Source of the DNA: an uncultured Oscillospiraceae bacterium | GTDB lineage: Bacteria > Bacillota > Clostridia > Oscillospirales > Oscillospiraceae | Direction: 5' to 3' | Assembly: GCA_947631845.1 (NCBI GenBank) | Contig: CANRMY010000015.1 | Span: 1-47,017 of the forward strand | Length of the DNA stretch: 47,017 nucleotides | Shown: piece after piece, positions 1 through 47,017 of the stretch | Layout of the letters: the number at the start of each line of letters is the position of its first letter | Numbering within the stretch: position 1 is the first letter of the stretch | Position numbers and translations under genes: made by a program | The notes under the pieces: generated by a model | Told to the model about the DNA's origin: nothing | Databases searched by the model: none | Seen by the model: the letters and a program-made list of their open reading frames with translations, nothing else

Positions 1-1
1 A

Positions 2-76
2 GGGACAGTAGAGAAGACAGTCTCCACCACGGACCCGGAGTGCGGGATGTTCGTAAAGGGAGAGCATGAGAGGCAA
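2..76 (+). pseudogene. IS1182-family transposase fragment, interrupted
   Basis: Frame 2 reads without a stop from the window edge and gives TVEKTVSTTDPECG followed by MFVKGEHERQ. This matches the conserved stretch of IS1182-family transposases (STTDP, then F-x-KGEH-x-RQ-FAY). The expected FAY and the rest of the catalytic core do not follow. After about base 76 the frame becomes unrelated residues and stops about 80 bases further on. The 5' part of the gene would lie left of the window. I infer that the insertion sequence and the prophage gene were joined by deletion or recombination at about position 71-77. The family call rests on recalled motif similarity only. Confidence 0.65.
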
Positions 77-3000
77 TCTTACTTCCAACAAAGGAATAGT
101 AAACGGAGGCGGGACAACTTTCCGGCAGTTTATAGAAAACGCGAAAAGGCTGGGTAACGCGGTAAGGTTCTATTTCGGAAAGGTATCAGGACGCCTTAAC
201 GAACAGATCAAAGCACAAACTGGTTATGATGTGGGAAATTATAACCTTGCAATTCGCACTGACGAGATTGTACACGCATTGAACGATCACGGGAATGAAT
301 TAACCGAAAGAAACCGCGGGCAACTTCCCGTTACGATGGAGGTCCTGGAACGTATCCCGGAAGTTTTTAACGACCCCGATGAAATCGTCAAGTCAGAACA
401 GAGGGACTATGCCGGACGAGAAGCTATTGAATTTAGAAAGCAGCTTGACGGATGTATTGTTGTCTTAACAGGCGTCGCCAACGGAAGGCATTCTCTGGAG
501 GTTGACACGGTATATGTGATAAACAAAAAAGGGACGAACACTACGGCTGATGCATCGCGAAATGCGCCCTCAAGCCTTACGTCCGAAACGAGCAGTGTAC
601 AATCCCTTGCTCCAAATGTACCACAGTCTGCTCCGGATGTCAACCCCGAATCCGGCACCTTCAATCCTGTGATAGAAGCGTATGAACAGGCAAAAGGGGC
701 CCAGGAGGGCGGGTCGAGAAGCATTCCGGCTGCCCACGTAGGGAGCACAGGCATAGACGACGCCGCCATCCAGGGCCGTGGCGCTATTTTATCACCCGGC
801 GCGGAGCTTGTCAACAGCGTTGTGGAAGACGCCCTGAACAAGGCCAAGAACCGGCGGGCCGACGTGAACGAGATCCTTTCTGTACTTGTGCGGCACGGGG
901 ACAATCCCGCCGTTGCCGCGCAGATGGCGGAGGCGTACCGGGACCTTACGGAAAGCGGCGCCTACGCTGTGGACGGGGCCGGGAAGCTCTACGAGACCGG
1001 CGGGGAGAACGATCTGAGCATCAACGAGCGGCAGGACGATTCTGTCCGGCTGGGGAAGCGGAACATAAACGCCTTTCAGTTCGACCATCCGGAGGTACAC
1101 AGGTACTACGCGGAGGCCGCCGAGATGCTTTTGTCCGACTTTGGCATGACCACCAGGGGCGAGCGGATTTTCCGCTATGTGCCGGAACAGAGCAATCCCA
1201 TCGTGACGGGCGTAAAGAGAAGCACCAGCGCGCCCATCGTTACGATGCTGGACGAGCTTGGCATGACCTATGAACGCGCTCAAGACGTGCTGGAGCGGAT
1301 CATCAATGACCAGGGACAGGAGAATATCGCCGACGCGAAGCGGGTCGAAATGCTCCTGGACGACATTCTCAAGCATGGATATGAGAGCCTTTCCGGCCCG
1401 GTGGAGCCCAACCGGGATTATATCGAAACGCTCCGGAGGATGGGGCAGATCGCGCCCGACGAGCTGACGGACACGGGGAACCGCCGCGGGGGCGGAGAGA
1501 TCCGCACCGACGAAAACGGATACGCCGTCGTGGATGACTACGATGAGGACGGTGGGGATATTCCGCCCATGGACCGGAACCTGAGCGCGGCGGAGAGGGG
1601 ATTTGCGGACAACGCCTATAACCGCTGGGTGGAGGACGCCGAAAGCTTCCATCCGGAGGGGGAAAAGGCCGTGCGCAACGCCTCCCTTCCCACGGTGAAC
1701 CCCCAGGGGGAGAAGACATCCAAGGTCGCCCAGACCCTCATGGAGGCGGAACAGACCACCGACGCCAACGCGGAGGCCATCGGCAAACGCGCCCTCCGGG
1801 GCGGCTTCACCATCCCCGACAGTCAGAAAAACAGCGCCAGGATCGAAAACGCCAGGGCCGAGTACGCGCTGGACCCCGGCAAGGCCAGGAGCGATTGGAA
1901 GAGCGAAGTGGGCAAAGGGAAGGTCAATGCCGACCTTGTGGCCATGGGCGCTGTCATCCTGGACGAGCTCCAGCGGGACAGCTCCGTTTCCCAGAAGGAA
2001 TTTCTGGGGTATGTGCGGGACTACGTGGAACTGTGCTCCACCGCCGGACAGGCCTTGCAGGCTAACCGCATCTACAAATCCCTGACCCCGGTGGACAGAA
2101 TGTCTCTTGTGCAATCGGTAACGGAGAAGATGAACGAGCGGCTGAAGCTCTCCCCGGACAGGCAGATCACGGTGAGCGAGGACCTTATGGCGGAATACAT
2201 CCGGGCGGAGACAGACGAGGCCAGGGACGCGGCGCTGGATAAGATCTACCAGAACATCGCCGACCAGGTGCCCGCCGGTTTTTCGGACAAGTGGACGGCG
2301 CTGCGGTACATGAACATGCTGGGGAATTTCAAGACGCAGATCCGCAACCTTGCCGGAAACACGGTGATGAGCGTCACCAAGGCCGTGAAGAACGAGGTGG
2401 CCGCCGTGCTGGAGGCCGCCGTACACGCGGTAAACCCCAAGCTGGAGCGTACCCAGTCCGTGCGCGTTGGCGGAGATTGGATGGACGCGGCAAAGGCCGA
2501 CTTTGAGAACGTGCGCGACGTTGCGGAGGGAAATGCCCGGTACGACGACACTTCCCGGTCGCGCATCATGCAGGAGATCAATGAGCGCCGGAGGGTCTTC
2601 AAGTTTAAACCGTTGGAAGTATACCGGAAGATGACCACCTACACATCTTCCGAGAATCCCATGCCCGACTGGCTGGAAAGAACGCTGGGGCAGGCGTCGG
2701 CCAAGATCCCCGGATGGGACTACCACCAGACTGAGTATCTGGACGAGATGGGGAAGACGGAATCCAACGGGACCCTGGCGGAGCGGTTTATAGAGAACAT
2801 TCTCAGCCCCGGCTACTGGACGCCCACCCACGAGGGGGAGGCCCTTTACGACGAGCTGCAGGACATCCACGACCAGACGGGGGCCAATCCCTGGCCGGAT
2901 GCCTACCCGCCCAACAGCTTCACCGTCAGCGGCGAGAAGCACGCAATGGGGCAGGAGGACAAGGAGCAGTACCAGCAGACGAGCGGGAGTATCTACGAGG

Positions 3001-3395
3001 ATCTGGCGGGGAAGTTCTTCCGGGGCAAAAAGAACCTTTTCACCCCGGAAGAGGCCGTGGAGATCCTGACCGGGATCAAATCCTACGCCGGGGCGGAGGC
3101 CAAAAAGGAGTTTTTCGAGGAGAACGACATCGACGCCAGCGTGAGCGGTAACTACATCGCCAAGGGGGTACTGGCCGCCAAGGAGGCGAAGATCCCCTTT
3201 GTGACGTATCTGGATTACCATCTCAAGACCGGTGATCTGACATACGAGAAAGGCGTCAGCGGGGCCAAGAAAGCCGCCGTGATGGATCTGATCGATTCCC
3301 TTGATCTCTCCAGGGAGCAGAAGGACTGGCTCTACCTGGACGCCGGATATTCCGAAAATACCATGGGCGATACCCCGTGGAACAAGAAGGAGTGA
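66..3395 (+). CDS. Large prophage structural-region protein with N-terminal PBECR-type nuclease domain
   Basis: This 1109-residue protein has no signal peptide or membrane segment. Residues about 20-150 resemble the phage-encoded barnase/EndoU/ColicinE5-D/RelE-like nuclease domains (PBECR), with a TDEIVHALNDHGNE stretch holding candidate catalytic histidines. Residues 150-225 are a Ser/Pro/Asn-rich linker. The remainder looks like the large polyvalent proteins encoded in Firmicute prophage head modules, and the C-terminal pattern DLSREQKDWLYLDAGYSE before a final D-TPW resembles the tail of phage minor head proteins. The first 600 bases are visibly richer in A+T than the rest, suggesting domain exchange. 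The ATG lies inside the transposase fragment, so the native N-terminus is probably lost and this start (AAAGGGAG upstream) may be fortuitous. The head-morphogenesis role is inferred, and nuclease activity is not shown. Confidence 0.7.
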   Translation: MRGNLTSNKGIVNGGGTTFRQFIENAKRLGNAVRFYFGKVSGRLNEQIKAQTGYDVGNYNLAIRTDEIVHALNDHGNELTERNRGQLPVTMEVLERIPEVFNDPDEIVKSEQRDYAGREAIEFRKQLDGCIVVLTGVANGRHSLEVDTVYVINKKGTNTTADASRNAPSSLTSETSSVQSLAPNVPQSAPDVNPESGTFNPVIEAYEQAKGAQEGGSRSIPAAHVGSTGIDDAAIQGRGAILSPGAELVNSVVEDALNKAKNRRADVNEILSVLVRHGDNPAVAAQMAEAYRDLTESGAYAVDGAGKLYETGGENDLSINERQDDSVRLGKRNINAFQFDHPEVHRYYAEAAEMLLSDFGMTTRGERIFRYVPEQSNPIVTGVKRSTSAPIVTMLDELGMTYERAQDVLERIINDQGQENIADAKRVEMLLDDILKHGYESLSGPVEPNRDYIETLRRMGQIAPDELTDTGNRRGGGEIRTDENGYAVVDDYDEDGGDIPPMDRNLSAAERGFADNAYNRWVEDAESFHPEGEKAVRNASLPTVNPQGEKTSKVAQTLMEAEQTTDANAEAIGKRALRGGFTIPDSQKNSARIENARAEYALDPGKARSDWKSEVGKGKVNADLVAMGAVILDELQRDSSVSQKEFLGYVRDYVELCSTAGQALQANRIYKSLTPVDRMSLVQSVTEKMNERLKLSPDRQITVSEDLMAEYIRAETDEARDAALDKIYQNIADQVPAGFSDKWTALRYMNMLGNFKTQIRNLAGNTVMSVTKAVKNEVAAVLEAAVHAVNPKLERTQSVRVGGDWMDAAKADFENVRDVAEGNARYDDTSRSRIMQEINERRRVFKFKPLEVYRKMTTYTSSENPMPDWLERTLGQASAKIPGWDYHQTEYLDEMGKTESNGTLAERFIENILSPGYWTPTHEGEALYDELQDIHDQTGANPWPDAYPPNSFTVSGEKHAMGQEDKEQYQQTSGSIYEDLAGKFFRGKKNLFTPEEAVEILTGIKSYAGAEAKKEFFEENDIDASVSGNYIAKGVLAAKEAKIPFVTYLDYHLKTGDLTYEKGVSGAKKAAVMDLIDSLDLSREQKDWLYLDAGYSENTMGDTPWNKKE

Positions 3396-3399
3396 TCAC

Positions 3400-3813
3400 A
3401 TGAAAACAGTCGAAGATGTATTCAAGGCCGCTATGGGCCTGATGGACGAGCTGAGCGCCACCGGCGAGGCCAAGACCGGCGACACAAAGGAGTACGAGTA
3501 CAGGACGCCGGGGATCGTCAATATGATGATCTCCGAGTACCGTATGCTTGCGGGACAGGCCGGCGGCTTTGTGGCCGTGGAGGGTCTGGAGGATTATATT
3601 CTCAAGATCGACGACACCTATGCCATCGGCGTTATGCAGTACGGGTTGGCCGCCAACCTCCTGGTCGACGAGAATCCCACCGCCGCAAGCTTCTACGAGC
3701 AGAGGTACGAGGAAATGAGAAATCTATACTTCTCCCGGAGGCCCGCCGAGGACGGGGAAGAGATCGTGGATATGTACGGCGGGATTGAATACGGGAGGTT
3801 CGGAAGGTGGTGA
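3400..3813 (+). CDS. Phage head-tail connector-like protein
   Basis: A 137-residue protein begins at an ATG six bases behind AAGGAG and starts one base after the stop of the preceding prophage gene region, so the two are probably co-transcribed. The sequence has the pattern of small helical head-tail connector or adaptor proteins of Firmicute siphophages: an early helix with YRTPGIVNMMISEYR, the acidic middle EGLEDYILKIDDTYA, then MQYGLAANLLVDENP and a tyrosine/glutamate-rich helix. These proteins sit under the portal and link the capsid to the tail. No tail genes follow; the prophage ends here against chromosomal DNA, so this is a remnant. Function is assigned by general resemblance and gene position only. 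Confidence 0.6.
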   Translation: MKTVEDVFKAAMGLMDELSATGEAKTGDTKEYEYRTPGIVNMMISEYRMLAGQAGGFVAVEGLEDYILKIDDTYAIGVMQYGLAANLLVDENPTAASFYEQRYEEMRNLYFSRRPAEDGEEIVDMYGGIEYGRFGRW

Positions 3814-3946
3814 GGTGTCCACTTGCTTTGGAAAAAAGCCGGATTTCCCTAAGAGGCAGGTGTCCTTTTTGGTGTCCAGTTGAACCCTGCAAAAGCCGTC
3901 TGAACCCCGCTGAATCTTCCAATTCGCAAGGCGAAAAACGGGCATG
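3814..3946. other. Prophage-chromosome boundary segment, no gene
   Basis: No convincing gene. The heptamer GGTGTCC occurs three times (3814, 3859, 3871), the last two six bases apart. This is the segment where a prophage attachment junction next to the tRNA-Pro gene would be expected, but I see no duplicated tRNA end to prove it. Confidence 0.3.
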
Positions 3947-3987
3947 AAAAAATCCCGGAACGCTTAGAGCCTATAAGTGTTTCGGGA
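3947..3987 (-). terminator. Terminator of tRNA-Pro
   Basis: On the minus strand a 14-position stem with two mismatches (3974-3987 against 3953-3966) is followed by six T. It begins ten bases after the tRNA 3' end, so it ends the tRNA transcript and also insulates it from the prophage remnant. Confidence 0.8.
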
Positions 3988-3996
3988 CTTTTCTTT

Positions 3997-4073
3997 TGGT
4001 CCGAGTGACTGGATTCGAACCAGCGGCCTCTTGAACCCCATTCAAGCGCGATACCAAACTTCGCCACACCCGG
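3997..4073 (-). tRNA. tRNA-Pro (anticodon GGG)
   Basis: A full cloverleaf can be drawn on the minus strand: acceptor CCGGGTG paired with CACTCGG, a D-arm GCGA/TCGC, the anticodon arm CTTGA-ATGGGGT-TCAAG giving anticodon GGG, a T-arm with loop TTCGAAT, discriminator A, and an encoded CCA (3997-3999). It reads CCC proline codons. The gene is solitary. Its 3' end faces the prophage remnant, a common arrangement for tRNA-targeting phages, but no duplicated 3' end is visible. Confidence 0.95.
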
Positions 4074-4093
4074 ATATCATTTTGTGCTTGAGT

Positions 4094-4122
4094 ATAATAG
4101 CATACATCCTCCGAAAATGCAA
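4094..4122 (-). promoter_or_regulatory. Promoter of tRNA-Pro
   Basis: Minus-strand -35 TTGCAT (4117-4122), 17 bp spacer, -10 TATTAT (4094-4099), about 20 bases before the mature tRNA 5' end. This fits a housekeeping sigma factor. Confidence 0.75.
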
Positions 4123-4268
4123 GCTTTATTTTCGGATTTTTTTATTTTTTTCATAAAGCCCTTCTGACAAAAAATGGCTTTCGGTTTGGACGCGTTATCA
4201 AAGACGTGGTATCATATCCACCAAGGCGGAACTTATATTTGATTTTAAGCCGTTTTTCTCCCCGGCTG

Positions 4269-4299
4269 ACGCCGGATACTTCAAAACAGTACCCGGCGT
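4269..4299 (-). terminator. Hairpin after malG, possible terminator
   Basis: A 12 bp stem (ACGCCGGGTACT against AGTATCCGGCGT, one G-T) closes a 7-base loop, 23 bases downstream of the malG stop. There is no T-run directly after it, so it may be an mRNA-end stabilising hairpin or a factor-assisted terminator. The rest of 4123-4268 is AT-rich and shows no gene. Confidence 0.45.
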
Positions 4300-4321
4300 T
4301 GCCTTGCTGTATTCGTTTCCG

Positions 4322-5149
4322 CTACTCCTTAGCCGCACCGGCGGTGACACCGGTGACGAGGAAGCCGGAGAGGCAGAAATAGAGGATCACAATGGGAACA
4401 GCGATGAAGATGGAGCCTGCGGCGAAGCGGGTGAACTGAGTCTCGTCCAGGTGCATGAGGCCGACTGCCACAGTCCACTTGTCCTTGTTTTTTAGCAGAA
4501 GATTGGGAAGGATGAAGTCGCTCCAGGGCCAGGCAAACTGGGTGAGGGCGGTATAGACGATGATGGGCTTTGAAAGCGGCATAGCGATGGAGCGGAACAC
4601 CCGGAAGCTGCTTGCCCCGTCCAGACGCGCCGCCTCGAACACCGAAGCGCTGATGGAGTCAAAGTACCCCTTCTGCACCAGATACCCCATGGGGGCGCCG
4701 GAGGCATAGATGAGCACCAGGGCCCAAAGACGGTTTATGAGGCCAAAGTTGACCATCAGCAGATATACCGCCGTCATGCCCATAAAGGACGGGAACATAC
4801 TGAGGACCAGTGTGGACTTCATAAGGGTGCGCCGTGCCTTGAACTGGAAGCGGCTGATGGTGTAGGCTGTCAGGATCACCAGGACCGTCCCCAGGATGCT
4901 GGAGCCCACCGCCACAAAGAGCGTGTTTTTCAGCCAGTTGGGGTAGTCGTACATGGTGGTGTCCCCGAAGAGCGTCTTATACCCGGAGAGGCTGAACGAA
5001 CCGGGAAAGAAGCCCTTCAGGTCGTAGATGGAGCCTGTGGCTGAGAAGGACGCCAGCACCAGCCACAGTACCGGGAAGAAAAAGAGAAAGCAGACGATGA
5101 GCAGCGCCAGATGGGCGCCCAGCCAGTCCAGAGTCTTTTTCCATTTCAT
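4322..5149 (-). CDS. malG: Maltodextrin ABC transporter permease, MalG type
   Basis: A 275-residue integral membrane protein of the binding-protein-dependent permease family, near the usual MalG length of about 280. The N-terminal helix (LALLIVCFLFFFPVLWLVL) leads into the typical extracytoplasmic loop, and the EAA motif VFEAARLDGASSFRVFRSI lies at about residue 180-200, where it would dock onto the ATPase. With MalF it forms the translocation pore for maltodextrins. The start ATG overlaps the malF stop (ATGA, 5146-5149), indicating translational coupling. It is the last gene of the operon. No ATPase gene follows, so a shared MsmX/MalK-like ATPase elsewhere is likely. Maltodextrin is assigned from the amylase context. 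Confidence 0.88.
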   Translation of the reverse strand: MKWKKTLDWLGAHLALLIVCFLFFFPVLWLVLASFSATGSIYDLKGFFPGSFSLSGYKTLFGDTTMYDYPNWLKNTLFVAVGSSILGTVLVILTAYTISRFQFKARRTLMKSTLVLSMFPSFMGMTAVYLLMVNFGLINRLWALVLIYASGAPMGYLVQKGYFDSISASVFEAARLDGASSFRVFRSIAMPLSKPIIVYTALTQFAWPWSDFILPNLLLKNKDKWTVAVGLMHLDETQFTRFAAGSIFIAVPIVILYFCLSGFLVTGVTAGAAKE

Positions 5150-6462
5150 CGGAAGCTGTCCTCCCTTCTGTAGGCGTTGGAGCGCACATAGACCGACAGG
5201 GACACGGCGGAGGTGATGAGGAAGATGATGAGGCTCACTGCGGCGCCGATGCTGTAGTAGTTGTTATCTATGGACAGGTTGTAGAGCCAGTTGATCAGAA
5301 GGTCGGTGTCCGACGCCAGGAAGTAACCGTCCATGTAGAGCCCACCCCGCAGGAAGTAGAAAATGCCGAAGTTGTTGAAGTTCCCGATGAAGTTGGTGAT
5401 GAGCACCGGTGTGGTGGAGAACACCACGAAGGGGAGGGTGATCTGCCGGAACTGCTGCCAGGGGCCCGCGCCATCGATGCTGGCGGCCTCGTAGAGGTTG
5501 GGATTCAGGTTGGACAGGATGCCCGTGGCCAGAAGCATGGAGGTGGGAATGGAGATCCAGGCGTTGACGAAGATGCCGATGATCCGCGCCTTCATTCCCG
5601 CGTCGATGTCCAGAAAGCCCACGGCGCTGTGCCCGGCGGCGGTGATATAGTGGTTGATGGGGCCGCCGTAGGAGAAAAGAAACTTGAAGGCCAGGAGCGT
5701 GATGAACCCGGGCACCGCGTAGGCCAGGATGGGGAACATCCGCCAGAAGCGCTTGAATTTGACGCACTTCTTGTTGAGAAGCAGCGCCAGTGCCAGACCG
5801 CCGAAGTAGTTGACGGCGGTGGAGAGAACGGCCCAGATCAGATTCCAGCCCAGAATGCGGAAAAACGTCTCCTTGATGCCGGATAGGCTCAGAACGCGCC
5901 GGAAGCTTTCAAATCCGGTCCAGTCCACCAGCTTTGGCGGCACAATATCGCCGCCGTAGTTGGTGAAGGAGATGAGGATCATGAAGACGATGGGGATGAC
6001 GTTGAACACCAGCACGCCGGCGACCGGGATGGCCAGAGCCACCACATAGAACTTGTTGTTGAGGAAGCTCCTCATGGAGAGGACGAATCCCGGCGCCCTT
6101 TCCCCGTATGCCCCGGTACGCTCCGTCTCCAGGATGTCTCGGAGGTTGGAGCGGTAGAGCAGCACCAGGCCCAGGATCAGCACGAAGGTCAGGAGTCCCC
6201 GCAGGAGCATGATGATGGAGTCGTCCCCGGCTGTCCCCAGCCAGGGGTCGGCCTCTACCGTACCCAGGGTGAAGAAGCCCGCAATGTCCCGGACGCCTGT
6301 GGCCGCCATGTAGGCGATGAAGGCCGCCAGAGCGCCCAGATACGCCAGCCCCTTGACCCACTGGCGCGCCATCAGCTGGCCCAGCCCCATCAAAGCCGCC
6401 GACGCCCGGACGCGCTTTGAGGGGCTCTTCACCGCCGTCAGAAAGAGTAGTGAATGTTCCAT
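5146..6462 (-). CDS. malF: Maltodextrin ABC transporter permease, MalF type
   Basis: A 438-residue permease with an extra N-terminal hydrophobic region (residues about 20-60 and 80-100) before the core six-helix domain, as in many Firmicute MalF proteins. The EAA loop NLYEAASIDGAGPWQQFRQI sits near residue 330. It pairs with MalG to form the channel of the maltodextrin importer. The start ATG is 12 bases after the stop of the binding-protein gene and is served by GGGAG. The gene ends overlapping malG by four bases. The family is certain; the sugar specificity is inferred from its neighbours. Confidence 0.88.
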   Translation of the reverse strand: MEHSLLFLTAVKSPSKRVRASAALMGLGQLMARQWVKGLAYLGALAAFIAYMAATGVRDIAGFFTLGTVEADPWLGTAGDDSIIMLLRGLLTFVLILGLVLLYRSNLRDILETERTGAYGERAPGFVLSMRSFLNNKFYVVALAIPVAGVLVFNVIPIVFMILISFTNYGGDIVPPKLVDWTGFESFRRVLSLSGIKETFFRILGWNLIWAVLSTAVNYFGGLALALLLNKKCVKFKRFWRMFPILAYAVPGFITLLAFKFLFSYGGPINHYITAAGHSAVGFLDIDAGMKARIIGIFVNAWISIPTSMLLATGILSNLNPNLYEAASIDGAGPWQQFRQITLPFVVFSTTPVLITNFIGNFNNFGIFYFLRGGLYMDGYFLASDTDLLINWLYNLSIDNNYYSIGAAVSLIIFLITSAVSLSVYVRSNAYRREDSFR

Positions 6463-6474
6463 TTCCGCTCCCTC

Positions 6475-7983
6475 TCACCCGGCCAGGGTGTGGATGGCGT
6501 CGTAGATGTTCCTGTCGATCGTCTCCAGGGCGGCCTGAAGCTCCGCCGTCCCCGGATATTTGGCGGCCTCTCCCTGCTTTACGCGGAAGGGGTCCTTTGC
6601 CACGTCGCCCATCACCGTCTGGCAGGGCACCCAGATCTGGTTGACCGCCTTGATGGAGGGCATCAGGTAGATGCGCCCCGACGAGAGGCTGTTGAAGATG
6701 ATGTCAGCCGTGTCGCCGCACTGGGCGGCCACATCGCTGCGGGTGGGCGCGATGCCGAGCGTGTCGGCCCGGAGCTTGATCATGTCGAAGGAGGTGGCGA
6801 AGTTCACAAACTCCAAACACGCCTCGCGGTACTTTGTGTAGCTGGAGATGCCGTAGCCGTTGACGCCGCCCATCACCACCGTCGTCGTCCAGCCGTCCTC
6901 CGCTATGGAGGCGCTGTCCTGGGAGAGGTCGCCGTTTAAGGGCATTTTCCCGGGGAGCTCCACCATTTTCAGATTCTCCACCGCCTTCTTCGCGGCCTCC
7001 TCCTCGGAGAGACCGTCTTGTTTATAGCGGTTGGTCAGATTCCCCAGGAACAGGGAGTAGGTGTCCGGGGTGGATATGGCGGTGAAGTAACTGCCGTCGG
7101 CCAGCTTCTCATAGCGGTTGAGCGTCACGGTGTCGTCGATGCACCCCTCGTTCATCTGCTCCGCGAACTGGCGCAGAGCCCAAAGCCCGTTTACCGCCTG
7201 CCCCTTGGAAAAGCCGATGTCCGTGTCGTCCAGAACGCCGTCCTTCTCCCCAAAGATGTAGTTCCCGAAGGAGAGCATGAAGGGGGAGGCAAGGTACAGG
7301 TTGTTCATGGACACCATGAAGCCGAATTTATTGGGGTCCGCATCGTGGATCTCCCTGGAGAGGGCATAGAGGTCGCACCAGTTTTCAAAGAAGTCCGCCG
7401 TGCCGTTCCCGTCCCTGTCCCAGCGGGTCTGCCAGTCGGAGGGCATCTGGTCCTCCCGATAGAACAGCATGGGCTCCTGGACATTCACGGGTACGCCCAT
7501 GGTGTACTGCGTCCCGTCCAGGGTCATGTGGAAGGCGTCCCAGGCCGCCTCGGGGGTGGAGGCATAGCAGTCCAGCTTCTCCACGTCGATGGGCAGGATG
7601 TGCCGGTCCTCGGCGTACCGCATCAGCTGGTCGTTGGCCTGATAGAGTACGTCCGGCCCGTAGCCGTAAGGCCCGTTGGTGGCAAGATCGGTAAACTCGT
7701 CCATGTTGGCATCCACCGCCTGGATGCCCCGGTCCTTATACGCCTCGTTGAAGGCGGTGAGCAGCGCCTCCAGGTAGCCCTCCGCCTTGGCGGTGTCGTT
7801 CTCCAGAACGTGGAGGATCACAGGGTTGTTGGGGTCGCCCTGAAAGCCGGTGTCCGCCGGCCCTGTGTCGGAGGGCCCAGTCCCCGTGGTGCCGCCGGAC
7901 CCGGCGCCCGTTTCACCGCCGCAGGCGGAGAGCAGCAGCGCCAGGATCAGTGCGAGGATCAGAAAGGAAGTTCGTTTTCTCAC
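6475..7983 (-). CDS. Extracellular solute-binding lipoprotein for maltodextrin
   Basis: A 502-residue family 1 solute-binding protein. The signal peptide VRKRTSFLILALILALLL ends in lipobox LSAC with the acylated cysteine at residue 21, followed by a Gly/Thr-rich linker. The mature domain carries family features such as the MGVPVNVQEPMLFYREDQM region and a C-terminal segment around EAAKYPGTAELQAALETI. It would be anchored outside the membrane and deliver oligosaccharide to MalFG. I place the start at GTG 7983: GGGGAG lies eight bases upstream, and GTGA overlaps the amylase stop. Longer readings in this frame run into the amylase gene and lack the signal peptide at the N-terminus. The protein is somewhat longer than a typical MalE. 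Confidence 0.85.
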   Translation of the reverse strand: MRKRTSFLILALILALLLSACGGETGAGSGGTTGTGPSDTGPADTGFQGDPNNPVILHVLENDTAKAEGYLEALLTAFNEAYKDRGIQAVDANMDEFTDLATNGPYGYGPDVLYQANDQLMRYAEDRHILPIDVEKLDCYASTPEAAWDAFHMTLDGTQYTMGVPVNVQEPMLFYREDQMPSDWQTRWDRDGNGTADFFENWCDLYALSREIHDADPNKFGFMVSMNNLYLASPFMLSFGNYIFGEKDGVLDDTDIGFSKGQAVNGLWALRQFAEQMNEGCIDDTVTLNRYEKLADGSYFTAISTPDTYSLFLGNLTNRYKQDGLSEEEAAKKAVENLKMVELPGKMPLNGDLSQDSASIAEDGWTTTVVMGGVNGYGISSYTKYREACLEFVNFATSFDMIKLRADTLGIAPTRSDVAAQCGDTADIIFNSLSSGRIYLMPSIKAVNQIWVPCQTVMGDVAKDPFRVKQGEAAKYPGTAELQAALETIDRNIYDAIHTLAG

Positions 7984-9614
7984 AGGTCTTTCTCCCCTTT
8001 CAAAAGTCTGTGGCTCATGGCCGGGACTGTGACGGCTCCGGCACGGGCCTCCTTTTTCGTGCGGTTCAAATAAAGCGTGTACCTCCCCCGGCGCAGGATC
8101 AGCATACCGTCCGCGCTTTCGATCTCCAGCCGCCCGGTTCGGGGGATACGGGAAAGCTTCCGCAGGAGCGGCGCGGCGGATGGGCCGTCCGACCAGTCCA
8201 TGCACCTGCGGCAGTCCGGGTCGAAGCCGCCCATGATGTACTTCTCCGTGCCGTAGAAGACGCACGGCGCGCCGGGGAGCATGAAGATCAGGGACAGCGC
8301 CGCGTGGAGCGCCTCCCGGTCGCCTCGCGCCTCCGTCAGAAAGCGATAGGTGTCGTGGCTGTCCAGGAGATTCAGCATCATGGCGTTCACCGGGTCTGAG
8401 TTGCGCATGAGAAGCTCCGAGAGCTTCCAGGCCATATGCTGGCCGTCCAGCTTTCCCCAGGCGAAATAGTCGAGACACGCCTTTGTGACGGAGTAATTCA
8501 TGATGCCGTCAAACTGGTCCCCCCGGAGGGAGGCGGAGGCGTCGTGCCAGTTCTCCGCGATCAGCACCGCCTCGGGGTTAGCGCCCTTGACGGCCCGGCG
8601 GAAGTCCCGCCAGAAGTCCCGGCTCACCTCGTCGGCCACGTCCAGCCGCCAGCCGTCGATGCCGTAGTCGGCCACATAGCTGGCGCCCACCCGGCACAGG
8701 TATTCCCGCACCTTCGGATTCGAGGTGTCCAGCTTCGGCATATAGGCGCAGGAGGCGAAGACATCATAGTTCAGCGGCTCCTTTTGGGGAAAGCCGCCCC
8801 GGATGATGAACCAGTCAAAATACTCCGAGTCCCGGCCTTTTGCCTTCACATCCCGGAAGGGCGCAAAGCCCTCTCCCACGTGATTGAACACGCCGTCCAG
8901 GACAATGCGCATCCCGCGCCCGTGGGCCGCCTCCACAAGCCGCCGGAGGGCGCCGTTCCCGCCGAAGCGGGGATCCACGGTGTAGAAGTCCCAGGTGTCG
9001 TATTTGTGGTTGGAGGGGGCGTAGAAGATGGGCGTCAGGTAGATGGCGTTGACGCCCAGCCCCGCCAGGTAGTCCAGCTTCTCCCGCACGCCGTCCAGAT
9101 CCCCTCCGGCCAGGCTCCGGGGATCGGGAATGTGGCCCCAGGGCAAATTTACGTAGCTCTTGTCGGCCTCCCCGCGCCCCTGGCGGAACCGGTCCACAAA
9201 GATCTGATAAAATACGGCGTGCTCCATCCAGCTCACCGGCCTTTGGACATCCGAGCGGTTGATATAGGGGTACTGGAAGAAGTTATAATAGCCCTTTTTG
9301 TAGTCGTAGGTGTCCGTGACGCCGTCCTCGGAGAAGTACCAGGCCCCCTCCTGCCCGTAGAGGCGGAAGATATAGGCAAAGCGGGTGTCCTCCGCCTCCA
9401 GCGTCACCGTGAACCAGTCGTAGAGCTCCGTCTGACAGCTCAGGCGCATACGGGCCCTGCGGCGCCTCTCGTGGAACACGTATTTGTTCTCGTATATGAC
9501 CTCCACGCGTTGGATCTCGCCCCGGGCCGCCCGGAGTCTCAGGGAGAGGGCCCTCTCCGACACCGGGCAGCAGCAGGGGGAGTCAGGCGCGTGAAAGACG
9601 GCCTGCCTGTTCAT
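7980..9614 (-). CDS. GH13 alpha-amylase, neopullulanase/cyclomaltodextrinase type
   Basis: A 544-residue glycoside hydrolase family 13 enzyme without a signal peptide, so probably cytoplasmic. Residues 1-120 form a beta-rich N-terminal module resembling CBM34. The catalytic barrel shows the four conserved regions: DGVFNHVG (region I), GWRLDVADE with the nucleophile Asp (II), LIAENWHDA with the acid/base Glu (III), and LLDSHDT with the third Asp (IV). The SNHKYDTWDFYTVDPRFG stretch is typical of the neopullulanase/maltogenic amylase group. It should cleave imported maltodextrins, cyclodextrin or pullulan fragments. It is coupled by ATGA to the upstream lipoprotein gene and by GTGA to the binding-protein gene. 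Exact product specificity cannot be read from sequence. Confidence 0.88.
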   Translation of the reverse strand: MNRQAVFHAPDSPCCCPVSERALSLRLRAARGEIQRVEVIYENKYVFHERRRRARMRLSCQTELYDWFTVTLEAEDTRFAYIFRLYGQEGAWYFSEDGVTDTYDYKKGYYNFFQYPYINRSDVQRPVSWMEHAVFYQIFVDRFRQGRGEADKSYVNLPWGHIPDPRSLAGGDLDGVREKLDYLAGLGVNAIYLTPIFYAPSNHKYDTWDFYTVDPRFGGNGALRRLVEAAHGRGMRIVLDGVFNHVGEGFAPFRDVKAKGRDSEYFDWFIIRGGFPQKEPLNYDVFASCAYMPKLDTSNPKVREYLCRVGASYVADYGIDGWRLDVADEVSRDFWRDFRRAVKGANPEAVLIAENWHDASASLRGDQFDGIMNYSVTKACLDYFAWGKLDGQHMAWKLSELLMRNSDPVNAMMLNLLDSHDTYRFLTEARGDREALHAALSLIFMLPGAPCVFYGTEKYIMGGFDPDCRRCMDWSDGPSAAPLLRKLSRIPRTGRLEIESADGMLILRRGRYTLYLNRTKKEARAGAVTVPAMSHRLLKGEKDL

Positions 9615-10732
9615 GCTTTGGCGACCGTCACGCTCATGGTGTCGGCGTCCACGGTGAAGGTGTAGGTCCCCGCCTCCGCCAGGACCACGTTGCCTCCGGC
9701 GTCTCCCAAAAGGGCGCGGCTGGCCTCGTCGGTGACGTTCTCGTCCTTGAGTACAAGGCCCGTATCCACGCCGCCGTCAAAGACCATGAAGCACAGCTGC
9801 GTTCCGGCGTCCAGCTCCATCTCGATGGTGAACACGTTCCCCTCGCCCTCGACGCGGGTGAGCTCGCGCAGGTCCGACCAGTCCTCCACCCAGCTCCCCT
9901 TGACGGAGACGGAGGTGTCGGGGCCTGCCTTGAAGGTCTCCGGAGCGCTGACCGGATCGCCGTTGCGGACGATGGACATGGTGTCCTGCACCGGGTTGTC
10001 GGGGTCGGTGGTCAGGGTGATGGTGTAATTGCCGTCCATGATCACGTTGACGTTCGATTTGTCGGAGCTGCCGCCCAGTCCGCCGCCGTTGGCCATCTGC
10101 GTCTCGTCGATCTCGGTGAAAGCGCCGAAGCCCTTCTGGCCGTCCCACTGCCAGTCGTGTACGATCTGGAACTGGTCGCCGGCGTAGAGATCTACGGTGA
10201 TGGAAACCTCATTGACGGCGCTGCCGGTGGGCTGGAGACGGAAAGCCTCGCGGTCGGCCTCCGCCACGCCCGCGTTGGCCCAGTTGCTCCCCGCCAGCAC
10301 GCCTCCGGAGGTGGAGGCGCCCACTATGTACCAGGCGCGGGTGTCCTCGGCCACGTTGGTGGACTTGAAGCTTCCGTAGAGGGTCATGTCTCCGGTGATC
10401 GCCAGCTCCGCCAGCTCCTTCCGGCTGCTCTCCAGGAAGGTGGGCGTCTCAAACCAGCCCAGAAATTCGCTGTCCGGCTGGTCCTCGAAGGACTCGTACC
10501 CCGCGGCCTTCTCGCCCTCCGTGACCTTCACCTCGCCCAGCTTCGTATCGCCATTCATGAAGGTGACGGTGTATGTGGCGGGCTCCGGCGTGTTCTGGCC
10601 GCTATCGCCGGTGTCGCCGGTCTGATCGGTCTGGGTATTCGCCGCCCCGTTCCCGCCGCAGGCGCACAGGGAGAGCGCCAGGGCAAGGGAGAGCACCAGC
10701 GCCGCAAGAATTGACAGGTTCCTTTTTCTCAT
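9611..10732 (-). CDS. Cell-surface glycan-binding lipoprotein, probable starch-binding
   Basis: A 373-residue protein with a lipoprotein signal peptide (lipobox LCAC, acylated Cys about residue 25) and an acidic Thr/Gly/Asp linker. Residues about 50-120 resemble the InlB-type B-repeat fold (TYTVTFMNGDTKLGEVKV ... FLGWFETPTF). Residues about 125-235 and 270-373 look like two beta-sandwich modules of the SusE/SusF or pullulanase-type starch-binding kind (YIVGASTSGG, QFQIVHDWQWDGQKGFGAF; then LCFMVFDGG). No enzyme motif is seen. As first gene of the starch operon it may capture starch at the surface before transport. The lipoprotein call is firm; the starch-binding role is inferred from fold resemblance and neighbours. 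Confidence 0.65.
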   Translation of the reverse strand: MRKRNLSILAALVLSLALALSLCACGGNGAANTQTDQTGDTGDSGQNTPEPATYTVTFMNGDTKLGEVKVTEGEKAAGYESFEDQPDSEFLGWFETPTFLESSRKELAELAITGDMTLYGSFKSTNVAEDTRAWYIVGASTSGGVLAGSNWANAGVAEADREAFRLQPTGSAVNEVSITVDLYAGDQFQIVHDWQWDGQKGFGAFTEIDETQMANGGGLGGSSDKSNVNVIMDGNYTITLTTDPDNPVQDTMSIVRNGDPVSAPETFKAGPDTSVSVKGSWVEDWSDLRELTRVEGEGNVFTIEMELDAGTQLCFMVFDGGVDTGLVLKDENVTDEASRALLGDAGGNVVLAEAGTYTFTVDADTMSVTVAKA

Positions 10733-10777
10733 GTTTTTTCCTCCTCGTTGTTTTATTTTTGATTTCTCGCTCGTCAG

Positions 10778-10804
10778 CTTAACCGCTTAACTTAAACGGT
10801 TAAG
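10778..10804. promoter_or_regulatory. Two abutting LacI-type operators
   Basis: Site 1 CTTAACCGCTTAAC (10778-10791) and site 2 CTTAAACGGTTAAG (10791-10804) share one base. Each has the central CG and near-palindromic halves of LacI-family operators; site 2 differs from perfect symmetry at one pair. They lie directly downstream of the -10 of the minus-strand starch promoter, over its transcription start, a placement suited to repression. The regulator at 10905 is the natural candidate. Confidence 0.8.
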
Positions 10805-10807
10805 TGG

Positions 10808-10836
10808 AGTATAACACACACTTTTTCTCATGTCAA
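10808..10836 (-). promoter_or_regulatory. Promoter of the starch operon
   Basis: Minus-strand consensus -35 TTGACA (10831-10836), 17 bp spacer and -10 TATACT (10808-10813). Its start site falls in the operators. The first gene of the operon has a good GAGGAGG site and a leader of about 70 bases. Confidence 0.85.
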
Positions 10837-10841
10837 TACTG

Positions 10842-10869
10842 TTGACAAAAAATTTTTTCCATGTACAAT
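10842..10869 (+). promoter_or_regulatory. Promoter of the LacI-family regulator gene
   Basis: Plus-strand -35 TTGACA (10842-10847), 16 bp spacer, -10 TACAAT (10864-10869). It is back-to-back with the starch promoter; the two -35 hexamers are five bases apart and form the inverted repeat TGTCAA-tactg-TTGACA. The predicted start near 10876 rules out an in-frame ATG at 10875 as translation start. Confidence 0.75.
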
Positions 10870-10904
10870 AAAATATGTACGAAATAACGGTTTGGAGGAT
10901 GGCT

Positions 10905-11756
10905 ATGGCGCGGCAAGTGACCTTGAAGGATGTGGCAAAGGAGGCAAACGTCTCCGTGGCGACGGTGTCCTATATCATCAATAACAGGGAGGACCAGAAA
11001 ATCAGTGATGCCACCCGCAAGAAGGTGCTGCAGATCGCCAACCTCCTGGGATACACGCCGAATCCGGTGGCAAAGAGCCTGGCCACCGGGCGGAAGGATC
11101 TGGTGGGCATCGTCTACCGGCTCCGGGACGACACGCCCAGCCGGAACCTGGAGATCTTCCACTTCATCGACCTCCTGGCAAAGCGCCTCAACCGGGAAAA
11201 CTGTGAGTGTATCCTGCTTCCGGCGGATGTGACGGACATCACCCTCAAGCGGGTGGACAGCGTGATCACGCTTGGACTGCTGGCGGAGGAATTCGCGGCC
11301 CTGGCGGATGACTGCTTTGTGCCCATTCTGGCGGTGGACATGCTCATCAGCAACACCTGGCTCTTTTCACAGATCTACCAGGACCTGCCCGCCCTCATGG
11401 CGGACAGGGCGGAGGGGACGCTTCTGGTGGCGGAGCCCTACGGGAACGAAAAATACGACGCCTTCGTCAAATCCCTGTTCCCGGCGGACGCCCTGCTGAC
11501 CCCGGCCCAGTGTACGCCGGAGCGGGTCCGCGGGCGGCCGCTGATGATCCTGGGCGCCCCTCTGGCGCTGGTCGCGGGGCCCGTATCCGGCAGCCCCCAC
11601 ATCACCGTGATCGCCTCCGACCCCACCGCCGCCTTCCTGCCGCCTGAGTACAGGGTCGTCCGCGCCGATGTCCGCGAAAAGGCGGAGGTCACAGCCCAAT
11701 ATGTCCTGGACGCCCTGAACGGAAAATTCGACGCCCCCCACGACAGGAGAGTGTGA
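10905..11756 (+). CDS. LacI-family transcriptional regulator of the starch operon
   Basis: A 283-residue regulator with a canonical LacI helix-turn-helix at the N-terminus (VTLKDVAKEANVSVATVSYI) and hinge helix region NPVAKSLATG. It is short for the family (usually 330-340 residues), and the C-terminal half lacks the usual signature around GFDD, so the effector domain is reduced or diverged. The start ATG 10905 is chosen because GGAGG (10894-10898) is six bases upstream and the promoter start lies at about 10876. It is divergent from the starch genes and faces two LacI-type operators; repression relieved by a maltodextrin is inferred. Confidence 0.85.
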   Translation: MARQVTLKDVAKEANVSVATVSYIINNREDQKISDATRKKVLQIANLLGYTPNPVAKSLATGRKDLVGIVYRLRDDTPSRNLEIFHFIDLLAKRLNRENCECILLPADVTDITLKRVDSVITLGLLAEEFAALADDCFVPILAVDMLISNTWLFSQIYQDLPALMADRAEGTLLVAEPYGNEKYDAFVKSLFPADALLTPAQCTPERVRGRPLMILGAPLALVAGPVSGSPHITVIASDPTAAFLPPEYRVVRADVREKAEVTAQYVLDALNGKFDAPHDRRV

Positions 11757-12101
11757 TACATAGAAGCGTTCAGCATAGCTCAACCGGGGAATCCCGAATG
11801 TTTCGCATATTGTTTACAGATTTCAGATGGGGGAAAGGTTGACGACTTCATAGTAACGCAAAAGGGGAGGGGCCAAAGCCCCTCCCCATAGTTTGTCAAA
11901 AAATTCAAAATCAATATTTTTTTCGACAGTCTCACCACCGGCTTCGCCAGCGGATGTTTATTGTTCATGTCCAAAAATCATTTAAAAAGAATACTTGACG
12001 AACAGCTCGCGGTTTCCCCGATCCCACCCTGGCTTTACGGTCAATGTCGCGGTCGTGCGCGGTGATTTGTTTACGTGCCCGTGTGCGCGATAGGGCAATT
12101 A
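11757..12101. other. Intergenic region without a gene
   Basis: This 345-base stretch after the regulator has no convincing coding sequence on either strand. It contains the hairpin/AT-tail repeat module at 11864-11932. The remainder shows nothing I can assign. Confidence 0.5.
11864..11932. repeat. Hairpin plus AT-tail repeat module (copy 1)
   Basis: A perfect 10 bp stem GGGGAGGGGC/GCCCCTCCCC with loop CAAA (11864-11887) is followed by TTGTCAAAA, six bases, AATCAATATTTTTT, and then TCGACAGTCT. The same order of blocks occurs on the minus strand at 45350-45583. The hairpin alone could act as a weak terminator for the regulator gene, although the T-rich run is 20 bases away. Confidence 0.55.
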
Positions 12102-12189
12102 TGTGCGGTCGGGATTCGAACCCGGCCCTGCCCTCGGGTACCATTCAATTTGGAGTCCGCAGACTCAAGTTTGACATTCGCCCCGCAAA
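12102..12189 (-). other. tRNA-like sequence (T-arm plus acceptor), degenerate or non-canonical
   Basis: On the minus strand a T-arm with loop TTCGAAT and stem CCGGG/CCCGA (four of five pairs) is joined directly to CCGCACA. That 3' strand can pair, six of seven, with TTTGCGG at 12183-12189, giving a tRNA-sized 88-base unit. Between them I find a hairpin GAGTC-TGCG-GACTC but no D-arm and no 7-base anticodon loop, so it is not a functional standard tRNA. It may be a tRNA relic or a tRNA-like RNA. It starts 17 bases downstream of the DIP1984-family gene on the same strand. Confidence 0.4.
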
Positions 12190-12205
12190 GCTTACCGACA
12201 GCCGC

Positions 12206-12658
12206 TTATTTCAGCTCCGAGGCCCAGTTGGCGGCCTGGATCCTGTTGTCCAGCTCCCGAAATTCCCGGGCCAGATCGTCGGCCTTTTTGCGGACGGCGG
12301 CCACGTCCACGGTGGAGACGGTCTTGATCTCCGCCCGGGAGACCCGGAAATTGACGGCGCCGGCCCGTTCGGCCAGCTGCCGGTAGGCCTCCACGCGCTT
12401 TTTCAGGATGTCCCGGCGGGCCAGCAGGGCCGTCATCGGCTCCCCGTCCACCATCGTGGCGGAATTGGTCAGGTTGATCCGGCATATGAGCTCCTCCAGC
12501 CTGCCGGCACAGCGGTCAAATTCCCCCATCAGCGCCGCCGGCGCCTCGGCGGGTTTGTCGCCCTCCTGCACCTGAGCGTTGTTTGTCATCCGCGTACACA
12601 GCTGCTCCAGCCGGACCGTCAGATCCGCCCGCTCCTTGAGCGCCTCCGCCAGCTTCAT
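12206..12658 (-). CDS. DIP1984-family protein
   Basis: A 150-residue, highly charged, mostly helical protein matching the DIP1984 (septicolysin-like) family: MKLAEALKERADL, then LCTRMTNNAQVQEGDKPAE, RINLTNSATMVDG, LLARRDILKKRVEAYRQL, and the terminal STVDVAAVRKKADDLAREF with ELDNRIQAANW. The length matches the family. ATG 12658 is preferred over the GTG six bases upstream: AGGGGG is eight bases ahead of the ATG and the family begins MKLAEAL. The molecular function is not established. It is monocistronic from a strong promoter, with a tRNA-like sequence just downstream on the same strand. Confidence 0.85.
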   Translation of the reverse strand: MKLAEALKERADLTVRLEQLCTRMTNNAQVQEGDKPAEAPAALMGEFDRCAGRLEELICRINLTNSATMVDGEPMTALLARRDILKKRVEAYRQLAERAGAVNFRVSRAEIKTVSTVDVAAVRKKADDLAREFRELDNRIQAANWASELK

Positions 12659-12691
12659 ACGCACGGCCCCCTTTCATACCCATTTTACCAT

Positions 12692-12720
12692 ATTATACAG
12701 TTTCCCCTGCGGATTTGCAA
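12692..12720 (-). promoter_or_regulatory. Promoter of the DIP1984-family gene
   Basis: Minus-strand -35 TTGCAA (12715-12720), 17 bp spacer, perfect -10 TATAAT (12692-12697). Confidence 0.75.
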
Positions 12721-12742
12721 GAGAATTCTTGCGGGAGTTTTG

Positions 12743-12771
12743 TTGCCTTTTTTGTTCAACAGTGCTATAAT
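12743..12771 (+). promoter_or_regulatory. Promoter of the acetyltransferase-lipid kinase pair
   Basis: Plus-strand -35 TTGCCT (12743-12748), 17 bp spacer, -10 TATAAT (12766-12771). The start near 12778 excludes the in-frame GTG at 12774 as a translation start. Confidence 0.75.
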
Positions 12772-12806
12772 CGGTGAAAGTGATTTTTGTTCGGAGGCGG
12801 AAAACG

Positions 12807-13274
12807 GTGATCAGACGCGCGGAGAAGCGGGATATACCCGCCATCGGGAAGCTTTTGGAGCAGGTGGAGCTGGTCCACCACAGGGGCCGGCCGGACCTTT
12901 TCAAAAACGGCGGCAGGAAATACTACGACGGGGAGCTGGAGGAGATCCTGGCCGACGATAAGCGGCCCGTCTTCGTCTTTGACGACGAGGCGGACGGCGT
13001 TCTGGGCTACGCCTTCTGTATGCTGGAGGACCACGCCGGCGAGAACGTGATGACACCCATCCTGACCTGCTACATCGACGATATCTGCGTCTTTGAGCAC
13101 GCCCGGGGTCGGGGCGTGGGCAGGGCCATTTATGAATATGTGCGGGCCTGGGCCAAGTCCGCCGGGTGCTACAACGTGACCCTGAACGTGTGGGAGTGCA
13201 ACCCCGGGGCCAAGGCGTTTTATGAAAAAATGGGGCTCGTGCCTTACAAATACGGTATGGAGGTCATTCTATGA
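12807..13274 (+). CDS. GNAT-family N-acetyltransferase
   Basis: A 155-residue Gcn5-related acetyltransferase. Motif A, which binds acetyl-CoA pyrophosphate, is seen as CYIDDICVFEHARGRGVGRA, and the C-terminal NPGAKAFYEKMGLVP is the usual motif B. The start is GTG 12807, nine bases after GGAGG (12793-12797) and about 30 bases after the predicted transcript start; an upstream in-frame GTG lies at the transcript start. Its stop overlaps the next start (ATGA), so it is coupled to the lipid kinase. The acceptor substrate cannot be told; it may modify a small molecule or protein N-terminus. Confidence 0.85.
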   Translation: MIRRAEKRDIPAIGKLLEQVELVHHRGRPDLFKNGGRKYYDGELEEILADDKRPVFVFDDEADGVLGYAFCMLEDHAGENVMTPILTCYIDDICVFEHARGRGVGRAIYEYVRAWAKSAGCYNVTLNVWECNPGAKAFYEKMGLVPYKYGMEVIL

Positions 13275-14152
13275 AAAAGACGCTGCTGATCGCCAATCCC
13301 AAGTCCGGTAAACAGCGGATCCAGACGGAGCTTTTTACCATCGTGGACAGATTGACAAGCGCCGGGTATATCCCCACCGTGGCGCTGACCATGCACCGGG
13401 GTCACGCCACGGAGCTGGCGGCCCAGGCCGGCGGATACGATATGCTTCTGTGTACCGGCGGGGACGGCACCCTCAACGAGGTGATCAGCGGCGTCATGGC
13501 CGCCGGCCTCACCATGCCCATCGGCTATATCCCCCTGGGCTCCACCAACGACTTTGCCGCCTCCCTGGGCATCCCCACGGACATCGGCGAGGCCCTGGAG
13601 GGGATCCTTTACGGGACGCCCCACCCCATCGACGTGGGCAGCTTCAACGGGCGCATCTTTATGGACGTGGGCTTGCTGGGCATCTTCTCCCGCACCTGCT
13701 ACGAGACGCCCCAGGACATGAAGAACACCCTGGGCTTTTTGGCCTACGTGCTGGAGGGGATTCGGGAGGTGCCCACCGTCCACCCCATCCCCCTGAGGAT
13801 CGAGGCGGGGGATAAGGTCTACGAGGGGGAGTACCTGGCCTGTGTGGTCAGCAATTCCCGGAAGCTGGGCGGCGTGGTCAGCTTGGGCGAGGACAGGGTG
13901 AGCCTGTCCGACGGCCTCTTTGAGCTTCTGCTGGTGGAGAAGGAGAAGACCCCTTTGCAGCTGCACGGCTATATCCGCGCCCTGCGCACCGCCGACCTCA
14001 CCGCCGAGGGCATGACCTTCGTCTCCGTGCCCTGCCTGAAGATCACCTCCACCGACGGCGAGCCCTGGACTCTGGACGGCGAGCGGGCGGATTGGCCCGG
14101 AAGCGCCGATATCCGTGTGATCCCCCACGCGGTGAGCCTGCTGATGAAATGA
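13271..14152 (+). CDS. Diacylglycerol kinase-family lipid kinase
   Basis: A 293-residue cytoplasmic or membrane-associated kinase of the DagK/YegS/BmrU family. The nucleotide-binding motif CTGGDGTLNEV occurs near residue 62-72, followed by IPLGSTNDFAASLGIP, the family's GT/S-x-NDFA motif. The C-terminal beta domain ends with EPWTLDGERADWPG, equivalent to the DGE motif of the second lobe. It phosphorylates a lipid such as diacylglycerol, recycling it into phospholipid synthesis. Length matches the family. It is translationally coupled to the acetyltransferase gene. The actual lipid substrate is unknown. Confidence 0.88.
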   Translation: MKKTLLIANPKSGKQRIQTELFTIVDRLTSAGYIPTVALTMHRGHATELAAQAGGYDMLLCTGGDGTLNEVISGVMAAGLTMPIGYIPLGSTNDFAASLGIPTDIGEALEGILYGTPHPIDVGSFNGRIFMDVGLLGIFSRTCYETPQDMKNTLGFLAYVLEGIREVPTVHPIPLRIEAGDKVYEGEYLACVVSNSRKLGGVVSLGEDRVSLSDGLFELLLVEKEKTPLQLHGYIRALRTADLTAEGMTFVSVPCLKITSTDGEPWTLDGERADWPGSADIRVIPHAVSLLMK

Positions 14153-14155
14153 TAA

Positions 14156-14430
14156 GGGGGAGGGCGGCCGCCCCTACGTTTGCGTTTAACGAAATGCGCC
14201 GGGAATTCGCGACAACCCACCGTACGGGCCGGACACCCGGCCAGCCCGTGTATCGACTTTCCGGAAATCTTACAATCAACCATGTACGGGCCGCCGCCCC
14301 CGGCGGCCCATGGCACCGTCGAATTCCCCGAAAATCCACCCCACAACGCCGTACGGGCCGCCGCCCCCGGCGGCCCATGGCACCACCGAATTCCGCAAGA
14401 TTAATTAATGCGCTTCCGTAGGGGCTGCCT
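14156..14430. repeat. GC-rich hairpin repeat array A
   Basis: Units at 14156-14177 (inverted), 14222-14250, 14284-14310, 14351-14377 and a partial one at 14418-14430 each begin GTA(C/G)GGG and fold on themselves. Starts of the direct units are 62-67 bases apart, and the spacers share GAATTCC and GAAAATC motifs. No gene is present between 14153 and 14445. The array lies between the convergent ends of the lipid kinase and symporter genes. Confidence 0.85.
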
Positions 14431-14445
14431 CATTTTCGCGATTTT

Positions 14446-15735
14446 TCACGGGATCCCGCCGCCGCACTTGCCCTTCCCGGTGAGGATACACACAGCCGCC
14501 AGGTTTGACGCCATCATGAAAAAGGCGGAGGCGTCGGAGAAGGCGAGGACGGCAGGGAAGCTGACCATGGACGCCAGGAACGTGGCCGCCGCGAAGGACA
14601 CCCGGTAGACGGGGCAGAGGGACGGCCCCGCCAGGAACTCCACGCACCGCTCGCCGTACAGGGACCAGCTGACGATGCTGGAGAAGGCGAACAGGGTGAG
14701 GGAGACGGAGAGGAACGCCCCGGAGACCGCCCCGCCGTAGACGGAGCTCAGGGCGGCGGACACCAGCGCGGCCCCGGCGGGGGCCCCCAAGGGGATCGGA
14801 ACGCCCGCGGTCAGGATCGTCAGCGCCGTCAGGGTGCACAGGATGACCGTGTCGGCGAACACCTCGAAGATCCCGTAGAGGGCCTGCCGGTCCGGACTCT
14901 CCGTCACGGCGGAGGCGTGGGCGATGGGGGAGGAGCCCAGGCCCGCCTCGTTGGAGAAAAGGCCCCGCCGAAAGCCCCAGGACAGCGCCGCCCCGGCGGT
15001 CCCGCCCAGGAGGGATCCGCGCCCGGAGACGCCCTGAAATATGGATAAAACGGCTGCCGGGAGCCGCCGGATATTCGCCCCGATGACCCCCAGACACGCC
15101 AGAGCGTACACCGCCGCCATCAGGGGCGTCAGGAACGACGCGGTCCGCCCCCGCCCCCTGGCCCCGCCCCGGCAGGTCAGGAGCACCAGGGCCGCCAGTC
15201 CCGCCCCCAGGAGCGGCGCGGGCACCGGCCCCCTTGCTGCCAGCGTCATCACGGAGGACACCTGCAGCATATTTCCGGTGCCGAAGGAGGCCAGCGTCCC
15301 GAAGAGGGCAAAGGCGTAGGCCAGCGGCAAAAAGCCCCGGCCCAGGCCGTTTTTGATGGCGTACATGGGTCCGCCGGCGTACTCCTCCCCGCGTTTTTCC
15401 CGGTAGCGGACGGCCAGCCAAATCTCGGCGTATTTCAGGCCCATCCCCAAAAACGCCGACACCCACATCCAGAAGACCGCCCCCGGTCCGCCCATGCTGA
15501 GAGCCGCCGCCACCCCCACGATGTTGCCGGTCCCCACGGTCCCCGCCAGAGCGGTGCAGACCGCCTCCAGCGGGGAGGTGCCGTGTCCGCCGCCCCGTTT
15601 TCCAGAGCCGGAAAGACAGCCCCTCAGGGCCGCCCGGAACCCTCTCACCTGGACAAAACGGAGCCTTCCCGACACAAAGCACGCCGCCAGGGCGATGACC
15701 GCCGCCGTGGGCGCGCCCCAAAGCCATTCCGTCAC
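14446..15735 (-). CDS. Alanine/glycine:cation symporter (AGCS family)
   Basis: A 429-residue polytopic membrane protein with about ten hydrophobic helices, importing alanine or glycine with Na+ (or H+). Family features include GTVGTGNIVGVAAALSMGGP with FWMWVSAFLGMGLKYAEI, the EEYAGGPMYAIKNGLG loop, and GLFSNEAGLGSSPIAHASA. GTG 15735 is chosen: GGGGGG is seven bases upstream, and longer readings in frame run into hairpin repeats. The protein is slightly short for the family (about 440-480) and ends soon after its last helix. The gene is flanked on both sides by repeat arrays. I see no convincing promoter. Confidence 0.85.
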   Translation of the reverse strand: MTEWLWGAPTAAVIALAACFVSGRLRFVQVRGFRAALRGCLSGSGKRGGGHGTSPLEAVCTALAGTVGTGNIVGVAAALSMGGPGAVFWMWVSAFLGMGLKYAEIWLAVRYREKRGEEYAGGPMYAIKNGLGRGFLPLAYAFALFGTLASFGTGNMLQVSSVMTLAARGPVPAPLLGAGLAALVLLTCRGGARGRGRTASFLTPLMAAVYALACLGVIGANIRRLPAAVLSIFQGVSGRGSLLGGTAGAALSWGFRRGLFSNEAGLGSSPIAHASAVTESPDRQALYGIFEVFADTVILCTLTALTILTAGVPIPLGAPAGAALVSAALSSVYGGAVSGAFLSVSLTLFAFSSIVSWSLYGERCVEFLAGPSLCPVYRVSFAAATFLASMVSFPAVLAFSDASAFFMMASNLAAVCILTGKGKCGGGIP

Positions 15736-15810
15736 CCGCGTCCCCCCTTGTTTTACGCTATGCGTTAATCTATGTGGACGCGGGACAGGGTAGAAGCGGC
15801 GGGGACAGAC

Positions 15811-15833
15811 AAAAAGGCCGCGGCAAAGCCGCG
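15811..15833 (-). terminator. Possible terminator upstream of the symporter gene
   Basis: On the minus strand CGCGGC-TTT-GCCGCG is followed by GGC and five T. It would end readthrough from galM before the symporter gene. A related hairpin (GCGGC-AAA-GCCGC then T-rich) lies at 16138-16159 on the plus strand, where no plus-strand gene needs it. Confidence 0.4.
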
Positions 15834-15863
15834 TATTTCCAACATGTCCCGTACATCGAACCT

Positions 15864-16355
15864 GTGCGGGCCGGACACCCGGCCGGCCCGCGTGTCGAAT
15901 TCCCAGTGTATTACATTCAACGTATCTGTAGGGGCCGATGACCACATCGGCCCACACGCCGCACCATCGAAATCCCTTCTGTACGGGCCGGACACCCGGC
16001 CGGCCCGTCCCGGTCAACCACCGGGCTGTCAATCAACGCCGTACGGGCCGCCGCCCTCGGCGGCCCACGAATTCCCGAAAATCTACCGTACAACCATGTA
16101 GGGGCCGCCTCTCTTGTCGGCCCGTAATTTTGATACGCGGCAAAGCCGCAACCTTTTTTACGTTGGACGGTGGAAATTCGATAGATGGGCCGCCGTGGGC
16201 GGCGGCCCGTACGGCGTCTGTTGAAGGATTTCCGGGAATTCGATACACGGGCCGGCCGGGTGTCCGGCCCGTACGGGCGCGTTGGACGGAATAAACGAGG
16301 AATTCGATAAATCTCCACGCAAGACGACGGGCCGCCCCGGAGAGGCGGCCCGTAC
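15864..16355. repeat. GC-rich hairpin repeat array B
   Basis: Eight units: direct at 15864, 15928, 15981, 16041 and 16098 (starts 53-64 bases apart), then inverted at 16186-16212, 16246-16274 and 16326-16355. All share outer GGGCC/GGCCC arms, while inner stem bases vary in a compensating way, for example GGGCCGATG/CATCGGCCC versus GGGCCGCCG/CGGCGGCCC. Spacers again contain GAATTCC and GAAAATC. The whole 636-base gap between the symporter and galM is filled by this array, and I see no gene in it. Confidence 0.85.
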
Positions 16356-16371
16356 GGCGTCTATTGAAGGT

Positions 16372-17400
16372 TTACCTTGTGTAGAACTCGTACACCGTGG
16401 TGGATCTGAGGGACGCGCCCTGCCGGACCACGGGGGAGTCGAATTCGGGGAGGTTGACGGCGTTGGGGACGAAGCCCGTCTCCAGGCAGATGCCGCAGTA
16501 AGGGCCCAGCTCCCGGCCGTTCTTGCCCGTCTCCCGCTTGGTACCGGGGTCAGTGTAGAGCACCATGGCGGGCATATCGGTATATGTCCTCATGCCGCGG
16601 CCCACGTTGTAGCTGTAGAGATCGGCCACGGGCTTGCCGGACTCCTGCTTGTCCAGCAGGTAGAACTCGTCGTAGCTGACGGGGCCGTCGCCGAAATAGT
16701 CCCCGCCGTATTTCATGGCCTCGCGCACGCACCGCAGATAGGTGAAATCCGCCGCCGTGCCCTTGACGGGGACAAGGCCGCCGTCGGGAAGGCCCTCGTT
16801 GTCCTTGTGGACGCGGTTGGACGCGCCGATCCACAGGTCGTGATCCCGCACGTCGCCGGTGCCGGACAGGTCGAAATAGGCGTGGTTGGTGGGGTTGATC
16901 ACCGTATCGCCCTGGGCGGTGAATTCGTATTCGATGGTGAGGCGGCTCAAATCGTCGAAGCGGTATATGACCTGGGCGGCCACGCCGCACTTGAAGCCCA
17001 CGGTGTCATTGTCGAAGTAGCTGAGCACCACGCTCTCGCCCTCGATGCGGCCCGTCCAGAGCTTCTTGCCGTAGTCGTCGTCGGCGCCGTGGAGGAAATT
17101 CTTCCCCTCGTTGCACTTGAGCTTGTACTTGACGCCGTTGATGGTGAACCGGCCGCGCTTGATCCGGTTGGCCACCCGGCCGATGACGCGGCCCGCCCGG
17201 CCGAAGCCCTCGATGCGCTCGCCGGATTCACAGCCCAGCACCACGTCGCCCAGATCGCCGTTCCGGTCCAGCACCACGATGGAGTGGATGATGGCGCCGT
17301 ACTCCAGGATCTGCACATATTCGCCCTTCTTGTTGGCAATGGTGAACCTGCGTACCTCGCGCCCGTCGGAGAGCTTTCCGTACAAGTCGGATGTGATCAT
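16372..17400 (-). CDS. galM: Aldose 1-epimerase (galactose mutarotase)
   Basis: A 342-residue cytoplasmic enzyme interconverting alpha and beta anomers of galactose or glucose, feeding the Leloir pathway and glycolysis. The catalytic base region is NPTNHAYFDLSG, with the conserved His, and the C-terminal YCGICLETGFVPNAVN contains the catalytic Glu. FLHGADDDYGKKLW corresponds to the substrate-binding HGG loop, here HGA. The length is normal. AGGTGG lies eight bases before the ATG. It is monocistronic. A TATAAT on the minus strand (17461-17466) may be the -10, with no clear -35. The next gene downstream on this strand is separated by repeat array B. Confidence 0.92.
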   Translation of the reverse strand: MITSDLYGKLSDGREVRRFTIANKKGEYVQILEYGAIIHSIVVLDRNGDLGDVVLGCESGERIEGFGRAGRVIGRVANRIKRGRFTINGVKYKLKCNEGKNFLHGADDDYGKKLWTGRIEGESVVLSYFDNDTVGFKCGVAAQVIYRFDDLSRLTIEYEFTAQGDTVINPTNHAYFDLSGTGDVRDHDLWIGASNRVHKDNEGLPDGGLVPVKGTAADFTYLRCVREAMKYGGDYFGDGPVSYDEFYLLDKQESGKPVADLYSYNVGRGMRTYTDMPAMVLYTDPGTKRETGKNGRELGPYCGICLETGFVPNAVNLPEFDSPVVRQGASLRSTTVYEFYTR

Positions 17401-17504
17401 ATGTAACCCACCTCGTAAAAAAGTTATACTTTAATGAATTAATCCAAGTTCCAAATAAATATTATACTCACCTTTCACGAAAAATCCAGTGTTTTCATGA
17501 ATTT

Positions 17505-19658
17505 TTACAAACTTTCCAGTTTTACCCGAAAAGCGATGGCTCTGGGGGTGCCGATTCCGTCAAATTTAATAATATAAGCGGCCTTCTCCGGATCCAGCGC
17601 CAGGATCTCCCCCGGCCCGAAGACAGAGTGGAGCACCCGGTCCCCCACGGAAAAGGCGCTTTGCGCCTCCCCGGCGGCCAGGCGCGCATCACTGGCCTCT
17701 ATATATTCTCTGGCCTCGCGTACAAGCCCCTCCCGGAGCGGTTCGGTAAAGTCCAAAAGCGCGGGGTCGATGTCCAGCACGAAGCGGGAGGGGTAGCGGG
17801 GCGAGCCGTCCAGATTGCGCCCCTGGGCGCCCGTGAGGTAGAGCGCCTTTTCCGCACGCGTCATGGCCACAAAGGCCAGACGCCGCTCCTCCTCCATTCT
17901 GGGACGGGTGTTCGTCTTTTTGGAGGGGAAAACGCCCTCGTTCATGGAGCAGAGGAACACATAGGGGAATTCCAGCCCCTTGGCGGCGTGGACGGTCATC
18001 AGCTTCACCTTGTCCCCGGCGTCCCCGGCGTCCTGGTTGGTGAACAGCGCCACATGGGCCAGATAGTGCTCTAAGGTACATTCCTCGCCGCAGCTCACCT
18101 CGAAGTCGTACACCGACTGCTTCAGCTCCGCTAAGTTGTCCAGCCGCTCCTGAGCCCCCTCGGTGCGCAGCATCCGCTCGTAGCCGGAGTCGTTAAGAAT
18201 GGCGGAGAGCACCTCGGACACCGGCCGGCCGGCGTAGGACGCGCCGTAGGTCTCGATGAGGGAGATGAACTGACGCGCCTTCGTGCCCTTGAAGAGATCA
18301 TCGTCCACGGATTTTTTCAGCGCCTCAAAGAGGGAACAGCCCCGCTGGACGGCGGCGGCCCGCAAAGCCTCCATCCGGCGCTGGCCCAGGTTCCGCTTGG
18401 GGACGTTGGCTATGCGGGTGAAGGACAGATCGTCCCGGTACGCAGCCATGCGCAGATAGGAGAGGGCGTCCTTGATCTCACTCCTGTCGAAGAACTGGAC
18501 GCCGGAGTAGATGGTATAGGGGAGCTTTTCCTTCAAAAAGACCTCCTCCAGGGGCCGGGTCACAAAATGGGAGCGGTACAGCACCGTCATATCCCGGTAC
18601 GGCACGCCCTGGCCGTGGAGCCGTTCGATCTCCCCGGCGATGAAGGCGGCCTCGGCCTCGGAGGTTTTGGCCTCGTGGCAGACCACCCGCGGCCCGGAGG
18701 GCAGGGTAGGGGTCAGGTCCTTTTTCATGCGAAAGACGTTCCTGCCGATGAGGGAATTGGCCGCCGCCAGGATCTCCGGCGTGGAGCGGTAATTTTCCGT
18801 CATCAGGATGGTCCTGGTGCCGGGAAATTTCTTGTCGAACTCCAGAAGAAATTTCACGTCCGCGCCCCGCCAGGTGTAAATGACCTGATCCGGATCGCCG
18901 ATGACGAACAGGTTCTTGTGGTACCCGGCCAGGACCTCCATCAGCTCGTACTGGATGGCGTCGATGTCCTGGAACTCGTCGATCATGATGTACTCCAGGC
19001 GCTCCTGCCACTTCTGCCGGATGGCGGCGTTTTTCTCAAAGATGTACAAGGTAAATTTGAGCAGGTCGTTGTAGTCCAGCCCGAAGCACTTTTTCTCCTG
19101 ATATAGATAGCCGTAAAAGATGATATCCTTGGGCGTCACGGCGGAGAGATATTTTTCCCGGAGCTCATCGATGGACATCTCCAGCATGTCCAGATAGTAG
19201 TCGGGCCGCTCCAGGAGCTTTTGTATCTCGATCATATCCCGGGCGTTGGCAAAGGTCATGTCCCGGAGCGTCAGCCCCCGCTCCTCGTAGATGATGCGGA
19301 GCATCTCGTTGATGTCGGCGTTGTCCAGCACCAGGAAGCTTTTGGGGTACTGTACGGCGCTGATGTCCTCCTGGAGGACAGTGACGCAGAAGCTGTGGAA
19401 GGTGCAGATGTAGCCGGTGTCGTTGTCCCCGGTCAGGTTGTGGATGCGCTGGCGCATCTCGGCGGCGGCCTTGTTGGTGAAGGTCACGCAGAGGATGTTC
19501 CCCGGCAGGATGCCCAGCTCCGTGACCAGATAGGCAAAGCGGTGGGTCAGCGCCCTGGTCTTGCCCGCACCGGCCCCGGCGATGACCCGCACGAACCCCT
19601 CCGTGCCCGTCACGGCCTCCCGCTGCGCCTCGTTGAGTCCTGTGAGAAGATCCGCCAC
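17505..19658 (-). CDS. pcrA: UvrD/PcrA-type ATP-dependent DNA helicase
   Basis: A 717-residue superfamily 1A 3'-5' helicase acting in nucleotide excision repair and replication conflicts. All motifs are present: GLNEAQREAV (Q motif), AGAGAGKTRA (Walker A), DEFQDID (II), VIGDPDQVIYTWRGAD (III), MTENYRSTPEI (IV), MTVHAAKGLEFPYVF (V) and RLAFVAMTRAEKALYL (VI). The C-terminus SVGDRVLHSVFGPGEI is the Tudor-like RNA polymerase-binding module of PcrA. I choose GTG 19658: GGGGGAGG is seven bases upstream, and the upstream in-frame ATG (19697) overlaps the promoter -10, so it cannot be in the mRNA. Using that ATG would add MKLEQFFF and a glycine run that is really the ribosome site. Confidence 0.92.
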   Translation of the reverse strand: MADLLTGLNEAQREAVTGTEGFVRVIAGAGAGKTRALTHRFAYLVTELGILPGNILCVTFTNKAAAEMRQRIHNLTGDNDTGYICTFHSFCVTVLQEDISAVQYPKSFLVLDNADINEMLRIIYEERGLTLRDMTFANARDMIEIQKLLERPDYYLDMLEMSIDELREKYLSAVTPKDIIFYGYLYQEKKCFGLDYNDLLKFTLYIFEKNAAIRQKWQERLEYIMIDEFQDIDAIQYELMEVLAGYHKNLFVIGDPDQVIYTWRGADVKFLLEFDKKFPGTRTILMTENYRSTPEILAAANSLIGRNVFRMKKDLTPTLPSGPRVVCHEAKTSEAEAAFIAGEIERLHGQGVPYRDMTVLYRSHFVTRPLEEVFLKEKLPYTIYSGVQFFDRSEIKDALSYLRMAAYRDDLSFTRIANVPKRNLGQRRMEALRAAAVQRGCSLFEALKKSVDDDLFKGTKARQFISLIETYGASYAGRPVSEVLSAILNDSGYERMLRTEGAQERLDNLAELKQSVYDFEVSCGEECTLEHYLAHVALFTNQDAGDAGDKVKLMTVHAAKGLEFPYVFLCSMNEGVFPSKKTNTRPRMEEERRLAFVAMTRAEKALYLTGAQGRNLDGSPRYPSRFVLDIDPALLDFTEPLREGLVREAREYIEASDARLAAGEAQSAFSVGDRVLHSVFGPGEILALDPEKAAYIIKFDGIGTPRAIAFRVKLESL

Positions 19659-19695
19659 GCCGCCGCCTCCCCCGAAGAAAAACTGTTCGAGTTTC

Positions 19696-19724
19696 ATTAT
19701 ATCACGCCCGATCGCCGATTTAAA
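19696..19724 (-). promoter_or_regulatory. Promoter of pcrA
   Basis: Minus-strand extended -10 TGATATAAT (hexamer 19696-19701) with a weak -35 TTTAAA (19719-19724) at 17 bp. The -10 overlaps an in-frame ATG, which decides for the GTG start of pcrA. Confidence 0.6.
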
Positions 19725-19820
19725 GAGTTGAATCCACCAAAAAACCGCCGCTTCTTTTATGAAAGACGGCGGAAATTCGTTCATACGCCCGAACGCGGCC
19801 CCCGGAGAAGCGCCGGACGC

Positions 19821-19849
19821 ACATATTCCCCGCCGGCGGCACATAGATT
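19821..19849 (+). promoter_or_regulatory. Candidate sigma-E sporulation promoter of spoIIID
   Basis: ACATATT (19821-19827), 14 bp spacer and CATAGATT (19842-19849) resemble the mother-cell sigma-E consensus (ATATT core at -35 and CATACA-type -10, six of eight). SpoIIID is a sigma-E target in Bacillus. The start would be near 19856, ahead of the ribosome site at 19869. Confidence 0.5.
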
Positions 19850-19881
19850 TTACCGTTCACGATCAATCGGGAGTGGTGATA

Positions 19882-20130
19882 TTGAGGACCAACATCGAGG
19901 AGAGGGCCGTGAGCCTGGCCAGATACATCGTAGACAACCGCGCCACCGTCCGTGCCGCGGCGAGACATTTCGGCGTATCCAAAAGTACGGTACATAAGGA
20001 TCTTTCCGACCGCCTCCAAAGGATCAACGAGCCGCTGTACGCCCAGGTCAAGGAGATCCTTGACTTCAACAAATCCGAGCGCCACATAAGAGGCGGCCTG
20101 GCCACCAGGAGAAAATACAAAGGAGCTTGA
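19882..20130 (+). CDS. spoIIID: Sporulation transcriptional regulator SpoIIID
   Basis: An 82-residue DNA-binding protein that redirects mother-cell transcription between the sigma-E and sigma-K stages. The helix-turn-helix AAARHFGVSKSTVHKDLSDR lies near residues 25-44, followed by the basic C-terminal helix LDFNKSERHIRGG and ATRRKYK used for DNA contact. Family length is about 80-93. The start is TTG 19882: GGGAG lies eight bases upstream and family proteins begin RTNIEERA after the initiator. An upstream extension would add residues unlike the family. It is followed by a strong terminator, so it is monocistronic. Its presence indicates that the organism or its ancestor forms endospores. Confidence 0.95.
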   Translation: MRTNIEERAVSLARYIVDNRATVRAAARHFGVSKSTVHKDLSDRLQRINEPLYAQVKEILDFNKSERHIRGGLATRRKYKGA

Positions 20131-20150
20131 ATAATGTTTCCCCGCGATTT

Positions 20151-20176
20151 GCCCCGATCCGTCGGGGCGTTTTTTT
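20151..20176 (+). terminator. Terminator of spoIIID
   Basis: Seven-bp stem GCCCCGA/TCGGGGC with loop TCCG, then GTTTTTTT. Confidence 0.9.
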
Positions 20177-20225
20177 ATGCCGCGGCATATTCTGAAAATG
20201 AGAATACCTTGAAAGGAAACCGGCC

Positions 20226-21278
20226 ATGGAAGATAACCGTTTCGCGCGATTTTTCCTGGGCGCCAACGCGCCCGGAGGCTTCGCCTCCCTCTACGACAGC
20301 TTCACCGACCCCGAGACCGACCACCTCTACATCCTCAAGGGCGGCCCGGGGTGCGGCAAATCCACCTTTATGAAAAAGCTCGCCGCCGCGGCGGGGGAGA
20401 GGGGACACGCCGTGGAGTGCATCCACTGCTCCGGCGACCCGGACTCCCTGGACGGGGTGAGGATCCCCGACCTCCACATCGCCTATGTGGACGGCACCTC
20501 GCCCCACGTGGTGGAGCCCCGCTTCGCCGGCAGTGAGGCAAGTTATGTAAACTTCGGCGCCTTTTACGACCTGGACGCCCTGGCCCGGGAGCGGGAGGGG
20601 ATCGCCGCGCTGACGAGCGCCTACAAGGCCCGCTGCCAGCGGGCGTTCCGCCTGCTCTCCGGGGCCTCCGCCCTGTCCGGCGGCGTCAGGCTGTCGGAGG
20701 ACACGCTCCTGGCGGCGGCGCGGCGCGCGCGGGGCCTGATCCGCCGGGAGATCCGGGGCCACGGCAAGGGCAGGAGCTTCAAGCGGTTCCTGTCGGCCTA
20801 CACCTGCCAGGGGCCTTTGGCGCTGTGGGACACCGTTCCGGCGCTGGCGGAGAGGATCTATCTTTTGGACAACGAGCTGGGCCTGGCGGATATGGCCGTG
20901 GAGGCGGCGGCCTCGGAGGCCCAGGGCCGGGGCTACGGGGTGATCCGCTGTCAGTCGCCCCTGGATCCGTCCAGGACGGAGCACGTGATCGTGCCGGAGC
21001 TGTCCCTGGCCATCCTCAGCCAGACCCCGGCCCTGCGCTATCCCGGCAAGCCCACCCGCCATCTGCGGCTGGACGCCATCCCGTCCAGGGAGGAGCTGGC
21101 CGCTGTCCGGCCCGCGCTCCGGCGGACGGCCAAGCTGCGCCGGGACCTGCTGAACGAGGCCGTCGCCGCTCTCCGGGAGGCCAAGTCCCTCCACGACGGC
21201 CTGGAGGCCCTGTACATCCCCCATGTGGATTTCGCCGGCATCGACCGGCTGACCGAGCGGCATATCGCGGCGCTGTAA
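20226..21278 (+). CDS. Duplicated P-loop ATPase with degenerate second site (PRK06851-like)
   Basis: A 350-residue soluble protein. The first half has Walker A LKGGPGCGKSTFMKK (about residues 37-51), then HCSGDPDSLDGVRIPDLHIAYVDGT. The second half repeats the pattern (ERIYLLDNELGLADM, then RCQSPLDPSRTEHVIVPEL with SLAILSQT), but where a second P-loop is expected (G-x-PGTGKST in relatives as I recall them) there is DNELGLADM, so it should not bind ATP. Function is unknown; relatives occur in spore-forming Firmicutes. AGGA is eight bases before the ATG. It lies downstream of the spoIIID terminator, so it needs its own promoter, which I could not identify with confidence. Confidence 0.75.
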   Translation: MEDNRFARFFLGANAPGGFASLYDSFTDPETDHLYILKGGPGCGKSTFMKKLAAAAGERGHAVECIHCSGDPDSLDGVRIPDLHIAYVDGTSPHVVEPRFAGSEASYVNFGAFYDLDALAREREGIAALTSAYKARCQRAFRLLSGASALSGGVRLSEDTLLAAARRARGLIRREIRGHGKGRSFKRFLSAYTCQGPLALWDTVPALAERIYLLDNELGLADMAVEAAASEAQGRGYGVIRCQSPLDPSRTEHVIVPELSLAILSQTPALRYPGKPTRHLRLDAIPSREELAAVRPALRRTAKLRRDLLNEAVAALREAKSLHDGLEALYIPHVDFAGIDRLTERHIAAL

Positions 21279-21303
21279 GGCGCGTTTTCAGACGGCGCGG
21301 GCC

Positions 21304-21332
21304 TTTACTTTTCGCCGCCCCGGTGCTATAAT
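21304..21332 (+). promoter_or_regulatory. Promoter of the patB-MFS pair
   Basis: -35 TTTACT (21304-21309), 17 bp spacer, -10 TATAAT (21327-21332). Confidence 0.65.
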
Positions 21333-21367
21333 TTTCCCAAATCACCAAAGAAAAACGAGGTGTGCTT

Positions 21368-22534
21368 ATGTACGATTTTGACACCCCCGCGCCCCGCACC
21401 GGCACCGGCGCCATCAAGTGGGATCTGCGCCAAAGCGCCTTTGGCAACGGCGACGCTCTGCCCTTCTGGGTGGCCGACTCGGACTACATGTCGCCGCCGG
21501 AGGTGGTGGAGGCCCTGCGGGACGCCGCCGCCCGGTGCGTCTTCGGCTACACCGTCCCCACCCGGGGCTATCAGGACGCCGTGGCCGGCTGGGTCGCCCG
21601 CCGCCACGGGTGGGAGATCGACCCGGACTGGATCGTTCCCTCCACGGGCATCGTCTCGGAGCTTGCCCATATCGTCCGGTGCTTCACCGAGCCCGGCGAC
21701 AAGGTGCTGATCCAGACCCCGGTCTACGACCCCTTCGCCGGCGTGGTGAGAGGCGCGGGCCGGACGCCGGTGGAAAACCGGCTCCTCCGGGACGGGGAAC
21801 CGCGCTATACCATGGACTTTGGGGACCTGGCGCACAAGCTGGCCGGCGGCGTGAAAATGATGATCCTGTGCTCGCCCCACAACCCCGTGGGCCGGGTCTG
21901 GACGCGGGAGGAGGTCTGCCGGGTGGCGGAGTTGTGCGCCGCAAACGGCGCGCTCCTGGTCTCCGACGAGATCCACTGGGACATCCTCATGCCGGGGCAC
22001 GCCCACTTCTCCGCCGGGAGCGCCGGAACGCCGGAGAATCTGATCGTTCTCACCGCTCCCAGCAAGACCTTCAACGTGGCGGGGCTCAAGTGCTCCAACG
22101 ACATCATCCCCGACGATGCCCTGCGGGAGAAGCTGACAAAGTGGAAGGAGGTCCGCCACCTGGACGGCCCCAACAGCCTGGGGCTGGTTGCCTGCCAGGC
22201 GGCCTATACCCACGGGGAGCGCTGGTGCGACGAGCAGAACGCGTACCTTTGGGAAAACGCCTCCCTGGTCAGGGAGACCTTTGCGCGTAACCTGCCGGAG
22301 ATCCGGATCGCGCCCCTGGAGGGGACGTACCTCATGTGGCTGGACATCTCAAAAACAGGTCTCGACTCCCGGGAGCTCTGCCGCAGGCTCAACAGGGCCG
22401 GGGCCATCCTCAACGACGGATACCGGTACGGAGACGACGGGTTTGTGAGGCTCAACATCGCCTGTCCCCGCGCCCAGCTGGCGGCGGGCCTGGCGGTCCT
22501 CACGGAGTGCCTTGCCGGGGAGCTGCGCAGATGA
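21368..22534 (+). CDS. patB: PLP-dependent C-S lyase / aminotransferase, PatB/MalY type
   Basis: A 388-residue fold-type I PLP enzyme. The PLP lysine is in APSKTFNVAGLKCSN, the cofactor Asp in LLVSDEIHWDI, and the SPHNPVGRVW motif binds substrate. The opening pattern (KWD, then ALPFWVADSDYMSPPEV) is that of PatB/MalY cystathionine beta-lyases, which release pyruvate, ammonia and homocysteine or another thiol. Cytoplasmic. Start ATG 21368 has GAGG seven bases upstream; an in-frame GTG six bases before it has no ribosome site. Its stop overlaps the start of an MFS transporter gene (ATGA), suggesting that the enzyme and transporter act on related compounds. Exact substrate is unknown. Confidence 0.88.
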   Translation: MYDFDTPAPRTGTGAIKWDLRQSAFGNGDALPFWVADSDYMSPPEVVEALRDAAARCVFGYTVPTRGYQDAVAGWVARRHGWEIDPDWIVPSTGIVSELAHIVRCFTEPGDKVLIQTPVYDPFAGVVRGAGRTPVENRLLRDGEPRYTMDFGDLAHKLAGGVKMMILCSPHNPVGRVWTREEVCRVAELCAANGALLVSDEIHWDILMPGHAHFSAGSAGTPENLIVLTAPSKTFNVAGLKCSNDIIPDDALREKLTKWKEVRHLDGPNSLGLVACQAAYTHGERWCDEQNAYLWENASLVRETFARNLPEIRIAPLEGTYLMWLDISKTGLDSRELCRRLNRAGAILNDGYRYGDDGFVRLNIACPRAQLAAGLAVLTECLAGELRR

Positions 22535-23694
22535 CCCATCTTCTTCTGGCGGTCATCTACCTGTCCTTCATCTCCCTGGGCCTGCCGGACGCCCTGCTGG
22601 GGGCCGGGTGGCCGGTGATGTACCGGGATCTGCATGCCCATCTGGCCGGCGCGGGGGTGATCTCCACCGTCATTTCCGTCTCCACGGTGATCTCCAGCCT
22701 CAACTCCGACCGGCTCACCCGCCGCTTCGGCGCGGGGACGGTCACCGCCGTCAGTGTGGCTGTCACGGCGGCGGCCCTGTTCGGATTCTCCGCCGCCCCC
22801 AACTTCTGGGTGCTGTGCCTGCTGGCCGTCCCCTACGGGCTGGGGGCCGGGGGCGTGGACGCGGCGGTGAACAACTACGCCGCCATCCACTACTCCAGCC
22901 GCCATATGAGCTGGCTCCACTGCATGTGGGGCATCGGTGCCGCCGCAGGGCCGTACATCATGGGCTGGGCGCTGACGGGCCACACCTGGCGGGCGGGGTA
23001 CGCCGCCGTAGGGAGCTTGCAGGTGGTCCTCACGGCGCTCCTCTTTCTGAGCCTCCCCCTCTGGCGGAAGCGGCCGGGGGAGGGGACGGGGGAGCGGGGC
23101 GGCGGGATGCGCCTCACGGACGTTTTGCGCCTTCCCGGCGTGATCCCCTTTGTGCTGACCTTCTTCTGCTACTGCGCCTTGGAGAGCACGGCGGGCCTCT
23201 GGGCCGCCAGCTTTCTGGTGCTGGGCCGGGGCGTGGATGAGGAGACCGCCGCCGGCTGGGCCAGCCTTTTCTACATAGGCATCACCGTGGGCCGATTCCT
23301 GAACGGCTTCCTCACCACCAGGCTGTCCGACCGGAAGCTGATCTCCCTGGGCGCGGCCGTGGCCGCCCTGGGGGCCGCCACTCTGCTCCTGCCCCTGGGC
23401 CGGACCTTTGCCGTGGCGGGGCTGATCCTCACGGGCCTGGGGTGCGCCCCGGTCTACCCCTGCATGATCCACTGCGCCCCCGTCTATTTCGGCCCGGACC
23501 GCTCCCAGTCCGTTATCGGCGTCCAGATGGCGGCGGCGTATCTGGGCACCACCCTGGTGCCGCCGCTGTTCGGCCTCCTGGCCTCCCACACCACCCTGCT
23601 CCTCTATCCGCCCGCCCTCCTGCTCCTGACAGGCGCCCTCTTCCTGGGTCACCGGGTGGTGACCGCCCGGCTGGGGACGGGAAAAGAGGCATAG
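22531..23694 (+). CDS. MFS transporter
   Basis: A 387-residue membrane protein with about twelve helices and the central hydrophilic loop (residues about 180-200, WRKRPGEGTGERGGG) of the major facilitator superfamily. The N-terminus FISLGLPDALLGAGWPVMYR and the NSDRLTRRFGAG loop (motif A-like) resemble the FucP/YbjJ-type branch. Tight coupling to the PatB-type lyase gene suggests uptake or export of a sulfur amino acid derivative, but many relatives carry sugars, so the substrate is undetermined. The start ATG 22531 overlaps the preceding stop; longer readings in frame lie inside the lyase gene. Confidence 0.85.
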   Translation: MTHLLLAVIYLSFISLGLPDALLGAGWPVMYRDLHAHLAGAGVISTVISVSTVISSLNSDRLTRRFGAGTVTAVSVAVTAAALFGFSAAPNFWVLCLLAVPYGLGAGGVDAAVNNYAAIHYSSRHMSWLHCMWGIGAAAGPYIMGWALTGHTWRAGYAAVGSLQVVLTALLFLSLPLWRKRPGEGTGERGGGMRLTDVLRLPGVIPFVLTFFCYCALESTAGLWAASFLVLGRGVDEETAAGWASLFYIGITVGRFLNGFLTTRLSDRKLISLGAAVAALGAATLLLPLGRTFAVAGLILTGLGCAPVYPCMIHCAPVYFGPDRSQSVIGVQMAAAYLGTTLVPPLFGLLASHTTLLLYPPALLLLTGALFLGHRVVTARLGTGKEA

Positions 23695-23723
23695 TAGAGC
23701 GTTATAACCGCGTATCCGACACA

Positions 23724-23789
23724 AAAGGGCGGCCGATTTGGCCGCCCTTTCGATATAAAAAAGAGGATATCCGTCCGGGATATCCTCTT
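23724..23789. terminator. Paired hairpins between convergent genes
   Basis: Two perfect hairpins: AAAGGGCGGCC/GGCCGCCCTTT (23724-23750) and AAGAGGATATCC/GGATATCCTCTT (23761-23789). On the minus strand the second is followed by TTTTTTAT and is a good terminator for the S-layer gene. The first probably serves the MFS gene, though its T-run is poor. Confidence 0.75.
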
Positions 23790-23814
23790 ATTAAAATTGT
23801 TTAAATTTTAAAAA

Positions 23815-25596
23815 TCAGCTGTTTTTCCAGCGATACAGGAACGCCGCCAACTCGCATTTTGTGACGGAGCGCAGAGGGGAGAACAGGGTATCGGAGGTGC
23901 CCTTGGCGATGCCCCGGTCAACGGCCCACAGGATGGCGCCGGTGTAATATTCGCCGCTCCTCACGTCGCTGAAGGGGTTCTGCCGGCCGGCAGGCGTTTC
24001 GGCCCCGGCGGCGCGGAAGAGGAACGTGACCGTATCCTGGCGCTTCAGCGTCCCCTCGGGGTCGAAGGTGGTGGGCGTGGTGCCGTTGGTCACGCCGGCC
24101 TCCGCCGCCCAGATGACCGCCTTGTAATAGGGATCCTCCGGGGAGATATCCGTGAAATCCGTCTCCAGCTTTTCAGGCTCGGGGCTGCCCATGCCCCGCC
24201 AAATGCCCATGACCACCTCGGCGCGCCTGGCGGGGGTGTTCCGGCCGAAGCTGTCCTCCGTCTCCATCAGGATATAGCCGCGCTTCACGCTCCAGAGAAC
24301 GGCGTCGTACATCTCGTCGTCCTCCTTCACATCGGCAAAGGGCGCGCCCACGCGCCGGGAGGAGACGCCCTCCTCGGAGAGAATGTAGAAGGTGACCGCG
24401 TCGCCGTCGCTGACGTACCACATCACCTGCCCGTCCACATAGAGGGGCGCGCAGTCGGACAGGGGCGCCCGGGCCTTCCGCGTTTCGCCGGGGATACCCT
24501 CCCCGTCAAAGGGGACGTAACACAGCGTGTCAGTGAGGTTCCCGGCCCTGTCCGTCTCGTTCCAGAGGACGAAACCGCCCTCGTCCGTCAGGACCAGCTG
24601 GGGGGTGGAGACGCCCGGATCGGAAAGGCAGGCGGTCTCCACCTCCAATGTCTGCTTGTCCACCACAGCCAGATAGACGGCCTTATCGGCGCTCTTGCCG
24701 CTGACGCCGGCCCCGTCAAAGCTGTAGGCGGCGACATATTTGGTCCCGGTCTCCCCAAAACCGCCCAGGGAAGCTCCGGTGATACGCCTGTCGCCGCCCT
24801 TGACGGTGGGGAAGGGCTGGACCATGACGCTGGTCACATCGCCGCCGGTCACGTTGGCGCTGCCGGCGGATCTGGCGAAAATGCTGATCACGGCCCCCCG
24901 GGAGGGGAAGTCGTCACACTGATCCAGCGCCACGAGGCGCCGGTCACTGTCCGCCAGCAGGAACTGGTTGAAGGAGTCGGACATGTAGCCGCAGCCCACG
25001 TTCTCCACCTGATGGGCGGAGTCGGTCACGGACATATCGGACTGTCTGACAGCCACGGTCATATTGGCCTGGGACCGGTTGCCCGCCCGGTCGGCGTACA
25101 TCTGGTGGCTGGTGCGCAGATAGAGCATCCCGCCGGCCTCCGCCATACGCAGGGAGCCGCAGAAGAAGGGGACGCTGGTGTTGACGCCCTTGAGGCTGGC
25201 CTGGCCCAGCCGCTCCCAGCTCTTGGAGTATTTGACCACGCGGATGACCTCCACGCTGTCGCGCTCCACCGGGTTTGACTGCCCAAAGACGAAGAAGTTG
25301 TACCGGCTTCCGGCGAAGAACCCGCCCCAGAGCGGCAGCTCCATGGGGATCTCCAGGCTCTTCTTCACCAGAAGGTCCGCCCCGTATTCCTCCACCAGCG
25401 CCACGGAGCCTGTCCGCTCCACGCGGGTGACGCCGCCCTGTCCGTTTTTAAAGAGATACGAGCTCACGGGCGCGGCGTCCCAGGTGTTGTAGTTCTGGGC
25501 GTTTATGTTGGACTGAGGATCCGCGGCAAACGCACCGAGGGGGAGCGCCAGCGCCAGAGCGATCGCGGCCAGCGCCGCCGCAAGACATTTTTTCAC
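23815..25596 (-). CDS. S-layer homology (SLH) domain surface protein
   Basis: A 593-residue exported protein. The signal peptide KKCLAAALAAIALALALPL ends GAFA before ADPQ. Residues about 45-400 are a beta-rich, possibly propeller-like domain with repeated strands and no recognised catalytic motif. The C-terminal 180 residues hold three SLH modules (PFADVKEDDEMYDAVLWSVK; DFTDISPEDPYYKAVIWAAE; PFSDVRSGEYYTGAILWAVD) that bind secondary cell-wall polymer. It is thus anchored to the cell wall. The start is GTG 25596, seven bases after a strong AAAGGAGGTG; the longer in-frame reading lacks the signal peptide at its beginning. It is monocistronic. Function of the N-terminal domain is unknown. Confidence 0.88.
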   Translation of the reverse strand: MKKCLAAALAAIALALALPLGAFAADPQSNINAQNYNTWDAAPVSSYLFKNGQGGVTRVERTGSVALVEEYGADLLVKKSLEIPMELPLWGGFFAGSRYNFFVFGQSNPVERDSVEVIRVVKYSKSWERLGQASLKGVNTSVPFFCGSLRMAEAGGMLYLRTSHQMYADRAGNRSQANMTVAVRQSDMSVTDSAHQVENVGCGYMSDSFNQFLLADSDRRLVALDQCDDFPSRGAVISIFARSAGSANVTGGDVTSVMVQPFPTVKGGDRRITGASLGGFGETGTKYVAAYSFDGAGVSGKSADKAVYLAVVDKQTLEVETACLSDPGVSTPQLVLTDEGGFVLWNETDRAGNLTDTLCYVPFDGEGIPGETRKARAPLSDCAPLYVDGQVMWYVSDGDAVTFYILSEEGVSSRRVGAPFADVKEDDEMYDAVLWSVKRGYILMETEDSFGRNTPARRAEVVMGIWRGMGSPEPEKLETDFTDISPEDPYYKAVIWAAEAGVTNGTTPTTFDPEGTLKRQDTVTFLFRAAGAETPAGRQNPFSDVRSGEYYTGAILWAVDRGIAKGTSDTLFSPLRSVTKCELAAFLYRWKNS

Positions 25597-25662
25597 CGCA
25601 GAACACCTCCTTTGTATCCTGATCCGGCGGCCAAAAGCATGGTCCGCCTTCAATATATCCAG

Positions 25663-25691
25663 ATTATACACTCTTTCACCAGAAATTTCAA
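25663..25691 (-). promoter_or_regulatory. Promoter of the SLH protein gene
   Basis: Minus-strand -35 TTGAAA (25686-25691), 17 bp spacer, -10 TATAAT (25663-25668). Confidence 0.75.
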
Positions 25692-25814
25692 CAAAATAGA
25701 TCGTTCATAATTTTGTTAAAACCTGTTCACAGCCTTCGCCGCCAAAGCGTCCCGCCGGGGGAGGGGACGCTGTCGAATCATAGAAAAATTAAAAGAAAAA
25801 ATGATTGGAAATCG

Positions 25815-25843
25815 TTGACTTTTTTTGGGGGACGTGCTAAGAT
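25815..25843 (+). promoter_or_regulatory. Promoter of the acyltransferase/acyl-CoA synthetase pair
   Basis: -35 TTGACT (25815-25820), 17 bp spacer, -10 TAAGAT (25838-25843). The leader of about 55 bases is AT-rich. Confidence 0.7.
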
Positions 25844-25905
25844 AATATCTGTGTAAGTAGATAATTAAAATTCTAAAGAGATAAAGAATAACGGGGTGAC
25901 GCGGG

Positions 25906-26778
25906 ATGGAAAAGAAAAAGCGGCGGTTGGGCGACCGGAAGGACGGCGCGCTGATCCGCGATCTGGACGCCATGCACTTTGTGGTGCCGCTGCTCTATCC
26001 CAACCGGTGCGACAACGAGGCGTACATCTCCGAGCGGATCGATTTAACAAATATGAACGCCTACCTGGCGGAGCGGAACAAACATGAGACTGATTTTCCC
26101 TACACAATGTTCCATATTATTCTGGCGGCGCTCATCAAAACCGTCACCCTCCGCCCCAAGCTCAACCGCTTCATCGCCAACAAGAACATGTACCAGCGCA
26201 ACGAGGTGTCCGCCAGCTTCGTGGTGAAGAAGAAATTTTCCGACCGGGGCGAGGAGGCTTTGGCCTTTATCCATTCCAAGGACGGCGACACGCTGGACAC
26301 CATCCACGAGTACATCAAAAGCCAGGTGATGTTTTGCCGCTCCGACAAGAAGGACCGCTCCACCGACTCCATGGAGTTTTTCACCAAGCTCCCCCGGTTC
26401 GTCAGCAAGACGGCGGTGCATTTCGTCACCTTCCTGGACCGGCACGGCTGGTGCCCCCGGGTGCTCATCGCCACGGACCCCTATTACGCCTCGGTGATCA
26501 TCTCCAATCTCGGCTCCATCAAGCTGAAGAGCGGCTACCACCACCTGACCAACTGGGGCACCTGCTCCCTTTTCTGCATCATCGGCGAGAAGAGCGTGAA
26601 CCCCGTCTTTGCCCCCGACGGGTCCTATGAGATGCGCGAGACGCTGGATCTGGGCCTCACCATCGACGAGCGTCTGGCCGACGGGTATTACTATTCCAAG
26701 TCCATCCGGCTTTTAAAGCATCTGCTGGAAAATCCCGCGCTCCTGGAGCGCCCCATGACCGAGGAGGTAGACTACTGA
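25906..26778 (+). CDS. CoA-dependent acyltransferase-like protein (2-oxoacid dehydrogenase E2 / CAT superfamily)
   Basis: A 290-residue soluble protein resembling the catalytic domain of E2 acyltransferases and chloramphenicol acetyltransferase, without a lipoyl domain. Supporting features are FHIILAALIKTVTLRPKLNRF near residues 70-90, PYYASVIISNLGSI, and the C-terminal LTIDERLADGYYYSKSI. The latter aligns with the DHRVVDG active-site motif, with Glu in place of the catalytic His. It therefore either uses a different mechanism or is not a classical acyltransferase. The stop and the next start overlap (TGATG), coupling it to an acyl-CoA synthetase that could supply its acyl-CoA. The product is unknown. 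Confidence 0.7.
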   Translation: MEKKKRRLGDRKDGALIRDLDAMHFVVPLLYPNRCDNEAYISERIDLTNMNAYLAERNKHETDFPYTMFHIILAALIKTVTLRPKLNRFIANKNMYQRNEVSASFVVKKKFSDRGEEALAFIHSKDGDTLDTIHEYIKSQVMFCRSDKKDRSTDSMEFFTKLPRFVSKTAVHFVTFLDRHGWCPRVLIATDPYYASVIISNLGSIKLKSGYHHLTNWGTCSLFCIIGEKSVNPVFAPDGSYEMRETLDLGLTIDERLADGYYYSKSIRLLKHLLENPALLERPMTEEVDY

Positions 26779-28502
26779 TGAGTGAAACAGCGCCCAAAGC
26801 GCCCTGGCTCAAGAGCCTGGGCGATATGCCGTCGCACCTGGACTATTTTCAGGGCTCCCTTTACGAGATGGTGGCCCGTGTGGCGGAGAAATACCCCGAC
26901 AACGCGGCCTTTGACTTCATGGGCCGGCCCACCACCTACCGGCGGATGATGGAGAACATCAACCAGTGCGCCAAGGCCCTCAGGACCATCGGCGTGCGGG
27001 AGGGGGACCGGGTGACCATCGCCCTGCCCAACTGCCCCCAGGCCATCTTCATGTTCTACGCGGTGAACCGCATCGGCGCCATCGCCAACATGATCCACCC
27101 CCTGTCCAGCGAGAACGAGATCCAGTTTTATCTCAACGAGTCCAAGTCCGTCACCGTCATCACCCTGGACCAGTTCTACCACAAGATCGAGGCCATCCGC
27201 CAGAACACCTCCATCGTCAACGTCATCATCGCCAGGATCCGCGACGAGCTGTCCCAGCCGTTGAAGACCGGTTATATGCTCACGGAGGGGCGGAAGATCC
27301 AGAAGATCCCCGCCGACGCCCCGGTGATCATGTGGGGCGATTTCATGCGCCTGGGCAACGCCTGCTTCTGGAACTACACCGTGGAGAAGAAGGCGGAGGA
27401 TCCCGCCGTCATCCTCTACTCCGGCGGTACCACCGGCACCACCAAGGGGATCCTGCTCACAAACTACAACTTCAACGCCCTGGCCGCCCAGGTCATCGCG
27501 GTGAACCCCATGTTCCGTCCGGGGGACAAGATGCTGGCGGCCATGCCCGTGTTCCACGGCTTCGGCCTGGGCGTGTGCATCCACACCATGCTGGCAAACG
27601 GCGGCCGGTGCCTTCTGGTGCCCCGCTTCACCCCCAAGAGCTACGGCAAGCTGATCGTCAAGGAGAAATGCAACTTTATCGCCGGCGTCCCCACGCTGTT
27701 CGAGGCCCTTCTGCGGCTGCCCAGCATGGAGAAGGCGGACTTAAGCTCCTTGAAGGGCGTGTTTTCCGGCGGCGACTCCCTGTCCATCGAGCTCAAAAAG
27801 AAGATGGACAAGTTCCTCTACGACCACAAGTGTGCCATCCAGGTCCGGGAGGGCTACGGCACCACCGAGACCGTCACCGCCTGCTGCCTGACGCCGCCCC
27901 ACATCTATAAGGAGGGCTCCATCGGCCTGCCCTTCCCGGATACCTATATCAAGATCGTCAAGCCCGGCACCGACGAGGAGCTGCCCTACGGCCAGGAGGG
28001 CGAGATCCTGCTCTCCGGCCCCACCGTCATGCGGGAGTATATCAAGCACCCGGAGGAGACGGCCCAGACCCTGCGCCGTCACGCCGACGGCCGCACCTGG
28101 GTCTACACCGGGGATCTGGGCACCATGGACGACGAGGGCTTTGTCTACTTCAAGGGCCGCGCCAAGCGGATGATCATCACCTCCGGCTACAACGTCTATC
28201 CCGCCCAGCTGGAGAACATCATCGACGCCTGCGACCTGGTGCAGATGAGCTGTGTCATCGGCGTCAAGGACGACTACCGGATGCAGCGGGTGAAGGCCTT
28301 CGTGATGCTCAAGCCCGGCGTCCCCCAGAACGAGGAGACCCGGGAGACGATCCTGGCCCACTGCCGCAAGAACATCGCCAAATACGCCATGCCCCGGGAG
28401 ATCGAGTTCCGGGACGAGCTGCCCAAGACGCTGGTGGGCAAGGTGGCCTACCGGGTCTTAGAGGAGGAAGAGGCGGCCAAATCCGCCGCCAAGGCGGAAT
28501 AA
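26778..28502 (+). CDS. AMP-dependent acyl-CoA synthetase
   Basis: A 574-residue member of the ANL superfamily that activates a carboxylic acid as acyl-AMP and transfers it to CoA. Motifs in order: ILYSGGTTGTTKGI (P-loop, about residue 213), GYGTTETVTACC (A5-like, about 360), TWVYTGDLGTMDDEG (A7), RAKRMIITSGYNVYP (A8) and LPKTLVGKVAYR with the adenylation Lys (A10). The full length is present. Cytoplasmic or membrane-associated. It is coupled to the preceding E2-like acyltransferase gene, so the two may form a two-step acyl activation and transfer unit. A medium- or long-chain fatty acid or aromatic acid substrate is possible; I cannot choose. Confidence 0.88.
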   Translation: MSETAPKAPWLKSLGDMPSHLDYFQGSLYEMVARVAEKYPDNAAFDFMGRPTTYRRMMENINQCAKALRTIGVREGDRVTIALPNCPQAIFMFYAVNRIGAIANMIHPLSSENEIQFYLNESKSVTVITLDQFYHKIEAIRQNTSIVNVIIARIRDELSQPLKTGYMLTEGRKIQKIPADAPVIMWGDFMRLGNACFWNYTVEKKAEDPAVILYSGGTTGTTKGILLTNYNFNALAAQVIAVNPMFRPGDKMLAAMPVFHGFGLGVCIHTMLANGGRCLLVPRFTPKSYGKLIVKEKCNFIAGVPTLFEALLRLPSMEKADLSSLKGVFSGGDSLSIELKKKMDKFLYDHKCAIQVREGYGTTETVTACCLTPPHIYKEGSIGLPFPDTYIKIVKPGTDEELPYGQEGEILLSGPTVMREYIKHPEETAQTLRRHADGRTWVYTGDLGTMDDEGFVYFKGRAKRMIITSGYNVYPAQLENIIDACDLVQMSCVIGVKDDYRMQRVKAFVMLKPGVPQNEETRETILAHCRKNIAKYAMPREIEFRDELPKTLVGKVAYRVLEEEEAAKSAAKAE

Positions 28503-28647
28503 GCCTTTAGCTTCGGCGTTGATTTCCCCTTCACCCAGCGGGAGTAAGGGGTCACCACGGCGCAAGACGTGGATAGAGTGAAACGGGAAGAAACAGGAAC
28601 AATGCGGGCGCGCCGACGCGTAACGGTGAGAAAAGGAAGGATCATAC

Positions 28648-28953
28648 ATGAACAAAAATACCGATCAGCCCAGAAACGACGACCTCTACAAAGCGGTCAT
28701 GGAGCTGCGGACACTGGACGAGTGCAAGCGATTCTTTGACGACCTGTGCAGCATCTCCGAGCTTCGCGCCATGGAACAGCGGTTCCAGGTGGCTGAGCTT
28801 CTCCACCGGGGGATGATCTACAACGACATCCTGGAGAAGACCGGCGCCTCCAGCGCCACCATCAGCCGTGTCAACCGCTCCCTCAGGTACGGCAACGACG
28901 GGTACACCGTCCTCTTCCGACGCATGGAGGAGAAGGAGAACCAGGGGAAGTGA
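28648..28953 (+). CDS. YerC/YecD-type TrpR-like DNA-binding protein
   Basis: A 101-residue protein of the TrpR/YerC/YecD family. Features are DLYKAVMELRTLDECKRFF, DLCSISELRAMEQRFQVAEL, and the helix-turn-helix YNDILEKTGASSATISRVNR with SLRYGNDGY. It probably binds DNA as a dimer; its regulon in Firmicutes is not defined. AGGAAGG is eight bases before the ATG. The stop overlaps the next start (GTGA), so it is coupled to the methyltransferase gene. The 145-base gap upstream contains two small inverted repeats (CCCCTT...AAGGGG and CCACG...CGTGG) but no clear promoter. Confidence 0.88.
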   Translation: MNKNTDQPRNDDLYKAVMELRTLDECKRFFDDLCSISELRAMEQRFQVAELLHRGMIYNDILEKTGASSATISRVNRSLRYGNDGYTVLFRRMEEKENQGK

Positions 28954-29696
28954 GCGCCTACCTCTCCCTGGCCCCCTGGTACGACGCGCTCACGCGGGAT
29001 GTGCCCTACGGGGCCTTTGCCGGATTTTATGAGGCGCTCTTCAAAAAATACGGCGTCGCGCCCTCCCTCATACTGGATCTGGCCTGCGGTACGGGCACGC
29101 TCACCCTGGAGCTTGCCCGCCGCGGCTATGAGATGATCGGCGTGGACGGCTCCGAGGACATGCTGGCCGCGGCCCAGGAGAAGGCCCTCGACGCGGCTGT
29201 GGCCGTCAGGCCCCTCTTTTTGTGCCAGACCATGGAGGAGCTGGATCTGTACGGCACCGTCTCCGCCGCCGTCTGCTCCCTGGACGGGATCAACTATCTG
29301 CCGCCCGATTCCCTGGGCACGGTCTTTGAGAGACTGCGCCTTTTTGTGGAGCCCGGCGGGCTTTTTATCTTTGACGTGAATACCCCGGAGAAGCTGGCCT
29401 CCCTGGACGGACAGATGTTCTGCGACGAGACGGACGACGTCTTTTGCGTCTGGCGGGCCGAGCTGACCGCCGATAAAGCCGCTCTCCGCTACGGCCTGGA
29501 CATCTTCGCCCGCCTGGAGGAGGAACTCTGGGAGCGGGGCGGGGAAGAGCATGTGGAATATCTCCACACCGTGGAGACGCTGACGCGCGCGCTCACCGCC
29601 CACGGCTTCGGCGAGATCGGCGTCTTCGGCGAGCTGCGCGACGCGCCGCCCCAAAAGGGCGAGCAGCGGGTTTTTCTGGCCGCGAGGCGGTTATAA
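28950..29696 (+). CDS. Class I SAM-dependent methyltransferase
   Basis: A 248-residue methyltransferase. Motif I for S-adenosylmethionine binding is LILDLACGTGTLTLELARRG (about residues 36-55), followed by the acidic MIGVDGSEDML that binds the ribose. The N-terminus YLSLAPWYDALTRDVPYGAF is seen in many small-molecule methyltransferases of Firmicutes. The GTG start overlaps the yerC-like stop (GTGA, 28950-28953), indicating coupled translation. Substrate unknown: no RNA- or protein-binding extension is visible. Confidence 0.85.
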   Translation: MSAYLSLAPWYDALTRDVPYGAFAGFYEALFKKYGVAPSLILDLACGTGTLTLELARRGYEMIGVDGSEDMLAAAQEKALDAAVAVRPLFLCQTMEELDLYGTVSAAVCSLDGINYLPPDSLGTVFERLRLFVEPGGLFIFDVNTPEKLASLDGQMFCDETDDVFCVWRAELTADKAALRYGLDIFARLEEELWERGGEEHVEYLHTVETLTRALTAHGFGEIGVFGELRDAPPQKGEQRVFLAARRL

Positions 29697-29745
29697 TATA
29701 ACTACGATTACGCCCTTTTATGGGGAAGCTTTTACGGAGAACGAT

Positions 29746-30615
29746 ATGGGACAACTGTTAAGGGCCCTGTCCAAGGACGGCCTTGTGAAAATGACCGCTG
29801 TGGATCTGACGGACGCCGTGGAGACGGCCCGGAACATCCACCGCACCCTGCCCGTGGTCACGGCGGCCCTGGGCCGAACCATGTGCGCCGCGTCCATGAT
29901 GGGCAACGCCCTGAAGAGCGAGGGCGACAGCGTCACCGTCAGGCTAAGCGGCGGCGGCCCCGCCGGGACGATCTTAGTGGTGGCCGATGAGCGCGGCAAC
30001 GTCCGGGGCTACGCCCAGAACCCGGCGGTGGAGCTGCCTCTGCGGCCCGACGGGAAGCTGAACGTGGGCGGCGCCGTGGGGCGCGACGGGACGCTCACCG
30101 TCATCCGGGATATGGGCTTCGGCGAGCCGGTGTCCGGCTCCACCCGGCTCGTCTCCGGGGAGATCGCCGAGGACTTCGCCCGGTATTTCGTGGAGAGCGA
30201 GCAGATCCCCACCGCCTGCGCCCTGGGCGTTTTGGTGGACCGGGATCAGCACGTCCTGCGGGCCGGCGGCTATATCGCCCAGCTCCTGCCCGGGGCCGGG
30301 GACGACACCGCCGAAAGGCTGGAGGCGGGCGTCCAAAGGGCCGGCCCCATCACAAAGCAGCTGACGGAGGGATCCCTGGAGGACGTGATCTACCGGGTCA
30401 TGGGCGGCTTCGACCCGGCCATCGTGGAGCGGGACCAGGTCATGTGGCTGTGCCCCTGCACCCGGGAGCGGGTCATCACCGCCCTCTCCGGTGTCACCGA
30501 GGCGGAGCTGGACGACATGTTCCGGGAGGACGGGAAGATCGAGGTCCGATGCCGCTTCTGCGACAAGGCCTACACTTTCACCCCCGCCGACAAGCCCCTG
30601 ATCCGGGGAAGCTGA
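29746..30615 (+). CDS. hslO: Redox-regulated chaperone Hsp33
   Basis: A 289-residue cytoplasmic holdase, activated when its zinc is released by oxidation. The N-terminal domain has AALGRTMCAASMMGNALK and the family GGGPAGTILVVADERGNVRGY stretch is recognisable in two parts. The C-terminal zinc site has its four cysteines: C-P-C (MWLCPCTRERV, about residues 239-241) and CRFC (about 272-275). Length and motif order are normal. A TATAAT overlaps the stop of the preceding gene (29692-29697) and could be its -10; the -35 is weak. It is followed by a strong terminator. Confidence 0.95.
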   Translation: MGQLLRALSKDGLVKMTAVDLTDAVETARNIHRTLPVVTAALGRTMCAASMMGNALKSEGDSVTVRLSGGGPAGTILVVADERGNVRGYAQNPAVELPLRPDGKLNVGGAVGRDGTLTVIRDMGFGEPVSGSTRLVSGEIAEDFARYFVESEQIPTACALGVLVDRDQHVLRAGGYIAQLLPGAGDDTAERLEAGVQRAGPITKQLTEGSLEDVIYRVMGGFDPAIVERDQVMWLCPCTRERVITALSGVTEAELDDMFREDGKIEVRCRFCDKAYTFTPADKPLIRGS

Positions 30616-30652
30616 CCAAATAGAAATATAGAAAGGCACATCTTGGTCCCCA

Positions 30653-30685
30653 AAAGCCCACGTGACTGTGGGCTTTTTCTTTTTC
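30653..30685 (+). terminator. Terminator of hslO
   Basis: Nine-bp stem AAAGCCCAC/GTGGGCTTT with a six-base loop followed by a T-rich tract (TTCTTTTT). Confidence 0.9.
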
Positions 30686-30802
30686 CCGATCTTCCTATCC
30701 TTCTGCACCACATTACCCCGACAAATTATTTAAAGTTTGTTAACCTTTTCAAGGCATACGGGGGTATAATATAGAAAACTAATTTGTGAAACGGGATGTA
30801 TC

Positions 30803-33772
30803 ATGTTAAAACTTTCCAACATCACCAAGACCTACATAACCGGCGACCTCAGGCAGCAGGCGCTGGACGGGATCTCCGTCTCCTTCCGCAAGAGCGAGTT
30901 CGTGTCCGTCCTGGGCCAGTCCGGCTCCGGCAAAACGACGCTGCTCAACATCATCGGCGGGCTGGACCAGTACACCTCCGGGGATCTCATCATCAACGGC
31001 AAGTCCACCAGGGAGTATAACGACGCCGACTGGGACACCTACCGCAACCACTCCGTGGGCTTTGTGTTCCAGAGCTACAACCTGATCCCCCACCAGTCCG
31101 TCCTGGCCAACGTGGAGCTGGCCCTGACCCTCTCCGGCGTCTCCAAGGCCGAGCGCCGCAGAAGGGCCGTGGAGGCGCTGCGGGCCGTGGGGCTGGAGGA
31201 TCACATCTACAAAAAGCCCAACCAGATGTCCGGCGGCCAGATGCAGCGCGTCTCCATCGCCCGGGCCCTCATCAACAACCCGGACATCCTGCTGGCCGAC
31301 GAGCCCACCGGCGCCCTGGACTCCGAGACCAGCATCCAGGTCATGGAGCTTCTGAAGGAGATCGCCAAGGACAGGCTGGTGATCATGGTCACCCACAACC
31401 CCGACCTGGCCCAGCGGTATTCCACCCGCATCGTGAAGCTCCTGGACGGCAAGATCATCGACGACTCCGACCCCTACGAGGACGACTCCGTGGCGCAGGT
31501 CCTCTCCAAAAAGGAGCAGAAGAAGCGCAAGAGCGAGAAGAAGAAAAGATCCATGTCCTTCCTCACCGCCCTGAGCCTCTCCTTCAACAACCTGATGACC
31601 AAAAAGGGCAGGACGTTCCTGACCAGCTTCGCCGGCTCCATCGGCATCATCGGCATCGCCCTGATCCTGTCCGTCTCCGCCGGCTTCCAGGCGTACATCG
31701 ACCACGTCCAGGAGGAGACGCTGTCCAGCTATCCCATCACCATCCAGGCCGAGAGCGTGGATATGTCCTCCATGCTCCTGGGCTTCATGAACGCCCGCCA
31801 GGACGCCCTGGAGGAGGAGCGGGAGCCGGACCGGGTGTACTCCGCCACCGTCATGTACGACATGCTGTCCTCCATGATGAACGCCCAGACCAAGACCAAC
31901 AACCTGACCGCCTTCAAAAAGTTCCTGGACGAGGGCGGCAGCGGCATCATGGACATCGCCGATGTCCACTACAGCTACGACTTCAAATTTGACGTCTATA
32001 CCCGGGATTCCGACGGCAACGTGGTCAAATCCGATGTGATGGCCATGATGCAGCAGGCCATGACCGGCATGTTCGGCGGCGATTACTCCGCCTACTTCGA
32101 CAACATGGGCCAGATGTACGAGCGCATGGACGTGTGGAACGAGCTCCTGCCGGAGGCCGACGGCAGCGGCGTGGCCCAGTCCACCAAGGACCAGTATGAG
32201 CTGCTGTACGGCAAGTGGCCGGAAAACTACGACGAGATCGTCATTTTTGTGGACCGCCGGAACGAGATCTCCGACCTCATGCTCTACGCCCTGGGCTTCA
32301 TCAGCTCCGACGCCATGAACGAGACCATGAAGGCCATGATGAACGGCGAGCCCGTGGAGGCCGAGACCCTCAGCTGGTCCTATGAGGAGCTTTGCGATAC
32401 CAGCTTCAAGTTCATCCTGCCCTCGGAATACTACCAGTGGGATCCCGTTCAGAACAAATATGTGGACCTCTCCGCCACCGAGACGGGCATGGATTACCTC
32501 TACGACAGCGCCGACGTGGGCGTGCCCCTGAAGGTGGTGGGCATCGTCCGGCCCACGGAGGACAATGGCGGCGTCTCCGGCCAGATCGGCTACACCTCCG
32601 CCCTGACCCTCTACGCCATGGAGGAGACGGGCAAGCAGGAGATCGTCCAAAAGCAGCTGGACGACGACACCGTGGACGTGTTCACCGGCCTGCCCTTCCG
32701 CACGGCGGACTATCAGGAGCCGGAGGATGCGGAGAAGATCGCCGATTTCAAGGCGTATTTCGACGCGTTGAATGACGCGGAGCGCGGGGAGCTGTTCGTC
32801 AAAATGTCCGCCATCCCCACGGAGGAGTATCTGTCCGCCGCGGTGGAGCAGCAGATGGCCGGCCTGGACCGCCAGAGCCTGGTGCAGATGATGATGAACT
32901 CCTACGCCCAGCAGATGGGCGTCACCGACACCAGCCAGATCGAAAACTACTTTAACGAGATGTCCGACGAGGAGCTTTTCGCCATGGCCGAGCAGGGCAT
33001 CCGCCGGATGGTGTCGGAGGCCTATGCCCAGCAGGTCACCGCCCAGCTCTCCCAGGTCCCGGCGGAGCAGCTGCCCTATATGATCGACCAGGCCCAGTTC
33101 ACCGACGGCCAGTACGTGACCTTCTATGATGAATTCATGCCCCCCACGGTGTCCGACGCCAATTACGACCAGAATATGGAGAAGCTGGGCTACGCCCGGG
33201 TGGAATCCCCCAGCACCGTGGCCCTCTACGCCGTCACCTTTGAGGACAAGGACAAGATCGCCGACCTGATCGAGGCGTACAACGACACCGTGGACGAGGA
33301 CGACGTCATCGAGTACACCGACTACGTGGCCCTCTTGATGAGCTCCGTCACCACCATCATCAACGCCGTCAGCTACGTGCTCATCGCCTTCGTGGCCATC
33401 TCCCTGGTGGTCAGCTCCATCATGATCGGCATTATCACCTATATCTCCGTCCTGGAGCGCACCAAGGAGATCGGCATCCTGCGGGCCATCGGCGCCTCCA
33501 AGCGGGATATTGGCCGCGTGTTCAACGCCGAGACGCTCACCGTGGGCTTCGGCGCGGGCGTCATCGGCATCCTGGCGTCCCTGCTCATCATCATCCCCAT
33601 CAACCTGGTGCTCCACGCCCTGACGGGCATCGACGAGCTGTCCGCCCAGCTGCCGGTGGTGGGCGCGGTGACCCTGGTGATCATCTCCATGCTCCTCACC
33701 TTCATTGCCGGCCTCGTCCCCTCCCACATCGCCGCCAAGAAGAACCCCGTAGAGGCCCTGCGGACGGAATAA
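30803..33772 (+). CDS. ABC transporter, fused ATPase and MacB/FtsX-type permease
   Basis: A 989-residue fusion. Residues 1-225 are the ATPase: GQSGSGKTTLLNIIGG (Walker A), VFQSYNLIPHQSVLANVELA (Q-loop), MSGGQMQRVSIARAL (signature), ILLADEPTGALDSE (Walker B) and MVTHNP (switch His). A basic linker (KKEQKKRKSEKKKRS) precedes the first membrane helix at about 265-290. About 580 residues of extracytoplasmic domain follow, much larger than MacB, then three helices (about 880-975) with the FtsX-like IGILRAIGASKRDIGRVF loop. It would work as a dimer in mechanotransmission or export of peptide, antibiotic or lipoprotein. A -10 TATAAT lies at 30765-30770 without a clear -35. No partner gene is adjacent. 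Confidence 0.9.
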   Translation: MLKLSNITKTYITGDLRQQALDGISVSFRKSEFVSVLGQSGSGKTTLLNIIGGLDQYTSGDLIINGKSTREYNDADWDTYRNHSVGFVFQSYNLIPHQSVLANVELALTLSGVSKAERRRRAVEALRAVGLEDHIYKKPNQMSGGQMQRVSIARALINNPDILLADEPTGALDSETSIQVMELLKEIAKDRLVIMVTHNPDLAQRYSTRIVKLLDGKIIDDSDPYEDDSVAQVLSKKEQKKRKSEKKKRSMSFLTALSLSFNNLMTKKGRTFLTSFAGSIGIIGIALILSVSAGFQAYIDHVQEETLSSYPITIQAESVDMSSMLLGFMNARQDALEEEREPDRVYSATVMYDMLSSMMNAQTKTNNLTAFKKFLDEGGSGIMDIADVHYSYDFKFDVYTRDSDGNVVKSDVMAMMQQAMTGMFGGDYSAYFDNMGQMYERMDVWNELLPEADGSGVAQSTKDQYELLYGKWPENYDEIVIFVDRRNEISDLMLYALGFISSDAMNETMKAMMNGEPVEAETLSWSYEELCDTSFKFILPSEYYQWDPVQNKYVDLSATETGMDYLYDSADVGVPLKVVGIVRPTEDNGGVSGQIGYTSALTLYAMEETGKQEIVQKQLDDDTVDVFTGLPFRTADYQEPEDAEKIADFKAYFDALNDAERGELFVKMSAIPTEEYLSAAVEQQMAGLDRQSLVQMMMNSYAQQMGVTDTSQIENYFNEMSDEELFAMAEQGIRRMVSEAYAQQVTAQLSQVPAEQLPYMIDQAQFTDGQYVTFYDEFMPPTVSDANYDQNMEKLGYARVESPSTVALYAVTFEDKDKIADLIEAYNDTVDEDDVIEYTDYVALLMSSVTTIINAVSYVLIAFVAISLVVSSIMIGIITYISVLERTKEIGILRAIGASKRDIGRVFNAETLTVGFGAGVIGILASLLIIIPINLVLHALTGIDELSAQLPVVGAVTLVIISMLLTFIAGLVPSHIAAKKNPVEALRTE

Positions 33773-33803
33773 GATCCTGTTTTCCACGAGGAGGATGAAC
33801 CTG

Positions 33804-34561
33804 TTGGTTTACAAGTTCAACGAAAAAGTGTCTGTAAAAGCATTGGCGGATTTGCGTGAATCTGTGGGTTGGAACAGGATGGAAAGAGAATATAATAACC
33901 CTTTGATGACGTCCTATTACCATATTGCGGTTTATGAAAATGAAAAACTGATTGGATATATTGATTGTGTATCAAACGGTGTAACAGATGCTTATAGCTG
34001 ACGGGAATCGAACCCGCGCCGCTCCACGCGGGCCCTTTCCGGCGCTTTTTGCCTTGTCGTCGTCGCCTTGCCGCGTCGTCGCGGAACCGGCTTAACCTCG
34101 GGCTCCAAGTATTCGCCCTCAGGCGCACGGTTCGCTCCTCCTTTCCCAATGCGATTTTGATCGCATTGGGGACCCGAGGCTTCCTCCTTCGCGGCAAAAA
34201 TCCCTCGAAAATTGCTCCGCGTGGAGTGCCTTGCAGTTTTCGGCGAGCTGATTTGCGTCAGGACGCGGAAAAAGCCACAGAGAATACTTGCGTATTGTCA
34301 AGGCTTTTGACAAAGTACTGGCGCAAATCAGCCGGCGAAAACCGGCGCGGGTTCGACTCCCGTCAGCTATATCAGGATTTAATGGTTTGTCCGGATCACC
34401 AGGGCAAAGGGATCGGTACAGACCTGATGGATAAAATGATTGAGTATCTGAAAGAAAAGCGTATCTACATGATTTCAGTGGTTTATGAAGAGCGCTTGAA
34501 GCCGTTTTATGAGCGATTTGGGTTTTATAATATGCTGTGCGGGCAAATGGAAACATATTAG
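33804..34561 (+). pseudogene. GNAT acetyltransferase gene split by an inserted element
   Basis: The first half (to 33996) reads VYKFNEKVSVKALADLRESV ... GYIDCVSNGVTDAY and the second half (from about 34368) reads YQDLMVCPDHQGKGIGTDLM ... ERFGFYNMLCGQMETY. Joined, they make a GNAT of about 130 residues with the acetyl-CoA motif Q-G-K-G-I-G. The first half stops at 34001, in the inserted element. Removing exactly 33997-34367 (371 bases) restores one frame. Removing one TATA copy as well does not, so the gene may also carry a small indel. TTG 33804 is nine bases after GAGGAGG; the ATG 33795 is too close to it. The lower GC of these halves suggests transfer from elsewhere. It is not expected to make an active enzyme. 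Confidence 0.8.
33993..34371. mobile_element. Structured non-coding element with T-arm-like inverted termini
   Basis: A 379-base segment bounded by 29-base inverted repeats (33993-34021 and 34343-34371, one mismatch). Each end contains a tRNA T-arm-like hairpin (GCGGG, TTCGA(C/T)T, CCCGT) joined to an acceptor-like CAGCTAT. Inside, nested pairings are visible: CTCCACGCGG/CCGCGTGGAG (34022, 34217), TTTTTGCC/GGCAAAAA (34046, 34193), CCTCGGG/CCCGAGG (34097, about 34172) and hairpin CCCAATGCGAT/ATCGCATTGGG (34145-34170). A second domain pairs 34247-34261 with 34319-34333 around smaller hairpins. No open reading frame looks coding. It sits inside an acetyltransferase gene, flanked by TATA on both sides. 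It may be a miniature transposable element or a mobile structured RNA. Confidence 0.75.
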
Positions 34562-34627
34562 GAATCGCGCATCACACAAGCTCTCGTGCCAATTCCCGTT
34601 TGTTGAAATGTTGCAAAACCTTTATCG

Positions 34628-34679
34628 AAAAAGACCGTTGACGCACCGGTTCCCCGGTGAAAAGTCAACGGTCTTTTTT
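34628..34679. terminator. Bidirectional terminator
   Basis: AAAAAGACCGTTGAC pairs with GTCAACGGTC plus TTTTTT, with an inner hairpin CACCGG/CCGGTG. T-runs on both strands serve the convergent acetyltransferase relic and the M48 protease gene. Confidence 0.9.
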
Positions 34680-34733
34680 GATCTGTTTTGTAACCGGCTC
34701 CGTTCTGCCGGAGGCGGCTCCCGCCGCCTTAAC

Positions 34734-35948
34734 TCACATGGCCTTCTCTATGGCCGCTATCCTCTGGCTCAGGGTGGGGTGGGAGTAGTAGAGCTTCACG
34801 GCGACGGGGGAGGGGGAGAGGTTTGTCAGGCTGTCACGGGAGAGCTTTTTGAGAGCGGAGATCAGATCCGCGCCATAGCCCTCCTTCACCGCGTGGGCGT
34901 CGGCCCGGTACTCGGCGCGGCGCATGACGGCGTTGGCGGCCAGGGAGAAAAGGGGCAGGATCAGCGGCAGCTCCACAACGGAGGCCAAAAAGAAGGCGAA
35001 ACCGTAATTTACGCCTTCAAAGCCGAACCAGGTGTAGATGGACTCGGTTCTGACGGTGAGCCACACCGCCAGGACGATGCAGACGATCTGCAGGACGCTG
35101 ATAGGGAGCGTCTTCCATGTGTCCTTGTGAAGCCCGTGGCCCAGCTCGTGGGCGAATACGGCGACGATCTCGTCGGCGGTCATGGTGTCCAGGAGCGTGT
35201 CGTAAAGGACGATGGTCTTTGTCTTTCCGTGGCCGGAGAAGTAGGCGTTGGCGCGGGAGTCCCGCTTTGACCCGTCCATGACCTGGATCTGACGGACCTT
35301 GTAGCCGTTTTTCGTCAGGAGGTTTGTCAGCTTGTCCCTGAGCTCGCCCTCAGGGAGGGGCGTGAACTTATTGTAGATCTTCGACAGGATCGGGTAGAGT
35401 ACCGTCACCGCCAGCATGATCGCCGCCGCGATGCCGGTGAAGAGCAGGAGCGTCCAGTCGCCCAGGGAGCGGTAGATCAGGGCGAAAAGGAGTACCAGCC
35501 CCACGGTCAGCGCGGTATTGATGACAAAGCTCTTGACCTGATCCACCAAAAAGACCTTGAGCGTCCGCTTGTTGAAGCCGTATTTCTGGTCGATCACCAT
35601 AGCGTCTATGTAGGAGAACACCGCGCCGATGACGGCCTCCAGGGCCAGAACAATGACCATCATCTCCAACGCGGCCAGGTAGGGGTTTGCCGACGGGGCG
35701 AAGCGGGGGAACACGTCAAAGAGGAGAAGCAAAAGATAGAATAAATAGGAGACGACGGCCTCCGCCAGCTGGAGCGCACAGCCCTCGGCGTGGTAGTGGA
35801 GCCACTTTGTATATTTTTCCCCGTCGTACACATCCCGAACGTTGGCGGGAATGGGATTGTCCTTGCTTTTCCAGTCGAGATATTGCATAAAAAGCTCGTA
35901 GAGAAAGCTTATTGTGTACAAAACAAGCGCCAGGGCCTTGAAATCCAT
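34734..35948 (-). CDS. M48-family membrane metalloprotease (Ste24/CAAX protease-like)
   Basis: A 404-residue zinc protease with about seven membrane helices. The zinc motif is VFAHELGHGLHKDT (HExxH, about residue 270), and the third ligand Glu is in RAEYRADAHAV. DGSKRDSRANAYFSGHGKTK precedes it, as in Ste24/HtpX relatives. These enzymes cleave membrane or misfolded membrane proteins; the CAAX-prenyl substrate of eukaryotic Ste24 is not expected in bacteria. The ATG has GGGAGG seven bases upstream, with a good promoter. It is monocistronic, ending in a bidirectional terminator. Confidence 0.9.
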   Translation of the reverse strand: MDFKALALVLYTISFLYELFMQYLDWKSKDNPIPANVRDVYDGEKYTKWLHYHAEGCALQLAEAVVSYLFYLLLLLFDVFPRFAPSANPYLAALEMMVIVLALEAVIGAVFSYIDAMVIDQKYGFNKRTLKVFLVDQVKSFVINTALTVGLVLLFALIYRSLGDWTLLLFTGIAAAIMLAVTVLYPILSKIYNKFTPLPEGELRDKLTNLLTKNGYKVRQIQVMDGSKRDSRANAYFSGHGKTKTIVLYDTLLDTMTADEIVAVFAHELGHGLHKDTWKTLPISVLQIVCIVLAVWLTVRTESIYTWFGFEGVNYGFAFFLASVVELPLILPLFSLAANAVMRRAEYRADAHAVKEGYGADLISALKKLSRDSLTNLSPSPVAVKLYYSHPTLSQRIAAIEKAM

Positions 35949-35978
35949 ATCAGCGCCTCCCGGATCATGATAATAACC

Positions 35979-36007
35979 ATTATATACTGTTTTTTTCGAT
36001 AATACAA
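35979..36007 (-). promoter_or_regulatory. Promoter of the M48 protease gene
   Basis: Minus-strand -35 TTGTAT (36002-36007), 17 bp spacer, -10 TATAAT (35979-35984). Confidence 0.75.
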
Positions 36008-36031
36008 GAGCAAAATCTGACGCCGTAAAGG

Positions 36032-36060
36032 TTGACTTTACGGGCGCGAAATGGTATTCT
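36032..36060 (+). promoter_or_regulatory. Promoter of the methyltransferase-ECF-truA operon
   Basis: -35 TTGACT (36032-36037), 17 bp spacer, -10 TATTCT (36055-36060). The start near 36067 leaves room for the ribosome site at 36086 and supports ATG 36098. Confidence 0.7.
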
Positions 36061-36097
36061 TTAAAATTGGAGTATTGTGAGACATGGAGTAAGCTAT

Positions 36098-36955
36098 ATG
36101 TGGTACAGCGACAGATGGTCAGACTACGAGCTTCTGGACTGCTCCTCCGGCGAGCGGCTGGAGCGGTGGGGGAGGCAGATCCTGATCCGCCCGGATCCCC
36201 AGGTGATCTGGGACACCCCGAAAAAGGACCCCCGCTGGCGTCAGGCCGACGCCCGGTACACCCGCTCCGCCGCCGGCGGCGGGGCCTGGGACAAACGGGA
36301 CGTGCCCCAGAGCTGGCAGGTGCGCTACGGGGAGCTCACCTTCAACGTCAAGCCCATGAACTTCAAGCACACGGGCCTTTTCCCCGAGCAGGCCGCCAAC
36401 TGGGACTGGGCCATGGAGAAGATCAAAAACGCCAAACGGCCCGTCTCCGTGCTGAACCTCTTCGCCTACACCGGCGCGGCCACCGTGGCCGCCCTGAAGG
36501 CCGGGGCCTCCGTCTGCCATGTGGACGCGGCCAAAGGTATGGTGCAGTGGGCCAGGGAGAACGCCGAGAGCTCCGGCGTGGCGGACAGGAGCGTGCGCTG
36601 GATCGTGGACGACTGCGCCAAATTCGTGGAGCGGGAGATCCGCCGGGGGCACACATACGACGCCATCATCATGGATCCGCCCAGCTACGGGCGCGGTCCC
36701 GGCGGCGAGATCTGGAAGCTGGAGACGAACCTGATGCCCTTTGTACGTCTGTGCGCCGGGGTCTTATCCGATAAGCCCCTGTTCGTGCTGATCAATTCCT
36801 ACACCACCGGCCTTTCCGCCTCCACCGTCAGCTACGTGGCCCAGACCGCCTTCGCGGGCCGGGGAGGCCGCGCCGAGGCCCAGGAGCTGGGCCTGCCGGT
36901 AACCGCCACGGGGCTATGCCTGCCCTGCGGCGCGGCCTGCCGGATGGAGTTTTAA
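36098..36955 (+). CDS. Class I SAM-dependent rRNA methyltransferase-like protein
   Basis: A 285-residue methyltransferase resembling the RlmI/RlmL-type Rossmann domain. Motif I is VLNLFAYTGAATVAALKAGA (about residue 116-135), the acidic motif II follows (CHVDAAKGMVQWARENAE), and motif IV is IIMDPPSYGRGPGG, a DPPSYGRG form typical of 23S rRNA cytosine methyltransferases. No PUA domain is seen, unlike RlmI. ATG 36098 is chosen because GGAG lies eight bases upstream; an in-frame GTG at 36077 has a poorly spaced site. It is first in an operon with the ECF module (19-base gap). The target base is undetermined. Confidence 0.8.
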   Translation: MWYSDRWSDYELLDCSSGERLERWGRQILIRPDPQVIWDTPKKDPRWRQADARYTRSAAGGGAWDKRDVPQSWQVRYGELTFNVKPMNFKHTGLFPEQAANWDWAMEKIKNAKRPVSVLNLFAYTGAATVAALKAGASVCHVDAAKGMVQWARENAESSGVADRSVRWIVDDCAKFVEREIRRGHTYDAIIMDPPSYGRGPGGEIWKLETNLMPFVRLCAGVLSDKPLFVLINSYTTGLSASTVSYVAQTAFAGRGGRAEAQELGLPVTATGLCLPCGAACRMEF

Positions 36956-36974
36956 TTGGATTTTGGAGCAAATG

Positions 36975-37832
36975 ATGGACAATACAGTGATCAAAATTGA
37001 CGGCCTCACCTTCTTTTATACCCCCGACGACGAGGATACCGCTCCCCAGGACGTGCTCTCCGGCGTGAGCCTGGAGATCGAAAAGGGCTCCTTTGTGGCG
37101 GTCCTGGGCCATAACGGGTCGGGGAAATCCACCCTGGCCCGGCACCTGAACGCCCTGCTGCTCCCCAAGGGGGGCTCCGTTACGGTGTTCGGCATGGACA
37201 CCCGGGACGAGGCGCTGATGCTGGAGATCCGCCGCCGGGTGGGGATGGTCTTTCAAAACCCGGACAACCAGATCGTCTCCAATGTGGTGGAGGAGGATGT
37301 GGCCTTCGCCCCGGAGAACCTGGGCGTGCCCACCCCGGAAATCCGGCAGCGCGTGGACGAGGCTTTGAAGACCGTGGGCATGTACAAATACCGCACCCAC
37401 GCCCCCCACCTTCTGTCCGGCGGCCAGAAACAGCGCATCGCCATCGCCGGCGTGCTGGCCATGCGCCCGAAGTGCGTGGTGTTCGACGAGCCCACGGCCA
37501 TGCTGGATCCCCAGGGCCGCCGGGACGTGATGAGGATCATCGGCCGCATGAAGAACGAGCTGGGCTCCACCGTCATCCTCATCACCCACCACATGGAGGA
37601 GGCCGCCCGGGCCGACCGGGTGGTGGTCATGTCCGACGGGAAGATCGTCATGGACGGCCCTCCCCGGCAGATCTTCACCCATGTGGAGGAGCTGGAGGCG
37701 CTGGGCCTCACCGTCCCCGGCACGGTGAAGCTCATGTGGGAGCTGAGACAGCGCGGCCTGGATGTGCCCCTCTCCACCCTGACGGTGGACGAGTGCGCCA
37801 ACGCACTGGCGGCCCATTTCGCCGGAAAATAA
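36975..37832 (+). CDS. ecfA1: ECF transporter ATPase EcfA1
   Basis: A 285-residue ATPase of the energy-coupling factor module that powers uptake of vitamins and metal ions. Motifs are LGHNGSGKSTLARHLNALLL (Walker A), VFQNPDNQIVSNVVEEDVAF (Q-loop with the group's NPDNQ), LSGGQKQRIAIAGVLAM (signature), VVFDEPTAMLDPQGR (Walker B) and ITHHMEE (His switch). It pairs with EcfA2 and EcfT. ATG 36975 is preferred, with GGAG six bases upstream; another ATG lies three bases earlier. A substrate-binding S component is not in the window, so the module probably serves several S proteins encoded elsewhere. Confidence 0.93.
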   Translation: MDNTVIKIDGLTFFYTPDDEDTAPQDVLSGVSLEIEKGSFVAVLGHNGSGKSTLARHLNALLLPKGGSVTVFGMDTRDEALMLEIRRRVGMVFQNPDNQIVSNVVEEDVAFAPENLGVPTPEIRQRVDEALKTVGMYKYRTHAPHLLSGGQKQRIAIAGVLAMRPKCVVFDEPTAMLDPQGRRDVMRIIGRMKNELGSTVILITHHMEEAARADRVVVMSDGKIVMDGPPRQIFTHVEELEALGLTVPGTVKLMWELRQRGLDVPLSTLTVDECANALAAHFAGK

Positions 37833-37905
37833 ACGGGCGGTATCCGGGGGAGAGACGGGGCACAGCTCGCCCCTTGACTCGGAATCGCACCGAAAGGAAG
37901 TTACC

Positions 37906-38775
37906 ATGGAACCCATTTTGAAGATCGAAAAGCTGTCCCACGTCTACTCGCCGGGCACCCCCTTCGAGACGACGGCCCTGCGCGACGTGGACCTGGACAT
38001 ATACAAGGGCGAGATCCTGGGCATCATCGGCCACACCGGCTCAGGCAAATCCACCCTCATCCAGCACCTGAACGCCCTCATCAAGCCCACCTCGGGCCGT
38101 GTTTTGCTGAACGGACGGGACATCAACGAATCCAAGCAGTCCATCCGGGAGGTGCGCGGCCGCGTGGGCCTGGTGTTCCAGTACCCGGAATACCAGCTCT
38201 TTGAGGAGACAGTCAGGAAGGATATCGCCTTCGGCCCCAAAAACATGAAGCTCCCGGCGGAGGAGATCGAGCGCCGCGTCCTGGAGGCCGCGCGCTTTTG
38301 CGGCGTGGAGGAGGAGCTGCTGGAGCGGGCCCCCTTCGACCTGTCCGGCGGCCAGAAGCGCCGGGTGGCCATCGCCGGCGTTATCGCCATGATGCCGGAG
38401 GTGCTGGTCCTGGACGAACCCATGGCCGGCCTGGACCCCCGGGGCCGGGAGGAGATCATGGAGAATATCCTGAGCTACCACGACGAGACCGGCGCCGCCA
38501 TCGTCATCGTCACCCACTCCATGGAGGAGGCCGCCCGCCACGCCGGCCGGATGGCCGTCCTGGAGCACGGCACGGTGGCCCTGTCCGGCACGCCGGAGGA
38601 GGTCTTTTCCCACGGGGAGGCCCTTCGCCAGATGGGTCTGGCCACCCCCGTCATGACCGATGTAGCGGACAAATTATGTAAACTCGGCGTGAAGCTCCCC
38701 GGCACCGTCTATACCGTGGAGCAGATGGTGGACGCCCTGATGGCGCTGGAAGGGGGGCGGGCGGATGCTTCGTGA
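37906..38775 (+). CDS. ecfA2: ECF transporter ATPase EcfA2
   Basis: The second ECF ATPase, 289 residues. Motifs are IGHTGSGKSTLIQHLNALIK, VFQYPEYQLFEETVRKDIAF, LSGGQKRRVAIAGVIAM, LVLDEPMAGLDPRGR and VTHSMEE. The YPEYQLFEETV Q-loop is characteristic of EcfA2. It follows EcfA1 by a 73-base gap without obvious signals and overlaps ecfT by 11 bases, so the three subunits should be made together. GGAAG lies ahead of the ATG. Confidence 0.93.
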   Translation: MEPILKIEKLSHVYSPGTPFETTALRDVDLDIYKGEILGIIGHTGSGKSTLIQHLNALIKPTSGRVLLNGRDINESKQSIREVRGRVGLVFQYPEYQLFEETVRKDIAFGPKNMKLPAEEIERRVLEAARFCGVEEELLERAPFDLSGGQKRRVAIAGVIAMMPEVLVLDEPMAGLDPRGREEIMENILSYHDETGAAIVIVTHSMEEAARHAGRMAVLEHGTVALSGTPEEVFSHGEALRQMGLATPVMTDVADKLCKLGVKLPGTVYTVEQMVDALMALEGGRADAS

Positions 38776-39568
38776 CATCACCCTGGGCCAGTATTTCCCC
38801 GGCACCACCGTGGTCCACCGGCTGGATCCCCGGACGAAGATTTTGATGGTGGTCGTCTACATCGCCGCCCTGTTCAACGCCAAAAACTGGATCTCCTACG
38901 CGGCGGTGCTGGCGTTCCTGATCTTCGCCGTCGCCGTCTCCCGGATCCGCCTCTCCGCCATGCTCCGGGGCCTGAAGCCCGTGGTCTTTATCGTGGTCCT
39001 CACGTCCCTGCTGAACCTCTTTTACGCCCGGGGCGAGCCCATCGCCCACTGGTGGATCTTCACGATCACCCGGGAGGGCATCAAGGCCGCGGTCCTGATG
39101 GCCGCCAGGCTCATCATGCTGGTGATGGGCACCTTCATGCTGACCTACACCACCTCCCCAATTATGTTAACCTACGGGCTGGAGCTTCTGCTGAACCCCT
39201 TAAAGAAGCTGAAGGTGCCCGTCCACGAGCTGGCCATGATGATGAGCATGGCCCTCCGGCTCATCCCCACCCTCATCGAGGAGACGGACAAGATCATGTC
39301 CGCCCAGAAGGCCAGGGGAGCGGAGTTCGACACCGGCAACCTCATCGAGAAGGCCAAGGCCATGCTGCCCGTCCTGGTGCCGCTCTTCCTGTCCTCCTTC
39401 CGCAGGGCCGACGAGCTGGCCACCGCCATGGAGGCCCGCTGTTACCATGGCGGGGAGGGACGGACGCGGCTCAACGTGCTGAAATTCGCCCGGCGGGACT
39501 ATCTGACCTTCGCCGTGGGGCTGCTGCTCCTGGCGGCGGTGCTGGTCCTCAAGAGGTTTGGCCTATGA
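38765..39568 (+). CDS. ecfT: ECF transporter transmembrane protein EcfT
   Basis: The 267-residue membrane scaffold of the ECF module, with about five to six helices and two coupling motifs for the ATPases (the A-R-G signature is seen in SAQKARGAEFDTG and again as AMEARCYHGGEGRTR). It connects EcfA1A2 to exchangeable S components. It overlaps ecfA2 by 11 bases and truA by four (ATGA), so translation is coupled throughout. Length and order match the Firmicute ecfA1-ecfA2-ecfT-truA arrangement. Confidence 0.93.
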   Translation: MLRDITLGQYFPGTTVVHRLDPRTKILMVVVYIAALFNAKNWISYAAVLAFLIFAVAVSRIRLSAMLRGLKPVVFIVVLTSLLNLFYARGEPIAHWWIFTITREGIKAAVLMAARLIMLVMGTFMLTYTTSPIMLTYGLELLLNPLKKLKVPVHELAMMMSMALRLIPTLIEETDKIMSAQKARGAEFDTGNLIEKAKAMLPVLVPLFLSSFRRADELATAMEARCYHGGEGRTRLNVLKFARRDYLTFAVGLLLLAAVLVLKRFGL

Positions 39569-40347
39569 GAAACATCGCCCTGAAGCTCCGCTACGACGGC
39601 ACCGCCTACCACGGCTGGCAGGTGCAGAAAAACGACGTGACCGTGGCGGAGACGGTGGAAAACGCTTTATTTAAGCTCACCGGCGAGCGGGTGCGCGTCA
39701 CCGGCTGCGGCCGGACGGATGCCGGCGTCCACGCCCTCAACTACTGCGCCAATTTCAATTCCCACTGCACCATCCCCGCCGGCCGGATGCCCCTGGCGCT
39801 GAACTCCCGCCTGCCGGGGGACATCGCCTGCCTGGACGCGGTGGACGCGCCGGAGGACTTCAACGCCATCCTCTCCTGCCAAAAGAAGGAGTACACCTAC
39901 CGGATCATGAATACCCGCGTCCCCGACCCCTTTGAACGCAGCCGGGCGTATTTCTACCCGGCGCCTTTGAAGGTGGACGTGATGAGGGCCGCCGCGGCGC
40001 AGTTCGTGGGCACCCACGATTTCGCTGCCGTCCGGTCCGTGGGGACGGAGACAAAGACCACCGTGCGCACCGTCTACTGGTGCGAGATCGAGGCGGACGG
40101 GCCCCTCATCGCCATGCGCGTCTGCGCCGACGGCTTCCTCTACAACATGGTGCGGGCCATCATGGGCACGGTCATCTACTGCGCCGAGGGGAAGCTGCGG
40201 CCGGAGGAGCTGCCGAAGCTCTTAGAGACCCGGGACCGCCGGCTCACCGGCCCCACGGTGCCGCCCCAGGGCCTGTACCTGACCCGCGTCTGGTACGACG
40301 GCCCGGTAGGGGAGATGATGGCCCCGGAGCGGGGCGTCAGTCTGTAA
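39565..40347 (+). CDS. truA: tRNA pseudouridine(38-40) synthase
   Basis: A 260-residue pseudouridine synthase acting on positions 38-40 of the tRNA anticodon stem. The start gives LKLRYDGTAYHGWQVQKN, the catalytic Asp is in GCGRTDAGVHAL, and RMNT-type KKEYTYRIMNTRVPDPF and DGFLYNMVRAIMGT follow, all conserved in TruA. ATG 39565 overlaps the ecfT stop. In many Firmicutes rplM and rpsI follow truA; here they do not, and a new promoter begins 19 bases after its stop. Confidence 0.95.
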   Translation: MRNIALKLRYDGTAYHGWQVQKNDVTVAETVENALFKLTGERVRVTGCGRTDAGVHALNYCANFNSHCTIPAGRMPLALNSRLPGDIACLDAVDAPEDFNAILSCQKKEYTYRIMNTRVPDPFERSRAYFYPAPLKVDVMRAAAAQFVGTHDFAAVRSVGTETKTTVRTVYWCEIEADGPLIAMRVCADGFLYNMVRAIMGTVIYCAEGKLRPEELPKLLETRDRRLTGPTVPPQGLYLTRVWYDGPVGEMMAPERGVSL

Positions 40348-40365
40348 CTTTTCGTATTTCTTAAT

Positions 40366-40394
40366 TTGCAAAAAGTTCAAAAATATGCTACAAT
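40366..40394 (+). promoter_or_regulatory. Promoter of the DUF5711-cvpA-pgsA group
   Basis: -35 TTGCAA (40366-40371), 17 bp spacer, -10 TACAAT (40389-40394). Confidence 0.75.
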
Positions 40395-40431
40395 ATTTTG
40401 ATATCATTATTTAGTGAAAAAAGGAGACGCC

Positions 40432-41559
40432 ATGGCGGAAAAGCGGACGAAAAAAAGGAGCGTTTTCAGACCGTTCCTCATATTGCTCCTGCTGGCCGTG
40501 GCACTGTTGGCCGTCTTTCTGGCCGTGGTGAGCCAACGGGAGGGCGGGCTCCGTACCTTCTGGCGGGAGCTGAGAGGCGAAAAGACAGCCACGGAGTTCT
40601 TCTTCGAGAACGCCTCCCACGGCGACGCCGCGGGGATGGACTACTCCCTGGCGGTGGCGGCGGACGCGGGGCTCTACGTCTTCGACCCCACCGGCGAGAT
40701 CGCCTTTACCCGCCTCTACGCCTGGCAGGATCAGGCCCTGGCGACGGCGGGGCAGTACGGCGCCGTCTACGACGTGGGCGGCGACACGGTGATCTTCTTC
40801 CGGGAGAATAAGATATTGACGGAGCTTACGTCCCCCTATCCCATTGTCTCCGTCTCGGTGAACGAGCTGGGCTATGTGGCCGTCTGCTCCGAGGCCGACG
40901 GGTACAAGGGGGCCGTCACGGTGTACAACTCCCTGGGCACGGCCATCTACCGCTGGTCGGCGGGCAATTCCCGCGTCCTGTCCGCCAGGGTCTCCGGCCG
41001 GGATCAGCTCCTTGTGCTGACCATCGGCGACGGCGGGAGCCGTCTGGTGCTCCTGCGGCTGGACAGCGAGGAGCTCCAGGCCTCCTACACCTTCCCCGGC
41101 CTTATGATCGATATGGCCTTCACCGAGTCCGGCGTCACCGCCGTGACCACCACCTCGCTGGTGGGCCTGTCGGGACAGCTGGAGGAGCGCTGGACGAAGG
41201 AATTCGAGGGCCGGTTCCTGGAGCGGTACGCCCTCTCTGAGAAGCTTGCCGTCATCGCCCTCACCGATTACCAGGTGGGCGGCGGCCGGACGGTGGAGAG
41301 CCTGTCCGCCGGCGGCGCCAGCCGGGGCGTCATCGCGCTCCTGGACGCGCCCATGGATATGGATATCCGGGACGGCCGCGTGGCGGTGCTCACCGCCGAC
41401 CGGGCGACGGTCTACGACGAGGCCCTGAAGGAGACCGCCGCTTATGAGTGCGGCTTCGGCGCGGAGCATGTGAGTCTCCGGCCCGACGGCTCGGTGATCT
41501 GCACCGGCACGTTCTCGGCGTATGTGTACGGAGATAAGGATAAGGGAGAAAACGACTGA
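40432..41559 (+). CDS. DUF5711-family membrane-anchored protein
   Basis: A 375-residue protein with a basic N-terminus (AEKRTKKRSVFRPF), one membrane helix (LILLLLAVALLAVFLAVV, about residues 14-33) and a large outer domain made of short repeated beta strands such as GLYVFDPTGEIAFTRLYAW and AVTVYNSLGTAIYRWSAGN, consistent with a beta-propeller. This fits the DUF5711 family. Function is unknown; family members often sit near cell-envelope genes, as here with cvpA and pgsA. The ATG is preceded by AAAAAAGGAG at six bases, and an earlier in-frame GTG lacks a site. Confidence 0.8.
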   Translation: MAEKRTKKRSVFRPFLILLLLAVALLAVFLAVVSQREGGLRTFWRELRGEKTATEFFFENASHGDAAGMDYSLAVAADAGLYVFDPTGEIAFTRLYAWQDQALATAGQYGAVYDVGGDTVIFFRENKILTELTSPYPIVSVSVNELGYVAVCSEADGYKGAVTVYNSLGTAIYRWSAGNSRVLSARVSGRDQLLVLTIGDGGSRLVLLRLDSEELQASYTFPGLMIDMAFTESGVTAVTTTSLVGLSGQLEERWTKEFEGRFLERYALSEKLAVIALTDYQVGGGRTVESLSAGGASRGVIALLDAPMDMDIRDGRVAVLTADRATVYDEALKETAAYECGFGAEHVSLRPDGSVICTGTFSAYVYGDKDKGEND

Positions 41560-41589
41560 TCCTGATTTTTTGAAAAGGAGAATACCACT

Positions 41590-42309
41590 ATGAGCTTGGT
41601 GATCGATCTCGTGCTGGCGGGCATCGTGGTCTTCTGCGGATGGAGGGGCTTCCGCACGGGGATAATAAACGGCGTTTGCGGCATCCTGGCGGTGGTGATC
41701 GCCCTCTACGGGGCGAACCTGCTGGCTGTGGCGTTCTATACGGAGTTTTCGGATATCGTGGAGCCCTTCGCCCTCAGCGTGGTGGAAAAGGCCGTGGGCG
41801 GCGGCAGTCCCGAGGAGAACGAGACGGAGGACGGATCGGAGAGCCATACCCTCACCGTGGAGGAGCGGGAGAAGCTGGACGTCTACACCGTCTCCAAGGA
41901 GGTCATGGGGACGCTGGGATTCTCCGACGGCGCCTCCGAGGGCATCGCCAGGGACGTGGCCTCCACCCACGCCAAGGTCAACAACGCCATGGAGGAGGAG
42001 CTGACGGCCCAGGTGTGCGCCAGGGCGGCGTATGTGGCCCTGTTTGCCATCGCCTTCATCCTGATCGCCATCATCTTCTCCGTCATCGGCAACATCGCCG
42101 ATCTGAGCTTCGGCATCCCCGGCCACGAGAACCTGAACCACGTCACCGGCGCGGCCCTGGGCGTGATCCGGGGCCTGCTCATCATCCTGGCCATCGGTTG
42201 CATCGGCCGGTATCTGGGCCTGCTGGTCCCCGCCTCGGTCACCGACAAGACGGTCCTCTATCAAAAGCTGCTGGAGACCAACAAGATCGCCGAGCTTTTA
42301 AACATCTGA
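41590..42309 (+). CDS. cvpA: CvpA-family membrane protein
   Basis: A 239-residue membrane protein with four predicted helices: LVIDLVLAGIVVFCGWRGF at the N-terminus, ILAVVIALYGANLLAV, then two near the end (VALFAIAFILIAIIFSVIG; VIRGLLIILAIGCIG). The R-G-F-R-x-G pattern after helix one is typical of the CvpA/colicin V production family. An acidic outer loop of about 80 residues (ENETEDGSE) separates the halves. Role is unclear; family members are linked to envelope homeostasis. AAAGGAG stands eight bases before ATG, and the gene follows the DUF5711 gene by 30 bases. Confidence 0.85.
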   Translation: MSLVIDLVLAGIVVFCGWRGFRTGIINGVCGILAVVIALYGANLLAVAFYTEFSDIVEPFALSVVEKAVGGGSPEENETEDGSESHTLTVEEREKLDVYTVSKEVMGTLGFSDGASEGIARDVASTHAKVNNAMEEELTAQVCARAAYVALFAIAFILIAIIFSVIGNIADLSFGIPGHENLNHVTGAALGVIRGLLIILAIGCIGRYLGLLVPASVTDKTVLYQKLLETNKIAELLNI

Positions 42310-42345
42310 ACGGCATAACGCTTTCGATTTGAAAGGTACAGAGAG

Positions 42346-42894
42346 ATGAAACACCTTCCGAATATCCTTTCCGGCTTCCGGATCGCGCTGGTGCCCCTTT
42401 TTGTGGCCGTCTGGAGGCTGGGCGGCGAATACGGCCGGCTGTGGGCCGCCGGCGTCTTTCTCCTGGCGGCGGTCACCGATTTTCTGGACGGGTATCTGGC
42501 CAGACGGTATAACGCCATCTCAAATCTGGGGAAGATCCTGGATCCGGCGGGGGATAAGCTGATGACCTTGGCCATGGTGCTGTGCCTTTCCCTGGACGGG
42601 ATCATCCCCCGATGGATCTTCTGGTTCTACCTGACGAAGGAAGGCCTGATGGCCGCCGGCGGACTCCTTGTCCGCGCCACGGGCGAAAAGAATGTGCCGC
42701 CCTCAAATTTTGCTGGAAAAACCGCGACCTTCGTGCTTTTCTGCACAGGCGCCGCGCTTATGATCTTTAGGCTGCCCCCCACAGCCGCCAGAGCGCTGAT
42801 GATCCTGGCGGTGCTGGTGTCCCTGACGGCGCTTTTGAGCTACGTGCCGTCCCTGCTGGCCCTTTTGAAAAAGCGCCGGACGGAACGGGGATAA
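42346..42894 (+). CDS. pgsA: CDP-diacylglycerol-glycerol-3-phosphate 3-phosphatidyltransferase
   Basis: A 182-residue membrane enzyme making phosphatidylglycerol phosphate, the committed step to phosphatidylglycerol and cardiolipin. The CDP-alcohol phosphotransferase motif D-G-x2-A-R-x8-G-x3-D-x3-D is complete in FLDGYLARRYN followed by LGKILDPAGDK. It starts KHLPNILSGFRIALVPLF, as in PgsA, and has about five helices. It follows cvpA by 36 bases and probably shares its promoter. The envelope-related neighbours fit a membrane-synthesis cluster. Confidence 0.92.
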   Translation: MKHLPNILSGFRIALVPLFVAVWRLGGEYGRLWAAGVFLLAAVTDFLDGYLARRYNAISNLGKILDPAGDKLMTLAMVLCLSLDGIIPRWIFWFYLTKEGLMAAGGLLVRATGEKNVPPSNFAGKTATFVLFCTGAALMIFRLPPTAARALMILAVLVSLTALLSYVPSLLALLKKRRTERG

Positions 42895-42965
42895 CGACCG
42901 GTTTTCCCGAAAGGGAAGGCCGATACCGATAAATGACTGCTGGTTTTAAGGAAGAAGGTATGACT

Positions 42966-45293
42966 ATGGGACCCGCACTGTGCGCCCGCTGCCATAAGAA
43001 CGTGGCGGTGATCTACGTGACAAAAATCGAAAACGGCAAGACCTCCAGCGAGGGGCTGTGCCTGAAGTGCGCCCGTGAGCTGGGCATGAAGCCGGTGGAC
43101 GACTTCATGCAGAAGATGGGCATCACCGACGACGACATCGAGAATATGGCCGGTGAGATGATGGAGGCCCTGAACGGCGCCGAGAATCTGCCGGAGAGCG
43201 GCGATGACGACGACGGCGAGGACGATTCCGGCAAAACGGCCACCTTCCCGTTCCTGGGCAAGCTCTTCGGCGCCCAGGACATGGGCCCCGGCCCCGGCCA
43301 GGGCGGCGGCAGCGCCGATAAGGGGAACGACAAGCGCCAGCACAAGGACCGGGAGCGGAAGCGCAAATACCTGGACACCTACTGCATCTCCCTGACCAAC
43401 CGCGCCCGGGAGGGGAAGCTGGACCGCATCGTGGGCCGGGAGGAGGAGATGGAGCGGGTCATCCAGATCCTGAACCGCCGCCAGAAGAATAACCCCTGCC
43501 TCATCGGCGAACCGGGCGTGGGCAAGACCGCCATCGCCGAGGGCCTGGCCATCCGCATCAACGAGGGCGACGTGCCCTACAAGCTCCGGGATAAGGAGGT
43601 CTACCTGCTGGATCTGACCAGCCTTGTGGCGGGCACCCAGTTCCGGGGCCAGTTCGAGTCCCGCATGAAGGGCCTCATCGAGGAGATCAAGGCCGTGGGC
43701 AACATCATCCTGGTCATCGACGAGGTCCACACCTTAGTGGGCGCGGGGGACGCCGAGGGCAGTATGAACGCCGCCAACATCCTAAAGCCCGCCCTCTCCC
43801 GGGGGGAGATCCAGGTCATCGGCGCCACCACCTTCAACGAGTACAGAAAGCACATCGAGAAGGATTCCGCCTTGGAGCGCCGCTTCCAGCCGGTGACGGT
43901 GACGGAGCCCTCCATCGAGGAGTCCATCAAGATCATCAAGGGCATCGCCCACTACTACGAGCAGTACCACGGCGTGAAGATCTCCGACGCCATGTGCCGT
44001 CAGGCCGTCCTGCTCTCCGAGCGGTACATCACCGACCGCTTCCTGCCGGACAAGGCCATCGACCTCATCGACGAGGCCTGCTCCGACGTGAACTTAAAGT
44101 GCAAGAACTACACCCGTCTGGCGGAGATCGACCGGGAGCTGGCGGATATCGCCAAGGAGCGGGATATGCTCTTGGAGCGCCCGGAGTCCGACTCCAGCCC
44201 CTATGCGGAGGAGGACTACGCCCGCCTTGCCAAGCTGCGGGGCCGGGAGATCGCCATCGCCGACGAGAAGCAGCGGCTCCAGGCCCAGGGAATGCCGGAG
44301 CTGGGTATGGACAACTTCGCCCGCATCATCGAGCTGTGGACAAAGATCCCCGCCTCCTCCATCCGGGAGGACGAGCACGAGCGGCTGGCCCACCTGTCCG
44401 ACCGGCTGAAGGAGCACATCGTGGGCCAGGACGAGGCCGTGGAGGCCGTCTGCGCCGCCATCAAGCGCAACCGGGTGGGCATCTCCATGAAGCACAAGCC
44501 CGTCAGCTTCATCTTCGTGGGCTCCACCGGGGTGGGCAAGACGGAGCTGGTGAAGCGCCTGGCCGCCGATATGTTCCAGAACCCCGAATCCCTGATTCGA
44601 CTGGACATGTCGGAATTCATGGAGAAATTCGCCGTCTCCCGGATCATCGGCTCGCCTCCGGGCTACGTGGGCTACGACGAGGCCGGCCAGCTCACCGAGA
44701 AGATCCGCCGCCGCCCCTACAGCGTGGTGCTCTTTGACGAGATCGAGAAGGCCCATCCGGACGTGATGAACATCCTCCTGCAGATCCTGGACGACGGCCG
44801 CATCACCGACGCCCAGGGCCGGGTGGTCAACTTTGAGAACACCATCATCATCATGACCACCAACGCCGGCTCCGACCGGCGCGGCTCCGGCACCGTGGGC
44901 TTCGGCTCCTCCGCCCGGGATCAGGACCGGGAGCGGGTCATGAAGGCTCTGCGGGACTTCCTGCGGCCCAAATTTATCAACCGCGTGGACGAGGTGGTCT
45001 ACTTCAACCGCCTCAGCGAGGAGAATTTCCGCTCCATCGCCGCCCTGATGCTGGAGGAGCTGAAAACGGGCCTGGCGGAAAAGGCCATGACCTTCGTCTG
45101 GGACGAGTCCGTCATCGACTACCTGGTGCGCAAGTCCTACTCCGTGGAGTACGGGGCCAGGAACCTCCGGCGCACCATCCAGAAGGACATCGAGGACCGG
45201 CTGGCCGCCGAGCTGATCGACAACTACCAGCGTGAGCTTACCCGCGTGGGCGTCTCCGCCCAGGGGGACGAGATCACCGTCATCATCGCCTGA
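42966..45293 (+). CDS. clpE: ClpE-like ATP-dependent Clp protease ATPase subunit
   Basis: A 775-residue AAA+ unfoldase. The N-terminus carries a four-cysteine zinc finger (LCARCHKN ... LCLKCARELG) instead of the Clp-N repeats of ClpC, as in ClpE. After an acidic and glycine-rich linker come AAA domain 1 (IGEPGVGKTAIAEG; ILVIDEVHTLVGAG), a middle coiled region (AEIDRELADIAKERDML), AAA domain 2 (VGSTGVGKTELVKR; VLFDEIEKAHPDV) and the C-terminal D2 small domain. It would feed substrates to ClpP. ATG 42966 fits best, with GAAGG seven bases upstream; ATGs at 42960 and 42933 are badly placed. I see no CtsR-type operator. Confidence 0.88.
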   Translation: MGPALCARCHKNVAVIYVTKIENGKTSSEGLCLKCARELGMKPVDDFMQKMGITDDDIENMAGEMMEALNGAENLPESGDDDDGEDDSGKTATFPFLGKLFGAQDMGPGPGQGGGSADKGNDKRQHKDRERKRKYLDTYCISLTNRAREGKLDRIVGREEEMERVIQILNRRQKNNPCLIGEPGVGKTAIAEGLAIRINEGDVPYKLRDKEVYLLDLTSLVAGTQFRGQFESRMKGLIEEIKAVGNIILVIDEVHTLVGAGDAEGSMNAANILKPALSRGEIQVIGATTFNEYRKHIEKDSALERRFQPVTVTEPSIEESIKIIKGIAHYYEQYHGVKISDAMCRQAVLLSERYITDRFLPDKAIDLIDEACSDVNLKCKNYTRLAEIDRELADIAKERDMLLERPESDSSPYAEEDYARLAKLRGREIAIADEKQRLQAQGMPELGMDNFARIIELWTKIPASSIREDEHERLAHLSDRLKEHIVGQDEAVEAVCAAIKRNRVGISMKHKPVSFIFVGSTGVGKTELVKRLAADMFQNPESLIRLDMSEFMEKFAVSRIIGSPPGYVGYDEAGQLTEKIRRRPYSVVLFDEIEKAHPDVMNILLQILDDGRITDAQGRVVNFENTIIIMTTNAGSDRRGSGTVGFGSSARDQDRERVMKALRDFLRPKFINRVDEVVYFNRLSEENFRSIAALMLEELKTGLAEKAMTFVWDESVIDYLVRKSYSVEYGARNLRRTIQKDIEDRLAAELIDNYQRELTRVGVSAQGDEITVIIA

Positions 45294-45306
45294 CAACACC
45301 ATATCA

Positions 45307-45587
45307 GTTGACATACCATAAAGCCGGGGACTTCCCCGGCTTTATGGGAAGACTGTCGAAAAAGCCCAGAGGGGCTTTTTCGAAAAAGGGAACGTGCGGG
45401 AAAAATTACTGAATTTTGCGAAATTCTGTAATTTTCCCCTGCCGTTTTGCTCCGCGCACGGCCCGCAGGACCGCACACTCCGCAAAACAAATGGGATTTT
45501 TTCCGACGTACATGCCGCCGGAAAAAATATTGATTACAGGTTTTGACAAGTTGACATAAAGCCGGGGACTTCCCCGGCTTTATGGGG
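45307..45587. repeat. Hairpin repeat region with two direct copies
   Basis: GTTGACATA followed by AAAGCCGGGG-ACTT-CCCCGGCTTTATGGG occurs at 45307-45348 (with a 4-base variation) and 45550-45587; each is a 12-14 bp perfect hairpin. Between them are a hairpin AAAAGCCC/GGGCTTTT (45359-45379, with T-run, a likely clpE terminator), a long imperfect palindrome at 45397-45437, and a GC-rich inverted repeat near 45448-45489. The blocks TTGTCAAAA, AATCAATATTTTTT and TCGACAGTCT are present on the minus strand, as in the module at 11864-11932. There is no gene in 45294-45605. Confidence 0.75.
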
Positions 45588-45605
45588 ATAAAGAGAGCGC
45601 TGTTT

Positions 45606-47017
45606 ATGAGTGAGCTTACAAAAAATCAGATCCTCCCCGTTGTCTGCGACGGCTACGCCGCCGACGGCTGCGGCGTGGCCCATGTGGACGGGATGGCCCT
45701 GTTCGTCTCCGGCGCCATCGCCGGGGAGCGGTGCCGGGTGCGCGTTTTGAAGGTCCTGAAGCATATGGCCTTTGCCAAAGTGGAGGAGATCGGGGAGCCC
45801 TCCCCGGAGCGCGCCGCCCCCGGCTGTCCCCACTATCCCGCCTGCGGCGGGTGCGCCGTGCGGCACATGAGCTACGACGAGGAGCTGCGCTTCAAGCGCC
45901 AAAAGGTGGAGGACGCCCTGCGGCGCGTGGGCGGTGCGGATCTGAAAGTTGACATAATACACGAAGCGAAGCAGACGGAGCGCTACCGGGGCAAGGCCCA
46001 GCTGCCGGTGTCCCCGGGGCCGAAGATCGGCTTTTACCGGGGCCGGAGCCATGAGGTGATCGACGTGCCGGACTGCCGGCTGGAGCCGGAGAGCGTGGGG
46101 CGTGCCCGGGGCGCGGTGCTGGCGTGGATGAGAGATTCCGGCGCGGCGGCCTATGACGAGACGGCCCACCGGGGCCTGGTGAGGCACCTCTATGTGCGGA
46201 CAAACCGCGCCGGGGCGGCGCTTGTCTGCCTGGTGGTCAACGCCCCGGCGGAGCGGGCGCTCCCCGATGAGGCGGGCCTTGTGCGCCGGCTGAGGGAGGC
46301 CCTGCCCGGATGTGTGGGCGTGGTGCTGTCGTCCAACACGCGCAGGACCAACGTGATCCTGGGGGACGCGTACCGCACCCTGTGGGGCAGTCCCACCCTG
46401 GATGAAACGCTGTGCGGCCTCACCTTCCGCCTGTCCGTGCCGTCCTTTTTCCAGGTGAACCGGGACCAGTGCGAGGTGCTCTACGACCGGGCCCTGGCCT
46501 TCGCGGGCCTTACGGGAAAGGAGACGGTGCTGGATCTCTACTGCGGCATCGGCACCATCTCCCTGTGCGCCGCCAAGCGGGCAAAGCGCGTCGTCGGCGC
46601 GGAGATCGTGCCCGAGGCCATAGAGGACGCCAAAGCCAACGCCGCCCGCAACAGCATTGAAAACGCGGAGTTTTTCTGCGGCGACGCCGGGGATACCGCC
46701 TCGATGCTGGCCCGCCAGGGCGTCCGCCCCGACGTGGTCATCGTGGACCCGCCCCGCCGGGGCCTGGAGCCCTCCGTCATCGACACCGTGGCCCAGATGG
46801 CCCCGGAGCGCCTGGTATACGTCTCCTGCGACCCCGCCACCCTGGCCCGGGACGTGAAGCTCTTCTCCGCCCACGGCTATCAAGCCGAAAAAGCCGAAGC
46901 CGTCGATATGTTCCCCCGCACCCTCCACGTGGAGACGGTATGTCAGTTAGTTCTGAGAAAACCGGTTGTACATGTCGACATAGATGTGGATGTAGAAGAA
47001 TTGGTGCAGGACAAAAG
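45606..47017 (+). CDS. rlmD: TrmA/RlmD-family RNA (uracil-5-)-methyltransferase, 3' end outside the window
   Basis: At least 470 residues, with no stop before the window ends. Residues 8-60 are a TRAM RNA-binding domain. The 4Fe-4S cluster cysteines are seen in CPHYPACGGCAVRH. The methyltransferase domain has VLDLYCGIGTISLCAAK (SAM binding), VVIVDPPRRGLEPSV (motif IV) and VYVSCDPATLARD with the catalytic Cys; the final family motif is FPRTLHVETV. It makes 5-methyluridine in 23S rRNA or tRNA; which one cannot be decided. Beyond HVETV the protein continues with VVHVDIDVDVEELVQDK, an extension beyond the usual end. ATG 45606 has a weak GAGAG site eight bases upstream, just after a repeat hairpin. 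Confidence 0.88.
   Translation, partial: MSELTKNQILPVVCDGYAADGCGVAHVDGMALFVSGAIAGERCRVRVLKVLKHMAFAKVEEIGEPSPERAAPGCPHYPACGGCAVRHMSYDEELRFKRQKVEDALRRVGGADLKVDIIHEAKQTERYRGKAQLPVSPGPKIGFYRGRSHEVIDVPDCRLEPESVGRARGAVLAWMRDSGAAAYDETAHRGLVRHLYVRTNRAGAALVCLVVNAPAERALPDEAGLVRRLREALPGCVGVVLSSNTRRTNVILGDAYRTLWGSPTLDETLCGLTFRLSVPSFFQVNRDQCEVLYDRALAFAGLTGKETVLDLYCGIGTISLCAAKRAKRVVGAEIVPEAIEDAKANAARNSIENAEFFCGDAGDTASMLARQGVRPDVVIVDPPRRGLEPSVIDTVAQMAPERLVYVSCDPATLARDVKLFSAHGYQAEKAEAVDMFPRTLHVETVCQLVLRKPVVHVDIDVDVEELVQDK

Follow-up and report, generated by a model that had tools for sequence, protein, structure and literature searches.

The segment that splits a GNAT gene in the window (the whole 47,017-nucleotide stretch of DNA that was analysed) probably belongs to a family of palindromic, non-autonomous DNA elements of the MITE type that insert at TA and are found across many Clostridia. 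The element has the features of a MITE: it is short, non-coding, present in multiple copies and bounded by terminal inverted repeats, with a target-site duplication of TA that is exact at one locus (L041) and near-exact at two others (L035 and L037). It is read as a TA-terminated kind of bacterial MITE and not as a tRNA-like retro-element.

In the symmetric register the element occupies positions 33996-34368, comprising 373 bp of non-coding DNA flanked by TA, or 33995-34369 if the TA is counted as flank on both sides. The inverted arms (33993-34033 and 34331-34371) are 41 nt long and 85% complementary, and their outermost 29 nt form the terminal stem P1 (Table 1). The fold of either strand is better than those of 100 shuffled sequences (z of -11.7 and -11.2, with 0 of 100 shuffles as good), in agreement with the preliminary description of a structured segment with inverted 29-nt ends. 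The statement in that description that the segment contains no coding frame is fair, as the ORFs inside the element come from a mechanical listing. Searches of the window for tRNA and tmRNA genes found none at the element, and no Rfam family was matched at the gathering score on the element when the window or the element itself was scanned. An ordinary tRNA-Pro (GGG) gene lies at 3997-4073 of the window on the minus strand.

The two flanks are indeed the halves of a single GNAT gene, as had been proposed: an uninterrupted homologue is present in six genomes of the same genus, with 91-98% protein identity. At the insertion site the empty relatives have 6 nt and the window has 380 nt, giving a net insertion of 374 bp by a by-eye count. 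This is 1 nt short of the 373 bp of the element plus a 2-bp duplication, and the junction of the window copy is therefore not clean. The comparison with intact relatives that had been suggested earlier thus defines the insertion, with a target duplication that is inexact at the window site.

Table 1. Features of the window element and its flanks, and of two 159-bp elements at other loci
Feature	Position	Strand	Evidence
5' part of the interrupted GNAT gene	33795..33992	+	ORF 33795-34001; six intact homologues in the genus
Element, 373 bp in the symmetric register	33996..34368	+	Inverted arms, empty sites, other copies
Left junction TATA, made up of the target TA and the opening bases of the element; ambiguous register	33993..33996	.	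Empty sites, other copies
P1 left strand, terminal stem, 29 nt	33993..34021	+	Inverted arms, fold, alignment
P2, left arm, broken here by the extra module; in other lineages sometimes an inverted homologue of the right arm	34022..34226	+	
Extra module of ~105 bp at the tip of P2; not in the 277-bp base form	34072..34176	+	
P3, tiny junction hairpin TGC-NNN-GCA, nearly invariant	34227..34235	+	
P4, right arm (GTTTT...AAAAC); its internal loops are conserved	34236..34342	+	R1 match
P1 right strand, terminal stem; reads as T-arm plus acceptor strand, CGCGGGTTCGACTCCCGTCAGCTATA	34343..34371	+	
3' part of the interrupted GNAT gene	34374..34561	+	ORF, six intact homologues
159-bp elements with the P4 arm	L066:1760-1918, L071:2047-2205		Near IS630-like transposase fragments; one directly adjoining

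Copies and empty sites

The home genome, a draft of 119 contigs, gives 65 BLAST matches to the element. The base form is about 277 bp in length, to which the window copy adds a module of about 105 bp in the left arm. Besides the window copy, four copies that are 90-98% identical to it have this module-bearing form (C61, C5, C36 and C53), and the presence of the same internal module in five copies at different places indicates that the form has moved. Most of the module (34073-34150) has further occurrences in the home genome, about 28 by a count from the match list. Its recurrence in other contexts suggests a history in which the window copy began as the 277-bp form, gained another repeat and then moved again. 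Elsewhere in the home genome the module (about 78-105 bp) often sits within a different, larger repeat. Minimal palindromes of about 40-60 bp are also present.

Empty sites in sister genomes show the duplication of TA letter for letter at L041, a home-genome copy. At L035 the TA is duplicated relative to the empty site and the left end is one base shorter, and at L037 the duplication is accompanied by one substitution. A two-base duplication fits at L036 and L038, given one substitution each. For L033, L047 and the window copy, the deviation from a clean duplication is at least one base. As the ends read TATA, the register of further copies is ambiguous. One site was found in three states, with a full copy in the home genome (L038), a collapsed remnant in two relatives (L131 and L132) and an empty site in a third (L133). 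The two remnants, from genomes G017 and G023, are short collapsed palindromes, as if from hairpin slippage. The multiple copies, the differing occupancy among related genomes and the empty state of the window site in relatives are in line with the earlier claim that the segment moved or arrived recently. The contrary case of a single-copy sequence with neither homologues nor covariation fails.

Fold, length and ends of the family

Of 30 loci that were fetched, 24 were aligned; L158, L160, L164, L166, L167 and L168 were left out as core-only, divergent, chance or tRNA sequences. Compensatory double changes are seen at 67 of the 86 consensus base pairs in the alignment. The covariation score is 0.530, compared with 0.176 for shuffled alignments (0 of 500 as high) and 0.07-0.09 when the partners were slid. 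In the resulting design, stem P1 closes a junction of the arms P2 and P4 and the nearly invariant tiny hairpin P3. A covariance model of the right arm P4 (R1) matches the window at 34224-34346 (126.8 bits, E-value of 1.3e-28). By R1 score P2 is an inverted P4 in 15 of 94 loci, and no separate inverted match is listed in the other 79; on the evidence of the 15 loci, the element may originally have consisted of two inverted homologous arms. An end repeat scoring at least 12 is present in 76 of the 94 R1 loci, the rest including contig-end truncations. The elements of these 76 loci and 15 copies from earlier loci make up a set of 91 elements. A larger set of 126 copies (133 before the removal of duplicates) adds copies from the genome collection, where, of 49, those near an edge or with no end repeat were dropped. 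The copy samples are weighted towards genomes rich in copies.

The length is 270-289 bp in 101 of the 126 copies. The background frequency of TA is 0.059 per position, yet 68 of 85 copies have one 24-26 nt past the invariant AAACC. This TA is mirrored at both ends in only 59 of 91 copies, and the lineage with ends reading GACTGAT or GGCTGAT is without a clear TA. When ORFs of at least 100 aa entering the terminal TA codon were counted in the 91 copies, 24 were in its frame, compared with 10 and nine in the other frames, which is suggestive of insertion in stop codons being tolerated or preferred. The outermost sequence is variable: when 119 copies are placed in a fixed register, their outer 12-mers comprise 77 different sequences and have a mean pairwise identity of 0.48, whereas the value for a 12-mer inside P4 is 0.71. 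Despite this variety, complementarity between the two ends of the same copy is 95% (119 copies). The ends differ even within a single genome (L267 and L269 in G094) while the interior is conserved.

For a MITE-type element of this kind the enzyme is likely to be encoded elsewhere. Such a recombinase would bind the conserved arms, P4 and its counterpart P2, and not the terminal sequence, and would cut at the TA about 25 nt beyond the invariant AAACC. The complementarity of P1 would have one of two causes: the reaction may require the DNA to adopt a hairpin or cruciform, or the arms of the palindrome may correct each other in replication. A more far-reaching but less likely reading is that across the class mobility is set by the folded shape and the fixed arm-to-TA distance, and not by the terminal sequence, with an as yet unrecognised recombinase acting on ends that drift, even into exact copies of tRNA and tmRNA 3' ends, and stay mobile.

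The second of the two routes to a complementary P1 can also be taken as a full explanation, in which template switching copies mutations from arm to arm and there is no selection for the fold. Correction of a quasi-palindrome would account for a P1 that drifts in sequence yet stays 95% complementary, for mismatches that are few and nearly symmetric (see below) and for the collapsed mini-palindromes at L131 and L132 in relatives, which are a sign of strand slippage. It leaves the conserved bulges, internal loops, junction sequence and length unexplained, however, and on its own we consider it unlikely. Alongside the preferred reading of a TA-inserting MITE, palindrome correction may keep P1 complementary and so account for part of the covariation.

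DNA, RNA and the likeness to tRNA

The strand on which the structure is kept was addressed through neighbouring genes and mismatches. For 90 copies, the directions of the neighbouring ORFs, taken as the longest ORFs and not as annotated genes, are both with the element in 25 cases, divergent in 23, convergent in 22 and both against it in 20. A role as a 5' leader, considered for several copies that by eye lie just past a promoter, is ruled out by this lack of orientation preference. Mismatches in P1 comprise 144 G-T and 120 A-C among 3,024 cells (one-sided p of 0.08) and are thus nearly strand-symmetric, as expected if base pairing is maintained in the DNA itself or on both strands. For P4 there are 18 G-U versus four A-C on pairs predicted from both strands in 15 sequences, nine versus three in all 24 and 17 versus eight in the 126-copy set, counts that are to be read with the fold prediction itself favouring G-U on the folded strand. 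An RNA-like strand asymmetry, which a function purely as DNA would not predict, is therefore suggested for P4 only, and its lean towards G-U leads us to keep an RNA role for this arm as a possibility.

A mobile structured RNA, in which the P1-P4 fold of a transcript is selected, for example for RNA processing, for regulation or as an RNA transposition intermediate, would be in keeping with the very strong covariation, the invariant junction core and the one-strand excess of G-U in P4. It fits poorly with the unbiased ORF orientation, with the nearly symmetric mismatches of P1 and with a P2 that is an inverted P4 in 15 of 94 loci. No Rfam family reaches the gathering score, the weak matches being unconvincing, and overall we regard this reading as quite improbable. 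The RNA intermediate envisaged in the preliminary description is disfavoured by the same orientation counts and P1 mismatches.

The window copy carries the T-arm motif GGGTTCGAYTCCC at each of its two ends. A search with the 23-nt end, as AGSTGACGGGARTCGAACCCGCG, gave 12 exact matches among viral contigs, seven of which lie in called genes: two tRNA-Asp and one tmRNA called by ARAGORN and four tmRNAs called with Rfam. By eye, four other viral matches (L176, L177, L180 and L181) have upstream surroundings like those of the called genes and L182 looks tmRNA-like; an Rfam scan of L177 and L182 found no tmRNA at the gathering score. The end of the window copy is identical over 23 nt to tmRNA and tRNA-Asp 3' ends. 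Of the 126 copies of the family, 26 have the T-loop motif at both ends, 31 at one end and 69 at neither, and some lineages have unrelated ends. The likeness is therefore real but is not a shared mechanism, and the resemblance is lineage-specific. The ends made of a T-arm and an acceptor strand that were noticed earlier are thus present and equal to real tRNA and tmRNA 3' ends, but a T-arm as the working feature is not supported in a family with 69 copies in which neither end has the motif. In the MITE-type reading the tRNA- and tmRNA-like ends of the window lineage would be one among many end sequences used, and not the mechanism.

No single tRNA or tmRNA stands out as a source. An origin from the host tmRNA is not favoured: by eye, three of about 25 positions separate the 3' end of the host ssrA from the related end of AGGTGAC type, and one host tRNA 3' end differs at two of 19 positions. 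When weak matches were allowed, the element gave a sub-threshold tmRNA match at 34231-34374 (21.8 bits, compared with a gathering score of 47), which derives from the T-arm-like end plus the right arm; similar sub-threshold scores with the tmRNA model occur at many other tRNA-sized places. This match and the 23-nt identity are the points in favour of a SINE-like element that arose from a tmRNA or tRNA 3' end and recruits tRNA-handling enzymes. We judge such an element very improbable given the commonness of similar scores, the restriction of a T-loop motif at both ends to 26 of the 126 copies, the lack of a CCA and the unbiased ORF orientation. These last three observations likewise tell against the earlier proposal that T-arm ends recruit tRNA-handling enzymes. 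The companion proposal, that the T-arm is a site for a transposase encoded elsewhere, fares better in one part, as an enzyme encoded elsewhere is likely, but not in the other, as the T-arm is not kept across the family.

Candidate parents, distribution and known systems

The IS630-type DDE_3 domain (PF13358), the sole transposase family searched, has no match in the home genome draft and is found in four of 34 genomes of the genus. No autonomous copy or parent was seen among the matches to the TIR pattern in the genus or the loci examined, all from draft genomes; those pattern matches that lie as inverted pairs are 42-430 bp apart. Two long inverted R1 pairs (L318 and L338) were considered as an autonomous element and rejected, being separate short elements around other ORFs, and L319 and L287 gave no convincing outer repeat pair. 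Two 159-bp elements share the P4 arm but end in an unrelated, conventional 23-bp repeat (TACTAATATTCAATTAAAATAAG; Table 1). An ORF directly adjoining one of these elements (L066:1913-2365, minus strand) looks by eye like the C-terminal part of a tyrosine recombinase. The preliminary description had allowed for a known IS-derived miniature element; within the searches made, the parent IS was not found.

A preference for TA is a property of IS630/Tc1-mariner elements and of the IS427 group of IS5. The element could thus be an ordinary MITE of an undetected IS of one of these groups, with terminal repeats that are read by sequence and a structure and covariation that are by-products. The TA duplication, the MITE size, the inverted ends and the mostly intergenic sites would all follow, IS copies are easily lost from draft genomes, and one of the two 159-bp elements that combine the P4 arm with TACTAATATTCAATTAAAATAAG ends directly adjoins an IS630-like transposase fragment. 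Against this stand the scarcity of PF13358 (no home-genome matches and four of 34 genus genomes) and the ends that differ within one genome (L267 and L269 in G094) around a conserved interior. We consider the ordinary MITE somewhat unlikely. It gains some weight, and the preferred reading loses a little, from the fact that only one of the three TA duplications is exact to the letter and that the transposase search covered a single family.

The family is widespread. The 277-bp form has full-length relatives, about 68-77% identical, in other families of the order and matched 26 of 394 genomes of the order, some of these resting on tRNA or very short matches. R1, the E-values of which are rough, matches 137 of 394 genomes of the order and 68 of 168 genera at an E-value of 0.01, where weak matches may be false, and 25 of the order genomes each have at least nine candidates. 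At an E-value of 1e-5 it matches 79 of 391 genomes of the class and 50 of 222 genera. When named genomes were scanned for an exact pattern, 72 stretches matched, all of them titled as Clostridia-type or unspecified Bacillota and many originating in assemblies from animal gut or rumen; the scan does not establish absence outside these groups. R1 gave no match in 12 viral loci (202 kb scanned, those loci included) and blastn gave no match to the element in a phage collection. Among plasmid records there is one copy, in Vescimonas fastidiosa MM35 (an isolate from a human source), which lies between two annotated genes and is itself unannotated. Placement is mostly intergenic. At L318:2742-3003, in a gut Clostridia assembly, another copy appears to split a gene, by eye that of an ABC transporter. 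At eight other loci with R1 copies only tRNAs reach the Rfam gathering score, and the family was not recognised in Rfam or in the open-licence PMC literature searched.

To our knowledge, most families of bacterial MITEs consist of short elements and occur within one genus or a few related families; where a mobiliser is proposed, as for RUP, the ends match those of a resident IS. The present family is a new, unusually wide and structurally conserved TA-terminated bacterial MITE: it spans many families of Clostridia, some genomes have at least nine copies, and structure and length are conserved more than the ends. With this priority of structure and length over end sequence, recognition by structure or by distance can be tested directly in a small mobile element. 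The family also accounts for tRNA- and tmRNA-like repeats in gut genomes that could be mistaken for RNA genes or integrase sites.

Several known systems are comparable. The RUP/IS630-Spn1 pair shares the TA target and the inverted ends (PMC3049150; PMC2229807), and RUP ends resemble those of a resident IS, whereas no such IS was found for the present family. The bcr1 repeat of the Bacillus cereus group has mobile-element characteristics and a common predicted fold, and is given as 147 and 167 bp (PMC2267715); the comparison with the present family is by description only. Correia/NEMIS, ERIC and RUP are described in PMC2229807 as TA-terminated bacterial MITEs of about 100-200 bp that are mostly A+T-rich. 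The present family resembles these small, non-coding, strongly folded elements in its TA-terminated inverted ends, its target duplication and its intergenic, sometimes intragenic, placement; it differs in its length of about 277 bp, its two arms, its class-wide occurrence and an interior that is conserved by covariation while the terminal sequence varies. Two inverted-repeat arms and a phylogenetically conserved structure are likewise seen in the CIR elements of Caulobacter and Brucella, but their arms are joined by a linker, unlike elements in which the 5' and 3' ends pair (PMC2229807), whereas the present element is closed by a stem of 24-29 bp and its P2 can be an inverted P4.
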